From Solibacteraceae bacterium (GTDB lineage Bacteria; Acidobacteriota; Terriglobia; Bryobacterales; Bryobacteraceae): 64,000 nucleotides of DNA. Positions 1-64,000 of the stretch are shown here, piece after piece (position 1 is the first letter of the stretch; every line of letters starts with the position of its first letter). Below the pieces are notes generated by a model. It saw only the letters and a program-made list of their open reading frames with translations. It did not search any database and was not told the DNA's origin. Where the stretch lies: contig JAJPJX010000151.1 in NCBI GenBank assembly GCA_021324015.1, positions 62,001 to 126,000 on the forward strand. The letters are read 5' to 3'. The position numbers were made by a program, and so were the translations under genes.

Positions 1-1193
1 GCTCCCGGGTCTTCGATATTCACCAGGCGCAGATCGAAGCGCCGGTACAGGTACTGCAAAGCCCCGTGGATGCCCCACACGTTCAGAGCGTCCGGACGTC
101 CGTCGTAAACGAAAGTGCGCACTGCCGGCTCAGACCGCGCCAGCGCCTCCAGTGCCGTCACGTAGCGCCGGTTCTGATCCGCGATCGCCAGCGCCTGGCG
201 GCGGTAGAGCCGCAGGTGCGCGTAGTTCCACGGAATCCACAGCACGAAGAACGCCGCCATTGCCATGCGCGGCGCCCGGTCGGTCGCCACAGCCAGGAGC
301 AGGGCCACCCCGATCAGCGGCACGTAGCAATACGCGCTGAACATGCGCCCTGGCAGAAAGGCCAGAGGAACGAAAAACAGCAGCGTGGCGGCCAGGCACA
401 GCCACACCCGGCGTTCGCGCAGGACCAGCGGCACCAGCGGCAGGGCCAACCCGCCGTAGGGAATCAGAAAGATCTTCCCGGCATAGAACGGGACTGTGGT
501 AGCCAATGCCCGGGGCGTGAATCGGAAGGTGTAATCGTTATCCCGGTTGGGATTCAGCAGCAGTCCCTGGAGCCCGAAGGAAAGCGCCGCCGCGAAGAAA
601 GGGACCAGCGGCTTCCAGCGCTTCTGCCCCAGCCAGAATTCATAACATGCCAGCACCGCCGGCAGCATAACCGCCAGTTCCTTGGATTTGTAGGCCAACC
701 AGAAGGCCAGAAAGCTCAGCACCCATCGCCCGCCAAGATACAGGATCAAGCTCGCCAGGCAGAAGGATCCGCAGAGCAGGTCGAAGACGTACATGGGCTT
801 CCAGTACACGTCGAATGCGGCCATGTGGAAGGCGAAAAACAGCGCCCCCGTCGAGGCGGCGAACGGCGATGCCCCCAGCCGGCGCGCCAGCAGCCACACC
901 AGCCAGACGTTCAGGAAATGCAACAGATGAATAAAGAACACATACCTGGGAAAATCCAGCCCGAAGTGCTTACCCGCCTCGTGAAAGTAGAAGTGTCCCA
1001 CCGGCCGGAAGTTCTGGTGCAGGTATCGCGGCGTGATGAGCGTCTTGCCGAACTCGGAGAGCGGCACCTGCGGCGCCCAACTGATATTGTCGAGCTCGTC
1101 GTCCTGAAAATAGCCCTTGTAAGCACCGCGATTGGCTACCAGAAATAGCGCGGCCATCAGTACGAACAAGGCCAGCCCGGCCCACCGATTCAT
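1..1193 (-). CDS. GT-C/GT39-like polytopic membrane glycosyltransferase, 3' part outside the window
   Basis: About 397 codons are present; the C-terminus runs off the left edge. The protein begins MNRWAGLALFVLMAALFLV, a first membrane helix, followed by a periplasmic loop with the acidic motif YFQDDELDN (residues about 29-37), which matches the first-loop acidic motif of GT-C enzymes that use polyprenyl-phosphate sugars. Further hydrophobic stretches follow (FFIHLLHFLNVWLVWLLARR, LILYLGG, VPFFAAALSFG, LCLAATLLFFVPLAF). Role as a lipid-linked glycosyltransferase is inferred from fold-like features, and substrate is unknown. The ATG at 1193 is preceded by TAGAAT, an 8-nt gap, and no clear Shine-Dalgarno. 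Confidence 0.72.
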   Translation of the reverse strand, partial: MNRWAGLALFVLMAALFLVANRGAYKGYFQDDELDNISWAPQVPLSEFGKTLITPRYLHQNFRPVGHFYFHEAGKHFGLDFPRYVFFIHLLHFLNVWLVWLLARRLGASPFAASTGALFFAFHMAAFDVYWKPMYVFDLLCGSFCLASLILYLGGRWVLSFLAFWLAYKSKELAVMLPAVLACYEFWLGQKRWKPLVPFFAAALSFGLQGLLLNPNRDNDYTFRFTPRALATTVPFYAGKIFLIPYGGLALPLVPLVLRERRVWLCLAATLLFFVPLAFLPGRMFSAYCYVPLIGVALLLAVATDRAPRMAMAAFFVLWIPWNYAHLRLYRRQALAIADQNRRYVTALEALARSEPAVRTFVYDGRPDALNVWGIHGALQYLYRRFDLRLVNIEDPG

Positions 1194-1259
1194 AAGGCTC
1201 TATTCTATCCGGCGTGCCCGGCAATGCTCTCCGGCACCCTCCGGTGCTACAGTTTCCCC

Positions 1260-2510
1260 ATGGAAAACAATTTCACTCGCCGTCACGCACTCCTGGCGGC
1301 CGCGGCGGCTCCCGCCGCCGCTCTGGCCGGCACACCTCCGGGCGACCGTCCGCGCAGCCTCGCTAAGCCCTCCAAGATTACGGGGGTCGAAGTATTGCTT
1401 CTGGAAAAGCCCCTTAAGGAGCGCTTCTGGATGTCCAACGCTCCCATCGGAGGCATGCACCCCAAAGCCTCGCGGTTGATCCTCAAAGTGCACACCGATG
1501 CTGGCATCACCGGCTACGGCGAAGGGAATGGCGGCGCTGCGGACCTGTTCCGCAAGGGCTTTGCGGACCTGTTCCTGGGCGAGGATCCCTTTATGGTAGG
1601 CCGCATCTGGGAGAAAATGTTCGCCGTCACCTACACCCGGGAACTGGTGCAAAAGGGCTGGTCGCGGCCTGGGGTCATCGCGGCCATGGCCCCGGTCGAC
1701 GCCGCCCTGTATGACGTCATGTCCAAAGCCTGCGGCCTGCCGCTGTTCCAGTTCCTGGGCGCCTACCGCAACACCGTCCCGGTCTATGTGACCGGCGGCT
1801 ATTACCGGGAAGGTAAGGGTATCCCCGAACTGGTGAGCGAAATCCGCGGCTACGTCGACCAGGGATTCAACGCCATCAAGCTCAAGGTGGGCGGCATCAG
1901 CGGCGGCTACTCCGTAGAAGACGACTATCAGCGCGTGAAAGCCGTCCGCGAAGCGGTCGGTCCGCAGATCAAACTGATGCTGGACGCCAACAACGGCTGG
2001 GACCTGGCCACGACCATTCAAGCCTCAAACAAAATGTACGGCCTGGACATCACCTGGCTTGAAGAACCGCTCCACTGGTACGACGACGTGGAGGCCCTCA
2101 AGCGGGTCAAGATCAACACCCGCATCCCGTTGGCCTCCGGCGAACAGGAGATGACCCGCTGGGGGGCCCGCCGCCTGATGGAGACCGATGCCATCGACGT
2201 GCTCCAGTTCGATTGCCACGCCCACGCCGGCATCACCGAGTGGCGCAAACTCGCCGGCATGGCGGCCATGAGTCATATCCGCGTGGCGCCGCACCACGAA
2301 CCCCAGGTCCACGGACACCTGCTCGCCTCCGTGCCCAACGGCTATATCCTGGAGTCCTTCGCCAACCCTGACCGCGACCCGTTCTGGTTCGAAATCTACG
2401 ACCGTAAACCGCGCATCGAGAAAAGCGTTCTTTATCTGGACGACACACCCGGCCAGGGCATCGAGTTCAATGCCGCGGCCCTGAAACAATACGGCACGAA
2501 GATTCTCTGA
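1260..2510 (+). CDS. exported enolase-superfamily (mandelate racemase/muconate lactonizing) enzyme
   Basis: 416 aa. The N-terminus MENNFTRRHALLAAAAAP is a Tat-like signal (RRH plus hydrophobic stretch), so export is likely. The barrel carries the superfamily residues: K207-x-K209 (AIKLKVGG), metal ligands D242 (LDANNGWD), E268 (WLEEP) and E295 (ASGEQ), then D318 and H345 (APHHEP), which would form the His-Asp dyad. This predicts abstraction of a proton alpha to a carboxylate, as in sugar-acid dehydratases, racemases or cycloisomerases; the exact substrate cannot be read. The ATG at 1260 is chosen because it starts the signal peptide. A start 36 nt upstream is possible but adds an unlikely leader. 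It converges with the GH36-like gene. Confidence 0.85.
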   Translation: MENNFTRRHALLAAAAAPAAALAGTPPGDRPRSLAKPSKITGVEVLLLEKPLKERFWMSNAPIGGMHPKASRLILKVHTDAGITGYGEGNGGAADLFRKGFADLFLGEDPFMVGRIWEKMFAVTYTRELVQKGWSRPGVIAAMAPVDAALYDVMSKACGLPLFQFLGAYRNTVPVYVTGGYYREGKGIPELVSEIRGYVDQGFNAIKLKVGGISGGYSVEDDYQRVKAVREAVGPQIKLMLDANNGWDLATTIQASNKMYGLDITWLEEPLHWYDDVEALKRVKINTRIPLASGEQEMTRWGARRLMETDAIDVLQFDCHAHAGITEWRKLAGMAAMSHIRVAPHHEPQVHGHLLASVPNGYILESFANPDRDPFWFEIYDRKPRIEKSVLYLDDTPGQGIEFNAAALKQYGTKIL

Positions 2511-2518
2511 GGAGCTGG

Positions 2519-4714
2519 CTAATTGCTGTCGATGATGCGTTTGCCCGGGGGTAGAACACCGCAGTCCCCCGTGTTCGGATCGCACGCAGGGGCTGCCGCC
2601 AACGGCGCTGACATCTGCACCACCGCCGTCTGGTCCGCGCCGGGCGTTACCGCGACGCTGAAGATCTGCGAAGTCGTATCGTAATTCACGGCGCCCACCG
2701 CGCCTTTGACCGCCGTAATGGTGGGTGCCGCCGGCGCGTAGCCGAACAGCGTGCGCGTGCCTTCCCCGGCGGCGAACAGGACCGTTGCCTGCGCTGTGCC
2801 ATCGTCTTGGAATGCCGCGATTCGCTTCTTGCCGAGCGGCACCAGTTGCTGCTGATCCCCTAAGAAGGCGATCCCCGAGTGCCCCACCGGCGCCACGATG
2901 TAATACGCCCGCCCGCTCGCCATCGGCTCGCTGAAAGGCTCCCGCGGAGAAGCCAGCCGCCCGGTTCCCCCGAAGTAATTGTAGATGTACACCTCGCCGG
3001 CGAACCCCAGCGCGTTCGGGCTGAACGACGCAACCGTATCGGCTCCGCGGCTGAAAGCGAACACATATTCCGCCCGGCTGCCGCCGAAATCCGTGTAGGT
3101 GGATGCCACGATGGTGCTGTCTCCGGAGGCCGTTTCGTTCAGATAGCTGGCGTCCATTGGAGCGAGCGGAACGTCCGGTTTCACGATGACCCCATCCTGC
3201 CGCACGGCCAGCAGGAGGTTGGTGGCATTAAGGGTTCCCACACGGTCTCCCACTCCCACCGGGCCTGCCGAAAGCGTGGCCACCAGCAGGTTGTCCAACT
3301 CCCCGCTCATGAAGGCGTCCGCAAATGGATACGCGCCCACGGCGCTGGCCAGCCGCGCGGCGTAAAGAAACGCCGGCCAGCGGTTCCGGTCGAAGCGGTC
3401 CTCGCTGGTGCGGATGGTGGTCAGATTGCTATATTTGCTGGCCTGCAAAAAGTGCCGCGGGGCCGCCATGCAATACTGGATCGTGATGCCCCGCTGAGCC
3501 AGCGACGCCGCCATGTGATCCAGAAACGCGTCCGGGTCGGTCAGATTGAAATCTGTGTGCGCCTGGTCACCCAGCCAGTCCTGCTCATAGGTGGTCACGC
3601 CCGCGTTAGCCAGAAAGCGCGCCACATCGTCCCAATACTTGGGATCCACCGCCACGTTCCCCGACACCTGATACTTCTGCCGGTAGGGGCTGTTGGCGTC
3701 GATCCACCGCGAATGCGTAATCAAAGGGATCCCCAGCTTCTGCTGGAAGCTGCGCAAACTCGGGGTAAACAGCGTCGCCGCGGCATCGTAAGAGTAAATG
3801 CCGTCGCTGATATCCCGCCAGTCGGCGTTCGGCCCCTTCGGATAAAACCAGCTATCCAGTTGCACGTACGCCAGAGGAAGTCCCTGTGCGTGGAAGTCGT
3901 CCCGCACGGCCAGCAGCGTCTGATCGTAGGTTTCCGACGGCTCGGTGTGGTAATAATACGTGGCTCCGCGGTCCGTCCAGTAGCCCAGCCCGCGCAGGCT
4001 GGCGTCCGCGTCGTTGGGGGGGCGGGTCTTGCCGGCCAGGCCGGTGAGAGCATTCCCCCAGGTCTCGAATGCGGCGTTGATCCCGCTGGCCACCGCCAGG
4101 ATCGTCTGGTGGCTCAGGCCCTGGGGCAGCGTCGCAATCTTCGGCGAAATCCCCGTCACGATCTCGTTGTTCGGCCCCCAGGTGGTCTCCGTCACCTGAA
4201 AATCGGAGGCCGCCGACACGATGAACGCGTTCGCCGCGGAATCGAAGAACAGCCACGGGCTGTCTTTCGCAAACCCATAAAACGAGGGCATGGCATAGGG
4301 CCCCGAGTAAGTCACGTGCCTCAAGTTCCGCGGATAGGACGAAAACACCGGAAAAGGGGCCGTGTTGGCGCACCCCCCCGGACAGGTCACCGTGAAAAGC
4401 ACGATCGGCTGGCTGGTGTAGCTGCGAATCGCACCGTGCCTCGGCGCGTCCGACGCCCAGTCGAAGGTGGTTTCGACGTACGGCCCGACGCCGTCGCTGC
4501 CGCTGTCCCACTGGATATTGGCCAGCGGCGCGCCCACATTGCCCTGGAAGGTCCACGCGGGAGATGTGCTTGTCACCGCGTAGACTCCGCTTTCGTCCAC
4601 CCTGACCGCCAGTCCCGCTTCGCTGCCCGCGCTGACGGCGCCGATCAGCGAGGCCGCGCCACCTGCGAGCAACGCGCACACCACCGCGCCGCTCCCCGGA
4701 AATCCCCGTCTCAC
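2519..4714 (-). CDS. secreted GH36-like glycoside hydrolase
   Basis: 731 aa from a GTG start with a hydrophobic signal-like N-terminus (VVCALLAGGAASLIGAVSA). The middle resembles the clan GH-D (alpha-galactosidase-like) barrel: YVQLDSWFYPKG at about 283-294, THSRWID at 333-339, TTYEQDWLG at 374-382 (D379 a candidate nucleophile) and IRTSEDRF at 434-441 (D439 a candidate acid/base). A beta-rich N-terminal domain and a C-terminal beta domain flank it. Family assignment comes from motif shape only; it may be an unclassified relative of GH36 or GH31. It would act on exported or extracellular oligosaccharide, in keeping with the sugar-enzyme context. It ends 8 nt from the convergent enolase-superfamily gene. 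Confidence 0.6.
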   Translation of the reverse strand: MRRGFPGSGAVVCALLAGGAASLIGAVSAGSEAGLAVRVDESGVYAVTSTSPAWTFQGNVGAPLANIQWDSGSDGVGPYVETTFDWASDAPRHGAIRSYTSQPIVLFTVTCPGGCANTAPFPVFSSYPRNLRHVTYSGPYAMPSFYGFAKDSPWLFFDSAANAFIVSAASDFQVTETTWGPNNEIVTGISPKIATLPQGLSHQTILAVASGINAAFETWGNALTGLAGKTRPPNDADASLRGLGYWTDRGATYYYHTEPSETYDQTLLAVRDDFHAQGLPLAYVQLDSWFYPKGPNADWRDISDGIYSYDAAATLFTPSLRSFQQKLGIPLITHSRWIDANSPYRQKYQVSGNVAVDPKYWDDVARFLANAGVTTYEQDWLGDQAHTDFNLTDPDAFLDHMAASLAQRGITIQYCMAAPRHFLQASKYSNLTTIRTSEDRFDRNRWPAFLYAARLASAVGAYPFADAFMSGELDNLLVATLSAGPVGVGDRVGTLNATNLLLAVRQDGVIVKPDVPLAPMDASYLNETASGDSTIVASTYTDFGGSRAEYVFAFSRGADTVASFSPNALGFAGEVYIYNYFGGTGRLASPREPFSEPMASGRAYYIVAPVGHSGIAFLGDQQQLVPLGKKRIAAFQDDGTAQATVLFAAGEGTRTLFGYAPAAPTITAVKGAVGAVNYDTTSQIFSVAVTPGADQTAVVQMSAPLAAAPACDPNTGDCGVLPPGKRIIDSN

Positions 4715-4875
4715 CCCTGGTTGCCCTCGATTCCGTAGCTCAGCGATTCGGATTGTACCGGTTCACACAAATAAGGTGCAAGATGGAACGGTTCTAGATC
4801 ATTGGTAATGGGCTTTTGGTCCTGCAATTTCGCGGTCCCATAGCCGCCCGTGAAAGGACGCGAATCTATGGGAAA

Positions 4876-5529
4876 ATGGCGGTGGAAAGGGAAGCGTTGA
4901 TCGTCGTTGACGGGATCTACTACGCCGTGGCGCTGACCGCCGGTGGTTTGCTGGTGGGATATCTTACCGCCGGTTGGTTTGCTCTGCCCCTGTGGCTTCT
5001 GGCGGCGTTCTGCCTGTACTTTTTCCGGGATCCCGAACGGGCCGTTCCGGAAGGTCCCGTGGCCGTTTCCCCCGCCGACGGCAAGGTGGTGGCAGTGGCG
5101 CCGGAAAGCTCCACCCTCACCCGTATCAGTGTGTTTCTAAACGTCTTTGACGTCCACGTGAACCGCTCCCCCATCGCCGGGATCATCCGCGATGTGCGCT
5201 ACCAAAAGGGTCTTTTCCTGGTGGCCAGCAAGGAGGACGCTTCCAGCCGCAACGAGCAGAACGTGGTCACCGTCCAGGGTGATGGAACCTGCATAGTCTT
5301 CAAGCAGATCGCCGGCCTGATCGCGCGGCGGATCGTTTTTCATAAGAAGCCCGGCGACCGCGTGGCCGTCGGCGAGCGCGTCGGCCTGATCAAGTTCGGC
5401 TCCCGCGTGGATATCCTGCTCGGCCCGGAGTGGGAGATCGTCGTGCGGCCGGGGATGCGGGTTTCCGCCGGATCGAGCGTGCTGGCCCGCCGGCGCGTGG
5501 CGGAGGCCGGCATGGGGTCCATGGCATGA
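4876..5529 (+). CDS. psd: phosphatidylserine decarboxylase proenzyme, short PSD-A type
   Basis: 217 aa. It converts phosphatidylserine to phosphatidylethanolamine at the membrane. An N-terminal membrane hairpin (residues about 14-50) is followed by [11 protein letters not shown] and SPADGKVV, then [14 protein letters not shown], all typical of the family. The maturation site is FGSR at 174-177: cleavage between G175 and S176 would make the pyruvoyl cofactor, the form used by the short PSD-A group rather than the LGST of the long enzymes. The ATG at 4876 fits the family N-terminus; an in-frame ATG 60 nt upstream adds unrelated residues. The stop overlaps the pssA start as ATGA, so the two PE-synthesis genes are translationally coupled. 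Confidence 0.93.
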
Positions 5530-6416
5530 GCCAACCGGACCCGCGCGCAGACTCGCGCTCGCCGCAGCGGCGCCCCCGCCGCGTGGCCTACGCCTTGCCC
5601 ACCCTGTTCACCGCCGGCAACATCTTCTTGGGATACATCGCCATCCTGCGTGCCTTCCGGGGAGCCATGCTGGCCTCCAGCGGCGCTCCCGGCGCCGACG
5701 CGCAGTTCGAGATCGCCGCCAAAGCCATCGGCTTCGCCGTCCTGCTGGACGGCCTGGATGGGCGCATCGCGCGGCTCACCAACACGGTCAGCGATTTCGG
5801 CCGTGAGATGGATTCCCTGGCGGATGTGATCAGCTTCGGGATCGCCCCCGCGGTGCTGGCTTTCGCCTGGGGCGTCCAGTTCATCGATCCCGGCTTGAAC
5901 CCCTCCTTCCGCCACCAGATTTTTCAGGCCGGCTATTTCGCCGCCTTCCTGTTCCTGCTCTGCGGCGCTGCCCGTCTGGCGCGCTTCAATGTGCAGAAGA
6001 ACCCCGTCCCGAAGAATCCCGGCCGTCCGGACCGCAAATACTTCGTGGGCCTGCCTATTCCCGCCGCCGCCGCCATGGTGGCCGCCGTGGTCTACGCCGC
6101 CGATTGTCAGCCGCTCACCTACTGGCCGTTCGCCGCCCTCTGGATCTCCCTCCTGGCGCTCCTGGGCTTCCTGATGGTCAGTACCTGGCGCTATTACAGT
6201 TTCAAGGGCATCAGCCTTCTGCGCCCCCGCACCCCGCTCATCATCGTGCTGCTTGGGGGCCTGATCTACCTCATCTGGAACTACTCCCAACCGGTGCTTC
6301 TCCTGATGGCCGTGGCCTATGTAGGCAGCGGCATCGCCATCCGCATTGGCGGGATCCTGCGCCGCTATCTGCGCCGCCCGCCGCAAGCCCCGCAGCCGGA
6401 GCATCAGGTTGGCTGA
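5526..6416 (+). CDS. pssA: CDP-diacylglycerol-serine O-phosphatidyltransferase
   Basis: 296 aa integral membrane enzyme making phosphatidylserine from CDP-diacylglycerol and serine, the step before Psd. The CDP-alcohol phosphotransferase signature is complete: D75 and D78 in DGLDGRIAR, then G92, D96 and D100 in [10 protein letters not shown], with exact DG-x2-AR-x8-G-x3-D-x3-D spacing. Multiple hydrophobic segments follow. The ATG at 5526 overlaps the psd stop. Longer in-frame openings upstream lie inside psd and have no family support. The downstream gene starts inside the last codons, so this is the second gene of one operon. Confidence 0.93.
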
Positions 6417-7407
6417 ACTCCGCCATCTCGCCCTTGTCGGCAGCGACACGCTCATGGGCCGCGAAGTCCGCGAAGTGGTCGCCTCGAGCGGCTTGCCCGT
6501 CGAACTCAAACTCGTGGCCGGGGAAGAAAGCGAGTCCGGAAAGCTCACCGAGCAAGGAGGGGAACCCGCCCTGGTCTGGAGCCTCGAGGTGGAAAGCCTC
6601 GAAGGCGCCGCGGCGGTCTTCCTGGCGGGCTCGCCCGAGTCTTCGCGTAAAGCGCTGGCCCTTCCCGCCGCGGCGCCGCTGATCGATCTCACGCACGCCG
6701 CCGAAGGCGATCCCCGGGCGCACGTGCGTGCCCCGCGCTTGGAGCCCGCCGGCTACCAGGTGCCCCCCGGTGCTGTCCACGTGGTGGCGCACCCCGCTTC
6801 GCTGGCGCTCGCGTCGGTGCTTCGCCGCCTGCACGCCCGCTATCCGGTGCGCCGCTCCGTGGTGCACGTCTTCGAGCCGGCCAGCGAGCGCGGCTCGGGT
6901 GGCATCGAGGAACTGCAGCGCCAGACCGTGGGCCTGCTCTCCTTCAAAAGCCTTCCCAAAGAGGTTTTCGATGCCCAGCTCAGCTTCAACCTTCTGGCCC
7001 GGTTGGGCGAGGAAGCTCCCGTCTCCCTCGAACAGGTGGAAACGCGCATCGAGCGGGACCTCGCGACCCTGCTTGCCTTCGCCTCCCCCGCCTGCCCGCC
7101 CATGCCTTCTCTGCGCTTGATCCAGGCTCCGGTTTTCCACGGCTACAGCTTCTCCGCCTGGGTCGAATTCGAGCACAATCCCGGCGTCGAGGCCCTGGAA
7201 ACCGCATTGCGGGGGCCCGGCACCGAGGTGCGCGGCCCGGACGTCGCGCCGCCGGACGCCGTAGGGGTGGCCGGCGAGAGCGATATCTCTATCGGAGCCT
7301 TCGCCTCGGACCGGAACGCGCCTCAGGCCTGCTGGTTCTGGATGGCGGCTGACAATTTCCGCCTGGCCGCCGAAAACGCCGTTGCGGTCGCCCGGCAACT
7401 GCTATGA
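6409..7407 (+). CDS. aspartate-semialdehyde dehydrogenase homologue lacking the catalytic Cys (Usg-like)
   Basis: 332 aa from a TTG start overlapping the pssA stop. The N-terminus [20 protein letters not shown] is a semialdehyde-dehydrogenase nucleotide-binding fold (G11, G17). The C-terminal half matches the Asd/ArgC dimerisation domain (VFEPASERGSGGIEEL, LSFNLLARLGEE). The active-site loop that normally reads NPNCST here reads AHPASLAL: residue 130 is Ala where the nucleophilic Cys should be. Catalysis as ASADH is therefore unlikely, as in the E. coli Usg group. Its position between pssA and lptE suggests an envelope-linked role that is not defined. A functional asd is not in this window. 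Confidence 0.82.
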   Translation: MAELRHLALVGSDTLMGREVREVVASSGLPVELKLVAGEESESGKLTEQGGEPALVWSLEVESLEGAAAVFLAGSPESSRKALALPAAAPLIDLTHAAEGDPRAHVRAPRLEPAGYQVPPGAVHVVAHPASLALASVLRRLHARYPVRRSVVHVFEPASERGSGGIEELQRQTVGLLSFKSLPKEVFDAQLSFNLLARLGEEAPVSLEQVETRIERDLATLLAFASPACPPMPSLRLIQAPVFHGYSFSAWVEFEHNPGVEALETALRGPGTEVRGPDVAPPDAVGVAGESDISIGAFASDRNAPQACWFWMAADNFRLAAENAVAVARQLL

Positions 7408-7934
7408 GCCTGTGCCTCCACGGCTTCCGCCTCGCGCTCCCGGCCCTGCTGGTTGCTGCTACGGGCTGCGGCTACCACGTCTCCGGCCACGCCGACCTGC
7501 TCCCGAAACAGATCAAGATCATCGCTGTACCCGCTTTCGGAAACGTCACCACACGCTACAAACTGGCGGAGCGCCTGCCCGCCGATATCACCCGCGAACT
7601 CATCTCCCGCACGCGCTACCAGGTGATCGCCGACCCCAATCAGTCGGATGCCATCCTCACGGGCGCGGTGGTGAATTTTCTCTCCTACCCTACTATTTTC
7701 GACCCCGTCTCGGGGCGCGCTACAGGCATCCAGGTGATCGTGGTTTTGCAGCTCACCTTGACCGAGCGCGCCACCGGCAAGGTGCTGTTCACCCGTCCGC
7801 ACATGGAGGTGCGCGAGCGCTATGAGATCAGCGTCGATCCGCAGGCCTACTTCGACGAGAGCGACGCCGCCTTGCTGCGTCTGAGCCAGGACACGGCGCG
7901 CTCCGTGGTGAGCGCCATTCTGGAAAAATTCTGA
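7404..7934 (+). CDS. lptE: LPS-assembly lipoprotein LptE
   Basis: 176 aa. A signal peptide ends in a lipobox, LLVAATGC, with acylation expected at C22, followed by GYHVSGHADLLPKQIKIIAVPAF, the start typical of LptE (a plug and partner of LptD in outer-membrane LPS insertion). The rest fits the short alpha/beta fold (KLAERLPADITRELI, DAILTGAVVNF, VVVLQLTLTERATGKVLF). The ATG overlaps the previous stop by 4 nt, so it belongs to the psd-pssA operon. It shows that the host is a diderm with LPS. LptE sequences are poorly conserved; the call rests on lipobox, size, GYHVSG motif and holA as neighbour, the classical lptE-holA order. Confidence 0.88.
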   Translation: MSLCLHGFRLALPALLVAATGCGYHVSGHADLLPKQIKIIAVPAFGNVTTRYKLAERLPADITRELISRTRYQVIADPNQSDAILTGAVVNFLSYPTIFDPVSGRATGIQVIVVLQLTLTERATGKVLFTRPHMEVRERYEISVDPQAYFDESDAALLRLSQDTARSVVSAILEKF

Positions 7935-7938
7935 GCCC

Positions 7939-9003
7939 ATGACGCCCGCCCAACTCCTTGCCCGCCTCAAGCGCCGCGACCTTCCGCCCGCGTGCCTGCT
8001 GCTGGGGAGCGAAGCCTACCAGTTGCGGCGCGTCCGCCAGGCCCTGATCCACGCCATCCTGGGCGACGGCCCCGCGGAGGAGGGTCTGACCCGGTACGAC
8101 CTTCAGGAAACCACGCTGGCCGAGGTTCTGGACGACGCCCGATCGCTCTCGCTGTTTGCCGCCCGCCGCGTCATCCTGATCTCGAACGCCGAAGCCGCTC
8201 TGCCTCGCGGCCGCTCCGGCGAGGACAGCGAGGACGGCGAAGCCGCCCCCGGCGGCGCCTCCCTCCTGGCCGCTTACCTGCGCGATCCTTCCCCTGAAGT
8301 CTTGTTGGTATTCGAAGCCACCCGCTTCGATTTCGAAGGCGAGGACAAAAAGAAACTGGAGCGCGTCCGCAAGTTCTACAGCGCCGTCCCCGATGCGGTG
8401 GAACTGCGGCGCCTCTCCGCCGACGAGGCGCGCGCCGAAGCTCAGACCCTGCTTCGCGGCGCCGCCTTCCGGCTCGAGCCCGCCGCCCTCGAACTGCTCA
8501 TCGAGGCTCTCGGCGCCGATTTGCAGCGCATCGCCGTCGAGATCGAGAAAATGGCGCTCTTCGCGCCTCCGGGCAGCGTCCTCACGGTGGACGACATCGC
8601 CACTCTGGTCCCCGATGCTCGCACCACGACTGTTTTCGCCCTGGTCAGCTCCCTCGGCCGGCGGGACCGTGTGCGCTCGCTCCAGATCCTGGACACCCTG
8701 GCGCGCGAAGGCGAATACCTCCCGCTGGCGCTGGCTTTTCTCTCCACGCAGTTCCGCATGGCCCTGGTGGCCAGGGAGGCCGGCCTGCGCAACTCCCAGC
8801 AGGTGCAGGCGCACTTCAGCCGCATGGGCATACCCATGTGGCCGTCCCGCGCTGAACAGGTCTGCCAGACCGTAACGCGCTTCTCCCGGGAACAGCTCGA
8901 ACGGGCCATGAAACTGACTTTTGAAGCAGACAGGGGACTGCGCGACGCCCGGCCGGACGACCGCATCGTGATGGAAGAGTTTATCCTGCGCGTGACCGCG
9001 TGA
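7939..9003 (+). CDS. holA: DNA polymerase III subunit delta
   Basis: 354 aa, usual length for HolA, the clamp-loader subunit that opens the beta sliding clamp. N-terminus MTPAQLLARLKRRDLPPACLLLGSEAYQLRRVRQAL fits the delta domain I; the centre carries DPSPEVLLVFEATRFD and FRLEPAALELLIEALGADLQRIAVEIEKMALF, the domain II/III boundary; the C-terminus holds the family run RVTAD-less helix bundle ending REQLERAMKLTFEADRGLR. It starts 4 nt after lptE, continuing the operon, and converges with rpsT. Confidence 0.92.
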   Translation: MTPAQLLARLKRRDLPPACLLLGSEAYQLRRVRQALIHAILGDGPAEEGLTRYDLQETTLAEVLDDARSLSLFAARRVILISNAEAALPRGRSGEDSEDGEAAPGGASLLAAYLRDPSPEVLLVFEATRFDFEGEDKKKLERVRKFYSAVPDAVELRRLSADEARAEAQTLLRGAAFRLEPAALELLIEALGADLQRIAVEIEKMALFAPPGSVLTVDDIATLVPDARTTTVFALVSSLGRRDRVRSLQILDTLAREGEYLPLALAFLSTQFRMALVAREAGLRNSQQVQAHFSRMGIPMWPSRAEQVCQTVTRFSREQLERAMKLTFEADRGLRDARPDDRIVMEEFILRVTA

Positions 9004-9009
9004 CCCGCG

Positions 9010-9279
9010 TCAGGCCTGCTGGAGGGCCTTTACACGCAGGTGCAGCTTGGACTTGTAGCGAGCCGCGGTGTTCTTCTTGATGATCCCGATCTTCGCCGAC
9101 CGGTCGATGATGGAAAAGGTCCGGGACAGCAACTCACCAGCAGCCTTGGCATCCTTCGACGCCAGCACCCGGCGCATGGCGCGGATCTGGTGCCGCAGCC
9201 GGGTCTTGCTTTGCCGGTTGTATGCCGTCCGCTTTTCGTCTTGCCGAATTCGCTTGAGCGCGGAAAAATGATTCGCCAT
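9010..9279 (-). CDS. rpsT: 30S ribosomal protein S20
   Basis: 89 aa, highly basic and helical, [22 protein letters not shown] at the start, matching S20 in size and layout (the KR-rich N-terminal helix, then three helices ending [18 protein letters not shown]). It binds 16S rRNA during early 30S assembly. It stands alone, converging with holA 6 nt away. AAGGAT lies about 13 nt upstream of the ATG, a rather distant Shine-Dalgarno. Confidence 0.96.
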
Positions 9280-9367
9280 CGAGACTAACTTAAATCCTTA
9301 CAGAAAAGTCGAGACCTTCAGCATAGCGCAGCCATCCGCATCCCGGCAACCGGGACCTTCCGCCGGA

Positions 9368-10465
9368 CTACGCCAGCTTGAATCGCTTCACTTCCATCTT
9401 CTTGTCGTCGAAAACGCCTAGCCCCAGGGCTCCCGCAATCTCGATGTGCTCCACCTGGCAGTTCAGGTAGTGGCTGTCCCGGTCCGGCTTGGAGAGCGCC
9501 ACGGTGGTCATGCCGCTCGCCAGGCGCTTCTCGTCGATGGCTTTCAGTCCGATCTTGTCCATGGCTACCGGATCCGTAGCGAAATACATGGTCTTGTGCT
9601 CCCAGATGTATTTCGGGTTCCCCCCCGGCCCCCCGTGATAGGACGCCTTGATCCCGTCGCAAATGTGCAGTACGGCCTTCTCCCGGATCACCGGCAGATT
9701 CACCACGGACGGGATGAAGATGCCGCAGGCGTTCAGGGTGGGTGTCGTGTGACTCCGGTTCACGTTGTTCACCAACCCGTGCGACATGTTTTTCAGCGCG
9801 ATCGTCACCCCCGCCGACTGATGGTGCTTCAGCACCGGCAGGTTGATCATTTTGTTGATCTGCTTGGTCAGGATCTGGACGGCGTAGGATCGCCGCACGT
9901 GATCGTCCCGGATATCCTGTCCCGGCTTGATCAGAGCCATGTCCAGGTACACATCCGGATCGTAACCGTCCATGGCCAGTTGCACGGTGTCGTATGCCGG
10001 ACAGGCCCAGGTGATGCGCACTCCCGGCGGGATCCACTTCTGAAAACCGCACTCCAGCATTTCGTCGCGGTAGCGGTTGAAGACCACGATATCCCGCGGC
10101 TTCACGCCGGCTTCGCGCAGCCCGTCGATGATCCGGTTGAGCACCAGCGCATCCGAGCACAGTTTCCTGCCGCCCACCGGGCTCACCTTGATGCCCACAA
10201 CGTCGCCCGGCTGCGCAAACACCCGCCACGCGTCCACCCAGTGCGGAGCCCCGGTAAGCTCCAGCATGCCCTTCTCCATCATCTGGCGTACCGGCTGCTC
10301 CTGGTACACGCCGGACAGGATCGAACCGGGGTGTTCCACCGCCACCACGCGGCCCGGATACGGCCCCGGAATTCCCAACTTCGCGCTCTCGGCCTGCGGG
10401 CGGGAATAGGCGGCCATGCCGGAACCGAGGAAAAGTCCCGCGGACAAAAAATCTCGACGCACCAT
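9368..10465 (-). CDS. exported DUF362 domain protein
   Basis: 365 aa with a Tat-like start, MVRRDFLSAGLFLGSGMAAYSRP, so export or membrane association is likely. The body has the DUF362 pattern: QPGDVVGIKVSPVGG, IVVFNRYRDEML and VLKHHQSAGVTIALKNMSHG, then FATDPVAMDKIGL. DUF362 proteins are often found with ferredoxin-like domains, but no Cys cluster is present here and the function is unknown. The start at 10465 is chosen for the signal; an upstream in-frame extension to 10558 runs into the feoA promoter. It is divergent from feoAB, with about 120 nt between the starts. Confidence 0.8.
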   Translation of the reverse strand: MVRRDFLSAGLFLGSGMAAYSRPQAESAKLGIPGPYPGRVVAVEHPGSILSGVYQEQPVRQMMEKGMLELTGAPHWVDAWRVFAQPGDVVGIKVSPVGGRKLCSDALVLNRIIDGLREAGVKPRDIVVFNRYRDEMLECGFQKWIPPGVRITWACPAYDTVQLAMDGYDPDVYLDMALIKPGQDIRDDHVRRSYAVQILTKQINKMINLPVLKHHQSAGVTIALKNMSHGLVNNVNRSHTTPTLNACGIFIPSVVNLPVIREKAVLHICDGIKASYHGGPGGNPKYIWEHKTMYFATDPVAMDKIGLKAIDEKRLASGMTTVALSKPDRDSHYLNCQVEHIEIAGALGLGVFDDKKMEVKRFKLA

Positions 10466-10551
10466 GCCGCTTATTCTAGCGGATTCCTCGCGGCTCTGCG
10501 CCTCCCGGTCGATAGTTGCAACTGACTGGCAGACGGGATGTCCTCCTGGGC

Positions 10552-10580
10552 TTGACATCGGTTGCGCCGCCTTCTATGCT
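10552..10580 (+). promoter_or_regulatory. sigma70-type promoter of feoA, leaderless configuration
   Basis: A perfect -35 TTGACA (10552-10557), a 17-nt spacer and -10 TATGCT (10575-10580). The feoA ATG begins only 6 nt after the -10 box, so transcription would start at or next to the A of the ATG. No Shine-Dalgarno precedes this ATG. I see no clear Fur box across it. Confidence 0.75.
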
Positions 10581-10586
10581 GAAGTC

Positions 10587-10889
10587 ATGTTGCAACTGAG
10601 TGTCAACAAGAGACGCTCGGATGCCCACCGCGGCCCGGCATTGACGGATCTGCGGCGTGGGGAGGCGGGAGTTCTCGACCGGCTCGACCTGCCTGAGGAG
10701 GATGCTCGGCGGCTGATGGAACTGGGCTTTCTGCCAGGCTCCCGCATTACCGCGGCTCTCAGTGCTCCCGGGGGGGATCCCCGGGTCTTTGAAGTGGATG
10801 GGTCGGAAGTGGCGTTGCGGCGTGAGACAGCGGCTCGTTTGAAGCTGCGTTTCGAGCCCGGCTCCCCCGGCATGGTTCCGAACCCGTGA
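10587..10889 (+). CDS. feoA: FeoA-family ferrous iron transport protein
   Basis: 100 aa, an SH3-like small cytoplasmic protein that assists FeoB. The core motif LTDLRRGEAGVLDRLDLPEEDARRL, then MELGFLPGSRI and VALRRETAARLKLR, is the FeoA fold: DLxxGxxG, LGxxPGxxI, LRxxxAxxI. The ATG at 10587 is chosen because a full sigma70 promoter lies immediately upstream; an extended opening to 10416 would run through that promoter and the divergent DUF362 gene start. It overlaps feoB by 4 nt (GTGA). Confidence 0.9.
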   Translation: MLQLSVNKRRSDAHRGPALTDLRRGEAGVLDRLDLPEEDARRLMELGFLPGSRITAALSAPGGDPRVFEVDGSEVALRRETAARLKLRFEPGSPGMVPNP

Positions 10890-12760
10890 GCCTCTGCGCC
10901 GGGTGCCCCTCGGCCGGCGCGCCGGCGGCACCCCCGGCGTCGCCGCTGCGCACAGTGGCCCTGGTGGGCCCGCCCAACTCCGGCAAATCTACGCTGTTCA
11001 ACAAGCTCACCGGGCTGCGCCAGAAGGTGGGCAATTTCCCCGGCGTAACCGTGGAGCGGCATACCGGCCAGGTGTTCTTTCCCGACGGCCGGGCCGTCAC
11101 CCTGATCGACCTTCCGGGCGTCTACAGCCTCTCGCCCCGCTCCGAAGACGAGCAGGTGACTCGCGACGTACTCACCGGCGCCCTGCCGGACACACCCGGG
11201 CCCGATGCCATCCTGCTGATCCTGGACTCCACCATCCTGGCCCGCCAGCTCATGCTCGCGGCTCCCATCCTGTCACTACGCATCCCGACCCTGGTGGTTC
11301 TTAATATGGCCGACGACCTGCGCGGCCGGGGTGGCAGCCTGGACCTGGAAGCCCTGGCCGCCCAACTGGGTGCGCCCGTGGCGCTGGTGAGCGCCCGTCA
11401 GGGCGAGGGCCTGGAGCCTCTCTTCGAGTTCCTGCGCAACAGCGCCGGCGCACCGCAGCCCCGCGAGTTGCCGGTCCTTCAGGAGATTCCCAAGTGCCGC
11501 CAGTGGGCCGGCCGGGTGAGCCACCGCTCCGGCTACCATCCGCCGGCGCCGCCTCTCTGGACCCGGCGCCTGGATGCCCTCTTCCTGCACCCCGTGGCAG
11601 GGCCGCTGACTTTCCTGGGCGTGGTGTTGTTGGTCTTCCAGCTTCTTTTCACCGCCGCCGCGCCTCTCATGGACGGGATCCGTTTCCTGGTGGCCGCCTC
11701 GGGCCGTTGGGTGGAGGCCGTCCTGCCCGCTTCCCCCCTGCGCTCCTTGCTGATAGAAGGCGTGTGGGGCGGAGTTGGCTCGGTGCTCGTCTTCCTGCCG
11801 CAAATCCTGCTGCTGTTCCTCTTCATCGGCGTCCTGGAAGACTCCGGATACCTGGCGCGCGCGGCCCTGATCGCGGACCGCACCATGGCGCGTTTCGGTC
11901 TCCAGGGGAAGTCGTTCATCCCCCTGCTGTCGGCCTATGCCTGTGCCGTTCCCGCGATCCTCTCCACACGCACGATCGAAAATAAACGCGACCGCGTCGC
12001 CACCATCCTGATCGCGCCCTTCATGACCTGCTCCGCGCGGCTCCCCGTCTATACGCTGATCATCGCGGCCTTCCTCCCCAACCGGCCGCTGGCGGGCGCC
12101 TTCCTGGGAACCCGCGCCGCCGCTCTCCTGGGCCTGTATGCGCTGGGCTTCGGCGCCGCCGTCGCCACCGCCCGGATCCTGAAGAGCTCCGTGCTCAAAA
12201 GCGAGCGCACGCCCTTCATGCTGGAGATGCCCTCTTACCGCTGGCCTACCTTTCAGTCCCTGGGCCTGCGGCTGCTCGACCGCGCGAAAGTCTTCCTGCG
12301 CCGCGCCGGCACCGTCATCCTGGCCGTCACCGTGGGGCTGTGGGCCCTGGCGCACCTGCCCCTCCAGGAGGGGAAAGCGCCCCCCATCGAGCAGAGCCTG
12401 GCCGGCACACTGGGCCGCACCATCGAGCCGGCCATCCGCCCGCTGGGATTCAATTGGAAAATCGGCATCGGCCTGGTCACCTCGCTGGCGGCCCGCGAGG
12501 TGATCGTGGGCACCCTCGGCACCATCTACGGCATGGAGGGCGACGCCCACTCCCAAAGCCTGCAACAATCGCTGCAAAAGGACCTGACCCCCGGCGCGGC
12601 CGTGGCTCTGCTGATCTTCTTCGCCTTTGCCATGCAGTGCATCTCTACCATCGCCGTAGTGCGCCGCGAGACCGGCGGCTGGCGCTGGCCCGCCATTCAG
12701 TTCAGCTACATGACTGCCCTTGCCTTCCTGGGCGCCTTCCTGGCCAACCACCTGGTGTGA
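10886..12760 (+). CDS. feoB: ferrous iron transporter FeoB
   Basis: 624 aa, shorter than the roughly 770 aa of E. coli FeoB. An N-terminal CAGCP cysteine pair precedes the G domain: G1 GPPNSGKST (28-36), G3 DLPG (75-78), G4 NMAD (140-143). The spacer helical domain is short, then the inner-membrane part with two nucleoside-gate repeats, including LVFLPQILLLFLFIGVLEDSGYLAR, PLLSAYACAVPAI and TSLAAREVIVGTLGTIYG. It imports Fe(II) across the inner membrane, powered or gated by nucleotide. GTG start overlaps feoA. Its own stop overlaps the GTG of the broken Fur-family gene, so iron uptake and peroxide-defence genes form one run. Confidence 0.95.
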   Translation: MSLCAGCPSAGAPAAPPASPLRTVALVGPPNSGKSTLFNKLTGLRQKVGNFPGVTVERHTGQVFFPDGRAVTLIDLPGVYSLSPRSEDEQVTRDVLTGALPDTPGPDAILLILDSTILARQLMLAAPILSLRIPTLVVLNMADDLRGRGGSLDLEALAAQLGAPVALVSARQGEGLEPLFEFLRNSAGAPQPRELPVLQEIPKCRQWAGRVSHRSGYHPPAPPLWTRRLDALFLHPVAGPLTFLGVVLLVFQLLFTAAAPLMDGIRFLVAASGRWVEAVLPASPLRSLLIEGVWGGVGSVLVFLPQILLLFLFIGVLEDSGYLARAALIADRTMARFGLQGKSFIPLLSAYACAVPAILSTRTIENKRDRVATILIAPFMTCSARLPVYTLIIAAFLPNRPLAGAFLGTRAAALLGLYALGFGAAVATARILKSSVLKSERTPFMLEMPSYRWPTFQSLGLRLLDRAKVFLRRAGTVILAVTVGLWALAHLPLQEGKAPPIEQSLAGTLGRTIEPAIRPLGFNWKIGIGLVTSLAAREVIVGTLGTIYGMEGDAHSQSLQQSLQKDLTPGAAVALLIFFAFAMQCISTIAVVRRETGGWRWPAIQFSYMTALAFLGAFLANHLV

Positions 12761-13130
12761 GAAGCCGCGTCCGCCTGCGTCCCACGCCGCGGAGACACGA
12801 CGTGCTGGATGATCTCGCCCGGCGGCCGGTGCAGGCCACCACAGCCACCCCCGGATCTCGCGGGCAACCGTCTACAATAGTCTTCGTGAACTTGTTCGGG
12901 CCGGACTGGCGCGCGAAGTCCCCGGCGAGGGCAAAGCCGCGCACCACGATGCCAACCTCGAACCCCACTATCTCGTCTGCGGCCGCTACGCAGGGGTCAA
13001 AGACATTGGCTGGTTCGAAATCCCGGTCCCATCCCGGCGTGCCGCCATCGGACCTCGGGCCGTTCGCGATCTCGAAGTAATTTTCCACGGGCTCTGCACC
13101 CGCTGCGCGGGCGCGCCCAAAAAAGACTGA
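12757..13130 (+). pseudogene. Fur/PerR-family regulator gene, frameshifted with a short internal deletion
   Basis: A GTG inside the feoB stop begins MRSRVRLRPTPRRHDVLDDLARRPVQA, the winged-helix start of a Fur-family protein. From about 12831 the homology continues in another frame: HPRISRATVYNSLREL (recognition helix), RAGLAREVPGEGKAAHHDAN, EPHYLVCGRY, then LEVIFHGLCTRCAG and a TGA at 13128. Neither frame alone encodes a complete protein, and about 12-15 residues of the helix between the two parts are missing. The first zinc pair reads C-G-R-Y, so one of the four structural Cys is lost as well. PerR-like genes commonly sit beside rubrerythrin, so a peroxide or iron regulator is the likely ancestor. 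Which of PerR, Fur or Zur it was cannot be told. Confidence 0.82.
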
Positions 13131-13159
13131 AGTTTTCGGAAAGCTATCGGAGCACACAT

Positions 13160-13579
<420 letters not shown>

Positions 13580-13585
13580 TCTCGC

Positions 13586-13612
13586 GGGCGCCGCTCCGGC
13601 GGCGCCCCTTTT
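13586..13612 (+). terminator. intrinsic terminator or attenuating hairpin after rubrerythrin
   Basis: A perfect 9-bp stem, GGGCGCCGC / GCGGCGCCC, with a TCCG tetraloop and the tail CTTTT. The T-run is short, so partial read-through into the downstream Fe-S gene is plausible. Confidence 0.7.
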
Positions 13613-13635
13613 CCCGCGGGTTCCCGAGACACGCC

Positions 13636-14967
13636 ATGGACATCATCAAAGGCCGGCCCACCGCCGGCCTGACCTACGATCCCAACAACCCGGTCTACTG
13701 GGACAGCGCTGCCCTGAAGCTGGAGATCGATCGGATCTTCGAGATCTGCCACGGCTGCCGGCTCTGTTTCAACCTCTGCCCGTCCTTCCCGGAGTTGTTC
13801 AACGCCGTGGACCGGCGCGACGGCCAGGTGCGCGCGCTTTCGACAGAGGAGACCGGCCGCGTCATCGACACCTGCTATCAATGCAAGGTGTGCTATGTGA
13901 AGTGCCCGTACACGCCCGATGACGGACACGAGTTCCAACTGGATTTCCCCCGCCTGCTCCTGCGCGCCAACGCGCTGCGCAAGAAGGAGCGGGGTCTAGA
14001 TGTGAGGTCGCGCCTGCTGGCCCGCCCGGAATTGCTCGGCCGGCTAGGCGGCATGGCCCCCGGATTGGCGAATTGGGTCAACCGCCAACCGTTTCTGCGG
14101 CGCCTGGCCGAAGCTACAGTCGGCATCCATCGCGAAAAGAAGCTGCCCGAATTCCAGGCCGAAACCTTTTCCGCCTGGCTGAAAAAACAACCCGCGCCGG
14201 CCGGCCGTTCCCAAGCCGCGCTCTTCGTCACCTGCTTCGTGGAGCATTACAATCCGCAGATCGCCAAAGACGCGGTCGCCGTCTTTGCGAAAAGCGGCAT
14301 AGCGCTCACCTGCCCCAAGCAGAATTGCTGCGGGATGCCCGCGCTCGAATCCGGGGACGTGCAACTGGCCAAACAGCTCGCCGCGGCCAATGTGGAGTCG
14401 CTCCTTCCGTCCGTCGAACAGGGGATGCAGATCGTGGCCATCAACCCGTCCTGCTCCTACATGCTGCGAAAAGAGTACCGCGAGCTGGTCGGCACTCCGG
14501 CCGCCCGGCGCGTAGCCGCCGCCACTAGGGACGTGTGCGAATTCCTGTTCGAGCTGAAGAAAGCGGGCAGGTTCAACCGGGACTTTCGCTCCACGCCGGG
14601 CTCCATCGCCTATCATCTGCCCTGCCATCTCAAGGCCCAGAACATAGGCTATCGCTCGCGCGACATGCTGAAAACCATCCCCGGCGCGCAGGTCCGCCTG
14701 GTGGACCAGTGCAGCGCGCACGACGGCACGTTCGCCATGAAGAAAGAGTTCTTCCCGCTATCGCTGCTGGCCGGCGCTAAGGCCTTCGAGGAGATGCGCG
14801 GCACGCCTTCCGATGTGATGGCTACGGATTGCCCTCTCGCCGCGATCCATTTCGACCAGGCGATCGGAACGCGGCCCGTGCACCCCATTCAGGTGCTGGC
14901 GCGCGCTTACCAGCCGGACGGCTTCTCCACCCCGCTGCCTCAAAAGGACACCGATGCAGCCCATTGA
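13636..14967 (+). CDS. GlpC/HdrD-like Fe-S oxidoreductase of the rubrerythrin cluster
   Basis: 443 aa. Two [4Fe-4S] motifs lie near the N-terminus: C38, C41, C44, C48 (CHGCRLCFNLCP) and C80, C83, C86, C90 (CYQCKVCYVKCP). These are followed by two CCG-type domains: CPKQNCCGMP, which is intact, and PCHLKAQ plus DQCSAHDGT, whose CC pair is reduced to a single Cys. Size and order match the anaerobic glycerol-3-phosphate dehydrogenase subunit C family, but no glpA or glpB is here. Location between rubrerythrin and DUF3501 is a recurring arrangement, so an electron-transfer role in peroxide reduction is inferred. The ATG at 13636 gives the family N-terminus. It overlaps DUF3501 by 14 nt. Confidence 0.87.
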   Translation: MDIIKGRPTAGLTYDPNNPVYWDSAALKLEIDRIFEICHGCRLCFNLCPSFPELFNAVDRRDGQVRALSTEETGRVIDTCYQCKVCYVKCPYTPDDGHEFQLDFPRLLLRANALRKKERGLDVRSRLLARPELLGRLGGMAPGLANWVNRQPFLRRLAEATVGIHREKKLPEFQAETFSAWLKKQPAPAGRSQAALFVTCFVEHYNPQIAKDAVAVFAKSGIALTCPKQNCCGMPALESGDVQLAKQLAAANVESLLPSVEQGMQIVAINPSCSYMLRKEYRELVGTPAARRVAAATRDVCEFLFELKKAGRFNRDFRSTPGSIAYHLPCHLKAQNIGYRSRDMLKTIPGAQVRLVDQCSAHDGTFAMKKEFFPLSLLAGAKAFEEMRGTPSDVMATDCPLAAIHFDQAIGTRPVHPIQVLARAYQPDGFSTPLPQKDTDAAH

Positions 14968-15523
14968 TATCTCCGAAATCAAGAACATCGCCGACTACGA
15001 ACTGGAGCGCGAGCGCTGGAGGCCGCAGATTCTCGCCCTCAAGGATCGCCGCCGTATCCGCCTCGGCGATCATCTGACCTTTCTGTTCGAAAACCGCGAG
15101 ACCGTGCGCTACCAGATCCAGGAGATGATGCGCATCGAACGCATCGTCAAGCCCGCGGACATCGCCCACGAGGTAAAGACGTACAACGAGTTGGTCCCGG
15201 CTCCGGGCGAGCTCTCCGCGTCGCTGTTCATCGAATACACGACCCCCGAAGAGCGTGCCGTCAAGCTGCGGGAACTGCTGGGCCTGGACCGGCACATCTG
15301 GCTCGAAGTCTCCGCCGCGGGCCGCACGCCAGCCCTGTTCGACAACCGCCAGATCGCCACGGACCGCCTCAGCTCCGTTCAGTACATCAAGTTCCGCATG
15401 AGCCCCGCGCAGATCCGGCACTGGCGCGAGGGGGCCTCCCTCATCGCCGATCATCCGTGCTACCAGGCTGTGCGCTTTCTCACGCCGGCCGAACTCGCGG
15501 ACCTCGCGGCAGACTTCGTGTAA
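14954..15523 (+). CDS. DUF3501 family protein
   Basis: 189 aa, soluble and without signal peptide. Begins MQPIDISEIKNIADYELERE and contains RRIRLGDHLTFLFENRET and RYQIQEMMRIERI, the characteristic core of DUF3501. Function is unknown. Its fixed company with rubrerythrin and a GlpC-like Fe-S protein suggests a part in the same oxidative-stress electron chain. The start overlaps the upstream gene, so it is the last gene of this run. The 175 nt that follow, before the first Oar-type receptor, hold no gene. Confidence 0.88.
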   Translation: MQPIDISEIKNIADYELERERWRPQILALKDRRRIRLGDHLTFLFENRETVRYQIQEMMRIERIVKPADIAHEVKTYNELVPAPGELSASLFIEYTTPEERAVKLRELLGLDRHIWLEVSAAGRTPALFDNRQIATDRLSSVQYIKFRMSPAQIRHWREGASLIADHPCYQAVRFLTPAELADLAADFV

Positions 15524-15590
15524 GCGCTTTCAGCGAACAGCGGTCAGCCCTTGGCTTTCCCGCGATTCCAGGGGATCTGTGCTCAAACTC

Positions 15591-15603
15591 ACCCTGACAG
15601 GGT
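15591..15603. repeat. short palindrome upstream of the first Oar-type receptor
   Basis: ACCCTG-A-CAGGGT, perfect 6-bp arms with a 1-nt centre, about 95 nt before the receptor start. A second short pair, CCGAA/TTCGG, lies at 15628-15642. Either could be an operator; neither matches a site I recognise. Confidence 0.35.
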
Positions 15604-15698
15604 AAATCCACTCACCTTGCGGGAACGCCGAAAGAAATTCGGTGTTATTTTAGGGAAAACAAGGTAGTCTTTTTCGGCTTTATCCGCAAGGAGGGAGT

Positions 15699-18600
15699 GT
15701 GAGTAGATCCATCACAGACTGGCAGAAACTCGTGTGCCTGCTGGCGTGTGCGGTGCCCTTGGCCGCGCAAACCGCCGACACCGGAATCCTTGGAAAGGTC
15801 ACGGACCCCACCGGCGCCGCGGTCGCCGGAGCGAAGGTCACCATCACCCAGCCGGCTTCGGGGCTCTCCCGCTCGGCGGCCACCGGCGCCGACGGCACTT
15901 ACGAGGTTCGCTACCTGGTTCCCGGCCAATACACGCTATCCGTGGAGGCCGCCGGCTTCCGCGCGGAACGCCGCGCTGATGTGGTCATTCAAATCGCGCA
16001 GTTGGCCCGGGTCAACTTCAGCCTGCAAATCGGGGAGGTGCGGGAGGTCGTGTCGGTCACCGGCGCGCCGCCGCTGCTGCAAACCCAGAACGCCACGTTG
16101 GGAGAAGTGGTGGGCTCGGAACGCACCGTGAACCTGCCGCTGAACGGCCGGAAGTTCAACGACCTGGCTATCCTCACCCCCGGCGTTCAGGTCTCCGATA
16201 CGGATTTGCATTCGTCGAGCACGGCTGGGTCCACCATCGCGGTCAACGGCGGACGCGACATCTGGGGGCAGGTCAATGTGGACGGCATCACCATGGTCAA
16301 CAACCGCCACAACTACGTCAATATTTTCCCTTCCGTGGACGCTATCCAGGAATTCAAGGTGCAGACGGGGAATTACTCCGCTGAATATGGGGGAAACGCC
16401 GGGGCGAACGTCAACATCCAAATCAAGTCCGGGAGTAATGAATATCACGGTGACGTCTTTGATTTCCTGCGGAATACCGCGCTGGACGCAAGGAACTATT
16501 TCTCACCCTCGCCGCTGCCGCAGAACATCCTGAAGCAAAACCAGTTCGGGGCCACCTTCGGGGGACCCATTCGGAGGGATAAAACCTTCTTCTTCGCGAG
16601 CTACGAAGGACTTCGCTCCATTAGCGAGGCGCCCGGATCGGCCGTGGTGCCTACCGCGGCGCAGCGGGCCGGGAACTTCTCCGCCAGCGCCGCCCCGGTC
16701 ATCGACCCGCTTTCGGGTGCGCCCTTCCCGGGTAACATCATCCCGGCCAACCGCCTGAACCCGGTGGCTCTCAACCTGATCAATCAATACATGCCCATGC
16801 CGAACCAGCCCGGAACGGTTAACTATGCCGGCGTCTCGCTCGGCGACCTGACCATGCACCAGGGGATAATTCGCATCGACCAGTACTTCAGCGAGAAGGA
16901 CCAGCTCTTTGTGCACTACATCGGCGCGCATCGCAGCTTCCCGGACACGAACCTCAACCCCTTTTTCACCTTCACGGGCGACTACCCGATGAACAACTTC
17001 CAGGCCCAATACATCCACACTTTCAGCCCCACCATGCTGAATGAGTTCCGCACCGGCTTCAACCTGGAAGACGTCTCGCAGCTCAGCACGCGCACGAACA
17101 CGAACTTCACCATCGAGTCGTTGGGCATCAACGGCATGAAGGTCGGCGGTCCGAACGGAAGGCCGCTGCGGGCGGACGAGGAGGGCTTCCCGCTGTTGAA
17201 CATTGCCGGCTACCTGGGGATGGGCGACAGCCGGGCCTCTTCGAACCTGGACAACAGCCGCACCTATCAGTTTGTCGATAACCTCACCTGGATCAAAGGG
17301 GCCCACACCCTGAAGTTCGGGGGCGACATCCGCACGGTCCGGGACGACGCCACCACGAACAACTGGCCATTCGGCAGCATCTCGTTCACCGGGGACATTT
17401 CCGGGAATCCGGCGGCCGCCTACATGCTCGGCTATCCGCGCACCGTCCTGACCCCGGAAGGCGTGCCCATTACTGCCGCCCGCCAGTGGCGCTCCGCCTT
17501 CTATGCCCAGGACGACTGGCGGGTGACCTCGCGCCTGACCCTCAACCTGGGGCTGCGCTACGACCTCTTCAACCCTCCGCAGGACGTGAACAACGTCATC
17601 CGCACGTTGCAGTTTCCGCCGGGCCAGCCGCCGCAGTTCTATCCGGCAGCCGGGCAACCGCTGGACCCCGTTTGGAACGTGAACCACAAGGATTTCAGCC
17701 CGCGCGTAGGCTTTGCCTTCAGCCTGGACAACAACACGGTGGTGCGCGGCGGCTACGGGATGTTTTACTTCGGCGGCCAGTTCGACAACCTCAACATCCT
17801 GCAATTGAACCCGCCCACCGCCGGCAGCCTCACCATCATCAACCCGGCTACCAACCCCATCGCCACTATCCAGGACCCGGTCCCCGCCGCGCTCTATCCG
17901 GCGAACCCGATTTTCAACGCTGTCACTCTACCCCCGGGCCAATACCATCCGGACACTAACGTGCAGGACTGGAACCTACAAGTGTCCCGCCAGTTTGGCG
18001 CCAACGTGCTGGAGGTAGGATACGTGGGTAGCAAGGGGACGCACGTCGATAGCAGCCTGCAAAACTGGAACCAGCCGGACCCGGGGCCCGGCGTCATCCA
18101 GTCGCGTCGCCCGTACCCCGAATTCGCCCGCATCCGCATGGAGTACTTCTACGCCAACACCTTGTACAATTCGCTCCAGGCCCGCTTCGAGCACCGCTTC
18201 ACCAAGGGCCTGAGCTTTACGGCGGCCTACACCTTCTCGCACCTCATCGACAATGCGGTGCAGACCATGAACTCCGGGGGCTGCGGCTGTCAGAACCCGC
18301 GCGACCTTTCCTCGGAGCGCGCCAGCAGCAACTTCGATCAGCGCCACCGGCTGGTGATGGGCTACGTCTGGGAGTTGCCGCTCGGCAAGAACCTCAAGGG
18401 GGTGGCAGGCGCTCTGGCGGGAGGGTGGTCGCTGGACGGGATTGTCACGCTGGCGAGCGGCAGTCCGTTCAACATCCTGGAAAGCTTTGACAGCCAGAAC
18501 AACGACGGCATCTGGGAGCGGCCCAACCTGGTGCCCGGCCAACAGGTGACGATTGGCACGCAGAATCCCTCCCTCTGGTTCAACACCGCGGCTTTTGCGC

Positions 18601-18866
18601 CCAGCTTGCTGGCCTACGGCAATTCTCCGCGAAATCCCCTGGTCGGCCCTGGCACCCATACGTTTGACCTCTCGGCGGTCAAACTGTTTCACATGCCATA
18701 CAACGAAAAGCACAGCCTCGAGTTCCGGGCGGAGTTCTTCAACGCCTTCAACACGCCGCAGTTCTCCAATCCGGATGCTTCCCTGGGAGACGCGGCTTTC
18801 GGGCGCATTACCAGCACCAAGCTCGACAACCGCGAGGTTCAGTTCGCCCTGAAATACATGTTTTGA
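15699..18866 (+). CDS. Oar-type TonB-dependent receptor with carboxypeptidase-regulatory-like domain (first)
   Basis: 1055 aa outer-membrane protein. A GTG start follows AAGGAGGGA, a strong Shine-Dalgarno. Signal peptide VCLLACAVPLAAQ, then a carboxypeptidase-regulatory-like beta domain (GILGKVTDPTGAAVAGAKV at about 29-47), a plug domain (NLPLNGRKFNDL, SVDAIQEFKVQTGNYSAEYG) and a long beta barrel ending in an aromatic residue (ALKYMF). Oar-type receptors are numerous in Acidobacteriota and are thought to move large substrates such as glycans or proteins; the ligand here is unknown. A radical SAM gene and a sulfatase-superfamily gene follow on the same strand. Confidence 0.92.
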   Translation: MSRSITDWQKLVCLLACAVPLAAQTADTGILGKVTDPTGAAVAGAKVTITQPASGLSRSAATGADGTYEVRYLVPGQYTLSVEAAGFRAERRADVVIQIAQLARVNFSLQIGEVREVVSVTGAPPLLQTQNATLGEVVGSERTVNLPLNGRKFNDLAILTPGVQVSDTDLHSSSTAGSTIAVNGGRDIWGQVNVDGITMVNNRHNYVNIFPSVDAIQEFKVQTGNYSAEYGGNAGANVNIQIKSGSNEYHGDVFDFLRNTALDARNYFSPSPLPQNILKQNQFGATFGGPIRRDKTFFFASYEGLRSISEAPGSAVVPTAAQRAGNFSASAAPVIDPLSGAPFPGNIIPANRLNPVALNLINQYMPMPNQPGTVNYAGVSLGDLTMHQGIIRIDQYFSEKDQLFVHYIGAHRSFPDTNLNPFFTFTGDYPMNNFQAQYIHTFSPTMLNEFRTGFNLEDVSQLSTRTNTNFTIESLGINGMKVGGPNGRPLRADEEGFPLLNIAGYLGMGDSRASSNLDNSRTYQFVDNLTWIKGAHTLKFGGDIRTVRDDATTNNWPFGSISFTGDISGNPAAAYMLGYPRTVLTPEGVPITAARQWRSAFYAQDDWRVTSRLTLNLGLRYDLFNPPQDVNNVIRTLQFPPGQPPQFYPAAGQPLDPVWNVNHKDFSPRVGFAFSLDNNTVVRGGYGMFYFGGQFDNLNILQLNPPTAGSLTIINPATNPIATIQDPVPAALYPANPIFNAVTLPPGQYHPDTNVQDWNLQVSRQFGANVLEVGYVGSKGTHVDSSLQNWNQPDPGPGVIQSRRPYPEFARIRMEYFYANTLYNSLQARFEHRFTKGLSFTAAYTFSHLIDNAVQTMNSGGCGCQNPRDLSSERASSNFDQRHRLVMGYVWELPLGKNLKGVAGALAGGWSLDGIVTLASGSPFNILESFDSQNNDGIWERPNLVPGQQVTIGTQNPSLWFNTAAFAPSLLAYGNSPRNPLVGPGTHTFDLSAVKLFHMPYNEKHSLEFRAEFFNAFNTPQFSNPDASLGDAAFGRITSTKLDNREVQFALKYMF

Positions 18867-18871
18867 GCGCG

Positions 18872-18887
18872 AGCGCGCCGGCGCGCT
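18872..18887. repeat. GC-rich 16-bp perfect palindrome after the receptor gene
   Basis: AGCGCGCC/GGCGCGCT starts 6 nt after the stop codon. As RNA it could fold with a CCGG loop, but no T-run follows, so termination is uncertain. Confidence 0.35.
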
Positions 18888-18927
18888 GTAGTGGAACTGC
18901 CAGGGAGCAGGGTCTTCGGCATGGGAC

Positions 18928-20295
18928 ATGCTCGGCTTGCTGTTGCATCACTTCTTTCCGGCTTCGCTGTGCTGCAGCCGGACGGCCTACCGCACGCTGG
19001 CAAAGATCGACCGGGAGATACGGAGCTGCTGCGACAGCGATGCCGCCATCGCCGTTCTGGAGAGATCCAAAACTGACCTGCTCGCCTTGCTGCGCGCCCG
19101 GTTCGGCTCTCCGGCCGCCGAGGCTCTGGCGCTGAAGATTCTGAACATCTTCCTGGCCAGGCACCACCTCCATGCCCGCAGCCAATGGGTGCGCTCCCGG
19201 CCCATCGGCCTGGTCGTCGATCCCTCGAACATGTGCCGGCTGGCGTGCCCCGGCTGCGTGCACTCGGCCCGCTCCCAGACGCTCAAGGTGTTCGACTGGC
19301 GCACGGGCACTCTACCGGAAGACCGCTTCGCGGCGTTGCTGGAACTTTACGGACCGTATGCGGTCGGAGTGTATTTCTGCAATTACGGCGAACCGCTGCT
19401 CAACCTCCACACGCCCCGGCTCATCCGCCTGGCGAAAAGCTACCTGCTTGCTACAGCGCTATCCACCAGCCTCTCGGTGCGGCGGTTCGACCCCGAAGCC
19501 TATGTCGAATCCGGGCTCGACGTGATGGCGCTTTCGATCGACGGCGCCACGCAAGGGGTTTACGAGCGGTTTCGGCGCCACGGCGAGCTGGAGGTGGTTC
19601 TCGACAATCTCCGCGAGTTAGTGAAGGCCAAACGCCGCCTTGGCCGGCGCACGCCGATGCTGTCGTGGAACTTTCTGGCATTCGAGCATAACATGCATGA
19701 AATTCCTCTGGCCCGGCGCATGGCTCGCAAACTCGGGGTGGATCAATTCCGGGTCGTGAATCCCTTTGACGTGCGGTGGGACGACCCGGAGATGCGCCCC
19801 GCCGTGATGAAGGCCGGCGTCCGGCGATTGAACTGGCTGGCAATTGCCCATGCGGCTGAGAACTGGAATCCGTTCCCGCGGAGCGTGGACGCCGTCGCCA
19901 TCGAGCGTGCGTTCGAGCGCCCGTGGCCCCGGGGCAGCGCCGGAGAGGCGCCCCCGGGGCCCGGCCCCACGTGCCACTGGTTGTACAAGAACATGGTGAT
20001 GGACGCCACGGGCAGGATTCTGCCCTGCTGCGGCGCCCCCCGGCCGGATGGGAGGCTGGTGTTCGCTGCGTTCGACAGCAGCGGCGGCGACCCGTTCAAT
20101 TCCGGCAAGTACCGCCAGGCGCGGTCGTTGTTCTCCGCCGCGGTCCCGCCCTCCGATGGGGTGCCCTACTGCGCGCAGTGCGAATGGGACCACGCCACCG
20201 TGAACATCGGCGGTCCGGAAATCCGCCACTATTTCCGTGCGGCGGATCCGGCTTTCTTCGACCGCCGGAGCCTGTCTCTCCTTTCCGGGTGGTGA
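18928..20295 (+). CDS. radical SAM protein with SPASM-like C-terminus
   Basis: 455 aa. The [4Fe-4S]/SAM motif is C103-x3-C107-x2-C110 (NMCRLACPGC). The barrel continues with VYFCNYGEPLLN (the GGEP-like SAM contact) and LDVMALSIDGATQGVYERFR. The C-terminal region has a Cys set, CHWLYKNMVMDATGRILPCCGAP and CAQCEWDHA, as in SPASM domains that bind extra Fe-S clusters. The first 90 residues are an unassigned helical extension. Such enzymes modify peptides or sugars; because a sulfatase-superfamily gene follows, a maturase role was considered, but that partner lacks the Cys/Ser that a maturase would oxidise. The start is chosen as the first ATG in frame and is uncertain. Confidence 0.83.
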   Translation: MLGLLLHHFFPASLCCSRTAYRTLAKIDREIRSCCDSDAAIAVLERSKTDLLALLRARFGSPAAEALALKILNIFLARHHLHARSQWVRSRPIGLVVDPSNMCRLACPGCVHSARSQTLKVFDWRTGTLPEDRFAALLELYGPYAVGVYFCNYGEPLLNLHTPRLIRLAKSYLLATALSTSLSVRRFDPEAYVESGLDVMALSIDGATQGVYERFRRHGELEVVLDNLRELVKAKRRLGRRTPMLSWNFLAFEHNMHEIPLARRMARKLGVDQFRVVNPFDVRWDDPEMRPAVMKAGVRRLNWLAIAHAAENWNPFPRSVDAVAIERAFERPWPRGSAGEAPPGPGPTCHWLYKNMVMDATGRILPCCGAPRPDGRLVFAAFDSSGGDPFNSGKYRQARSLFSAAVPPSDGVPYCAQCEWDHATVNIGGPEIRHYFRAADPAFFDRRSLSLLSGW

Positions 20296-20429
20296 ACTCG
20301 GCGGATCGTTTGGCAGGCTGGGCAGGAAAGTTTCCAGTTCACCAACTGCTTTCTACGGTGCGGTCGTGAGAGACAGACGCTCCGCAAAATCGATGATACG
20401 ATGCAAGCCGTAGGAGGGAGACCCTGACC

Positions 20430-22178
20430 TTGAGGCTTTGCGCATTTCTTGCTGGTGCGGCGTTGTGTGCGGCGTCTGCCCAGACCCATCCCAACATCAT
20501 CCTCATCTCACTGGACCAGTGCCGGGCGGACCGGCTGCACGCCTGGGGGAATACCCGCGAAACCAGCCCGAATCTCGACCGCATGGCGCGCGAAGGCGTG
20601 CGATTCGCGCGCTTCTACTCCGCCGCTTCCTGGACCGCGCCATCCTACAGCTCGATGTTCACATCGCAGTATCCCTCCCGGCACGGCGTTACAGTATTCT
20701 TCCCGCGAACCATGGAGGCGCAGAAGCCCGGGGCCATCATGCTCACCGAATGGCTTCGCAAAGCCGGATACCAGACCGCCGCCTTTGTGAACAACAGCGT
20801 CGCCGGCCGGAACATCACGGGCCGCGGCTTCGAGGAGTATGACGAAGGCCAGTTGCGCGCCACCAGCATCACGGAACGCTCCACGCTGCGCAATCCCGAG
20901 TTCAAAGCGCCCGCCACCACCCGGCGCGTGCTCGAATGGCTCGGGCGGCCGCGCGCCAAGCCCTTCTTCCTATTCCTGCTGTTCTTCGAGCCGCACTCAC
21001 CCTATGACCCGCCGCCCGAGCACGACCTCTTCAAGACCGGTGCCTATCCCAATGAGACCAATACCGGATACGACGTCCGCACCGGGCGCCTGTTCCGGTG
21101 GGCCAACCTCGGTGATCAACGAGCCATCGAGCGCATGACCGAACTCTACGACGGCAAGATCCATTTCGTGGACTTCTATCTCGGCCAGGTTCTGGATTAT
21201 CTCCGCTCCAGCGGGCTGGCTGGCCACACCCTCGTCTTTTTGACCTCCGATCACGGCGAGTTGCTGTACTCGCACCCCGAAGACTTCATGACCTTCGACC
21301 ATCGCTCGCTGTACGACCAGGTGATGCACGTGCCCGGAATCCTTTGGGGCGCGGGTGTGCCGCGCGGCAAGACTATCGAGACCTTCGGCACGCACATCGA
21401 TATCGCCCCCACGCTGCTGGAACTCGCCGGGCTTGCGCCCAAACCAGACGCGCAGGGACGGAGCCTGGTCCCCGTAGTTGCCGGCCGCGTGACGTCTGTC
21501 CACGACTACCTGTTCGGCGAGCAGGACATCATCGAGCCGCTCCGGTCGGTCCGCGATGCGCGCTACAAGCTGATCTTGAACGAAGCCACCGGCCGGAAGC
21601 AGCTTTTCGACGACCAGCGGGATCCGGACGAGCGCCGCGACATCGTGACCCGGGAGCCGGCCATTGCCGCGCGCCTCGGGAAGGTCTTGGAACAATGGCG
21701 GCGCGACAACGAACCGGATCCCGCGGTCCGTTTGGCGCGCTGGCGCGAACTGGTCGCCGGAGGCCGCAAGCTCGATACCATCGACGAGGTCACCACGGGC
21801 TCCCACCTGCAACTGACCGGCGATGGCTGGCACATGGCCGACGCTCTCTCCGATTATCAGGGCGGCTGTTACTGGACCGATCCCGCCTCCAGCGGCCAAC
21901 CGCCGCGGACCGCCATATGGCGGCTGGACAACCCGCTGCTGGGGCGCTATCGCATCTCCATCTGGTACGGCGGCATTCCCGAAGGCGGCGTCGCGAAGGA
22001 CGCTCCCTACACCGTGAAGACGCGCCGCGGCGACCACGCCTTCCAAATCGACCAGACGAAGAATACCGGGAAATGGAACGAGTTGGGCGTGTTCGAAGAC
22101 CCGCTCCAGGTGGAACAAACCAACCGCGCCGGCGGCCGCATCGTCGTGGATGCCGTGAAGTTCGAACGGCTCGACTGA
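20430..22178 (+). CDS. secreted sulfatase/phosphoesterase-superfamily protein with golvesin-like C-terminal domain
   Basis: 582 aa from a TTG preceded by AGGAGGGAG. A short signal (MRLCAFLAGAALCAASAQ) leads into an alkaline-phosphatase-superfamily core: metal motif ISLDQCRAD (D29), SWTAPSYSS (67-75) and FLTSDHGELL. The C/S-x-P-x-R motif that is converted to formylglycine in true sulfatases is replaced by T69-A-P-S-Y, so the nucleophile is probably Thr and the activity may be a phosphotransferase or phosphodiesterase. The last 110 residues (RISIWYGGIPEGG, APYTVKTRRG, TGKWNELGVFEDP, RIVVDAVKFERL) resemble the golvesin/Xly carbohydrate-binding-like domain. It lies between two Oar-type receptors, which suggests work on an exported glycan. 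Confidence 0.82.
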   Translation: MRLCAFLAGAALCAASAQTHPNIILISLDQCRADRLHAWGNTRETSPNLDRMAREGVRFARFYSAASWTAPSYSSMFTSQYPSRHGVTVFFPRTMEAQKPGAIMLTEWLRKAGYQTAAFVNNSVAGRNITGRGFEEYDEGQLRATSITERSTLRNPEFKAPATTRRVLEWLGRPRAKPFFLFLLFFEPHSPYDPPPEHDLFKTGAYPNETNTGYDVRTGRLFRWANLGDQRAIERMTELYDGKIHFVDFYLGQVLDYLRSSGLAGHTLVFLTSDHGELLYSHPEDFMTFDHRSLYDQVMHVPGILWGAGVPRGKTIETFGTHIDIAPTLLELAGLAPKPDAQGRSLVPVVAGRVTSVHDYLFGEQDIIEPLRSVRDARYKLILNEATGRKQLFDDQRDPDERRDIVTREPAIAARLGKVLEQWRRDNEPDPAVRLARWRELVAGGRKLDTIDEVTTGSHLQLTGDGWHMADALSDYQGGCYWTDPASSGQPPRTAIWRLDNPLLGRYRISIWYGGIPEGGVAKDAPYTVKTRRGDHAFQIDQTKNTGKWNELGVFEDPLQVEQTNRAGGRIVVDAVKFERLD

Positions 22179-22190
22179 CTGACAAATTGG

Positions 22191-22220
22191 TTGACAGGCG
22201 TGCCCGCGGCTTGATATAGA
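22191..22220 (+). promoter_or_regulatory. promoter of the second Oar-type receptor
   Basis: Perfect -35 TTGACA (22191-22196), 18-nt spacer, extended -10 TGA-TATAGA (hexamer 22215-22220). The receptor ATG is about 15 nt downstream of the expected start site, with no recognisable Shine-Dalgarno. The context TGGTTGACAG is shared with the promoter of the third receptor. Confidence 0.7.
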
Positions 22221-22241
22221 CAATACCACCTCTCGCCGCTT

Positions 22242-25200
22242 ATGAGACATGCTGTCTTGTCGCTGCTGCTTTTCGCCTGCCTGTGCGGCACGGCGCGCTC
22301 CCAGATCGTCTCCGGAACCATCGTAGGCACAACGGCGGATGCCACCGGCGCCGTGGTGGCGGGCGCCCGGATCACCGCTGCCAACGAGAGCACGGGCGTG
22401 GCGCGCTCCACGATGACGGACTCCTCCGGCGGATACGTGTTTCCGCAACTGCCTCCGGGCAACTATAAGATCTCGGTCTCGGCCCAAGGCTTCCGCACGT
22501 ATGAGGTTTCGCACGTCGTCCTGCTGGTGGACCAGACGGTCCGAGTAGACGCACGGCTTGAGCTCGGCGAGGTCAGCGAGCGGGTCGAAGTCTCCGCACA
22601 AGCCGCGCAGGTGGACAGCGAAACTTCCACCCTGGGCCAGGTCATCGAAAGCCGCCGCATCGTCGATCTTCCGCTGAACGGCCGCAACTTCATGCAGCTT
22701 GCCACTATTTCGTCCGGCGTTGCCCCGGCGTACAACGCGCGCAGTGCCACCATCACCAATCAAACCGGTCGCACGGACCTTGCGGTGCACGTCTCCGGCG
22801 GACGCGGGGACAGCAACAGCTATCTCATCGACGGGGTGGAAAGCCGCAGTACCTGGTTCAACTCGCCCAGCGTGCTGCTGTCCGTGGACGCTATCCAGGA
22901 ATTCAAGATCGAACGCAACATGTTCTCCGCCGAGTACGGCCAGGGGGGTGGCATCGTCAGCCTGGTCAGCAAATCCGGCAGCAACGATATCCACGGCTCC
23001 GCCTATGAGTTCCTGCGCAACAACCATTTCGACGCCAAGAATTTCTTCGACAACTATTTCGGCCAGAAGCAGGTGCCCTTCAAGCAGAACCAGTTCGGCT
23101 TGACCGCAGGAGGTCCCATCCGGAAGAACAAGCTGTTCTTCTTCGGGGACTTCGAAAAGCTCCGCAGCCGCCAGAACAACACCCTCAGCGCCAACGTGCC
23201 CACGCCCGCGCAACTCGCCGGCAACCTGAACGGCTTGACCTCCACGCGGCCCGGCGGTGTCATCCTCGATCCCCTCGCGGGCCTCCCGTTCCCCGATAAC
23301 GTCATTCCGGCGGACCGGATCTCCAGCGTCACCAAAAACTTCATCCAGTACACGCCGGTCCCCAACCTGGCCGGCTCCAAGGGCACCAACTACGTGGTCG
23401 GCAAGAGCACCAACCGCGACGACGACCAGTACGGCATCCGTGTGGATTACCAGATCTCTTCCGCCGACACGCTGTTCGGCCGCTACACGGATTTCGCCTC
23501 CAGCCTGTATAAGCCGGGCATCGGTGTGCTGGCCGGCAACCTTTACCCGTACGCCGGCCGCAACACGGTGGTGCAGGAGACCCACGTCTTCAGTCCGCGC
23601 CTGCTGAACGTGTTCAAGTTCGGATATAACTGGGCCAACGTGTTCAACACCTGGGAGCCAGCCTCCACCAGCCTGGCCGATGCGATCGGACTGAAGATCA
23701 ACCAGGTGCCCGCCGAGTACGGCCTGCCGGGCGTGACCGTCTCGGGCGGCTACTACGTGGGCGGCGGCACGGGGATCAACCAGGGCGGCGTGGACAACCT
23801 GGCGCAGTTCAGCGACACCCTGAGCTGGGTCCGGAACCGCCACAACCTCTCCTTCGGCGCGGACATCCGCATCATCCACTTCGACGAGCGGCTGGGCCTC
23901 AACAACAACGGGGCGTTCACCTTCACCGGACAGTACACGGGCAGCCCGGTGGCCGATTTCCTGCTGGGCGATTTGGCCTCCGCCAGCGCGCAGATTGGCC
24001 TGGGCGAAGGGCTGTGGCGCTCCAAGTCGCTCAACTTTTTCGTGGAGGACGACTGGAAAGTCACCGACCGCCTGACTCTCAACCTGGGCCTGCGCTATGA
24101 GTACGACCAGCCGTTCTACGATCCGCGCCACCACGAGGGCTACTTCGATACGTCGCTGGATAAGTTCGTGGTGGGCATCAGCCAGGCGGAGTCTCCCATC
24201 AAGCGCCAGATCCCGCAGGTCCTCTACGATCCGAACTTGCGGCAGGGCATCTGGTTCCCGGACCGCAACAACTTCGCGCCCCGTTTCGGCTTTGCCTACC
24301 GCTTCGGCGCCTCCACGGTCCTGCGCGGGGGCTACGGCATCTTCTACTCCAAGACCCAGGGCAACGAGTTGCAGTTTAAAGTGAACGCGCCGCCCCTGGT
24401 TTTTTCGGCGTCGCTCACCGGCAATCCGGCCACGCCCAACTTCAACTGGGACCGCGACGCGTTTCCGGATCCCGCCTCCCCCGCCTTTCCGGTCGGTACA
24501 CTGGCGCCCTTCTCGATCGATCCGCGCGACCGCACACCCTATTTGCAGCAGTGGAACCTGGGCACGGAGCGCACCCTTACCCGCACCCTGGTCCTGGAGG
24601 TTTCCTACGCCGGCATGAAGGGCACGAAACTGGCCGAGCGCGTCAACATCAACCAGGCGCAACTGCCAAACCCGTCCAGTATCACACCCATCAACTCCCG
24701 CCGTCCGTTCCCCGATTTCGGCGACATTCTGTCCTCGAATTTTCAGGAGAACTCGATCTACAACGCGCTCCAGGCGCGCCTGGAAAAGCGCTTCAGCGGG
24801 GGCCTCAACTTTCTGGCCGCCTACACCTGGGGGCACTCGATCGACACGGCCTCGCGCGGCTCGGGCGGCTCCTGGCACCAGGACGCGTATCACCTGCGCG
24901 CCGATCGCGGCAGCTCCGATTTCGACGTGCGCCATCGCTTCACGGGCAGCGTGGTCTACGAGCTGCCGTTCGGGCGTGGCAGGAAATACCTGTCAAACGC
25001 CGGCGCGCTGGCCAACGGCTTCGCCGGCGGCTGGTCCGTCAACACCATCGTGACCTTCATGACCGGCAATTACTTCTCGGTAACCGTGCCCGGCGACCGC
25101 GCGAACGTGGGCGGCTATCCCTTCCAGCGTGCCGATATCGCGGTGCCGGGCTGCGACGGCAACCTCTCCCATGGCGACCGCACCATCAACCGCTATTTCA

Positions 25201-25478
25201 ACACCGGCTGCTTTGTGACCACGCCCATCGGCACCTTCGGCAACTCCGGGCGCAACATCGTGGAAATTCCCGGCCTGAACAATTGGGACACCTCGTTCGT
25301 CAAGCAGATTCCCATTCAGGAGCGGATCCAGGCGCAGTTCCGGGCCGAGTTTTTCAACCTGTTCAACCACTCACAATTCGGCCAGCCCGATCTGACGGTG
25401 GGGGACGTGCTTTTCGGAGCCATCCGCACGGCGCGCGATCCGCGCATCGTGCAGTTGGCGCTGAAGGTGCTCTGGTAA
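22242..25478 (+). CDS. Oar-type TonB-dependent receptor with carboxypeptidase-regulatory-like domain (second)
   Basis: 1078 aa. Signal peptide MRHAVLSLLLFACLCGTARS, regulatory-like beta domain (GTIVGTTADATGAVVAGARI), plug with DLPLNGRNFMQL and SVDAIQEFKIERNMFSAEYG, then the barrel with repeated Asn-rich strands and the C-terminal end RIVQLALKVLW, aromatic as expected for outer-membrane insertion. Same architecture as the receptor at 15.7 kb but clearly diverged, so an old duplication. It has its own promoter in the tail of the preceding gene. It is convergent with the glycosyltransferase gene, whose stop is 1 nt away. Confidence 0.92.
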   Translation: MRHAVLSLLLFACLCGTARSQIVSGTIVGTTADATGAVVAGARITAANESTGVARSTMTDSSGGYVFPQLPPGNYKISVSAQGFRTYEVSHVVLLVDQTVRVDARLELGEVSERVEVSAQAAQVDSETSTLGQVIESRRIVDLPLNGRNFMQLATISSGVAPAYNARSATITNQTGRTDLAVHVSGGRGDSNSYLIDGVESRSTWFNSPSVLLSVDAIQEFKIERNMFSAEYGQGGGIVSLVSKSGSNDIHGSAYEFLRNNHFDAKNFFDNYFGQKQVPFKQNQFGLTAGGPIRKNKLFFFGDFEKLRSRQNNTLSANVPTPAQLAGNLNGLTSTRPGGVILDPLAGLPFPDNVIPADRISSVTKNFIQYTPVPNLAGSKGTNYVVGKSTNRDDDQYGIRVDYQISSADTLFGRYTDFASSLYKPGIGVLAGNLYPYAGRNTVVQETHVFSPRLLNVFKFGYNWANVFNTWEPASTSLADAIGLKINQVPAEYGLPGVTVSGGYYVGGGTGINQGGVDNLAQFSDTLSWVRNRHNLSFGADIRIIHFDERLGLNNNGAFTFTGQYTGSPVADFLLGDLASASAQIGLGEGLWRSKSLNFFVEDDWKVTDRLTLNLGLRYEYDQPFYDPRHHEGYFDTSLDKFVVGISQAESPIKRQIPQVLYDPNLRQGIWFPDRNNFAPRFGFAYRFGASTVLRGGYGIFYSKTQGNELQFKVNAPPLVFSASLTGNPATPNFNWDRDAFPDPASPAFPVGTLAPFSIDPRDRTPYLQQWNLGTERTLTRTLVLEVSYAGMKGTKLAERVNINQAQLPNPSSITPINSRRPFPDFGDILSSNFQENSIYNALQARLEKRFSGGLNFLAAYTWGHSIDTASRGSGGSWHQDAYHLRADRGSSDFDVRHRFTGSVVYELPFGRGRKYLSNAGALANGFAGGWSVNTIVTFMTGNYFSVTVPGDRANVGGYPFQRADIAVPGCDGNLSHGDRTINRYFNTGCFVTTPIGTFGNSGRNIVEIPGLNNWDTSFVKQIPIQERIQAQFRAEFFNLFNHSQFGQPDLTVGDVLFGAIRTARDPRIVQLALKVLW

Positions 25479-25479
25479 C

Positions 25480-26532
25480 TTACAAAACGCGCCGCACTTC
25501 TTCGAGAAACAACCGGGCTACGTTAGGGGCGTCGAACTGCCGCACCCAGGCCCTGCCGGCCGCCGCAAGTTTCGCCCGCCGCTCGGGCGAGCCGAACAGC
25601 TCGGCGATCCCTTCCGCCAGCGCCTCGGCGTCGTCCGGCTCCACCAGCACGCCGTGCGGCGCCACCTCGGGAACCGCCGCGGCCCGCGCCGCGACGATGG
25701 GCTTCCCCGCCGCCATAGCCTCCAGGAACACGATCCCGAACCCCTCCTGGACGCTGGGCAGGCAGAACAGATCCGCGCCGTTGTATTCCGCCGCCAATTG
25801 CGCCTGCGAGAGATCGCCCAGAAACCGCACCCGGTCCTGCAACCGCAGCGCGCGCCACACCTGCTGGAACTCCTCGCGCTCCGGACCGTCGCCCACCACG
25901 CGCACCTCCATCTCCGGGATGCGCTTGCGCAGCCGCGCCGCGGCTTCCAGCAGCAGGTTCACCCGCTTGCGCCGGTAGAGCCGGCACACGCACAGGATGG
26001 TGAACTTGCGCGGATCGGGCAGGCGCGGATTCTCCTCCAGGCAGTGGTTCCAGGCGGCCAGGTCGATCAGCTCCGGAACGATGCGTGGCGGCCGGGCCAG
26101 GCGGTACGCTTCCCGCGCCCGTTCGGCCGAATAGCGGCTGGTGGTGACAACGGCGTCCGCCCGGCGGACATGCGCCGCCTCGCAGCGCGCCTGCACTGCC
26201 ATGGTGGCCCACGTCATGCCCTTCTGCATGCGCAGTTCGTCGGCGATAACGCCCTTCAGGGAAGCGAGGTGCGGTCCCCTGCGGCCGGCCGCGCGATAGC
26301 CGTCCATGTCGAAGCCCACCGTGGCGTCGCAGGGCTCCGCTCTTTCCCAGCGCAGATCCTCGTTATAGAGCAGCCGCTCCAGCGTGTAGACCGGAAGATG
26401 CACGCGCGGCGCCCGCAGGCTCACCTCCACCCCTATCCCCTGGAGTGCGTCCGCCAGGGTCTGGATGCCCACGAAAGTCCCGCTGCCATGCCGAATGTTG
26501 AGGGGAGTCGAGGTGAGAAAGCGGATTCGCAC
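25480..26532 (-). CDS. GT4-family glycosyltransferase
   Basis: 350 aa cytoplasmic GT-B enzyme that transfers a sugar from a nucleotide donor. N-terminal domain starts MRIRFLTSTPLNIRHGSGTFV with the acceptor-side glycine motif; the C-terminal domain has ILCVCRLYRRKRVNLLLEA, VRVVGDGPEREEF and the E-x7-E donor motif EGFGIVFLE. It starts with GTG directly after the TAA of the upstream secreted-protein gene, so the two are co-transcribed. Product unknown; a capsule or glycoprotein role is only a guess. Confidence 0.9.
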   Translation of the reverse strand: MRIRFLTSTPLNIRHGSGTFVGIQTLADALQGIGVEVSLRAPRVHLPVYTLERLLYNEDLRWERAEPCDATVGFDMDGYRAAGRRGPHLASLKGVIADELRMQKGMTWATMAVQARCEAAHVRRADAVVTTSRYSAERAREAYRLARPPRIVPELIDLAAWNHCLEENPRLPDPRKFTILCVCRLYRRKRVNLLLEAAARLRKRIPEMEVRVVGDGPEREEFQQVWRALRLQDRVRFLGDLSQAQLAAEYNGADLFCLPSVQEGFGIVFLEAMAAGKPIVAARAAAVPEVAPHGVLVEPDDAEALAEGIAELFGSPERRAKLAAAGRAWVRQFDAPNVARLFLEEVRRVL

Positions 26533-29046
26533 TTAGGGCACGCGAACCACCATGATACCTACCTGATTGTTGTTCCCGTCCAGCGCCACGGCCGACACCG
26601 TGTTGGCATTGGTGTTCACGCTCAGCAGGCGATTGGCTCCCGCGGCGCCGGCTGCGAACCCGCCCGCCCCGGCTCCCCCGCCGCCAAATCCGCCGCCGAA
26701 GCCTCCGCCGAACCCGCCGCCAGGCCCGCCCCCGAAGCCTCCGCCACCGGGAAAGCCTCCGCCGCCGCCCGCGCCTCCACCTCCTGTGGCCGCCGGCGCC
26801 GCTCCCACCGCGGCCACCCCGTTGGGATTGGCCACCACCAGGATGTTATTGGGGTTCACCAGATCGTAGATCACGAGTTGCGAGCCCGCGTTTTGCGGCG
26901 CCATGGCGCGCGCCGCCAGTTTCCGGGTGGCCGGCAGCATGCCCACTTCGCTGACGGTCGCGAAGCCGTTCGGGACGCCCAGCAGGGTGGTGGTCTGCTG
27001 GTCCAGGTTGAACACCAGCAATCCCTGGTCGCCCGGCGTGCTGTTGCTGGCCAGTGCCACCAGCGCGTTCACCTCCTGCATCGGACGCAGCCCGGAGAAT
27101 TCCGCTATTCCGCTGGGCGCGGGCATGGAGAACACCGCCAGGCTGGCGCCGTCCAGCACGTACAGATTCGCTGCATTGCCGCTCTGGTCCGCGTCGCTGG
27201 CGTACACGTAGTCGCTCAAGGACTGAGCCGTACTGGCGCTGAACTGCGCCTGCCCGCTCAGAGCGATCGCGTTCACCACCTTCTGGTTGAGGTCCAGTTG
27301 CAGAAAGCCCAGACCGGGGCAGGGATTTTGGATCTGCGTGCTGGCCGTGTTGCTGCCCAGGAGCACCGCGCTGCGTGAAAGCTGCAGGTTGAAGAAGTCC
27401 ATGGTGGCCATGCAGGAAGCCACGAACCAGCCGCTCGGAAAGGCCAGTACGGAGGGCGGATTGCCGTCGTTGGTGAACGCCGCCAGGGCTTCTTTCGAGT
27501 TGTCCCCCGAGCGCACGACCACATACGCTGTGCCCGTAGGCTGGTCCACCAGCAGGGCGCCGCGCGGTACCGCCGCCGCGGGCCGTGCGGCGCCGCCGCC
27601 ACCTCCGGGACCTGAGGGGAGCGGCGCAGCCAGCGCGGGCAGCCAGCCGTCCGGAAACTTCTGTGAGCTCACCACCGAGCCGTTCGCCTTCAGCACGGCC
27701 AGTTCCGCCGTAGTGGGGTTATTCGGGTCGTCGCCCACTACGACTGCGAGCTGTCCCTGGGAGATGGCCGCCGGGCGCGTGAGTGCTTGCGTCAACCCGT
27801 CCACGCTCACGCTGGTAAAGAACGCCAGGGCCGCCGCCCCGCCGCCATCTCCGCGGCCCTGCGTAACCGCCCCGGTCAGCGCGTTGATGCTGGCTGCCTG
27901 CGGGGCTGTGCCGCCCAGCGCCGCCAGGAAGCTGCCGTTCCCCGCGCTGGTCAGGAAACCGGCGGCAAAGGGTAGCGTTACGGTTTGCGGCGCCTGCGCG
28001 GGACTGAAGATCTGCACACTGGTGCTCACCCCCGTAGCGGCGTCCCCCTGCGGCGGCCCCACTAGCGCCGCCAGCGCGTTACCGTTGCGCAGTTGCACCA
28101 CCGGTGTCTGTCCCGCAGCCGCGCTGGTCAGGCAATTGGGGAGCGGCGTGGTGGTCTGCTGCACCATGTCCACCACCACCCCGGCATAACAGCCGTTCGA
28201 ATCTCGCGCCGCCGTGGCGATCAGGTAATTCCCGTCGAGGTCCGTAGTCGTCAGGTCCTGAATCGCCGGCGTGCCGGAGGGCAGGGTCTGAAAGCTGACC
28301 GTGGGGTTCTGCATCGACTGAAACACGGTGGCATTGGCCAGCGTGTTGTTCACCAGAAGCTGGATGAGATCCCCGGGCTGTGCCGCCGCCGGGACGGCGA
28401 CCTGCACATCATATTCGCCCGGCCGGTTGGTGGATGCCGCCGCCGAGGCGGTGGTCTGAATGCCGCCGACAAATGCCGTCATGTTGGCCTGGGGTACGGA
28501 AGGCGTATCCGTGGAGCCCACGGCGCCGGTCACCAGCGCCGGGCTGGCCGGGCCGAGCGACGCCGCGCTCATCATCAGCGTCTGGCCGTTCAGCGTGCCC
28601 CAAGGCTGCCCGTAGCCGCTGCCGTCCGCCGTGCGCACCGACGGGTCAAGCTGCGTGATGGTGACAATGGCCGGAGGGCTGGAGCCGCTCGATCTCTGCA
28701 CCACCACCTGCGCCGGCCCCAGGTTCGCGTCCACTGGCACCTGCGCCACGATTTGCGTGGGCGCGACCGAAACCAGCGGGATGGCGCCGCCGTTGAGCAT
28801 CACCTGAACATCCCCCAGTTGCGTGGGCAACGGCGCCCCCTGCGCTGTGAGACCACCATCCGGGCCCAGATTGATGCCCGCAATCTGTAGGAAGCCGCCC
28901 TGACCCACCGTGGCCGGGGCAGGTCTTTGCGTGAGGGCGTTCGTGACTCCCCGGGGATTGACTACCGGGCCGGACGGGGCCGGCGCCTGTGCCCGCGCCG
29001 CCGCGCAGGCGCACACCAGAAGCAAAATCACTCCCAATTGCCGCAT
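26533..29046 (-). CDS. secreted TIGR03437-like beta-rich protein with Gly-rich tail
   Basis: 837 aa. The start at 29046 gives a good signal peptide ([19 protein letters not shown]); an in-frame extension upstream would overlap queC. Residues about 30-230 resemble the Solibacter-type TIGR03437 module: [47 protein letters not shown], then a second IPT/TIG-like repeat. The middle looks like a propeller-like repeat region with many Asn/Gly turns. Near the C-terminus a stretch of about 50 residues is almost all Gly with Phe, Pro and Ala ([13 protein letters not shown]), then a final [21 protein letters not shown] strand. No enzymatic motif. Probably a cell-surface or extracellular protein. Confidence 0.72.
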
Positions 29047-29125
29047 AGCCCTTCTAACCCCGGAATCGGACGCGAGTTCCGAGCTGGTCGTCCAGTGCGC
29101 AACGGTAAAATACGAGAGGCGCCCC

Positions 29126-29818
29126 ATGACCTCGCCGCCTGCCAGCCCCTCAAAAGCCGTCTGCCTGCTCAGCGGCGGCCTGGACTCGTCCACCTGCCTG
29201 GCCCTGGCGCGCCGGGAGGGCTACGAGTGCTACGCCCTGAGTTTTGATTACGGGCAGCGGCACCGCGTGGAACTGGAAGCCGCCGCCCGCGTGGCCGCGG
29301 CGCTGGGCGCTGCGAGCCACCTCGTGGCCCGCATCGATCTCACCGTCTTCGGAGGCTCCGCGCTCACCGCCGGCATCCCCGTGCCCAAGGGCCGGCAGGC
29401 CCAGGAAATCGGCCAGGGTATCCCGGTCACCTACGTGCCGGCGCGCAACACCATCTTTCTTTCCTTCGCGCTAGCCTGGGCCGAAGTTCTGGAGACCTCG
29501 CACATTTTCATCGGCGTCAACGCGCTGGACTACTCCGGCTACCCGGATTGCCGCCCCGAGTACATCCAGGCCTTCGAACGCATGGCCGATATGGCCACCC
29601 AGGCAGGTGTGGAAGGCCGCACGCACATTCAGATCCACACCCCGCTCCTGCATCTCTCAAAGGCGGAGATTGTCCGGCTGGGGCGCGATCTGGGCCTGGA
29701 CTTTTCCCTGACCCACAGTTGCTACGATCCCGCGCCGGAGGGGCGGCCGTGCGGCCTGTGCGACGCCTGCCTGCTGCGGCGCAAGGGCTTTGAAGAGGCT
29801 GGGATTGAAGATCGCTGA
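29126..29818 (+). CDS. queC: 7-cyano-7-deazaguanine synthase
   Basis: 230 aa. QueC converts 7-carboxy-7-deazaguanine to preQ0 with ATP and ammonia in queuosine biosynthesis. The PP-loop SGGLDSS is near residue 17, [13 protein letters not shown] follows, and the zinc Cys set [17 protein letters not shown] closes the protein. The ATG at 29126 is chosen because it gives the family length; longer in-frame openings run into the divergent gene. TAAAAT at 29106-29111 could be its -10 box. It overlaps queE by 29 nt. Confidence 0.95.
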
Positions 29819-30476
29819 GATCTTTTACTCCATCCAGGGCGAAGGTTCGCTGGTGGGCGTGCCTTCGGTCTTCGTGCGCACCAGCGGCTGTAACTTGCGC
29901 TGCTCCTGGTGTGATACGCCGTACACTTCCTGGAAGCCCGAAGGCACGGATATGACCGTGGAGCGGATACTGGAGGAGGTCGCCGCCTACCCCGCGCGGC
30001 ACGTGGTCCTCACCGGCGGCGAGCCCATGATCGCGCCGCAAATCGTGGGCCTCACCCAGCGCCTCCGGGAGCGCGGCCGGCACATCACCATCGAGACAGC
30101 GGGCACCGTCTATCATGGCGTGGCTTGCGACTTGATGAGCATCAGTCCCAAGCTCGCCAACTCGACGCCGGAAGGCCGCTGGCGCGAGCCCCACGAGCGC
30201 CGCCGGATTCAGCCCGAGGTCCTGCGCAGGCTCCTGGCGGAATACGACTACCAGCTCAAGTTCGTAGTGGCAAGGGCGGAGGACGTCTACGAGATTCGCG
30301 ATCTGCTGAAGCTCACCGCAGCCGACCCGGCCAAGGTCATTCTCATGCCCGAAGGCGTCGATCCGGGCGCGTTGCGCGAGCGCGGCGTGTGGCTGGCGGA
30401 GATCTGCAAGCTGGAGGGCTTCCGGTTCAGTCCCCGGCTGCATGTAGACCTGTACGGCAACCGCCGCGGGGTTTAG
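29790..30476 (+). CDS. queE: 7-carboxy-7-deazaguanine synthase, radical SAM
   Basis: 228 aa radical SAM enzyme that contracts 6-carboxytetrahydropterin to 7-carboxy-7-deazaguanine, the substrate of QueC. Starts [20 protein letters not shown], with the family IQGEG motif, then [15 protein letters not shown] (C-x3-C-x2-C) and the SAM-contact VVLTGGEPM. Paired with queC by overlap. QueD is not in this window. Confidence 0.95.
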
Positions 30477-30498
30477 CAACCTGTCGCGCAAATCCTAA

Positions 30499-30519
30499 AA
30501 CCGGTCAACGTGACCGGTT
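30499..30519. promoter_or_regulatory. operator-like palindrome 1 upstream of the deacetylase-like gene
   Basis: AACCGGTCA-ACG-TGACCGGTT, perfect 9-bp arms. A near-identical site lies 64 bp further on, centre to centre, about six helical turns. This favours a dimeric regulator bound at two sites with possible looping. Confidence 0.65.
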
Positions 30520-30563
30520 GCGTCTCCCCAAATGACTGATACTAAAAGACCGCTCTTGCCGTT

Positions 30564-30582
30564 ACCGGTCAACTTGACCGGT
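30564..30582. promoter_or_regulatory. operator-like palindrome 2 upstream of the deacetylase-like gene
   Basis: ACCGGTCAA-C-TTGACCGGT, perfect 9-bp arms around one base. It shares the ACCGGTCAAC(G/T)TGACCGGT core with palindrome 1 and lies just before the presumed promoter of the next gene; TATGCT at 30619-30624 could be the -10 box. Confidence 0.65.
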
Positions 30583-30634
30583 GCAACCCATTTCCACCAA
30601 CGAGTTGTCAGGCGATGTTATGCTGGAGCACGTC

Positions 30635-31588
30635 ATGAAGCCGCGCCCAGCCACCGCCCTCATGGCCGATCCCGTATACAAGCGCCATCTCACCGGCCCG
30701 AATCATCCCGAGCGTCCGGCGCGCTATGACGCCGTGGTGGAAGCGCTCGAGCGCGCCGGCCTCACCGCGAAACTGGCGCGCATCGCGCCGCGGCCGGCCA
30801 CCGGGGAGGAACTGGCCCTGTGCCACACGCGCGCGTATGTCGAACTGGCGCGCCAGGAGATCCAGGCCGGCGCCCGGGTGCTCAGCACGGGCGATACCGA
30901 CGTGAGCGCGGACACCTATGACGTGGCGTTGGCGGCGGCCGGGGGCGTGCTTCAGGCCGTGGATGCCGTAATGGAGGGCCGGGCTAAGAACGCATTCTGC
31001 GCCGTGCGCCCTCCGGGCCATCACGCGCGTCCCGCCGGTGGGATGGGCTTCTGCGTGTTCAACAACGTGGCGGTCGCGGCGCGCTACGCGCAGAAGCGCC
31101 ACGGCGCCGGACGGGTGCTGATCGCCGACTGGGACGTGCACCACGGCAACGGTACCCAGGACATCTTTTATGCCGACGGCTCCGTGTTCTTTTTCAGCAC
31201 GCACCAATCGCCCTGGTACCCCGGCACCGGACGGGCCGAGGAGACCGGCGAAGGCGCCGGCAAGGGCACCACGATGAACTGCCCTTTTCCGGCTGGTTCG
31301 GGCCGCCAGGAGATTCTGGGCGCGTTTCAGGAGAAGCTGGAGCCGGCGGCGGCCAATTTCAAGCCCGACCTGGTGATACTCTCGGCCGGTTTCGATTCCC
31401 GGCTGGGCGATCCGCTGGGCCACTTCACCCTCTCCGACGCCGACTTCACCGACCTGACCACGCTGATGCTGGAGATCGCCGGCCGGTGGGCCGGCGGGCG
31501 GCTGGTGTCCGTTCTCGAAGGCGGTTACCACTTGAGCGGACTGGCGGCGGCAGCCACGGCGCACGTGCGGCGCCTGGCCGAAGCCTGA
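30635..31588 (+). CDS. histone-deacetylase-family zinc hydrolase
   Basis: 317 aa, class II HDAC / acetoin-utilisation / acetylpolyamine amidohydrolase type. Zn and catalytic motifs are present: RPPGHHARP (His pair), [20 protein letters not shown] and [13 protein letters not shown], and the family start [15 protein letters not shown]. It would remove acetyl groups from a small molecule or a lysine. The ATG at 30635 is chosen for a GGAG 6 nt before it; an in-frame ATG at 30620 and a GTG inside the second palindrome are possible but less likely. It is probably controlled through the two upstream palindromes. Confidence 0.9.
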
Positions 31589-31626
31589 GTGCAGCCGCGC
31601 CCGAGCCGCAGGGAGATAATGACACC

Positions 31627-32505
31627 ATGTCTTTCTTTCACCGCAGGCACTTGCTGAGGGCTGGTGTGGTCGGCCTGGCGAACTTCGTGCTGGGCGAGCC
31701 GCTGACCCGCGAGGCGGTGGCCGAAACCCGGCGGGGCATCTTCGACGCGCACCTGCACATCCCCAGCGATAACGGCGACAACTTTCAGTGGAACCTGGTG
31801 ACCCGGAACATGGCCGAGTTCGTGGCCTATCTGGACAAGTGCGACGTGAAGCGGGGAGTGATCTCCTCCTCGCGCAGCAACCTGGCGCAGACGCCGGAGG
31901 ACTTTCGCGCGGGCAACCGCGAGGTAGCCAAGTACGCGGAAAAATACAAGGGACGGTTCCGCGGGAGTTGCGTTATCACGCCCTTCCGCATCGACGAAGC
32001 GTTGCGGGAGATCGAATATTGCCGCAAGGAACTGGGCTTCGTCTGGCTGGGTGAGTTCTGCAACTACATGACGCACTACCGCTACGATACGCCGGAGTGG
32101 GCCGAGGTCATGAAGCTGGCGGCCAAGCTGAACATGGTGATCCAGATCCATACCAATACCAGCGAGATGCGCTACCTGGCGGAGCGTTTCCCGGAAGCCA
32201 CGATCGTGTTTCCCCACCTGGGGCCGAACAAGGACGACATAGGGCAGCGGATCGAGATCGTGGCCAAGCACCGGAACTGCTGCATCGACATTTCGGGCTC
32301 GGGCATCGAGCGCGTAGGCATCCTGGAAAAAGCGGTCCAGGAGATCGGCGCGGACCGGGTGCTCTACGGATCGGACTTCACGATCAACGAGCCTTCGGCA
32401 GTGATCGCCCGGGTGAAAAACGCATTCCTGACGCCCGCCGACCGCGAAAAAGTCCTCTTCCGCAACGTCGAGCGTCTGCTCAGCCGAGCGGGGCAGAATT
32501 CCTAG
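31627..32505 (+). CDS. amidohydrolase-2 family metal-dependent hydrolase, exported
   Basis: 292 aa TIM-barrel hydrolase. Metal motif FDAHLHI near residue 36, then VIQIHTNT, VFPHLGPN and VLYGSDFTIN, the usual His/His/Asp ligands of the amidohydrolase-2 family (decarboxylases and lactonases). The N-terminus MSFFHRRHLLRAGVVGLANFVLG is Tat-like. Start at 31627 is preceded by AGGGAGA. It follows the deacetylase-like gene by 38 nt, so co-transcription is likely. Substrate unknown. Confidence 0.84.
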   Translation: MSFFHRRHLLRAGVVGLANFVLGEPLTREAVAETRRGIFDAHLHIPSDNGDNFQWNLVTRNMAEFVAYLDKCDVKRGVISSSRSNLAQTPEDFRAGNREVAKYAEKYKGRFRGSCVITPFRIDEALREIEYCRKELGFVWLGEFCNYMTHYRYDTPEWAEVMKLAAKLNMVIQIHTNTSEMRYLAERFPEATIVFPHLGPNKDDIGQRIEIVAKHRNCCIDISGSGIERVGILEKAVQEIGADRVLYGSDFTINEPSAVIARVKNAFLTPADREKVLFRNVERLLSRAGQNS

Positions 32506-32555
32506 GCCCTAGGAGTACGATTTGTAGTACTATTGCAGCAGCAGGAGGCCCGATT

Positions 32556-33866
32556 ATGACCCGACGTTTCTTCGTGAATGCCGCAGCCGCGACCGCGGTT
32601 GCCTCTGGCGTGGCTTCGGGGGCGAACGGAAAGCTGGCGATCCAGGGCGGAACCCCCGTACGCACCACTCCATTCCCTTCCTGGCCCAAGACCACGGCAG
32701 CCGATGAGCAGGCCGTGTCGGCAGTGCTCAAAAGCGGCCGCTGGTATCGCGGCTGGGGCAAGCAGGTGGACAAGTTCGAGGAAACTTACGCCAGGCTGCT
32801 GGGCGCAAAGTATTGTCTGGCGACGGCCAACGGAACCAGCGCGCTGATTACTTCTCTGCACGGCCTGGGTCTCCAACCGGGCGATGAAGTGCTGGTGCCG
32901 CCGTATACTTTCGTGGCCACCATCAACGCGGTGCTCGTGCATCACGCGCTGCCGGTATTCGTGGATACCGACCCGGCGACGTTCCAGATCGACGCGCGCA
33001 AGGTGGAGGCCGCCATCACGGAGCGGACCAAGGTCATCCTGCCGGTGCATATCGGGGGGACGGCGGCGGACATGGACACCCTGCTGGCGGTGGGCGCGAG
33101 GCACAAACTGGCGGTGCTCGAAGACGCCTGCCAGGCGCACCTGGGCGAGTGGCGGGGACGCAAGGTGGGCACCTGGGGAGCGGCGGGCTGCTTCAGCTTC
33201 CAGAACTCCAAGAACCTGAACTCGGGCGAGGGCGGGGCCATCACCACCAACGACGAAGACCTGGTGGAGCGCTGTTTCGCGTTCCACAACAACGGTCGCG
33301 GCCGCAAAGTGGACAGCTACCATTTCGCCTACACGCAGAACGGCGCCAACCTGCGCATGACGGAATTCCAGGCGGCCCTCTTGATGACCCAGATGCGCCC
33401 GCTGCAGGAGCAATCCAAACTGCGGGAAGAGAACGCCGCGCACCTGACCAGCCTGCTGAAGGAGATTCCGGGCATCGAGCCGGCGCGCTGGTACGACGGC
33501 TGCACTCGCAGCGCCTACCACCTCTACATGTTCCGCTACCGCAGCGAGCACTTCCACGGGCTGTCGCGGGACAGGTTCCTGGAGGCGCTCAAGGCTGAGG
33601 GCATTCCGGGTTCGGGCGGCTACACGCCGCTGAACAAGGAGCCGTTCCTGAAGAACGCCGTGCAATCCCGGGTATACCAGGCGCTCTATCCCAAGGCCAC
33701 GCTGGATGCCTGGGAAGAACGCAACCAATGCCCGGTCAACGACAAGCTGTGCGGGGAAGCCGTGTGGTTCACGCAGACCATGCTGCTGGACACGCGGCAG
33801 GGCATGGAGCAGATCGCCGAAGCCATTCGCAAGATCCAGGCCAGCGCGCACACCCTGGTGTCGTAG
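32556..33866 (+). CDS. DegT/DnrJ/EryC1/StrS-family PLP aminotransferase, apparently exported
   Basis: 436 aa. PLP Lys is K219 (FSFQNSKNLNSGEGG), D190 (AVLEDACQAH) contacts the ring nitrogen, and TANGTSALITSL and PPYTFVATINA are further family motifs. These enzymes aminate keto sugars in the cytoplasm. Here a Tat-like start, MTRRFFVNAAAATAVASGV, precedes the usual family start (GTPVRTTPFPSWP), which suggests a folded, cofactor-loaded enzyme is exported. AGGAGG at 32543-32548 supports the start. DUF1080 follows after 3 nt. Confidence 0.88.
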   Translation: MTRRFFVNAAAATAVASGVASGANGKLAIQGGTPVRTTPFPSWPKTTAADEQAVSAVLKSGRWYRGWGKQVDKFEETYARLLGAKYCLATANGTSALITSLHGLGLQPGDEVLVPPYTFVATINAVLVHHALPVFVDTDPATFQIDARKVEAAITERTKVILPVHIGGTAADMDTLLAVGARHKLAVLEDACQAHLGEWRGRKVGTWGAAGCFSFQNSKNLNSGEGGAITTNDEDLVERCFAFHNNGRGRKVDSYHFAYTQNGANLRMTEFQAALLMTQMRPLQEQSKLREENAAHLTSLLKEIPGIEPARWYDGCTRSAYHLYMFRYRSEHFHGLSRDRFLEALKAEGIPGSGGYTPLNKEPFLKNAVQSRVYQALYPKATLDAWEERNQCPVNDKLCGEAVWFTQTMLLDTRQGMEQIAEAIRKIQASAHTLVS

Positions 33867-33869
33867 ATC

Positions 33870-34460
33870 ATGCGAATCCTCCCTTGTTTGACGGCCGGCG
33901 TCTGGCTGGCCGTCTGCGGCCTGGCGGCCGGCGCCGACGGCTGGATCAGCATGTTCGACGGCAAGACGCTCGATGGCTGGAAGGCCAACGAGCATCCCGA
34001 ATCCTGGTCCGTGCGGGACGGCTGCATCACCGGCGACGGGGAGGCCAGCCACCTGTTCTGGATGGTGCGGGAGTGCGAAAACTGTGAATTTAAAGCCGAA
34101 GTGAAGATCAATCACGGCGGTAACTCCGGCATGTATTTCCGGACGGCTTTCGGCCCCGGCTTCCCCAAAGGCTACGAGGCGCAGGTAAATACCAGCCACC
34201 GTGACCCGGTCAAGACCGGCAGCCTGTACGGCTTTCACAAGATTTTCGAGCAGCTCATCCCTGACGACGTGTGGGGCACGCAGCACATTATCGCCGAGGG
34301 CAACCACATCATCATCCAGGTAAACGGCAAGGTGGCGACGGATTACGTGGATGAGAAGAACACGTACACCAAAGGCTACTGCGCACTGCAACAGCACAAC
34401 AAAGGCAGCATCGTGCAGTACCGCAATCTGATGTTCCGGCCCCTGCCCGCGGGGAAGTAG
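33870..34460 (+). CDS. secreted DUF1080 (3-keto-disaccharide hydrolase-like) protein
   Basis: 196 aa. A signal peptide (MRILPCLTAGVWLAVCGLAAGA) is followed by a jelly-roll domain with WISMFDGKTLDGWKANE, SWSVRDGCITGDGE, NSGMYFRTAFGP and IIIQVNGKVATDYVDE, all typical of DUF1080, a laminarin-like fold. Characterised DUF1080 proteins cleave 3-keto-glycosides; others may simply bind sugars. It follows the aminotransferase gene by 3 nt. Confidence 0.88.
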   Translation: MRILPCLTAGVWLAVCGLAAGADGWISMFDGKTLDGWKANEHPESWSVRDGCITGDGEASHLFWMVRECENCEFKAEVKINHGGNSGMYFRTAFGPGFPKGYEAQVNTSHRDPVKTGSLYGFHKIFEQLIPDDVWGTQHIIAEGNHIIIQVNGKVATDYVDEKNTYTKGYCALQQHNKGSIVQYRNLMFRPLPAGK

Positions 34461-34565
34461 CTCCCAGCGAGGCGCTGGCAAGCGGATTGCAGATAGCGCC
34501 GTACCCCGACGAATTCGAGGCCTGGAAGGGGGGCGTCGTCGGGATTTGACCCACGGTTGGGGCAT

Positions 34566-35027
34566 ATGGCGCTAAATCACGTTCTTCGGAATCATGCGTT
34601 CCTGCACGGCCTTCCGGAGGCACACCTTGCGCAACTGGCCTCACTGGCCACGGAAGTGACCTTCGAGGAAAACGAGTTGATCCTGGTGGAGGGGGAGCGT
34701 TCGCGGGCTTTTTATCTGCTGGCGGCCGGCAGCGTAGCGATCGAACTACGCACTCCGCGCATCACTGTCTGCGTCCAGGTTTTGGGGCCGGACCAGGCAT
34801 TCGGCTGGTCGGCGCTGCTGGACCATCAGGACACCCTGTTTCAAGTGCGAGCCAGGGAGTTGACCATCGCCCTGCGCCTGGACGGCGCGCGGCTGGCGGA
34901 AGCCTGCCACAGCGACCCGACGCTGGGCGCCGAATTTCTGCGGCGGACCTTACGAGTAGTGGCCGGGCGGGTCAAGGCCACGGAAGTAAAGTTCGCCGAG
35001 ATGTGCGGCGTCCGGCTGGCGGATTGA
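34566..35027 (+). CDS. stand-alone cyclic-nucleotide-binding domain protein
   Basis: 153 aa cNMP-binding beta-barrel: ELILVEGERSRAFYLLAAGSVAIEL, then VLGPDQAFGWSALLDHQD, as in Crp-like sensors. After the last helix (RVVAGRVKATEVKFAEM) there is no helix-turn-helix, so it is not a DNA-binding Crp. The phosphate-binding Arg/Ser signature is not obvious, so ligand binding is uncertain. ATG at 34566 chosen; a TTG 9 nt earlier is also possible. Ends 9 nt from the convergent DapA-like gene. Confidence 0.75.
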   Translation: MALNHVLRNHAFLHGLPEAHLAQLASLATEVTFEENELILVEGERSRAFYLLAAGSVAIELRTPRITVCVQVLGPDQAFGWSALLDHQDTLFQVRARELTIALRLDGARLAEACHSDPTLGAEFLRRTLRVVAGRVKATEVKFAEMCGVRLAD

Positions 35028-35036
35028 AACGCGGGG

Positions 35037-35981
35037 CTACGACTTCCTCCAGGTCATGAGGGGTTCCAGGTTTTTCAGGATCTCGCCGAGGTAGCGCGAG
35101 GCGGCCTCATCCATGGGCATGGGGCCATTGCGTTTGAGCGGGCAGGCAATCACGCCCCGGCGGTAGAGCACCTCTTTATAGGAGCCGTTTAACTGCGTCT
35201 CGAAGAAGAACAGCGGCGCCATTTCCTTGTAGATGTGCATGGCGTGGGTGTGATCGCCAGTCTCCAGCGCGTTCCACAAGGCCACCACGACGTCGGTGAC
35301 ATGACAGCCCGGCATCTGGCCACAACATCCGCGGCGGTGCTCTTCGATCAGGTAGCGCCCTCCCGCCCCGCCGAAAACGCCTCTGCAAGCCTCGCCGGCG
35401 CCTTGCAGCAAGGCTGTCATTTTGAACGTGGTGGGAGTGGTCTCCTCCTTGACGTAGCAGACGTGCTCGATTTCCCGGCAGAGCCGGATCAGGAATTCCG
35501 CGGGCAGGTCGGTGCCGGCGGGGGCGTCGTGGTTCTGGACGAAGACAGGCAGGCGCGCCGCGGCGGCGAGGCGGCGGTAATAGTCGAAGATCACAGCCCG
35601 GGCGGTCTCCGGTACGCCGTGGGGAGGCATGGCGATGACGGCGTCGGCGCCGATGCTCCGGGCGTGGGCCGCAAACCGGGCCGCGTTCTCCGCGGTGGAG
35701 GCGGTTACGCCGATCACCACGGGTAGCCGGCCGGCGTTCTGTTCCACCAGGACTTGGGAGAGCCGCAGGCGCTCGTCATCACTGAGGGCGGTCCATTCGC
35801 TGGCGTTGACGGGGAACACCAGGCCGTGGGCGCCGCAGGCGATGCAGAAGTCGATCAACCGGCGAAAACTCGGAAGGTCGATTTCCCCGTCCGGCTGGAA
35901 CGGGGTGGACGGGATCGTGAAGACCCCGCGGAAGGGCTCTCGCCGGCTGGCGCCCGCAACACCCTGTAGAGCATGGCTCAT
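35037..35981 (-). CDS. DapA/NAL-superfamily aldolase or dehydratase
   Basis: 314 aa TIM-barrel enzyme. Schiff-base Lys lies in VCYVKEETTPT. The motif that is YN in DHDPS reads PVFVQNHDAP, with Gln in place of the catalytic Tyr, so lysine biosynthesis is unlikely; other NAL-superfamily branches act on keto sugar acids. N-terminus FRGVFTIPSTPFQPDG is typical. Adjacent galactonate-dehydratase-like and ROK genes support a sugar-acid path. An additional CCGQMPGCHV region contains paired Cys residues, unusual for the family. Confidence 0.82.
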   Translation of the reverse strand: MSHALQGVAGASRREPFRGVFTIPSTPFQPDGEIDLPSFRRLIDFCIACGAHGLVFPVNASEWTALSDDERLRLSQVLVEQNAGRLPVVIGVTASTAENAARFAAHARSIGADAVIAMPPHGVPETARAVIFDYYRRLAAAARLPVFVQNHDAPAGTDLPAEFLIRLCREIEHVCYVKEETTPTTFKMTALLQGAGEACRGVFGGAGGRYLIEEHRRGCCGQMPGCHVTDVVVALWNALETGDHTHAMHIYKEMAPLFFFETQLNGSYKEVLYRRGVIACPLKRNGPMPMDEAASRYLGEILKNLEPLMTWRKS

Positions 35982-36009
35982 GGTCGTACACCTCTCCTAT
36001 GCGCAGACT

Positions 36010-37272
36010 TTACTTAGGCCCGCCGGTGCGCTTCTCCCAGCCGTTTTCGAACAGCCGGAGGAAGTTGTTCGGCCCATACGGGTGCCGGGCCATTTCCCGT
36101 TCGTCTAACTCCACACCGATGCCCGGAGCATCGGAGGCTTCCAGCGCTCCGTTGCGGACGCGCGGCACGCCATGCATGATCTCGCGCGACCACGGCTCCA
36201 GGAAGTCATCAAAGCACTCCTGAATCAGGAAATTGGGCATGGCGGCGTGAAGGTGTGCGTTGAGGGCCGTGTTGAGCGGGCTCTGCGCCTGGTGGAGCGC
36301 CACGAACGCCTCGGCGGCCTGGGCCAGGGCGGCGGCTTTACAGGCTCCGCCGATGCCGCCGATGTTCAGCGTTTCGGGCTGGACGATATCCACCGCGCGG
36401 CCGGCGAGCAGTTCCAGAAACTGACCCAGCCGGTTGAAGCGCTCGCCCGTGGCCACGGGAACGCGAATGGCCCGCGCCACTTCAAGGGTGGCCGGAATGT
36501 CGGTGGACATGACCGGTGTTTCCAGCCACATGGGGCGGTACTCTTCGAGCTTCTGCCCAACCCGGATGGCGGTAGAGACGCTGAAGCGGTCGTGGGCCTC
36601 GATCAGGAGTTCCATGCCGTCGCCCACGCCTTTGCGGACCGCCGCCACGATGGCCAGCGACTTCTTTTCCTCGCCGGGGTCGAAGAACCGGTAGGTGGCG
36701 CCGAAAGGATCGAACTTGAGGGCGGTATACCCCATGGACTGCACGCGGGCGGCCTCCCCGGCAAAAGCCTCCGGCTCCCTGGAGCCCTTGTACCAACCGT
36801 TCGCGTAGACCCGCAGGGTAGGGTGCTGTTTGCCGCCCAACAGTTTCCAGAGCGGGGCGTTGAGGGCCTTGCCCAGAATGTCCCAGCAGGCGGTGGTGAT
36901 TCCGCTCATCGCGACGTTAGTGCCCAGGAACAGGCCCTTGTGCATCTTCTGCCAGAGCCGCTCCGGCTGGAAGGCATCCTCGCCGAGGACGAAGCGCTCC
37001 AGTTCGTGCACTTGCGCCTCGGGAGGCTTGGTTTCCAGTCCCGAGGTGGCCTCTCCCCAACCGAACAGGCCAGTATCCGTGGAGACTTTCACGAAGACCC
37101 AGTTCTTCCATGGGTTGCCCACGACGAACGTGCGGATCCCCGTGATCCTCGCGCTGCCCAGGCCGGCAGCGGGAACGGCCGGGACGGCGGCCGGCGCCGC
37201 CAGCACCCCGGCGATACCGCGCATCACACCTCGCCGGCTCACGCGCCCATCGGCGCTTGCCGAAAATTGCAT
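36010..37272 (-). CDS. exported galactonate-dehydratase-like enolase-superfamily enzyme
   Basis: 420 aa. Tat-like N-terminus (VSRRGVMRGIAGVLAAP). Residues fit the DgoD subgroup: K186-F-D188, metal ligand region E225-A-H227 (IEAHDRF), E251 (LETP), E277 (GERF) and H327 (ALHQAQSP), giving the His-based acid catalyst typical of sugar-acid dehydratases. It would dehydrate a sugar acid to a 2-keto-3-deoxy acid, a possible substrate for the neighbouring DapA-like enzyme. An alternative start at 37224 would remove the RR pair. It differs clearly from the enolase-superfamily enzyme at 1.3 kb. Confidence 0.85.
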   Translation of the reverse strand: MQFSASADGRVSRRGVMRGIAGVLAAPAAVPAVPAAGLGSARITGIRTFVVGNPWKNWVFVKVSTDTGLFGWGEATSGLETKPPEAQVHELERFVLGEDAFQPERLWQKMHKGLFLGTNVAMSGITTACWDILGKALNAPLWKLLGGKQHPTLRVYANGWYKGSREPEAFAGEAARVQSMGYTALKFDPFGATYRFFDPGEEKKSLAIVAAVRKGVGDGMELLIEAHDRFSVSTAIRVGQKLEEYRPMWLETPVMSTDIPATLEVARAIRVPVATGERFNRLGQFLELLAGRAVDIVQPETLNIGGIGGACKAAALAQAAEAFVALHQAQSPLNTALNAHLHAAMPNFLIQECFDDFLEPWSREIMHGVPRVRNGALEASDAPGIGVELDEREMARHPYGPNNFLRLFENGWEKRTGGPK

Positions 37273-37349
37273 AGTACGTTACCCGATTGTCTCAATCTTA
37301 GCGCGCTGCGGCCGCGGACAGCAGCCAGACGGGGCGCCGCGGGCGGCGG

Positions 37350-38234
37350 TCAGGCCAGGGCGGCGGCGGCTGCCCCGATGATGGCAAGCTCCTGGTGGGC
37401 GGCAGGGGCAATTTCGAAGAAGCTGCCCTGGAGCGGGCTCATGGTGACCATTTCGTGAAGGTAGCGGCCAAGCAGAGTGAGATCCACAAACTCTGCATTG
37501 GGGCCCGTGAGAAAGAACTTCCCGGCGCCTTCGAGGTGAATGCAAGTCGCTGAGGCAGCGGCCAGAGCGCGATGCCAGAGGTGCAGGAACTCCACGCAGC
37601 GGGAATCGCCGGCGCGGGCCGCGGCGAAGACCTCCTCGGGTTCAAGGTCCAGGAAGCGCAGGCGCATGGCGCGTTGGCCCAGAATGCCTTCCAGGTGTCC
37701 CAGACCCCCGCAGCCGCAGAAGCGCTCCCGGGGATCGAGGGTGACCACCAAGTGGCCTCCCTCGCCCGGTTGGTCGGAGCGCGGGTACCGGCCAAAGCCC
37801 ACGCCATCTCCCAGGTGCCAGACGCGCACCAGGCGTTCGAGTTGGCCGCGAGTGGCGGCGATGCCGGCGGCGATGGCATCCGCGTCGTTGAGCACGGACA
37901 CCGGGAACGTGAGGCCTTGCCGGGCGAGCGCCGCCGAAAGCGCCGTCTGGAGATGGAACCCCTTGAACTGCTGCAGGTTGGGGCACTCCTCGATGGTTCC
38001 GCCGACGATGATGCCGGGAAAACCCACGCCGACCGCGGCGATTTCGAAGCCACCGGCGGCCAGCACAATCTGTTCGCTCAGACTCTGGGCCAACTGCTCG
38101 GCGGGTATGGAACGCAGGTTGTCGCCTCCATTGCCGGGCTCCGGAAAGATCCGCACCGGGGCTGCCAGGCGGTCATTTTCCACGCGTCCAACCCAGATAT
38201 GTCTCGTGGCCAGCACACCGATCGACTGCCGCAT
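37350..38234 (-). CDS. ROK-family sugar kinase or regulator-like protein
   Basis: 294 aa. N-terminal actin-like ATPase half, then VLNDADAIAAG (catalytic Asp region) and a zinc motif ERFCGCGGLGHLE, in which the last Cys of the usual C-x-C-G-x2-G-C is His. No helix-turn-helix precedes it, so a kinase is more likely than a NagC-type repressor. The first-strand glycine-rich phosphate loop reads GVLATRHIWVG rather than DxGGT, which is unusual. The ATG at 38234 has TGAGGA 7 nt upstream; an ATG at 38255 overlaps the sthA stop. Confidence 0.75.
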   Translation of the reverse strand: MRQSIGVLATRHIWVGRVENDRLAAPVRIFPEPGNGGDNLRSIPAEQLAQSLSEQIVLAAGGFEIAAVGVGFPGIIVGGTIEECPNLQQFKGFHLQTALSAALARQGLTFPVSVLNDADAIAAGIAATRGQLERLVRVWHLGDGVGFGRYPRSDQPGEGGHLVVTLDPRERFCGCGGLGHLEGILGQRAMRLRFLDLEPEEVFAAARAGDSRCVEFLHLWHRALAAASATCIHLEGAGKFFLTGPNAEFVDLTLLGRYLHEMVTMSPLQGSFFEIAPAAHQELAIIGAAAAALA

Positions 38235-38244
38235 GGCGAAATCC

Positions 38245-39639
38245 TCAGGATTCAATGCGGGCCAGCTTATTCAGCCCGTTAAACGCCGCCGCCTTGTAAC
38301 ATTCTGCGAGCGTCGGATAGTTGAAGACCGTATCCACGAAATAATCCATCGTGCCCTTGAGAATGAGCACCGCCTGCCCGATGTGCAGCAGTTCGGAGGC
38401 GCCTTCGCCGATGATATGCACGCCGAGCAGTTCCCTGGTTTCGCGGTGGAAGATGAGTTTGAGGCGCCCCGTCGTGTCGCCGCGGATCTGGCCGCGGGCG
38501 GTTTCGCGGTAGAAGGCCACCCCGACCTCGTAGGGAACGTCTTCATCGGTCAACTGCTCCTCGGTTTTGCCGATGAATGAGATTTCGGGAATGGTGTAGA
38601 TCCCGTAGGGGTAGGTCGCGGGATTGGAACGCAACTGGAGGCCGAAGGCGTGGGCCGCGGCGAGGCGGCCCTGCTCCATGGAAACCGACGCAAGGCTGGG
38701 AAAGCCGATGACATCGCCAACGGCGAAGATGCCGGGAACCTTGGTACGGTACTCGGCATCCACCGGAACACGGCCGCGGGCGTCGGCTTCCAGGCCGGCG
38801 GCAGCCAGGTTCAGGTCCTCCACGTTCCCTTGCCGGCCGACGGCGTACAGTAGCGCATCGCCGGAGATCTTCTTGCGGCTTTTCAGGTTGGCAACCACGC
38901 CCCCGGCGGGCAACTCCTCGACGCTATCGACTTCCTCATTCAGGCGCATGGTGACGCGGTGATCGCGTAGATGATAGGAAAGGGCTTCGACCATTTCGGA
39001 GTCGGCGAACTCGAGCAGGCGCGGGCGCTTTTCTACCAAAATGACCCGCACCCCCAGGGCCGCAAACATGCAGGTGTATTCGACGCCGATCACGCCGCCG
39101 CCCACCACGATCAGTGTCTTGGGAATCTCCGGCATGTCCAGGATCTGATCGCTGTTGATGATGTTGCGGCCGTTGACGGGCACGGTGGGAGAGGTGGCGG
39201 GCTTGGTTCCGGTGGCGATGATGACGAAGGGGGCAGTGAAATCGGCCTGGCCGCGTGAATTCTCAACGCGCACGCGGGTGGGCTCGAGAAAACTCGCCGT
39301 GCCGGTGACCACGTCGATGCCGTTGCGCGCCAACTGCGCCTGAGTGACGTCCGTCTCGGTCTTGATGACGTGCTGCACCCGGAAACCCAGGTCGGCCATG
39401 GTGATCTTCTCTTTCACGCGATAGCTGACGCCGTAGATCCCCTGGTAAGCGAAGCCCGAGAGGTGCAGCACGGCTTCGCGCATGGTCTTGCTCGGGATCG
39501 TTCCGCTGTTGATGCACGTGCCGCCAACCACTTCGCGCTTCTCGATCAGGGCGACCCGCTTGCCGGTCTTCGCGGCCTGAATGGCGGCGCGCTGCCCCGC
39601 CGGGCCCGAACCGATGACGATGAGATCGTAGGTCTCCAT
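38245..39639 (-). CDS. sthA: soluble pyridine nucleotide transhydrogenase (Si-specific)
   Basis: 464 aa FAD flavoprotein of the disulfide-reductase family that equilibrates NADH and NADPH pools. FAD motif VIGSGPAGQRAA; NAD motif VVGGGVIGVEYTC; second FAD motif GIFAVGDVIG. The redox site reads GGTCINSGTIPSK with only one Cys, so the CxxxxC disulfide of lipoamide dehydrogenase is lost, as in SthA. C-terminal dimer domain contains HIIGEGASELLHIGQA. It reads toward the ROK gene. Confidence 0.92.
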   Translation of the reverse strand: METYDLIVIGSGPAGQRAAIQAAKTGKRVALIEKREVVGGTCINSGTIPSKTMREAVLHLSGFAYQGIYGVSYRVKEKITMADLGFRVQHVIKTETDVTQAQLARNGIDVVTGTASFLEPTRVRVENSRGQADFTAPFVIIATGTKPATSPTVPVNGRNIINSDQILDMPEIPKTLIVVGGGVIGVEYTCMFAALGVRVILVEKRPRLLEFADSEMVEALSYHLRDHRVTMRLNEEVDSVEELPAGGVVANLKSRKKISGDALLYAVGRQGNVEDLNLAAAGLEADARGRVPVDAEYRTKVPGIFAVGDVIGFPSLASVSMEQGRLAAAHAFGLQLRSNPATYPYGIYTIPEISFIGKTEEQLTDEDVPYEVGVAFYRETARGQIRGDTTGRLKLIFHRETRELLGVHIIGEGASELLHIGQAVLILKGTMDYFVDTVFNYPTLAECYKAAAFNGLNKLARIES

Positions 39640-39763
39640 GGAAGAGAGGTGCTTGGCCCTATCTTACCGCGAGCCGCTGCGCCCCGGACTACGGCGAAAG
39701 CACCAAAACAGCCGCCCGCCGCCGCCAAAGTGATCTCGAATCCGGAGGACGAAACTGGGGCGC

Positions 39764-42700
39764 TTAGCGAAAGCGTTTCTTATAGAAGAAATCCATGCCG
39801 AACACACCGCTTTCGTCGCGCACGGCGATGACGGACCAGCGCTGGTTGACGGCCCATTCGATCTGCACCACGAGCGGGTTCGTACTGGTGACGTTGGTGA
39901 CGTATGTGAAGGTGATGTTGGGGGTGATCTGCTGCTCCAGGGTGATCCGGGCCTGGGGGTTGAACTCCACCCCGGTGAGGGAGGGATCGATGCGCAGTTT
40001 GGTGACCCCGAAAAAGCGCTGGAGACGCCCGGAGACCGGATTGGCAACCGCTTCGGCGAGCAGGCTGGAGGCGCCCGGCGGCTGCGCGGCTTGCAGGCTT
40101 GTGGCCAGCGGGTTGGAATACGACAGATCCGTGGTCGCCGGGGAACTGCCGGTGGCGAGCAGCGAGACGATCTGGCTGAAGGGCATGGGAGGGTCGGATC
40201 GGGGCGTGAGGGCCAGCTTATTGAGCGGCCCCGCAATGTTCAGGATGACGTCCACGCCGCGGGCGCGGGTTTGCAGGTCCACGTTGACGAGCGGCTCGAT
40301 GCGGACGGGGTTGTAGAAAGAGATGGAGCCCTGGTCGATGGTGTACCTGGTGCCGAAGAAAACGAGCTGGCCTTGTACGACATTGATGCGTCCGAGCAGC
40401 GCCGGGTTGGAGACGGTGCCGCGCAGGCGCAGGCTGCCTTCCATGACCACATCCTGCGTGAGAGAGCTCTGCACGGTGAGAGAGGGCGAAGTCTCGATCT
40501 GGACGTCGAAACGCGTAGCGCCCAGCACACCACTGCGTGCCGCCGGCGTCCGCACAGGCTGGGAGGAGCGGCTCAGCACGGAGCCGAGGTCGGCGCGCGG
40601 GTTGAAGCCGGAATGCAGGATGGTGACAGTTCCGGAGAGCAGATTGCCGGAGGTTGTGCCAGTCCAGTTCAGAGAGGCGTCGGCCACCGTGCTGACGCCC
40701 TCGGGATAGCGGACGCGCACCTGGCTGGCGCGGGCATTCAGGCGAAAATCCGCCTGGCCCCCTCCGTAGCCGGCAAAACCCGTAATCGCGATCTTGCCGC
40801 CGCCGGTCTCGCCGGTGAGGCTCTGAATCGTGGCCCCCTCGCCGCTAAACAGGATGAGACCTTCGCCGTGACTGAGACCGTTGGGAAAGTCTGCCAGGTT
40901 AAGACCCACGTTCTTGAGTTCCAGGCGGCCGCTGATCTGCGGGCGTTGGAACCTGCCGCGAATGGAGGCGTCGGTCAGCATCGTCCCGGAGGCAGTCAGG
41001 TCGGGGTAGAAATCCTGGAGCATGGCCAGGTCGATCCGGCCGTTCAGGCGGAGATCCAGGGGACTGCGCTGCGGAAATGAGATGGCGCCGGCGAGCACCA
41101 GATCGGTGGTCCGGCCGACCATGCGGGCACTCTCCACGCGCACCACCCGGCGCTCCAGAGAAACCCGGATGGGGCCGGAGTTGGTAAGCGTAACATCCCG
41201 CCGCCGGACACCCAGCCCCAAATGCGGAGCGGGGCCGATTTGGAAGCGGGGGACGGTCAAGGCGGCTTTCCAGAGCTCCGGGTTAAATGCCGGACCGCTA
41301 AAGGTAAGCTCGCCCTGGGCGGATCCGCCGGCAGGCATGCCGGTGGGAAGAAACCCGACGGCTTGCTGGACGCGCTGGAAATCCACCTGCTCAAAAGAGA
41401 CCTGGCCGCTGCCGGGGTTGTCCCCGTCCAGGCGCCACTGACCGGAGCCGCGAATGACGGCGCCGGCGAAATTGCTTTCCAGGTGGGCGGATACGGCGCC
41501 GCCCGTGGAAGAAGCGGTGATATGAACATCGCCGAACTGGCGCTGGCCGAGCCGCAGCCCCGCCGCGGAGGTTTCCCCGTTCAGGTCGGTAAGGCGGAAT
41601 GTGATCCGGCTGCCGGGCGCCGGGGCCGCTTCCACTTCCCCGGAGGCTCTAAATTGCAGAGTGCCGGCAGCGTCCGGATGGTCCTTCCGCAGGGTTTGGA
41701 ACTGATCGAGCGCCATGAGGTTGCTGGAAGCCTGGAAGCGTAGCCTGCCGCTCGCAAACTGTGCCGGTGCGTGCCGGTAATAGGCCTGGAATGCGATCTG
41801 CTTCTGGCCGGCAGTGAGCTGAGCTTCGGTGACCTGGGCGGCATCGCTGGTGTAGAGCAGGGTAGCGGTGACCCGGTCGAAAGACTCGCCCCAGGCGCTT
41901 CCCTGGACGGCGGTGAACTGGCCTTCAAAGCGCGGCTGCCCGTAGGAACCGCTCACCTGGAGGGCAGCGCTGAGGCTGCCGGCGAGGGGCAGACTGGACT
42001 TTCCGGCCAGGGCGAGCAGATCCGCCGCAGGCGCGTTCCCGATGGAAATCCGGCCTGCAACGGGACTGCCCGGGAGCGGCTTCCAATTTACGAGGCCGAG
42101 ACTGCCGGAGACTTGGGCGCTGGCCGAGCCATGCTCCAGGAGGCCGTCTCGCAGCCCGGCGCCGGAAGGCGACAGCGACAGCTTGCCGCGGAAGGAATCG
42201 AAGGCGGCGCCGGAGACGGAGAAAGCGGCCAGGGAAAGGCTGGCCTCGAGGGCGGGCGCCTCCAGTGCGCCTGTAAGAGTGCCGTCCAGAACCGCCTTGC
42301 CGTGCAACTCGATCGGCAGCGACGCGGGCGGTTTGTCGGAGACCAGGTCCAGGGCGGGCAGCAGGTCGCGCAGGTCCGCGGATGAAACCGAAACCCTGAG
42401 GAGCGAACCGAGAGTTCCGGAGAACTCGGCGCGGGTGTGCGGCAGGGAGATGGAGGAGTGCCCGAGGTTGAGGGTGTCGCGCGCGAGGTCGTAATGTACG
42501 CTCACGGCGCCGGAGACGGCGGGGCCGGAGGGAACCGGAGCGATGGCGAGCTGCGCGTCCGCCACCGCGTCGCGCTGCCCGGAGAGCGAGCCTTCCAGCC
42601 GCAGCGGTCCGGACAGGCTGCCGTCCCAGGGGATCTCGCGGGTGGTGACCAGACCGGCCAGGCTGCGCATGTCGAAGTTGGCCAGGCGGCCTTCGAGCAG

Positions 42701-43885
42701 GATGCGGCGCAGTTGGGGGAGCGCCGCGTGCCCGGTGAAGGAGCCGCCGAGCGCTTCCAGGGTAACGCGGTCCGCTTCCAGGCCGGCGCTGGCCAGCGCG
42801 ACGCGGCGGAAGGCGGCCCGCACGGGGAACCGGCTGGCGCGCTCATGCACCCGCGTGACCGCGGCGCCGGAGAAGCGGACCTCCTGCAACCCTATCTGGC
42901 GCGGGTCTGCCGCAAAAGCCGCGTCGGCCCGGCTGCCCTCCAGCCGGAGACCGCCTAGCTGAAAGGCGACACCCGAGGCGGTGACTTTGCCGGAGGCCGA
43001 GAGGCGATCGAGGCCAGCCACCCGGAGATCGCCTTCGGCCCGGGCTGTTCCCCCTTCGAGTTGGGGCGCCCCGAGCAGGCGGCCAAGTTCCGGCAAGTCC
43101 GCCCGCGCCTGGAAACGGAATGCGCCCTGCGCGGCGGCCACGTCTTCCATACTGCCGGAAAGATCCAGGCGCGACTTTCCGAAAACCAGGGCGGCGGCAG
43201 GAATAGAGATCCGGTTGCGCTCGAGCTCGACGGACAGATTCACGCCGGCGGGGGCCAGGCGGCGGGCGCTCCAGCTCAGCTCGAGCGGCTGGATGGACAG
43301 ATCGCCCCCGTATCGCGCCGGAGCTCTTTCGTACCGGAACCGGGCGCGCAGGTTCCGTCCGGCGGCCGCGAACGGGGTGGGGCTTCGCCCAGCCAACGTG
43401 AAGGCGCCGTCTTCGAGATCAAATCTGCCGACGGCCAGGTCCAGAATGGTCTGGAGGGCATTCCCGCGCGAGGCGGGCAGCCTGGGGCTGGGAATGTTGG
43501 TGCTGCCGTCGGGACGGACGATCACATAGACCTGCGGCGCACGCACTTCGAGCGCGGCGAGATCCACACGTGAACGCACTGCCGAGAGCAGCTTAAAGCC
43601 GGCGGTGACGGAGGCGGCGCGAAAGAGCGGGGGCGCGCCGGAAGGCTCGCCGCCGTGCAGCACAAAATCCTGGACGTGGGCGCGCAAACGCAGCCACTCG
43701 AAGGACACGGGGCCGCATTCGACCCGGCCGCCCGTGGCGCGCTCGGCTTCCCGCACCAGGCGCTCGCGCACCTGTTCGCGGAACCACCCGCTGTGCACGA
43801 CGAGCCCGGCAGCTAGAGTCAGCAGGAGCGCCAGGGCGGCCAGAGAGCCGCCGGCCAGGAGCGCGAGACGGGCCGGACGGGTCAT
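39764..43885 (-). CDS. tamB: TamB-family translocation and assembly module protein
   Basis: 1373 aa. An N-terminal membrane anchor (LALLAGGSLAALALLLTLAAGLVVH) is followed by AsmA-like periplasmic beta repeats for about 1000 residues and a C-terminal DUF490 domain (GRINVVQGQLVFFGTRYTID, ITPNITFTYVTNVTS), ending GMDFFYKKRFR. TamB-like proteins span the periplasm as a hydrophobic groove and are linked to outer-membrane protein assembly and phospholipid transport. The start overlaps the SurA-like gene by 4 nt, and the Omp85 gene is upstream in the same operon. Confidence 0.92.
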   Translation of the reverse strand: MTRPARLALLAGGSLAALALLLTLAAGLVVHSGWFREQVRERLVREAERATGGRVECGPVSFEWLRLRAHVQDFVLHGGEPSGAPPLFRAASVTAGFKLLSAVRSRVDLAALEVRAPQVYVIVRPDGSTNIPSPRLPASRGNALQTILDLAVGRFDLEDGAFTLAGRSPTPFAAAGRNLRARFRYERAPARYGGDLSIQPLELSWSARRLAPAGVNLSVELERNRISIPAAALVFGKSRLDLSGSMEDVAAAQGAFRFQARADLPELGRLLGAPQLEGGTARAEGDLRVAGLDRLSASGKVTASGVAFQLGGLRLEGSRADAAFAADPRQIGLQEVRFSGAAVTRVHERASRFPVRAAFRRVALASAGLEADRVTLEALGGSFTGHAALPQLRRILLEGRLANFDMRSLAGLVTTREIPWDGSLSGPLRLEGSLSGQRDAVADAQLAIAPVPSGPAVSGAVSVHYDLARDTLNLGHSSISLPHTRAEFSGTLGSLLRVSVSSADLRDLLPALDLVSDKPPASLPIELHGKAVLDGTLTGALEAPALEASLSLAAFSVSGAAFDSFRGKLSLSPSGAGLRDGLLEHGSASAQVSGSLGLVNWKPLPGSPVAGRISIGNAPAADLLALAGKSSLPLAGSLSAALQVSGSYGQPRFEGQFTAVQGSAWGESFDRVTATLLYTSDAAQVTEAQLTAGQKQIAFQAYYRHAPAQFASGRLRFQASSNLMALDQFQTLRKDHPDAAGTLQFRASGEVEAAPAPGSRITFRLTDLNGETSAAGLRLGQRQFGDVHITASSTGGAVSAHLESNFAGAVIRGSGQWRLDGDNPGSGQVSFEQVDFQRVQQAVGFLPTGMPAGGSAQGELTFSGPAFNPELWKAALTVPRFQIGPAPHLGLGVRRRDVTLTNSGPIRVSLERRVVRVESARMVGRTTDLVLAGAISFPQRSPLDLRLNGRIDLAMLQDFYPDLTASGTMLTDASIRGRFQRPQISGRLELKNVGLNLADFPNGLSHGEGLILFSGEGATIQSLTGETGGGKIAITGFAGYGGGQADFRLNARASQVRVRYPEGVSTVADASLNWTGTTSGNLLSGTVTILHSGFNPRADLGSVLSRSSQPVRTPAARSGVLGATRFDVQIETSPSLTVQSSLTQDVVMEGSLRLRGTVSNPALLGRINVVQGQLVFFGTRYTIDQGSISFYNPVRIEPLVNVDLQTRARGVDVILNIAGPLNKLALTPRSDPPMPFSQIVSLLATGSSPATTDLSYSNPLATSLQAAQPPGASSLLAEAVANPVSGRLQRFFGVTKLRIDPSLTGVEFNPQARITLEQQITPNITFTYVTNVTSTNPLVVQIEWAVNQRWSVIAVRDESGVFGMDFFYKKRFR

Positions 43886-44541
43886 CGAAACGCCTCCTCG
43901 TGGAAGCGCACCTCGGCGCGGGAGCGGGCTTCCTTAAGCCAGCCATCCAACTGCTGGTCCACACGCTGCTGGATCAGCACCCGCTCGATGCGGTCGCGAT
44001 AGTCGTCGATCGAGATTTTTTGGCCGGGATGTGCCTTTTCCTGCGCGGGCACTACGGTGTGGTCGAAGTAGTTCTGGATTTCCTGATCACTGATTTGCAC
44101 CCCCGGGCGGAAGCGGGCGTCCACGAAACGCAGAAAGGTGATCTGCCACAGGAACTGGGCCTTGATCTCGGTCTCGGTCAAGCCGGCGCGGGCAAGCGCG
44201 GCGCGGTAGTTCGCGTCATTGCCGGCGAAGCGGTCGCGCCGGAAGCGCTCGAACAGGCGGGCGGCAACGTCCTCTGGTGACGATGGATACCGGGCCAACT
44301 GCAGCTCATTGCGCACGAGCAACTGATCCAGGAGGCGACCGGCGGTCTGCCGCCGGGAGGCCGGGCTGAAGTCCGGGGGCTCCCCATTGAGAAACGCCGT
44401 CACGCGGATCGCCAGATCGATCTGGCTTACGGTGATGACGCTGGTGCCCACCGAGACGGCGACGCGGTCAATGATCACCCCTCCCAGGGGCGCCCCAAGG
44501 GCCGCGGCGAAGAGAATCAGCAGTGTGGCTCGAGTGCGCAT
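43882..44541 (-). CDS. SurA N-domain-like periplasmic chaperone without PPIase domain
   Basis: 219 aa. Signal peptide MRTRATLLILFAAALGAPLGG, then the SurA/PpiD-like start (IIDRVAVSVGTSVITVSQID) and a helical chaperone body with ARAGLTETEIKAQFLWQITFLRFVD. No parvulin PPIase domain follows, so it would be chaperone only. The ATG overlaps the Omp85 stop, and the 3' end overlaps the tamB start, so expression of the three is coupled. A longer start at 44622 lies inside the Omp85 gene. Confidence 0.85.
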   Translation of the reverse strand: MRTRATLLILFAAALGAPLGGVIIDRVAVSVGTSVITVSQIDLAIRVTAFLNGEPPDFSPASRRQTAGRLLDQLLVRNELQLARYPSSPEDVAARLFERFRRDRFAGNDANYRAALARAGLTETEIKAQFLWQITFLRFVDARFRPGVQISDQEIQNYFDHTVVPAQEKAHPGQKISIDDYRDRIERVLIQQRVDQQLDGWLKEARSRAEVRFHEEAFR

Positions 44542-47522
44542 CAGAAGGTCTGCCCGATCGAGAAAAAGAACTGGAAGTGGCTGATGCCCTGCACCACGCA
44601 TTTGGCGGGCTCGGTCTGGCAAGGATTGACGCCTGCGTTGATGAGGTCGTTGAGCGTGCCCTTGAAACCGAAAAAGCGGGGGGGATTGATGCTGTAGGCG
44701 AGGTCCAGGCGGACGGGGCCAATGGGCGTGCGGTAGCGCACCCCGAAGCCCACGGCATGGACCATGTAATCGAAATCTTTCAGGTCTTGCTGGTGGACGC
44801 GAAACGAAATGTTATCAAGCGTCGAGTACACGTTTCCGGCGTCGTAGAATAGCACTCCACCAATATTGTCCCCGATCAGGGGCAAGCGGAGCTCCGCCTG
44901 GTTCTCGAGCAACGCGTTGCCGCCCAGGGGGAAGCCGGTAACGGGATCGCGCGGCCCCGCCTGGTATTCGGGGAAGCCGCGGAGGGAGTTGGCGCCGCCG
45001 GAGAAGAAGCGCTCCGGAAGCGGAATGGCGGCGGCCGGGTCGCCGGTGTAGTGGTACGGGCTGATGACCCCGAAGCTGGTGTTACGGGCAAAGACCAGTT
45101 TGCGCCCTATGGGGTAATAGGTGGCATTGCGCCCCAGAAACCGCACGAAGTTGCGCTGGGCGCCAAGGGCATGATCCGCGATCCCCAGATCCAGGGTGTT
45201 GTAGTAGCCCTTGTGGGAATCCACGGGGTCGTCGCGGCGGTCCTGGATCACGCCGCCGGAAACCGAACCGATGCGTACCGGCTGGGTCACCAGCGGGATG
45301 AGCAGGGGAGAGATTTTCACCGAACCCACGCTGACGCGGCGGTAGGTGTACCGGTAAAACAGGGTGGTGGCCTTGGAGACCTTCTGGGAAAGTTGCACGG
45401 AGCCCTCCAGACGGTTGGACGTGAAGGTCCGCACATCGCGAGTGTAGTCGTAAAGGGCAGTGAAGGTGAGTTCCAGGTTTTCGTGGCCGCCGTAGCGCGG
45501 CAGCGTGTAACTCAGCCAGCCGAGCCGCTCGAGCGTGGAGACGCGGCTGCGAAACGTAAGGCTGTGGCCCAATCCCCATAGGTTCAGGCGGCTGACATCC
45601 AAGGAGACGCGGGGAGCAAAGCCGGCCTGGCCTCCGGGAGCCTCCAGGTTGTTGGGACTGCCCCCGAGGCGCGCAAACTCGGCCCCGAATCCGGTGGCCA
45701 GGCTGTAGCGGCCTGCTTCTTCCATGTCGTAGAGAACATACTTGCGCGGGGTGTCCCCGTCGGGATTCTGCACGGCGGTGTCGACTTTGGCGAAAATGCC
45801 CAGGTCGTAAAGGCGGCGCTGCGTGTCGCGCATGCGGGTGGGCGAGAGAGGGTCGCCTGGGTTCAGCTTCAGGTTTCGATTCACCAGTTGGGGGCGGGTG
45901 ATCCGCAGGCCGCTGGTAATTACCTGGCGGACGAATTCCTGCCCGCCTTCGTGGATGATGAACTGCAAATCCACCTGATTCGGCTTGGCCGCGGGGCGGA
46001 AATTCCACTCGAAGGTGGCCTTGGGGAACCCGTTGCTGAAGTACTGCTCCAGGATGGTGTCGCGGTCGATGGCGACGTTCGCCTCACTGAAGGGTTGCCC
46101 GGCGACGGAACTCAGCAGCGCAACGATGTCTTCCCGCTTGAGGCGCCGGATCCCCTGGACGTCAAGGCTGGCGACCAGCCACTGCGGGCCCTCGGTGATC
46201 TCGAAAAAGACGGCGATGTTGCTTTTGACGCCCCCGTAATCGTCCTCGGTGCGGGTCTTTACCGTAACGTCGCGAAAGCCGTTGGAGGTGTAAAGGCTCT
46301 CGATAGACTCGACATCCTGCCTGAGGTATGCCTCGCTGTAGCGCCCGCGGCGATACTGGAGCAGGGAGGCGGTGGTCAGGAACATGCGTTCGCGCAAGGT
46401 GGCGGTGGTGAAGTACCGGTTGCCGGAGATGCCGATGTGGACCAGGCGATGCAGCGGGCCCGGTTGAACCAGATAGTCGATCTCGGCGACGTCGTTGCGG
46501 GAGCGGCGCTGGCGGAAACGGACCTGAACATCGAAATAGCCGCGGGACTGGAAGTAATCGCGAAGGTTGCGCTGGCCTTCGGCCAGCAGATCCGGGTCTA
46601 CCGTGTGCTCCTCGAAGACCGGCACAAAACGCCGCAGCGTTTTCTGAGATAGCTTGGCGCCGATGGCGCGGATGCGGATCTTGGGGCCGGCGTCGATGCT
46701 CAGGGCCGGCTGAGCGCGGCCGGACGCCGGATCGTAGTTCATGGATTCCAGCGCTACCCGGGCTTCCAGGCGGCCATCGTCCTCGTATTTATTCCGCACA
46801 CGCTCCAGCCCGCGCGTGACGCGCGACTGCGTGACGTCCTTCCATCCGAAAAGGAAGCGGTGCTTCCAGCGGGTGGCGGACAGGAGGCTCGCGGGGGACA
46901 ATTTGAGGTCGCCGTCGAAGCGCGGAGAGGTGAATTCGGCGCGCCGCCCGCTCGAGACGTGGAAGCGGAGGTGCACCTGCTGCGCCACAGGATCGTACTC
47001 ATAGAGGGGCTGGATCAGGGGCTCGTAGAACCCTTCGGTCTCCATGAGGCGGAGGATGTTTTGCCGGGCCTGCTGGAGTTTGACGTCGCTGAACGGCTGG
47101 CCCAGTTCGAGGCGCGCGGCGTTGGCGATCTGCCCGGCATTAGGAGGCGCGGAAATATCGCCATCAACGGAAATATGGCCGACGAACCACACAGCGCGGG
47201 TCAGAAACGTGACCACAACGTCGGCGGCGTTGCCCGCCGCGGGTTGAACATCCACCTGGATGTCCTCGTACCGGCCCGTGGCGAACAGACGCTCGATGGA
47301 TACGCGCACATCTTCCAGGCGCAGGGGTGTGTTGGACTTGAGGGGGAGGATCTGGAATAACTCGGAGGCTTCCAGCGGCTGCTCGGCGGGATCGAAACGG
47401 ATTACCGCGATGCGTTTACCGGCAAACGGTGAATTCTGCGCGCGCAACGAGACCGGGTAACCACTGGCCAGGCTGAAAACCAGGTACGCATAGCGGGCGA
47501 AACGCAGGTTCACCACGTTCAT
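44541..47522 (-). CDS. Omp85 (BamA/TamA-like) outer-membrane protein with seven apparent POTRA domains
   Basis: 993 aa. Signal-like N-terminus ending about residue 29. Seven repeat units with the POTRA beta-alpha-alpha-beta-beta pattern and its G-[YF] turn are recognisable at roughly 35-109, 110-192, 193-279, 280-355, 356-445, 446-526 and 527-604 (for example ATGRYEDIQV, ETEGFYEPLI, QSRGYFDVQV, TSNGFRDVTV, FSNGFPKATF). The barrel follows with the L6 motif GGANSLRGF and a C-terminal beta signal, FQFFFSIGQTF. BamA has five and TamA three POTRA domains in E. coli. The tamB linkage suggests a TAM-like role. It is divergent from a ThiF gene. Confidence 0.9.
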   Translation of the reverse strand: MNVVNLRFARYAYLVFSLASGYPVSLRAQNSPFAGKRIAVIRFDPAEQPLEASELFQILPLKSNTPLRLEDVRVSIERLFATGRYEDIQVDVQPAAGNAADVVVTFLTRAVWFVGHISVDGDISAPPNAGQIANAARLELGQPFSDVKLQQARQNILRLMETEGFYEPLIQPLYEYDPVAQQVHLRFHVSSGRRAEFTSPRFDGDLKLSPASLLSATRWKHRFLFGWKDVTQSRVTRGLERVRNKYEDDGRLEARVALESMNYDPASGRAQPALSIDAGPKIRIRAIGAKLSQKTLRRFVPVFEEHTVDPDLLAEGQRNLRDYFQSRGYFDVQVRFRQRRSRNDVAEIDYLVQPGPLHRLVHIGISGNRYFTTATLRERMFLTTASLLQYRRGRYSEAYLRQDVESIESLYTSNGFRDVTVKTRTEDDYGGVKSNIAVFFEITEGPQWLVASLDVQGIRRLKREDIVALLSSVAGQPFSEANVAIDRDTILEQYFSNGFPKATFEWNFRPAAKPNQVDLQFIIHEGGQEFVRQVITSGLRITRPQLVNRNLKLNPGDPLSPTRMRDTQRRLYDLGIFAKVDTAVQNPDGDTPRKYVLYDMEEAGRYSLATGFGAEFARLGGSPNNLEAPGGQAGFAPRVSLDVSRLNLWGLGHSLTFRSRVSTLERLGWLSYTLPRYGGHENLELTFTALYDYTRDVRTFTSNRLEGSVQLSQKVSKATTLFYRYTYRRVSVGSVKISPLLIPLVTQPVRIGSVSGGVIQDRRDDPVDSHKGYYNTLDLGIADHALGAQRNFVRFLGRNATYYPIGRKLVFARNTSFGVISPYHYTGDPAAAIPLPERFFSGGANSLRGFPEYQAGPRDPVTGFPLGGNALLENQAELRLPLIGDNIGGVLFYDAGNVYSTLDNISFRVHQQDLKDFDYMVHAVGFGVRYRTPIGPVRLDLAYSINPPRFFGFKGTLNDLINAGVNPCQTEPAKCVVQGISHFQFFFSIGQTF

Positions 47523-47565
47523 GATAACGTAAGTCCGCGCGGCGCTTTGCTACGATCGAGGTGGG

Positions 47566-48588
47566 ATGACGCCTCGGGAGAAAGAGCGATATTCGCGGCA
47601 GATTCTGTTTGCGGGCATCGGCGAGAGCGGACAGAACCGGCTGCTGAGGGCGTCCGCCGTGATCGTGGGATGCGGGGCTCTGGGGAGCTTTCAGGCGGCG
47701 GCCCTGGCGCGCGCGGGGGTGGGCCGGCTGACGATCATCGACCGGGATTACGTGGAGGCCAGCAACCTGCAGCGGCAGTGGCTCTTCGAAGAAGCCGACG
47801 CGGAAGAGGCGCTGCCGAAAGCGGTAGCGGCGGAGCGGCGGCTGGCGCGCATCAACGCGGGCGTGGGGGTGCGCGGCGTGGTGGCGGATCTGACTGCGGA
47901 GAATGTCGCGGAGTTGACAGGAGGCGCCGAACTGATTCTGGACGGCACGGACAACTTCGAGACGCGCTACCTGTTGAACGATTTTGCTCTGAGCTGCGGG
48001 CGGCCCTGGATTTACGGAGCGTCAGTGGGCAGTTACGGGCTGGTGATGCCCGTCATTCCGGGAAGGACGGCGTGCCTGCGGTGCGTATATCCCGAGCCTC
48101 CCGCGGGCGCGCAGCCCACCTGCGAGACAGCCGGGATCCTGAACGTGACCGCCTCCACCATTGCTTCCCTCCAAGTCGCGGACGCGCTGAAGATCCTTTC
48201 CGGGCACATGGACTGCGTCGAACCACACATCACGACGGTGGACGTGTGGAGCGGTAGTATCCGGCGGATCCGGCAGCCGGCGCCAAATCCGGAATGTCCG
48301 GCGTGCGGCAAGCGTGAGTTCTCTTTCCTGGGGGGCCGAAGGCGCCCTCCCATCAGCCTGTGCGGCAGAAACGCGGTGCAGATCCACGAACGCGAGCGGC
48401 CGCTGGACCTGCAAGAACTAAAGACCCGCCTGGAGCCCCTGGGAGAAGTGCGGGCCAATGAATTCGCCCTGCGGTTCATGGCGCCGCCGTACGAAATGAC
48501 GGTCTTCCCGGATGGCCGCGCCATCATCAAAGGAACGGATGATCCTGGTGTGGCACGGAGTCTGTACGCAAAGTACATCGGGAATTAG
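47566..48588 (+). CDS. ThiF/MoeB-family adenylyltransferase
   Basis: 340 aa E1-like enzyme. Rossmann ATP motif VIVGCGALGSFQA, then DRDYVEASNLQRQ and the acidic metal site ILDGTDNFETRYLLND. Zinc pairs CLRC and CPAC are present. The C-terminal 80 residues (from AVQIHERERPLDLQEL to the end) resemble the extension of some thiamine-type ThiF proteins. It adenylates the C-terminal Gly of ThiS- or MoaD-like proteins, for sulfur transfer. The carrier protein is not in this window. ATG follows TACGAT and CGAGGTGGG. Its start is 43 nt from the divergent Omp85 gene. Confidence 0.9.
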   Translation: MTPREKERYSRQILFAGIGESGQNRLLRASAVIVGCGALGSFQAAALARAGVGRLTIIDRDYVEASNLQRQWLFEEADAEEALPKAVAAERRLARINAGVGVRGVVADLTAENVAELTGGAELILDGTDNFETRYLLNDFALSCGRPWIYGASVGSYGLVMPVIPGRTACLRCVYPEPPAGAQPTCETAGILNVTASTIASLQVADALKILSGHMDCVEPHITTVDVWSGSIRRIRQPAPNPECPACGKREFSFLGGRRRPPISLCGRNAVQIHERERPLDLQELKTRLEPLGEVRANEFALRFMAPPYEMTVFPDGRAIIKGTDDPGVARSLYAKYIGN

Positions 48589-48610
48589 AGGCCGCCGAGT
48601 TTCCGGGTGT

Positions 48611-48653
48611 GGAATGTTCCCTCAATTTGCGGGAAATTCCAGGAAATTCCTGG
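48611..48653. promoter_or_regulatory. operator-like repeats before the third receptor promoter
   Basis: GGAATGTTCC (48611-48620) and two GGAAATTCC copies exactly 10 bp apart (48632-48640, 48642-48650). The last sits within CCAGGAA-A-TTCCTGG (48639-48653), which touches the -35 box directly. A binding site for a repressor or activator at the -35 is likely; the regulator is unknown. Confidence 0.6.
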
Positions 48654-48682
48654 TTGACAGCACTTTTCTCCGATGATACAGT
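48654..48682 (+). promoter_or_regulatory. promoter of the third Oar-type receptor
   Basis: Perfect -35 TTGACA (48654-48659), 17-nt spacer, extended -10 TGA-TACAGT (hexamer 48677-48682). The receptor ATG at 48706 has a purine-rich CAGGGGGTGG upstream. Confidence 0.72.
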
Positions 48683-48705
48683 TCCACCCCCAGGGGGTGG
48701 GTTAC

Positions 48706-51700
48706 ATGCTGCGCACTCTACTTGCGCTTACGCTGGCGGCAGCGAGCGCATGGGCCCAGGCGACCGGTACCGCCACGATGCTCGGTGCCGTAACGGATGC
48801 AACCGGCTCGGTATTGCCGGGAGCGAAGATCACGCTGGTGCAAGCGGGAACGAATTTCACGTTCACCAGCACAACCAGCTCTGAAGGAACCTGGTACATT
48901 CCCAGCCTGAATCCGGGAATCTATCAACTGAAAATTGAAGCCAACGGATTCAAGACCTACATGCGGGACGGGATCCAGTTGCGCACCTCGGAGTCGCCGA
49001 GGTTCGACGTCTCCCTCGAGGTCGGGAGCGTGAACGAGAGTGTCGAGGTGACGGGCACCGCACCGCTCCTCGAGACCGAGACCTCGACCAGCGGGCAGGT
49101 GCTGGAAGGCGGAACAATCGAGAAGATCCCCGTGCTCCAGAAGGCGTTCTACCGGATCTATCTCTACATGCCCGGCATGAACGTGATCAACGGCCAACAC
49201 GCGATCGGGCAGCGCCAGCGTTCGCTGGGCTTTACCATCGACGGCGTGAACGCCAAGGAATCCGTCCTGGGCAATCCGAACTCGATCGACACGGTGGTGA
49301 CCGCCACCCTGGACATGATCCAGGAATTCAAAATGTACACCACGGGCTTGCCGGCCGAGTTTGGACACTCCTCGGGCGGCCAGTTGAACGGAGTGTACAA
49401 GAGCGGCACCAATCAGTTGCACGGCAGCGCGGAAGACCGGTATCTCAACGGGCGGCTCGTGCACCGGCAGTACTTCGAACAACTGCGGCGCTGCCAGGGG
49501 CTCCAGGTGTGCAATCCGTTCACCTATCACGAAATGGGCGCCACCGTGGGCGGGCCGGTAGTGCTGCCGAAAATCTACAATGGCCGAGACAAGACATTTT
49601 TCTTCGGGGGCTTCCAACGCCACCACGAGAAAGTGACGGAGACGTACACCGGAACCGTGCCGACGCCGGACATGTACGCCGGCAACTTCAGTTTTGGCGG
49701 CCGGGGCTTCCCCATCTACGATCCGGCCTCGACGCGCCAACTGGACAACGGAACCTGGACCCGGGACCCGTTCCCCGGCAACATCATCCCGCAGGCGCGG
49801 TTCGACCCGGTTGCGAAAAACTACCTGTCGCACAACCCGTGGAAGCAGCCGACCGATCCGGGGTCCCTGAGCTCGGCGGGACCAGCCAACAACCTGGTAG
49901 TGCCCAGCAAGGGCCGCTACTACATCACCCGGTTCGATGCCAAGGTGGATCACCAGTTCAGCTCCATGAACAAGATCTACGGCCGGTTCACCCGCGTGCG
50001 GGAGCGGATTCCGGGACGATTCTTCACCTCCTACGAATTGGCGTGGGATCTGCTGGACCCGGTGTATTTTTATCCGCTGGACTTGACCAATATCGTGGTG
50101 GCGGACAGCCATACCTTCAGCCCCACGCTGATCAACGAGGTCCGGTTCGGCTACAACCGGCGGCACCAGACCAACGAGCCCCCCGCGCAGAACGGAGGCT
50201 GGGCCGGCAAACTGGGGATTCCCAATGTGAGCGCGGACACATTCCCGGATTTTCTGACCAGCACGGGCAGCCGCTTCTATAATGCCGGCCCGGGCGGCCT
50301 CAGCGAGCGCATCGGGCAGGACTACAGCTTTCAGGAGAATCTGACCAAAATCGTCGGCAAGCACACGCTGAAGACCGGCTATGAACTGATCCGCACATCG
50401 TACGATTCCCTGATCGAATCCTTCCCCTCGGGCCGCTATTTCATGGGCGGGACCGAGCTTCCGTTCACGCCCAACACGGGCAACGCGTTCGCCAGTTTTC
50501 TACTGGGTTCGGTGGCCAGCGCGCAGTTCACCCGCGCGCAGGGCTGGTGGTCGCCGCGGTGGTTCTCGCACTCTCTGTTTCTGCAAGACGACTGGAAGCC
50601 GATCCGCAACCTGACGCTGAACCTGGGCGTGCGGTGGTCGTATGAGACGCCCTTCAACACGACTGGGCTGATCTCCCAATTCGACCCGAACGCCAAGGAC
50701 CCCCTCACCGGGAAGGCCGGCGCCATCGTGCACACGGCAGGCCCGCTTGCCAAGAGGGATCTGAACAACTTCCAGCCGCGCGTCGGCCTGGCATGGAACT
50801 TCAGCCCGAAATGGGTGTTCCGCGGGAACTTTGGAATCATCACTTCCGACCTGCTGACCAGCACGCTGAACAACAACTTCGAGGAATACCTGGCCACGGC
50901 GAATATCCAGTCGCCGCCGGGCGACCCGCGAACCGTGTTTTATCTTTCGCAGGGGCCGCCCACGATCCGCTTTGCGACCAACCCGGACGGCTCGGTGCCG
51001 TTCATCGGAAGCAACTACGGCGCAAGGAACGCGTCTTGGTGGGATCCGAACATGCGGAATCCGTACGTGATGAACTGGTCGGGCGGTTTTCAGTACCAGG
51101 TATCGAGCACCTGGCTGGTGGAATTGCAATACCAGGGATCGGCTGGCGTGGGCCTGCTGAACAACTGGGATATCAACGTGCTGCCCCTGAACGTGGCCAG
51201 CGACTTCAACACGCTGAACCAGATCCGGATCGCCTACCAGAACTACAAGCCGTACCCTCAATTCGGCTCTATCCAGAACTACTCGAACTACGGCCACAAC
51301 ACCTATCACGGCGCGACGCTCCGGGTGGAAAAGCGCTATGCGCGCGGCGTCACGCTGAACTCCTTCTGGACGTGGTCGAAGACGCTCAACGACGTGGATG
51401 AAGACGGCGGTGCCGGCGGCATCACCTGGTACAACCGGAGGCTCGAGAAAGGACGCGCGGGTTATGACATCAGCCACCGGTTCGTGACCACCGCGACCTG
51501 GGAACTCCCGGTCGGTAAGGGCAAGCGGTTTATGAATGCCGGCGGATGGCGGAACGCCGTGCTTGGCGGCTGGGAACTGGTGGGTTCCCAGCACTTCCTG
51601 ACCGGACCTCCGGTGACGATCACATTCGCGGGTTCGCCGAACGTATACCTTCCTGGCGCGTCACGTCCGATCCAGTTGAAGCCCAACGACGAGGTCAAAC

Positions 51701-52110
51701 TGGACCACGTGGATATCGGCCCTAACCGCTTCCCGTTCTCGGCGCAGAACCGCTATTTCGACTATACGGGTTTTGCCTACCCGGCCAGCTTCCAACCGGG
51801 CACGCTGGGACGCAACACCTTGCAGGCCCCGGGAGTGGTGTGGGCCCAGGTGTCACTGGCCAAGGAATGGATATTTCGCGAGCGCTTCAAAGCCAGCCTG
51901 CGTTTTGACGTCAATAACCCGTACAAGTACCACAGCTTCAACCCGCCGGATACCACGTTCAACATCACCAACCGCACTTCGGTTTGCCCGGCCAGCCTGA
52001 CTGCGCCGTGCCCGGCATCGTTTGGAGCATTCAGCGGGACGCGCGGTTCGTTCTCCGACATCGGCACGGACCGCTGGCACGGGATCATGGTGTTCCGCGT
52101 GGAGTTTTAA
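48706..52110 (+). CDS. Oar-type TonB-dependent receptor with carboxypeptidase-regulatory-like domain (third)
   Basis: 1134 aa. Signal peptide MLRTLLALTLAAASAWAQ; an in-frame ATG at 48673 would fall in the promoter. Regulatory-like domain (MLGAVTDATGSVLPGAKITL), plug (TLDMIQEFKMYTTGLPAEFG and GGQLNGVYKSGTNQLHGS) and a barrel that ends GIMVFRVEF. The plug region reads IEKIPVLQKAFYRIYLYMPG where the other two receptors have LPLNGR, so it belongs to a distinct subgroup. It has a strong promoter with operator-like repeats. Ligand unknown. Confidence 0.92.
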   Translation: MLRTLLALTLAAASAWAQATGTATMLGAVTDATGSVLPGAKITLVQAGTNFTFTSTTSSEGTWYIPSLNPGIYQLKIEANGFKTYMRDGIQLRTSESPRFDVSLEVGSVNESVEVTGTAPLLETETSTSGQVLEGGTIEKIPVLQKAFYRIYLYMPGMNVINGQHAIGQRQRSLGFTIDGVNAKESVLGNPNSIDTVVTATLDMIQEFKMYTTGLPAEFGHSSGGQLNGVYKSGTNQLHGSAEDRYLNGRLVHRQYFEQLRRCQGLQVCNPFTYHEMGATVGGPVVLPKIYNGRDKTFFFGGFQRHHEKVTETYTGTVPTPDMYAGNFSFGGRGFPIYDPASTRQLDNGTWTRDPFPGNIIPQARFDPVAKNYLSHNPWKQPTDPGSLSSAGPANNLVVPSKGRYYITRFDAKVDHQFSSMNKIYGRFTRVRERIPGRFFTSYELAWDLLDPVYFYPLDLTNIVVADSHTFSPTLINEVRFGYNRRHQTNEPPAQNGGWAGKLGIPNVSADTFPDFLTSTGSRFYNAGPGGLSERIGQDYSFQENLTKIVGKHTLKTGYELIRTSYDSLIESFPSGRYFMGGTELPFTPNTGNAFASFLLGSVASAQFTRAQGWWSPRWFSHSLFLQDDWKPIRNLTLNLGVRWSYETPFNTTGLISQFDPNAKDPLTGKAGAIVHTAGPLAKRDLNNFQPRVGLAWNFSPKWVFRGNFGIITSDLLTSTLNNNFEEYLATANIQSPPGDPRTVFYLSQGPPTIRFATNPDGSVPFIGSNYGARNASWWDPNMRNPYVMNWSGGFQYQVSSTWLVELQYQGSAGVGLLNNWDINVLPLNVASDFNTLNQIRIAYQNYKPYPQFGSIQNYSNYGHNTYHGATLRVEKRYARGVTLNSFWTWSKTLNDVDEDGGAGGITWYNRRLEKGRAGYDISHRFVTTATWELPVGKGKRFMNAGGWRNAVLGGWELVGSQHFLTGPPVTITFAGSPNVYLPGASRPIQLKPNDEVKLDHVDIGPNRFPFSAQNRYFDYTGFAYPASFQPGTLGRNTLQAPGVVWAQVSLAKEWIFRERFKASLRFDVNNPYKYHSFNPPDTTFNITNRTSVCPASLTAPCPASFGAFSGTRGSFSDIGTDRWHGIMVFRVEF

Positions 52111-52113
52111 ACG

Positions 52114-53082
52114 TCAATATCCCAGGCGCTTGTTCACCACGTTGCGCAGGGGCTCGCCATTGTGGAAGTGGCGGTAGTTTTCGAGGAAGAAGCGCATAGT
52201 CTGCTCCTGCCAGTCGGGAGTGTGATCCGCGCAGTGCGGGGAAAGCAACACATTTTCCAGGCCGTACAAAGGGTGACCGGCTGGCAGGGGTTCCTGATCG
52301 AACACGTCCAGGGCCGCGCCGCGGATGCGGCCGGAAGCCAAAGCCTCGAGAAGCGCGGCTTCGTCCACGACGGGACCACGGCCGACGTTGATGAGCACAG
52401 CGGTGGGCTTCATGACGGCCAACTCGCCGGCTCCGATCAGGCCGCGGGTCTCAGTCGTGAGCGGGGCGGTGATGACGATGTAGTCGGACTGCGCCAAAAG
52501 CTCGCGGCGCTGTTCGGCAGGGAAGACTGCATCCACCAGCGGGTCTCCGGCGGAGCGGTGCGGATGGCGGCGGAGGGCCAGTACGCGCATCCCCATGGCC
52601 TTGGCGCGGGCCGCGGCGGCGCGGCCGATCTCCCCGTAACCGACGATGCCCATGGTGCCCCCGGAAAGCATGGCGATATCGAACTGATCCCATACGCCCG
52701 CCATCTGGCTGCGGACCATGCGCCGCAGATCCTTGGCAAAGAACAGCGCCGCTGCGATGACGAACTCGCCCAGGGACTGGCTGAACACCCCGCGCGCGTT
52801 CGTCAGCGTGATGCCGCTCTCCACCAGCGCAGGGAAGAGCAAATCCTCCAGGCCGGCGGAGCGGGAGTGCACCCAGCGCAAGCGCGGGGCCATGCGGAAA
52901 ACCTGTTCCAGAAGCTCCCGCGTGCCGGACCAGTTCAGGATCACGGAGGCCTCGGGCGCGGTTCGCTCGAAGGCCTCGGTCCGCTCGCCCACAGCGATGC
53001 TGGTGTCCGGCGGAAGGTGCTCCAACAGGGCCAAGTGGGGATCCGCGGGGTTCGCCAACACCAGAACTGTGTTATCGTCCAT
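52114..53082 (-). CDS. D-2-hydroxyacid dehydrogenase
   Basis: 322 aa NAD(P)-dependent oxidoreductase that reduces 2-keto acids. Nucleotide motif GTMGIVGYGEIGRAAAARA, INVGRGPVVDEAALL (with the conserved Asp/Glu region) and the catalytic His in LLSPHCADHTPDW. The variable substrate domain is at both ends, so glyoxylate/hydroxypyruvate-type, phosphoglycerate-type or other substrates cannot be separated. It starts 17 nt from the divergent glpX gene and converges with the third receptor gene. Confidence 0.9.
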   Translation of the reverse strand: MDDNTVLVLANPADPHLALLEHLPPDTSIAVGERTEAFERTAPEASVILNWSGTRELLEQVFRMAPRLRWVHSRSAGLEDLLFPALVESGITLTNARGVFSQSLGEFVIAAALFFAKDLRRMVRSQMAGVWDQFDIAMLSGGTMGIVGYGEIGRAAAARAKAMGMRVLALRRHPHRSAGDPLVDAVFPAEQRRELLAQSDYIVITAPLTTETRGLIGAGELAVMKPTAVLINVGRGPVVDEAALLEALASGRIRGAALDVFDQEPLPAGHPLYGLENVLLSPHCADHTPDWQEQTMRFFLENYRHFHNGEPLRNVVNKRLGY

Positions 53083-53099
53083 GAGGAGAAAGCTATCAC

Positions 53100-54077
53100 A
53101 TGACGGACCTCTCGCTGGAAGTCCTGCGCGTGGTGGAAGACGCGGCCATCGCGGCGGCCCGCACGATGGGAATCGGGGACGGGCACACCTCGGACCACGC
53201 GGCCGTGGAGGCCATGCGGCGCTGCCTGGACACGATCCCGATCAGCGGCACGATCGTGATCGGCGAGGGAGAACGGGACAAAGCCCCGATGCTGTTCATC
53301 GGCGAGAAGGTGGGCGCGGAGAGAGACAAGTCGGAGGCGCGCTCGGTAGACATCGCCGTGGACCCGCTGGTGGGGACCAATTTGTGCGCCACCGGCACGG
53401 GCGGGGCGATCACGGTGCTGGCGGCGGCCGAGCGCGGGGGGTTGCTGCACGCGCCGGACTGTTACATGGAAAAGATCATCGTGGGTCCGGCGGCCAGAGG
53501 GGCGGTGGACCTGGATGCACCCGTGAAACACAACCTGAAGGCCATCGCCCGGCGGCTGCAGCGGGGTGTGGACGACCTCGTCGTGGTGGTGCTGGACCGC
53601 CCACGGCATCAGCAGTTGATCGCCGACATCCGCGAGGCGGGCGCGCGCATCCGCTTGATTTCCGACGGCGATCTCTCGGCCGGGATCGCGGCGGCCGTCG
53701 CCGGAACCGGGGTGCACGCCGTCATGGGCTCGGGCGGCGCGCCTGAGGGGGTTCTCACAGCAGCGGCGCTGCGCTGCCTGAACGGCGAGATCCTGGGCCG
53801 GCTGGTGATTAAAGATGATGCGCAGAAGGAGCGGATGCAGGCCATGGGAATCCATGATACCCAGCGCATCTACATGACCCAGGAATTGGCTCCCGGGCGG
53901 GAGATCATCTTTGCCGCCAGCGGCGTGACCGATGGCAACCTGTTGCAGGGAGTGCGGTTTTTCGGGGACGGGACCCGCACCCAGTCCATCGTGATGACAC
54001 TTTCGCCGGCACGGGTCCGGTTCGTGGACACCGTACACCTGGAAAACAAGCCCGATGTCAAGGTGCGGTTCCGGTAA
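53100..54077 (+). CDS. glpX: class II fructose-1,6-bisphosphatase (GlpX)
   Basis: 325 aa, normal length. GlpX dephosphorylates fructose 1,6-bisphosphate in gluconeogenesis. Family motifs are complete: [42 protein letters not shown] and GSGGAPEGV. One anomaly: the metal/phosphate-site motif is DPIEGT in E. coli GlpX, and here it is DPLVGT, with Val91 in place of Glu (GTG instead of GAG). The gene is otherwise intact. A 1-phosphofructokinase gene lies 1.3 kb downstream. GAGGAGAAAG precedes the ATG. Confidence 0.92.
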
Positions 54078-54087
54078 CCGCGGGGCA

Positions 54088-54108
54088 GCCGCCCGGGCGG
54101 CGGAACTT
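54088..54108 (+). terminator. possible weak terminator after glpX
   Basis: The palindrome GCCGCCC/GGGCGGC (54088-54101) can fold as a 5-bp stem with a CCGG loop; a short TTT follows at 54106-54108. Weak. Confidence 0.3.
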
Positions 54109-54157
54109 TCGGCGACGCCCGTGCGTATGGCGTTGACGAACGGAGCGCAAGACTAAG

Positions 54158-54688
54158 ATGAGACACCACAAACAGCGCGGCGGCATACTGGCTGGCGTGC
54201 TGATCGTCGTTCTGGTGCTGGTGGCGCTGGTGGGCGCGGGTTTGATCCTCGCCGGCCTGTATGTGGCCCAGAACGTGAAAGTTACCAAGAAGGACGGGCA
54301 CGGCGAACAGACCACCGTGGAAACGCCGTTCGGCACCCTGCGAGTCAGGGAACGCACCTCGCTGGACCCCAAGCGCGTTGGCATCCCGGTCTACCCGGGA
54401 GCGGTACGGACTGACACCAACAAGCTGGCGAGTTTCGAGTTCGACGCCGGAGATACCCACAAATCGTTCAGTATCGCGGCGGCGGAATACACCACACCGG
54501 ATCCGGTCGAGAAGGTGCGCGATTATTACCAAGCGGAACTGCCGCACTGGATGCTCACCGAAAAAAGGCACGGCGGGTGGCAGTTGGAGCTGAGCGAGGG
54601 AGGCTTTCGCAAAATCATCGCCGTCCGCGAGGAGCACGGAGAGACGCATATTGGACTTGCTTCGGTGGGAGAGGCTGCGGCAAACTGA
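54158..54688 (+). CDS. conserved hypothetical single-pass membrane protein
   Basis: 176 aa, not assigned to a family. One membrane helix (GGILAGVLIVVLVLVALVGAGLILAGL), then a linker and a soluble domain with VGIPVYPGAVRTDTNK and FSIAAAEYTTPDPVEKVRDYYQAELPHW, the pattern of small periplasmic sensors that begin with a YPGA motif. Likely periplasmic orientation of the soluble part by the positive-inside rule (MRHHKQR at the N-terminus). The zinc-ribbon gene follows after 29 nt. Confidence 0.72.
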   Translation: MRHHKQRGGILAGVLIVVLVLVALVGAGLILAGLYVAQNVKVTKKDGHGEQTTVETPFGTLRVRERTSLDPKRVGIPVYPGAVRTDTNKLASFEFDAGDTHKSFSIAAAEYTTPDPVEKVRDYYQAELPHWMLTEKRHGGWQLELSEGGFRKIIAVREEHGETHIGLASVGEAAAN

Positions 54689-54717
54689 GGGAAAGTGCCC
54701 CGGCACACAACCTGACA

Positions 54718-55356
54718 ATGCCCCAGTTTTGCACCTGCGGCGCCGAATTGCCGGCGGACGCCCGTTTCTGCCACAAGTGCGGCAAGCCTCAAACGGAGGA
54801 GGCGACGCCGGAGATGGCGCCCGAGGCGCCCGCGGTGGCGCCATCCTTCCAGCCGGTAGCCGTCCGGGTGGAGCGCCGGGAGCTGAATTTCCACAATCCG
54901 GTGGCGGTGCGCGTGGGTCTTTCCATGGCCAGCGCGGCGGCGTTGTTAAGCTGGCTGCCGCTGATTAACCTTGGGTTCGTCATCTGGTGGGTGGCGGCGG
55001 GCTTCTGCTCGGTGTACCTCTACCACCGCCGGACTGGGGAGTTCCTTTCCGTGCGCAACGGCCTGCGCATCGGATGGATCACCGGCGTGTTGACCTTCGC
55101 CATCATGACCGTGCTGTTTACGATCAGCGTCATCCCGCTAGCGCTTTCGAGCGGCGGTCTGGCCGGTGTTTACCAGGAGCAGATCCGCAACATGCCGATG
55201 CACGACGCCAATATGGAACAGGCGCTGCGGATGTTTCAGAGTCCCAGTGGCTTAGCCACCGTGCTGCTCTTCACGCTGGTACTGTTTTTCGGCATCATCA
55301 CCTTCCTGTGTACGGCAGGCGGGGCGCTAGGGGCCAAGATCGTCGGGCGGGAATAA
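54718..55356 (+). CDS. zinc-ribbon membrane protein, function unknown
   Basis: 212 aa. N-terminal zinc ribbon CTCGAELPADARFCHKCG, a Pro/Ala-rich linker, then about four membrane segments (ASAAALLSWLPLINLGFVIWW, VLTFAIMTVLFTISVIPLA, LFTLVLFFGIITFLC). A common architecture of uncharacterised inner-membrane proteins. ATG at 54718 begins directly before the ribbon; upstream extension overlaps the preceding gene. No functional clue from neighbours. Confidence 0.75.
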   Translation: MPQFCTCGAELPADARFCHKCGKPQTEEATPEMAPEAPAVAPSFQPVAVRVERRELNFHNPVAVRVGLSMASAAALLSWLPLINLGFVIWWVAAGFCSVYLYHRRTGEFLSVRNGLRIGWITGVLTFAIMTVLFTISVIPLALSSGGLAGVYQEQIRNMPMHDANMEQALRMFQSPSGLATVLLFTLVLFFGIITFLCTAGGALGAKIVGRE

Positions 55357-55398
55357 CGGGCGGTTCCCGGCGAGCCGGTCGAGTTCCAGGCCAGCCGC

Positions 55399-55404
55399 TA
55401 CAAT
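55399..55404 (+). promoter_or_regulatory. -10-like box TACAAT 6 nt before the fruK start
   Basis: TACAAT, then GAGAGC and the TTG start. A matching -35 is not obvious. The same spacing occurs before other genes here, see findings. Confidence 0.45.
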
Positions 55405-55410
55405 GAGAGC

Positions 55411-56340
55411 TTGATCGTTACACTCACCATCAACCCGGCCATCGACCGGAACATCACCGTGGACCGGCTGGCCTTCGAAGACCGCGCCTACATTCTGGAC
55501 CAATCCGAATCGGCCGGTGGGCGGGGCATCAACGCGGCCAAGGTGATCCACTCCTTCGGCGGGGATCCGCTGGCGATTCTGACCTCGGGCGGGGACTCGG
55601 GGCGCCGGCTGGAAGAACACCTCAGCCATCTGGGCTTCCGCACAGTGGTCGTGCCGATCGCCAACGAGATCCGCACCAACCTGACGATCACGGACCGTCA
55701 GGGGCTGACCGTGAACCTGAATGAGGCCGGGCCACACATCAGCAAGCCAGAGGTACGCCGGCTGGAGGAGTCCGTCGAGGCGAACCTGAAGGGTGCGCAA
55801 TGGTTCCTGATTGCGGGCAGTATTCCCCCGGGCGTGCCGCCGGATTTTTACGGCAAGCTGGTCGGAATGGCGCGGCGGCACAAGGTGAAGACGCTGCTGG
55901 ACGCTGACGGCGAAGCCCTGCGGGCAGGCATCGAAGCGGGTCCTACGGTGGTAAGCCCGAACCAGCAGGAGGCGGAGCGGCTGCTGAACCGGGCTCTGCT
56001 CACTCGCAGCCATTTTCTAGAGGCTGCCGAACGGATCCGGGCTATGGGTGCGGAAACCGTGGTGCTCTCGCTGGGGAGCCGGGGCGCCGTGGGCGCGTTT
56101 CCCAGCGGCTTGGTGGAGGCCCTGGCGCCGCGCATCGACGCCGTGAGCCCCATCGGAGCAGGCGATGCGCTGGCCGCCGCGTTCGCCTGGGCCTTGTCGC
56201 GGCGCCACAGCTATGAGGAGGCCCTGCGCTGGGGCGTGGCCACGGGGACGGCATCGACACGCCTGCCGGGGATGCGTTTCGCCTCCCTGGCGCAGGCGCA
56301 GGAAATCTTCCCGCGGGTGGAAATGCGGCGCGTCGAATAG
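55411..56340 (+). CDS. PfkB-family 1-phosphofructokinase-type sugar kinase
   Basis: 309 aa from TTG. PfkB signatures: TLTINPAIDRNITVDRL at the start, SAGGRGINAAKVIHSFGG and the C-terminal anion-hole motif PIGAGDALAAAF. The NPAID start and GGRGINAAK are typical of the FruK/LacC/6-phosphofructokinase-2 branch, which phosphorylates fructose 1-phosphate, tagatose 6-phosphate or fructose 6-phosphate. Without PTS genes nearby the exact substrate is open. Its position near glpX would fit a role at the fructose bisphosphate node. Confidence 0.87.
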   Translation: MIVTLTINPAIDRNITVDRLAFEDRAYILDQSESAGGRGINAAKVIHSFGGDPLAILTSGGDSGRRLEEHLSHLGFRTVVVPIANEIRTNLTITDRQGLTVNLNEAGPHISKPEVRRLEESVEANLKGAQWFLIAGSIPPGVPPDFYGKLVGMARRHKVKTLLDADGEALRAGIEAGPTVVSPNQQEAERLLNRALLTRSHFLEAAERIRAMGAETVVLSLGSRGAVGAFPSGLVEALAPRIDAVSPIGAGDALAAAFAWALSRRHSYEEALRWGVATGTASTRLPGMRFASLAQAQEIFPRVEMRRVE

Positions 56341-56354
56341 GCGCCGGGCGGGCC

Positions 56355-58019
56355 ATGTCTGCGAGCGCTGGCGGTTCCGCGCAGGTGGTTCGCTCGGCGG
56401 GCGTGGTGTCCGCGGCGGTTTCGGTGAGCCGGGTCACCGGCCTGGTGCGGCACATGGTGATGGCCCGGCTGTTCGGCGCCGGCGCGATCTACGACGCATT
56501 TCTGCTGGGTTTCCGCATCCCCAACCTGACGCGCGACCTGTTCGCGGAGGGCGCCCTTTCAGCGGCCTTCGTGCCGGTCTTCACGCAATATCTCTCCACC
56601 AAGGGGCGGCGCGAGGCGGCCGAGCTCTCCAACCTGGTGGCGACTGCGCTACTGGTGGTGGTGGGCGTCTTCTGCGTGCTGGGCATGGTGTTCAGCCGGC
56701 AATTGGTCTGGCTGCTGGCGCCTGGGTTTGCCGCGGTGCCAGGCAAGTTCGCCCTGGCGGTTTCCCTGACCCGCGTGATGTTCCCCTTTCTGCTGCTGGT
56801 GGCCCTGGCGGCGCAGGCCATGGCAATTCTGAATGCCTGCCATCGTTTCGGCGTGCCGGCGCTGGCATCCACCTGGTTCAACCTGGGGTCGGTGGGCTTC
56901 GGGCTGTTGATCGGTTACACCGCGGCGCCGCGGCTGGGCATGGACCTGGTCACCGCGATGGCCTGCGGCGTGGTGCTGGGGGGCGTGCTGCAAGTGGCCT
57001 GGCAGGCGCCGAGCCTGCGGCGCGAGGGCTTCTCCTTCCAGCCGCGGGTGAACCTGGCGCATCCCGGACTGCGGCGCATTTTCAGCATGCTCGGGCCGGC
57101 GGTCATCGCCAACGCCGCCGTGCAGGTGAACATCCTGGTGAACACGAACTTCGCCTCGGCCATCACCGACGCGGCGGGGCGCGTGATCAACGGTCCGGTA
57201 AGCTGGCTCAGCTACGCCTTCCGCTTCCTGCAACTGCCGTTGGGGCTGTTCGGCTCGGCGCTGGCAGCGGCCACGCTGCCGGCGATCTCGCGCAGCGTGG
57301 CGCTGGGACGAATGGACGAGTACCGGCAAACCCTGGCACAGTCGCTGGGCATGGTGCTGCTGCTGACCATTCCCTCGGCGGTGGGGTTGGCGATCCTGGG
57401 CGAGAGCATGATCGGGGTGGTGTTTCAATGGGGCCGGTTCCGGGAGTTCGATACGCATCAGACCGCCCATGCGCTGGCGGCCTACGCCGTGGGACTGGCG
57501 GGCTACGCGGCCACCAAGATCCTCACGCCGGCGTTCTACGCGCTCGACGACGCGCGCACCCCGATGCTGGTAAGCGTGGTTTCCATGGCCGTGAACCTGG
57601 GGGCAGCCATCGGGCTGGTGAAAGGCGCCGGCCTTGGCCACGTGGGACTGGCCCTGGCAACCTCCGCGGTGGCTCTTTTCAGCGCGGCGATCCTGTTCCT
57701 GCTGCTGCGCGCACGTCTGGGGTATCTGCACGGGCGGAAGATTGCGGCGAGCGCCGCCCGCATCCTGGCCGCATCCGCGGCAATGGGGGTGGTGTGCCTG
57801 GGCTCCAGCCGGATGCTGCATGCCTGGGTGCGGAGCCTCCAGGCCGCGCGCTTCGCGGACGTGGCCGTCTCCATCCCCCTGGGCCTGATCACGTTTGTCC
57901 TGCTCTGCCGGGGTCTGCGGGTGGCCGAGGTGGACCTGGCGCGGCAAGCGCTCCTCGGGGCGCGCGCGGAGCGCGGGGGCGCACCTCGAAGCGGAGTAGA
58001 GCGTGATACACTGCACTAA
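56355..58019 (+). CDS. murJ: lipid II flippase MurJ
   Basis: 554 aa MOP-superfamily membrane protein with about 14 helices, which moves lipid II across the inner membrane for peptidoglycan synthesis. Start MSASAGGSAQVVRSAGVVSAAVSVSRVTGLVRHMVMA is the family N-terminus, then GAGAIYDAFLLGFRIPNLTRDLFAEGALSAAFVPVF (the very conserved first half) and RFLQLPLGLFGSALAAATLP. Starts 14 nt after the kinase gene and ends 3 nt before the zinc-ribbon gene. Confidence 0.94.
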   Translation: MSASAGGSAQVVRSAGVVSAAVSVSRVTGLVRHMVMARLFGAGAIYDAFLLGFRIPNLTRDLFAEGALSAAFVPVFTQYLSTKGRREAAELSNLVATALLVVVGVFCVLGMVFSRQLVWLLAPGFAAVPGKFALAVSLTRVMFPFLLLVALAAQAMAILNACHRFGVPALASTWFNLGSVGFGLLIGYTAAPRLGMDLVTAMACGVVLGGVLQVAWQAPSLRREGFSFQPRVNLAHPGLRRIFSMLGPAVIANAAVQVNILVNTNFASAITDAAGRVINGPVSWLSYAFRFLQLPLGLFGSALAAATLPAISRSVALGRMDEYRQTLAQSLGMVLLLTIPSAVGLAILGESMIGVVFQWGRFREFDTHQTAHALAAYAVGLAGYAATKILTPAFYALDDARTPMLVSVVSMAVNLGAAIGLVKGAGLGHVGLALATSAVALFSAAILFLLLRARLGYLHGRKIAASAARILAASAAMGVVCLGSSRMLHAWVRSLQAARFADVAVSIPLGLITFVLLCRGLRVAEVDLARQALLGARAERGGAPRSGVERDTLH

Positions 58020-58022
58020 GGA

Positions 58023-58775
58023 ATGCTTCCCGATCTGCAGTTGGCGGTTCGGTTGCAGGATCTTGACAATCGCGTTGCGGAACTAACGCGCGAGATCGCC
58101 GCGCTGCCCAAACATACCCACGAAATCGAAAAAAAGCTGGAAATTCACGAACGCAAGCTCGAAGCCGACCGGGCTGCCCTCTCCGCCAACCAGAAAGAAC
58201 GCAAACAGATGGAAGGCGAAATCCAGGTGCAGGAGCAAAAAATCTCCAAGCTCCGGGGGCAGATGCTGGACGCCAAGACCAATGAGCAATACCGCGCCTT
58301 TCAGAACGAGATCGAGTTCTGCGAGAAAGAGATTCGCCGCGCGGAAGACCGGATCCTGGAGTTGATGCAGGAAGCCGAACCCTTGGACCGCAACTTAATA
58401 GCTGCCGAGGCCGCGCTCAAGCAGGAAAAAAGCCAGGTGGAGGCGGAGAAGCAGGAGGCGCGGCAGCGTACCGCCGCTGACCAGAAGCAGCTCGACGAAC
58501 TCCAGGCGGAGCGCAAGAAGGTCGTTGCGGGCATGAACCCGAACCTCTATCGCCACTACGAGAGAATTCGGCGGGGCCGGCGGGGACTCGCGGTGGTGGA
58601 AGCGGTGGACGGGCGCTGCACCGGGTGCCATATGGCCATGCGGCTGCAGTTCTTCCAGGACCTCAAACACTCCAGCCAGGTGTTGACCTGCGAGAGCTGC
58701 GGGCGGATTCTCTACTACAATCCGCCGCAGAGTTTCGAAGATCTGACGGGCGAGGCCGCCGGCGCTGTCGGCTAG
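58023..58775 (+). CDS. coiled-coil C4-type zinc-ribbon protein
   Basis: 250 aa. Residues 1-165 are almost entirely coiled coil (IEKKLEIHERKLEADRAAL, QKISKLRGQMLDAKTNEQYR), with the family motif TNEQYRAFQNEIEF. The C-terminal C4 ribbon has CTGCHM and CESCGRILYY. Matches the bacterial zf-RING_7/CT398-like family, of uncertain role; some homologues are linked to flagellar export or RNase H. Start follows AAGGA. Converges with the Gfo/Idh/MocA gene. Confidence 0.87.
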   Translation: MLPDLQLAVRLQDLDNRVAELTREIAALPKHTHEIEKKLEIHERKLEADRAALSANQKERKQMEGEIQVQEQKISKLRGQMLDAKTNEQYRAFQNEIEFCEKEIRRAEDRILELMQEAEPLDRNLIAAEAALKQEKSQVEAEKQEARQRTAADQKQLDELQAERKKVVAGMNPNLYRHYERIRRGRRGLAVVEAVDGRCTGCHMAMRLQFFQDLKHSSQVLTCESCGRILYYNPPQSFEDLTGEAAGAVG

Positions 58776-58786
58776 CGCGGGCCCGG

Positions 58787-59959
58787 CTAGGTGACCTTGG
58801 TGCCGTCGCTACTGAGGTGCACCTGCTTCCCGCGGTGGAAGGCCAGATTGGCCAGGTGCGGTCCGGCTACCGCGGCGGCTCCGATTTCCACCGTGGCGTT
58901 CGGCTCTTTGCGGGAGCGCACGCAATCCAGAAAATTCTGAATGTGGGACTCGATGGGCACCGGCGCGTCCAGCGTCTGGACCGGCTCCTGGTTCTTGGGC
59001 CAGGGCTCCTTCCACACGCGGAACCCCGCGTTGGTGAGGATCATCGTGCCCTGGTCGCCCTGGAACTGGATGGACCAGTCGTTGTCGTAGGAGTTGCAGT
59101 AGTTCAGCGTCCAGGTGGCCATGAACTCGGTGTACTCGAAGACCGCGCAGAACACGTCGGGCGCCTCGGCGCCGGTCATCTTGGCCACCTGTCCGTAGGA
59201 GATCGCCGAGCGCGGCGTCCCCGCGTTCATGTACCACTGCACGACATCCATCAGGTGCGTGCCCTGGTCGGTCATGTTGCCGCCGGAGTAGTCCCAGAAG
59301 TTGCGCCATGCACGAAAACGCATGGGCTGCAGTTCGCGGTCCTTGGCCGGCCCCAGAAACCGCTTCCAATCCAGCTTGCCGGGCAGCGGGCTGTTGTCCA
59401 GTTCGTGGGAGACGTTCCAGTTCCACATCGGCTTCACCAGGGTAATCTTGCCCAGCATGCCGCTCTCCATCAGGGCCTTGCCCTTGATGATGGAGTTGGC
59501 GCTGCGGCGCTGCATGCCGATCTGGACGATCTGCCCGGTCCTGCGGGTGGCCTGCACCATCTTCTGGCTCTCCTCGAGCGAGTGGGACATGGGCTTCTCC
59601 TGGTAAACGTCTTTCTTCGCGGCCAGGGCAGCCAGGAGAATGGGGCAATGCTGGTGGTCTGGGGTGGCATTGATGATGGCGTCAACGCCGTTCTGCGCCA
59701 GCAGTTCATGGTAGTCCACGTAGCTCTTGGCGTTGGGGGAATCCTCGAGCGCTTTCTGCAGATTGGGCTCATAGACCTCGGCGATGGCTACGCACTCAGC
59801 GCCGAGTTTCTGGAAGTTCTTGTTGAGATAGCGGCCTCGCCCGCCGGCGCCTACCAGGCCGTACGCAATGCGATCATTAGCGCCCCAGGCCCTGCGTGGA
59901 ACAAACATGGGCGCTGCGGCGAGCGCCGTGCTCAGGAAGGTTCTGCGGTCTTGCTCCAT
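58787..59959 (-). CDS. exported Gfo/Idh/MocA-family oxidoreductase
   Basis: 390 aa. Tat signal (MEQDRRTFLSTALAAAPMFV), then the dinucleotide motif GLVGAGGRGRYLNKNF, INATPDHQHCPILLAAL and the catalytic-lysine motif KDVYQEKPMSHS. NAD(P)-dependent oxidation or isomerisation of a sugar or cyclitol is expected; cofactor-bound export via Tat is usual for this subgroup. ATATACAGT lies upstream as a possible -10. Stands between two convergent or same-strand gene sets; no operon partner. Confidence 0.9.
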   Translation of the reverse strand: MEQDRRTFLSTALAAAPMFVPRRAWGANDRIAYGLVGAGGRGRYLNKNFQKLGAECVAIAEVYEPNLQKALEDSPNAKSYVDYHELLAQNGVDAIINATPDHQHCPILLAALAAKKDVYQEKPMSHSLEESQKMVQATRRTGQIVQIGMQRRSANSIIKGKALMESGMLGKITLVKPMWNWNVSHELDNSPLPGKLDWKRFLGPAKDRELQPMRFRAWRNFWDYSGGNMTDQGTHLMDVVQWYMNAGTPRSAISYGQVAKMTGAEAPDVFCAVFEYTEFMATWTLNYCNSYDNDWSIQFQGDQGTMILTNAGFRVWKEPWPKNQEPVQTLDAPVPIESHIQNFLDCVRSRKEPNATVEIGAAAVAGPHLANLAFHRGKQVHLSSDGTKVT

Positions 59960-60048
59960 GAAGATGCGGACTCCTTGGGCACACTGTATATCCTGGCAGG
60001 GCCGGATGCAATCGCAGGAGACGGCCGGCGGAAGCGTGCCGGGGAAAT

Positions 60049-60843
60049 CTAGCGCTTCTGGCAGCGGGGGCAGAAGTGGGTGCCGCGCTGCGCAACCAGG
60101 ATGCGGCGGATGGGCGCGCCGCAGGCGACGCAGGGTTCGCCGGCGCGCTGGTAGACCCGGTGTTCGATCTGGAAGAAGCCTTTGCGGCCGTCGGCGTCCA
60201 CGTAATCCGAGATGGAGGAGCCGCCCTTTTCGATGGCCTCGGCGAGAACCTGGCGAATGGCTTCGTACAGGCGCCGGGGGCGGTCGCGGCGCAGCCTGCC
60301 GGCGACCGCCAGGGGGTGGATGCCGGCGCGGAACAGCGATTCGTCAGCGTAGATGTTGCCAAGACCGCGCAGGAACTTCTGGTCGAGGAGCAGCGCCTTC
60401 ACGCGCGTCCGGCGGCGCCTCAGCCCCTGGGCGAACTCCGCAAAGCCCACCTCCAGCGGCTCCGGCCCGAGCCTGGAGACGCGCTCGGGCAAGGTCCGGC
60501 TGACTTCGATCTTGCCGAACTGGCGCGGGTCGTCGTAGAGCAGCACGCCGCGGTCGAGCGTGAGGATAGCGTGGGTGTGCGGCCCCGGCTCCGCGTTAAA
60601 CAACAGCCGGCCGGTCATGCCCAGGTGCACGATCAGGTACCCCCCGCCCGCGAGTTCCATGAGGAGGAACTTGCCGTGGCGGCGCACGCCCAGAATCCTC
60701 CGGCCCGCCAGGGCCGCGGCCATTTCGTCCGGGCTGCCGCGCAGCACGCGCGGGCAGCGGAACTCCGCGGCCAGGATGCGCCGCCCGCGGATGTGCGGCG
60801 CGATCGAGCGCGCCACGGTCTCGACTTCGGGGAGTTCAGGCAC
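60049..60843 (-). CDS. mutM: formamidopyrimidine-DNA glycosylase
   Basis: 264 aa. Removes oxidised purines such as 8-oxoguanine. Start (GTG) MPELPEVETVARSIAPH has the catalytic Pro2 and Glu3; GLGNIYADESLFRAGIHP is the helix-two-turn-helix; the C-terminal zinc finger CVACGAPIRRILVAQRGTHFCPRC is intact. Its GTG directly follows the TAA of the Rieske gene, so the two are co-transcribed with the iron-storage gene upstream. Confidence 0.95.
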   Translation of the reverse strand: MPELPEVETVARSIAPHIRGRRILAAEFRCPRVLRGSPDEMAAALAGRRILGVRRHGKFLLMELAGGGYLIVHLGMTGRLLFNAEPGPHTHAILTLDRGVLLYDDPRQFGKIEVSRTLPERVSRLGPEPLEVGFAEFAQGLRRRRTRVKALLLDQKFLRGLGNIYADESLFRAGIHPLAVAGRLRRDRPRRLYEAIRQVLAEAIEKGGSSISDYVDADGRKGFFQIEHRVYQRAGEPCVACGAPIRRILVAQRGTHFCPRCQKR

Positions 60844-61149
60844 TTACGGAAGCTGGAGCAGGATGTCTCCGCCCTCCACCTTGACCGGGTAGGTGGTCAC
60901 TTTTTTCGAGGAGTCGTAGTCGTTCTCCCCGGTCTCGCAATGGAAGCCCCAGGCGTGCCAGGGGCAGATCACGTACCCGTCGCGCACCTGTCCCTGCCCA
61001 AGCGGACCGCCGCGGTGCAGGCAGACCCCGCTGAGAGCCGTGATCTTGCCTCCCGCGTGGCAGATAGCATACAAGTTCTCGCCTATGGCGACTTCCCGCA
61101 CCGATTCGGGCGGCAGATCTGATACCGACCCCACTCTGACAAAGGGCAT
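60844..61149 (-). CDS. small Rieske [2Fe-2S] ferredoxin-like protein
   Basis: 101 aa. The cluster motif is C-x-H-x17-C-x2-H (CLHRGGPLGQG and CPWHAWGFH), within the NirD/Rieske-ferredoxin fold; no signal peptide, so cytoplasmic. It would serve as an electron carrier; partner unknown. The ATG at 61149 gives the family start MPFVRVGSVSDLPPES; longer openings run into the bacterioferritin gene. Ends exactly at the mutM start. Possibly a reductant for bacterioferritin iron release or for a dioxygenase elsewhere. Confidence 0.88.
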   Translation of the reverse strand: MPFVRVGSVSDLPPESVREVAIGENLYAICHAGGKITALSGVCLHRGGPLGQGQVRDGYVICPWHAWGFHCETGENDYDSSKKVTTYPVKVEGGDILLQLP

Positions 61150-61171
61150 CTTCTCAGCAGAGCGGACCGGC

Positions 61172-61648
61172 TCAGTCTCCCTTGTGGATCTGCTGGGCCA
61201 GGTAGTTCTCGATGCCGATTTCGGCGATGATGTGCAACTGGCCTTCCAGATAATCCACGTGATGGTCCTCGTCCAGGAGGATCTTCTCGAACAGCTCGCG
61301 GGAAGCGTTGTCGCCGGCTTCGGTGGCCGTACGGATGGCGGCGTTGAGGCGCGGCAGGGCGTCCAACTCCAGCTCCAGGTCATTCTCCAGTTGAGCTTTG
61401 ACGTCTTTGCCGACCTTGATGGGGAACAGATCGGTCATGTTCGGCTCGCCTTCCAGAAACAGGATGCGCTGCATGAGCGCGTCGGCGTGCTTCATCTCCT
61501 CGATGGATTCCTTCCGGTAATAGTCCGCCAGCCGGAGGTACCCCCAGTTCTCGCACATCTTGGCATGAAGAAAATACTGGTTGATGGCCGTCAGTTCGGC
61601 CTTCAGAGCCTCGTTCAGGAAGTTGAGCACCTGGTCGTTGCCTTGCAT
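61172..61648 (-). CDS. bfr: bacterioferritin
   Basis: 158 aa. Iron-storage nanocage subunit. Ferroxidase ligands in the standard positions: E18, E51, H54, then E94-region and E127-region (DEDHHVDYLEGQ). M52 (EEMKHAD) is the heme ligand, so it is heme-binding rather than a plain ferritin. The ATG at 61648 puts these in the usual numbering. No Shine-Dalgarno; TACAAT ends 7 nt upstream of the ATG. Rieske and mutM genes follow, so oxidative-stress coupling is likely. Confidence 0.95.
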   Translation of the reverse strand: MQGNDQVLNFLNEALKAELTAINQYFLHAKMCENWGYLRLADYYRKESIEEMKHADALMQRILFLEGEPNMTDLFPIKVGKDVKAQLENDLELELDALPRLNAAIRTATEAGDNASRELFEKILLDEDHHVDYLEGQLHIIAEIGIENYLAQQIHKGD

Positions 61649-61655
61649 GTTGACG

Positions 61656-61661
61656 ATTGTA
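61656..61661 (-). promoter_or_regulatory. -10-like box TACAAT 7 nt before the bfr start
   Basis: TACAAT on the minus strand, 7 nt from the ATG, with TCTTAC 17 nt further upstream as a weak -35. No ribosome binding site lies between. Suggests a leaderless transcript. Confidence 0.5.
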
Positions 61662-61671
61662 GCGGATAATT

Positions 61672-62952
61672 GTGTTTCGTAAGACAAAGGCCGCCCGCTT
61701 GCCCGGAGACGTTGTGTACCTCTTGCTGCTGCTTGCCGCCTCGGCGTTTGCCGATACGCTGCCGCTGGTGATCCAGGCGCAGACGGACTTCGAGCGGGTG
61801 CTGTTGGAGCCGGCGCCGCGCATCGGCGACGCAGCGGCGTGCGTGCAGTCGGCTGCGGCGCTGATGCCGGTTGCGCAACCCGAAGAGCTCCCCCAGGCGC
61901 ACTACCGGAAGGGTTACTGCCTGCTGGTGGAGGGCCTGCTCACCCGGGACGCGCGCGAACTGGACCAGGCGGGCGCGGAGTTTCAGTCGGCTGTTGGGGC
62001 CTGGCCGGTTCCCAAGGGAGCGGCGCCTGCCGCCAGGCCGCCGGACGCGGACGCGATGCGTATTCTTTCCTCGATTGCCGGGCTGGCGGCGGCTTCCATC
62101 ACGAAAAATTTACCCGCGCGGGACAGCCGGCTGGAGAGCGCCGAGGAGCGGGTCGAATGCGCGGGAGTCCTGCTCGGCGCGGCGGCCTGCCAGGAGGTGG
62201 CGGCCACCGGGCGGCTGTGGCTGGCATGGCTGGCCGACCGGCAGGACCGGCTGAGCGAGGCGGCGCGGCGGGCGGCGGCTTTCCCGGGTTCCGGCTGGCA
62301 GGTCTGGGTGGCGGGCCGGCAGGCGTTTGCGGCGCGGGGCTACGCGGCCGCCGAGGAATCCTTCCGGCAGGCGCTGCGGATCTGGCAGACGCGGCCCGCG
62401 CCGGCCGAGGCCGTGCGCCTGCTTTCCCCGCCGCCGGATCTTCCGCGCGCGCGGGAATCCCTGGCGGCAGCCGCGTTTCTGGCGGGAAACGCCGCCGCGG
62501 CCGTGGCGGCCTTGGACGCGGCCCTGCAGGCGCGGCCCCAGGAGGCGCGGGACATCTTTCTGCGCGGCCTGGCCCGGGACGCCGCGGGTTCGCCCGAGGC
62601 CGCGCTGGAGGACTACAACCTGGCCAGCCGCACGGCCCTGGCGAATGCCGGCGAGTCATCCGCGGCGGGCGAGGCGCGCTACTACCGGGCGGTCTGGCTG
62701 TTCCGCCGCGGGGACTACGCGCGCGCGGACCGCGAGTTCGCCGCCGCCCTGAACACGGGCGTGGATCCCGCTCTGCGGCCGGACGTCACCGCCTGGTGGC
62801 GCATGACGGCCGTCGCCCGGGGGGAGTGTGGGGCTTCGGCGCGCTACCTCGAGGACTCGCTGGCCGCGGCGTCCGGGTTTTTCCCCCGGCGGCGGGCGCA
62901 AAGCCTGCTCGGCCGCTGCGGCGTCCTGGCCGCCAGGCAACCGCAGCCGTAA
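61672..62952 (+). CDS. secreted TPR-like protein, function unknown
   Basis: 426 aa, Ala-rich. A signal peptide (VVYLLLLLAASAFA) begins the protein. Helical repeats of TPR type fill the rest (AAEESFRQALRIWQ, AAAAVAALDAALQARPQEARDIFLRGLARD, ARYYRAVWLFRRGDYARADREFAAAL). No catalytic motif. Two starts are possible: the GTG at 61672, which adds MFRKTKAARLPGD, or the GTG at 61714, with GGAG 6 nt upstream. Divergent from bfr with only 23 nt between the starts. ssb follows. Confidence 0.75.
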   Translation: MFRKTKAARLPGDVVYLLLLLAASAFADTLPLVIQAQTDFERVLLEPAPRIGDAAACVQSAAALMPVAQPEELPQAHYRKGYCLLVEGLLTRDARELDQAGAEFQSAVGAWPVPKGAAPAARPPDADAMRILSSIAGLAAASITKNLPARDSRLESAEERVECAGVLLGAAACQEVAATGRLWLAWLADRQDRLSEAARRAAAFPGSGWQVWVAGRQAFAARGYAAAEESFRQALRIWQTRPAPAEAVRLLSPPPDLPRARESLAAAAFLAGNAAAAVAALDAALQARPQEARDIFLRGLARDAAGSPEAALEDYNLASRTALANAGESSAAGEARYYRAVWLFRRGDYARADREFAAALNTGVDPALRPDVTAWWRMTAVARGECGASARYLEDSLAAASGFFPRRRAQSLLGRCGVLAARQPQP

Positions 62953-62998
62953 CGGAACCGGCCGTGCCCGACTGCGCTGTGCTACAGTGCAGGATAAT

Positions 62999-63466
62999 AT
63001 GGCATCCCGCAGCGTCAACAAAGTGATTTTGATCGGGCACCTGGGCAAGGACGCCGAAACCAAGTTCACCCCGTCTGGCACCTCGGTGACCAACTTCACC
63101 CTGGCGACTTCCCGCCGCTGGAAAGACCAGCAATCCGGCGAATGGAAAGACGAGACGGACTGGCACCGGGTGGTCTACTGGCGCGCCGAGAACGTAGCCA
63201 ACTACCTGCTCAAAGGCAAGCAGGTCTATGTCGAGGGCCGGCTGCAAACCCGCAGCTACGAAGACAAGGACGGCAAGAAGGTGTACGTGACCGAAGTGGT
63301 GTGCGAGGACCTGATCCTGCTGAGCGGCAGCCGCGGCGAAGGCGCCGGCGATTACGCGCAGCAACCGGTCTCGATGCCGCGCAGCGCTCCCCGCCCGCAA
63401 CCCGCCCCGCCCGCCGAGGACGCCACCTTCAACCAGGGCATCACGGACGACGACGTGCCGTTCTAG
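62999..63466 (+). CDS. ssb: single-stranded DNA-binding protein
   Basis: 155 aa. OB-fold domain about 1-110, starting MASRSVNKVILIGHLGKDAE, with FTLATSRRWKDQ and DWHRVVYWRAENVANYL, then a Pro/Ala-rich linker and the acidic C-terminal tip DDDVPF, which recruits repair and replication partners. AGGATA lies 3 nt before the ATG, a tight Shine-Dalgarno. Confidence 0.95.
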   Translation: MASRSVNKVILIGHLGKDAETKFTPSGTSVTNFTLATSRRWKDQQSGEWKDETDWHRVVYWRAENVANYLLKGKQVYVEGRLQTRSYEDKDGKKVYVTEVVCEDLILLSGSRGEGAGDYAQQPVSMPRSAPRPQPAPPAEDATFNQGITDDDVPF

Positions 63467-63473
63467 AGAGCTA

Positions 63474-63788
63474 TCAGCCCAGCAGGTCCAGGGCTGCCTG
63501 GATCTCTCCCCGCGTGTGAAGATCGCCGAGGCGCGTGGTGGCTTCGATGCCTTCCTGGTAGAGACGGCGGGCTTCTTCGATGCGGCCTAGTTTTTCCAGC
63601 GCCTGGCCTCCGTGATAGTAGGCCGCCGCATAATCAGGATTGCGGCGCAGCAGTTCGCGGTACTCGGCCGCGGCTTGCTCCAGGTTTCCCGAGTTCAGGT
63701 ATTCCATGGCAAGGCCGTAGCGGGAGAAGCTGTCTTCGGGGCGCTGGGCCACCAGGTTCTTGAGGATTTCCAGCCGGTTGGTTGCCAT
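63474..63788 (-). CDS. small TPR protein
   Basis: 104 aa made of about 2-3 TPR units: FSRYGLAMEYLNSGNLEQAAAEYRELLRRNPDYAAAYYHGGQALEKLGRIEEARRLYQEG are two clear units (each given here in part by AMEYLNSGNLEQAAAEY and GGQALEKLGRIEEARRLY). Cytoplasmic, no signal. Probably a protein-interaction adaptor. TATAGT lies 11 nt before the ATG. Converges with ssb, divergent from the last gene. Confidence 0.83.
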   Translation of the reverse strand: MATNRLEILKNLVAQRPEDSFSRYGLAMEYLNSGNLEQAAAEYRELLRRNPDYAAAYYHGGQALEKLGRIEEARRLYQEGIEATTRLGDLHTRGEIQAALDLLG

Positions 63789-63801
63789 CTCTATGTGCTA
63801 C

Positions 63802-63807
63802 TATAAC
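63802..63807 (+). promoter_or_regulatory. -10-like box TATAAC 6 nt before the last gene start
   Basis: TATAAC, then CCCGAA and ATG. It overlaps TATAGT read on the other strand for the small TPR gene, so the two divergent genes share a compact promoter region. Confidence 0.4.
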
Positions 63808-63813
63808 CCCGAA

Positions 63814-64000
63814 ATGGCGTGCCCCTACTTCTACCCGGTCGCGCGCCTCGACTGGGCGAGCGGGGCAACCGCCATGCCCCTGGGAGATGCCTGGACGGGA
63901 AACTGTGAGGCCGATCCGGAGCAGCCGATCCAGCCGCGGGAAGACGCCCTGATTCCCCTCTGCAACCTGGGTTACGCGCACGCCTGTCCGCGCTTTCCGC
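63814..64000 (+). CDS. 5' part of an unknown Cys-containing protein
   Basis: 62 codons are open to the right edge, starting MACPYFYPVARLDWASG. It continues with MPLGDAWTGNCEAD and IPLCNLGYAHACPRFP, with Cys at positions 3, 31, 50 and 57. The CxY...C spacing suggests metal or Fe-S binding but I do not recognise the family. No signal peptide. The 3' part is outside the window. Confidence 0.55.
   Translation, partial: MACPYFYPVARLDWASGATAMPLGDAWTGNCEADPEQPIQPREDALIPLCNLGYAHACPRFP

Follow-up and report, generated by a model that had tools for sequence, protein, structure and literature searches.

We analyzed a 64,000-nt stretch of DNA (the window) that carries, on the forward strand, a run of genes in the order feoA-feoB-[perR remnant]-rubrerythrin-Fe-S oxidoreductase-DUF3501. 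The ferrous-iron uptake genes come first: feoA (10587-10889; Pfam FeoA, E 2.6e-14) is followed by an intact feoB (10886-12760; TIGR00437, 462 bits against a cut-off of 315.65, with relatives matching to residue 624). The last three genes encode a rubrerythrin of 139 aa in which no rubredoxin domain was found (13160-13579; Pfam PF02915, E 8.3e-31, below the NCBIfam equivalog cut-off), a GlpC-like Fe-S oxidoreductase identified by profile matches, whose true start may lie further in (13576-14967), and a DUF3501 protein (14954-15523; Pfam PF12007, E 7.9e-57). Every gene but the remnant reads as intact, and the profile matches to feoB, rbr, RFO and DUF3501 bear out the preliminary description of the adjoining genes as undamaged. 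Judged by gene content and order, the three genes 3' of the remnant resemble the aerobic-type rubrerythrin cluster (rubrerythrin without a rubredoxin domain, RFO and DUF3501) set out in PMC5114695, the GlpC-like protein being the RFO; searching the main text of that paper, we found no mention of PerR, the Fur family or a regulator. Of 67 named rbr loci with >3 kb of downstream sequence (drawn from the best 80 of the matches listed), 59 show the same rbr-RFO-DUF3501 order, and the closest rubrerythrin in the contig scan, among the matches listed, is 92% identical.

The segment between the two groups of genes (12757-13130, + strand) is a broken PerR-type gene of the Fur family, as judged from frames, homology, tree, alignment and Pfam, and its translation places two halves of one protein in different frames. 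The N-terminal part (12757-12840; MRSRVRLRPTPRRHDVLDDLARRPVQATTA, with the GTG read as Met) is truncated at its 5' end and begins, as the preliminary description had it, at a GTG (12757-12759) that overlaps the feoB stop codon (TGA, 12758-12760). Its frame stays open for 107 codons. The C-terminal part (12852-13130) extends from the recognition helix to the last CxxC, reads RISRATVYN...CTRCAGAPKKD and ends at a TGA (13128-13130) just 5' of the rubrerythrin gene; homology begins at 12852 rather than at about 12831, where it had been placed before. Scanning 12852-13130 revealed no in-frame ATG, GTG or TTG. Taken alone, this part scores just below the curated cut-off of Pfam FUR (21.1 bits against 23.1, E 3.6e-4). 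The likeness is not due to chance, because intact genes of relatives match it at up to 57% identity (E 6.4e-28). The C-terminal part is free of stops over 92 codons, and simulated neutral drift of 0.2-0.3 changes per site keeps such a frame open in 41-28% of runs. Its third-position G+C (0.69) equals that of feoA (0.69), while feoB, rbr, the glpC-like gene and DUF3501 range from 0.76 to 0.87; this lower value is a weak hint at most.

To measure the damage, we gathered matches to the C-terminal part from 237 family genomes and read the DNA of the matches; 90 genomes had a match at E 1e-12 or better. The resulting alignment holds 95 distinct intact proteins (94 family copies plus a single additional row from the class). 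Of the 29 readable columns with a conservation of 95% or more, the remnant departs at 7, and it lacks three more such columns. At the same columns, 69 intact rows show no departure, 19 show one and the worst shows six. By the count alone, the remnant is thus not far from the worst intact row; the six departures in that row, T to S and E to D among them, leave all metal ligands untouched. Three columns that are invariant in 95 of 95 proteins are changed in the remnant, namely the H37 equivalent, the third His of HHH and the second Cys of the first CxxC.

These three changes can be read directly in the DNA. We take the ligand numbers (H37, D85, H91, H93 and D104) to be those of Bacillus subtilis PerR, their places here being set by alignment; H37 was placed via the intact paralogue against B. 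subtilis PerR 2fe3. The H37-equivalent codon (12832-12834, + strand) is CAG (Gln), and the H91-x-H93 motif (12966-12971, + strand) is one codon short, reading PHYLVC where relatives have HHHFIC. Asp is kept at the D85 and D104 places, but with the changes at H37 and in HxH the set of regulatory ligands is incomplete. In the structural zinc site, the first pair has become CxxY while the second CxxC is intact: the codon at 12987-12989 (+ strand) is TAC (Tyr), as already reported, and is Cys in all 95 relatives. The winged-helix DNA-binding domain is no longer continuous. In 94 of 95 relatives, the stretch running from H37 to RxSRAT measures 16 codons (48 nt), and in the remnant it measures 20 nt, a net loss of 28 nt or ~9 codons, somewhat less than the 12-15 residues first estimated, with the deletion junction and frame change at 12841-12851 (+ strand). 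In the alignment, the remnant protein also begins ~8 residues later than the intact paralogue (L002), and feoB precedes it. The altered H37 equivalent, the missing HxH codon and the loss of the 5' end and operator go beyond the preliminary description. Judging from these lesions, a working PerR cannot be made from the remnant locus.

A phylogenetic tree built from 63 Fur-family rows groups the remnant with 15 others in a 16-row clade of support 100/95. The genes of these 15 rows adjoin katG (ten, including C54 of the same genome), ahpC (L004, L005 and L016), rubrerythrin (L041) or a ferritin-like gene (L017), where the ahpC and ferritin neighbor names come from Pfam. The same holds for the 95 intact clade members, of which 58 adjoin katG, 25 ahpC, 3 rbr and 3 a ferritin-like gene (89 of 95), with none of these found beside the remaining six. 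The remnant therefore shares its descent with PerR genes linked to peroxide defense. Given these neighbors, and because B. subtilis PerR 2fe3 is the solved structure that the intact paralogue resembles most closely in sequence (E 8e-22), the remnant most likely descends from a PerR and not from a Fur that senses iron. The idea that Fur or PerR normally controls exactly these neighbors fits rubrerythrin, which three of the 95 clade members adjoin. It is not supported for feoAB: we found no PerR box before feoA, and among 29 relative feoB loci, with flanks of up to ~1.5 kb, neither a Fur-family gene nor rbr lies beside feoB. These 29 loci are drawn from the 51 other genomes that had a feoB match. 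Among the loci compared, many with short flanks, feoB lies beside the rubrerythrin module only in the window, and the feoB-perR-rbr order that had been expected in close relatives occurs at none of the 29 feoB loci.

A local Fur-family gene is not a constant companion of the rubrerythrin module. It lies just upstream of rbr in 24 of 78 loci (best 80 of the matches listed), and directly before rbr in five of the nine relatives with a close rbr, the other four having none. Those upstream of rbr in four other relatives (L026/L038, L034, L037 and L039) belong to a different clade. The local regulator of the module seems to have been lost or gained more than once. At L035, L036, L040 and L042, rbr-RFO-DUF3501 runs have no upstream Fur-family gene, and no PerR box precedes rbr in any of the four.

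The preliminary description also held that the repressor had been lost. This is correct for the remnant copy and incorrect for the genome, which still has, next to katG, an intact perR from the clade of the remnant (G000:C54, L002) as well as a Fur-like gene on contig C17; a FUR-family search of the whole genome listed two intact genes elsewhere and not the remnant. The second PerR that had been recommended as a check was thus found, and because PerR is not lost from the genome, the regulatory effect is smaller than first held. The C-terminal part of the remnant is 49% identical to this katG-linked PerR, which, unlike the remnant, is intact, has all ligands, carries an exact operator and adjoins katG.

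We identified the candidate PerR operator as a palindrome, TTAGAnnTAnTCTAA, near the -10 element 5' of perR in relatives. With at most one mismatch, it occurs upstream of 71 of the 95 intact clade members and in 0 of 1900 base-shuffled stretches. It is not universal, because the other 24 intact genes show two or more mismatches. A genome-wide count of exact sites gives a single one in the genome under study, at the perR next to katG. Reversing the pattern as a control likewise gives one exact match, so that it is the place of the operator match and not the count that is telling. On both strands, no PerR box within three mismatches lies near feoA, the remnant or rbr, and the window elsewhere holds three matches against 4.5 expected. 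The best + strand matches have five mismatches before feoA, five before rbr and six before the remnant (12607-12787), so that the remnant lacks a recognizable operator; a site of at most one mismatch is also missing from 24 intact members. In a relative (G024:C11, L193), the operator of the katG-linked perR is likewise unrecognizable (six mismatches at best), while the rbr-linked perR of the same genome keeps an exact one.

The regulatory signals that we did find lie upstream of feoA. A promoter-pattern search returned a sigma-70-like promoter (TTGACA-17-TATGCT, 10552-10580, + strand), one of two such sites in 10300-15700 (10552 and 14225; the mean of shuffles is 0.4) and the only one between 10300 and rbr. 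Similar promoters precede feoA in relatives. Adjoining its -10 element and overlapping the feoA start codon is a candidate feo operator, GTTGCAACTGAGTGTCAAC (10589-10607, + strand), which recurs 5' of feoA in relatives; a second, weaker copy, GTTGCAACTGACTGGCAGA, with five mismatches to the motif, lies at 10515-10533 (+ strand). The shared palindrome, TTGCAACTnAGTnTCAA, is common at the feoA start of many relatives (10589-10607 in the window, L255-L283 upstream of feoA). Its best match has at most five mismatches in 24 of 30 sequences and 6-7 in the remaining six, whereas five or fewer are reached by 4 of 1500 shuffles; the motif is favored here by having been derived from the same sequences that were scored. 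Part of this conservation may be coding, because the palindrome overlaps the feoA start in many relatives. In L275, L278 and L280, it appears to be non-coding, because the frame through it, by eye, soon meets a stop. The exact 17-base core occurs once in the genome under study, together with five further sites with two mismatches (a control pattern gives one), beside which, by eye, no iron-uptake or Fur gene is obvious.

From these observations we propose, with good confidence, that a redundant rbr-linked PerR duplicate decayed at 12757-13130, and that the rubrerythrin module came to lie behind the feoA promoter through a rearrangement. We infer the following course of events. The duplicate would have become dispensable next to the katG-linked PerR, and a rearrangement would have fused the end of feoB with the opening codons of perR, removing the promoter, operator and first residues of perR. 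The net 28-nt deletion broke both the winged helix and the frame, and metal-site residues are lost as well. Because no PerR box or promoter-like site lies just before rbr, the intact rubrerythrin, RFO and DUF3501 genes are now most likely read, with feoAB, from the feoA promoter. The palindrome at feoA suggests that a different regulator acts on this promoter, perhaps the Fur-like protein encoded on contig C17, while the remaining PerR probably still controls katG in response to peroxide. Constitutive or rewired control, which the preliminary description had proposed, is plausible on these grounds, and rewiring to the feo promoter would be the better guess; that description is thus supported as regards decay and in part as regards its interpretation.

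More tentatively, and with slightly more doubt than belief, we suggest that the locus records a natural regulon switch, in which the local PerR and its operator were lost and a rubrerythrin peroxidase module was handed to the ferrous-iron uptake operon. If so, a peroxide scavenger would be made whenever Fe2+ is imported, instead of when peroxide appears. The locus would catch one step in the loss of bacterial control circuits, in which the target genes appear to have changed promoter too, and the analysis yields two candidate operators for this bacterial family, that of PerR and that of feo. In other respects the decay is of an ordinary kind, and its regulatory twist is modest. Among the papers listed on PerR, rubrerythrin and DUF3501, full texts aside, we found no description of the remnant locus or of these operators.

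One may ask whether only a redundant gene was lost while the rubrerythrin module stayed under peroxide control in trans by the katG-linked PerR. The genome does encode this intact PerR of the same clade, and the four close relatives without a Fur-family gene upstream of rbr lend the idea some weight. We nevertheless consider it unlikely, as the best PerR-box-like matches before rbr or feoA (five mismatches) are poor and the single exact site of the genome is at katG/perR.

Less probable still is an assembly or sequencing error that hides a gene intact in the organism. The genome is a draft of 214 contigs, the lesions rest on one assembly and the relatives compared include no genome of the same genus. 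Against this, the gap is a net 28 nt and not one base, and the adjoining genes read as intact. Several inactivating changes also stand apart from the break in the frame (the substitutions at invariant metal ligands, the lost HxH codon, the cut 5' end and the missing operator). Such an error, which the preliminary description had left as its alternative, is therefore unlikely as the sole cause, and the damage is very probably real.

It is slightly more improbable still that the shortened product is active, as a frame-shifted fusion or as a C-terminal fragment that poisons PerR dimers. The 107-codon open N-terminal frame would allow a fusion, and a FUR2 of Desulfovibrio desulfuricans without a DNA-binding domain has been proposed, in PMC545781, to be non-functional or to form inactive heterodimers. 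The C-terminal part of the remnant lacks a start codon, however, its invariant metal ligands are lost, and all 94 intact family copies have the domain in one frame. Programmed frameshifting near 12830 that yields a working regulator, for which nothing speaks beyond the meeting of two frames, can be practically dismissed, as part of the DNA-binding domain is absent from the DNA itself and relatives need no shift. On these grounds we rejected assembly error, a programmed frameshift and a functional fragment.

Three systems may be set beside the decayed duplicate that we propose. In a relative (G024:C46, L041/L148), a perR of the same clade lies directly 5' of rbr-RFO-DUF3501; unlike the remnant, it is intact and has its operator, and no feoAB was found upstream. 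A perR-rbr-roo operon with a palindrome on its -10 element is described for Geobacter in PMC545781. According to PMC8546684, Clostridioides difficile 630 delta-erm has an inactive PerR in a rubrerythrin operon, with rbr1 constitutively derepressed; that case involves one perR SNP in a laboratory strain, whereas the remnant has suffered a deletion, has lost its operator and has a new operon upstream.

Where a katG-linked PerR persists, a second perR copy seems liable to break. Of the 90 family genomes in which a match reaches E 1e-12, 83 have one perR match and seven have two, a comparison that sees only copies whose C-terminal part attains this threshold. A broken copy occurs in three of the seven two-copy genomes (the window remnant, G197:C125 at L189 and G243:C43 at L188) and in none of the 83 one-copy genomes, all of which have the full-length domain in one frame. 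Each of the three genomes with a broken copy retains an intact katG-linked one. The difference gives a Fisher p of 3e-4, post hoc and with kinship ignored, or of 5e-3 if G243 is counted as intact because its ferritin-like neighbor is also frame-broken. The other two broken copies differ in form. At L189 (4598-4912), an in-frame internal deletion takes much of the DNA-binding domain and leaves the operator and the metal-binding half, with ahpC downstream; this copy could be a pseudogene or a dimer poison. At L188 (4515-5153), a perR with a frame break keeps its operator and precedes a ferritin-like gene that is itself broken into frames, which may reflect the decay of a whole block or assembly errors.
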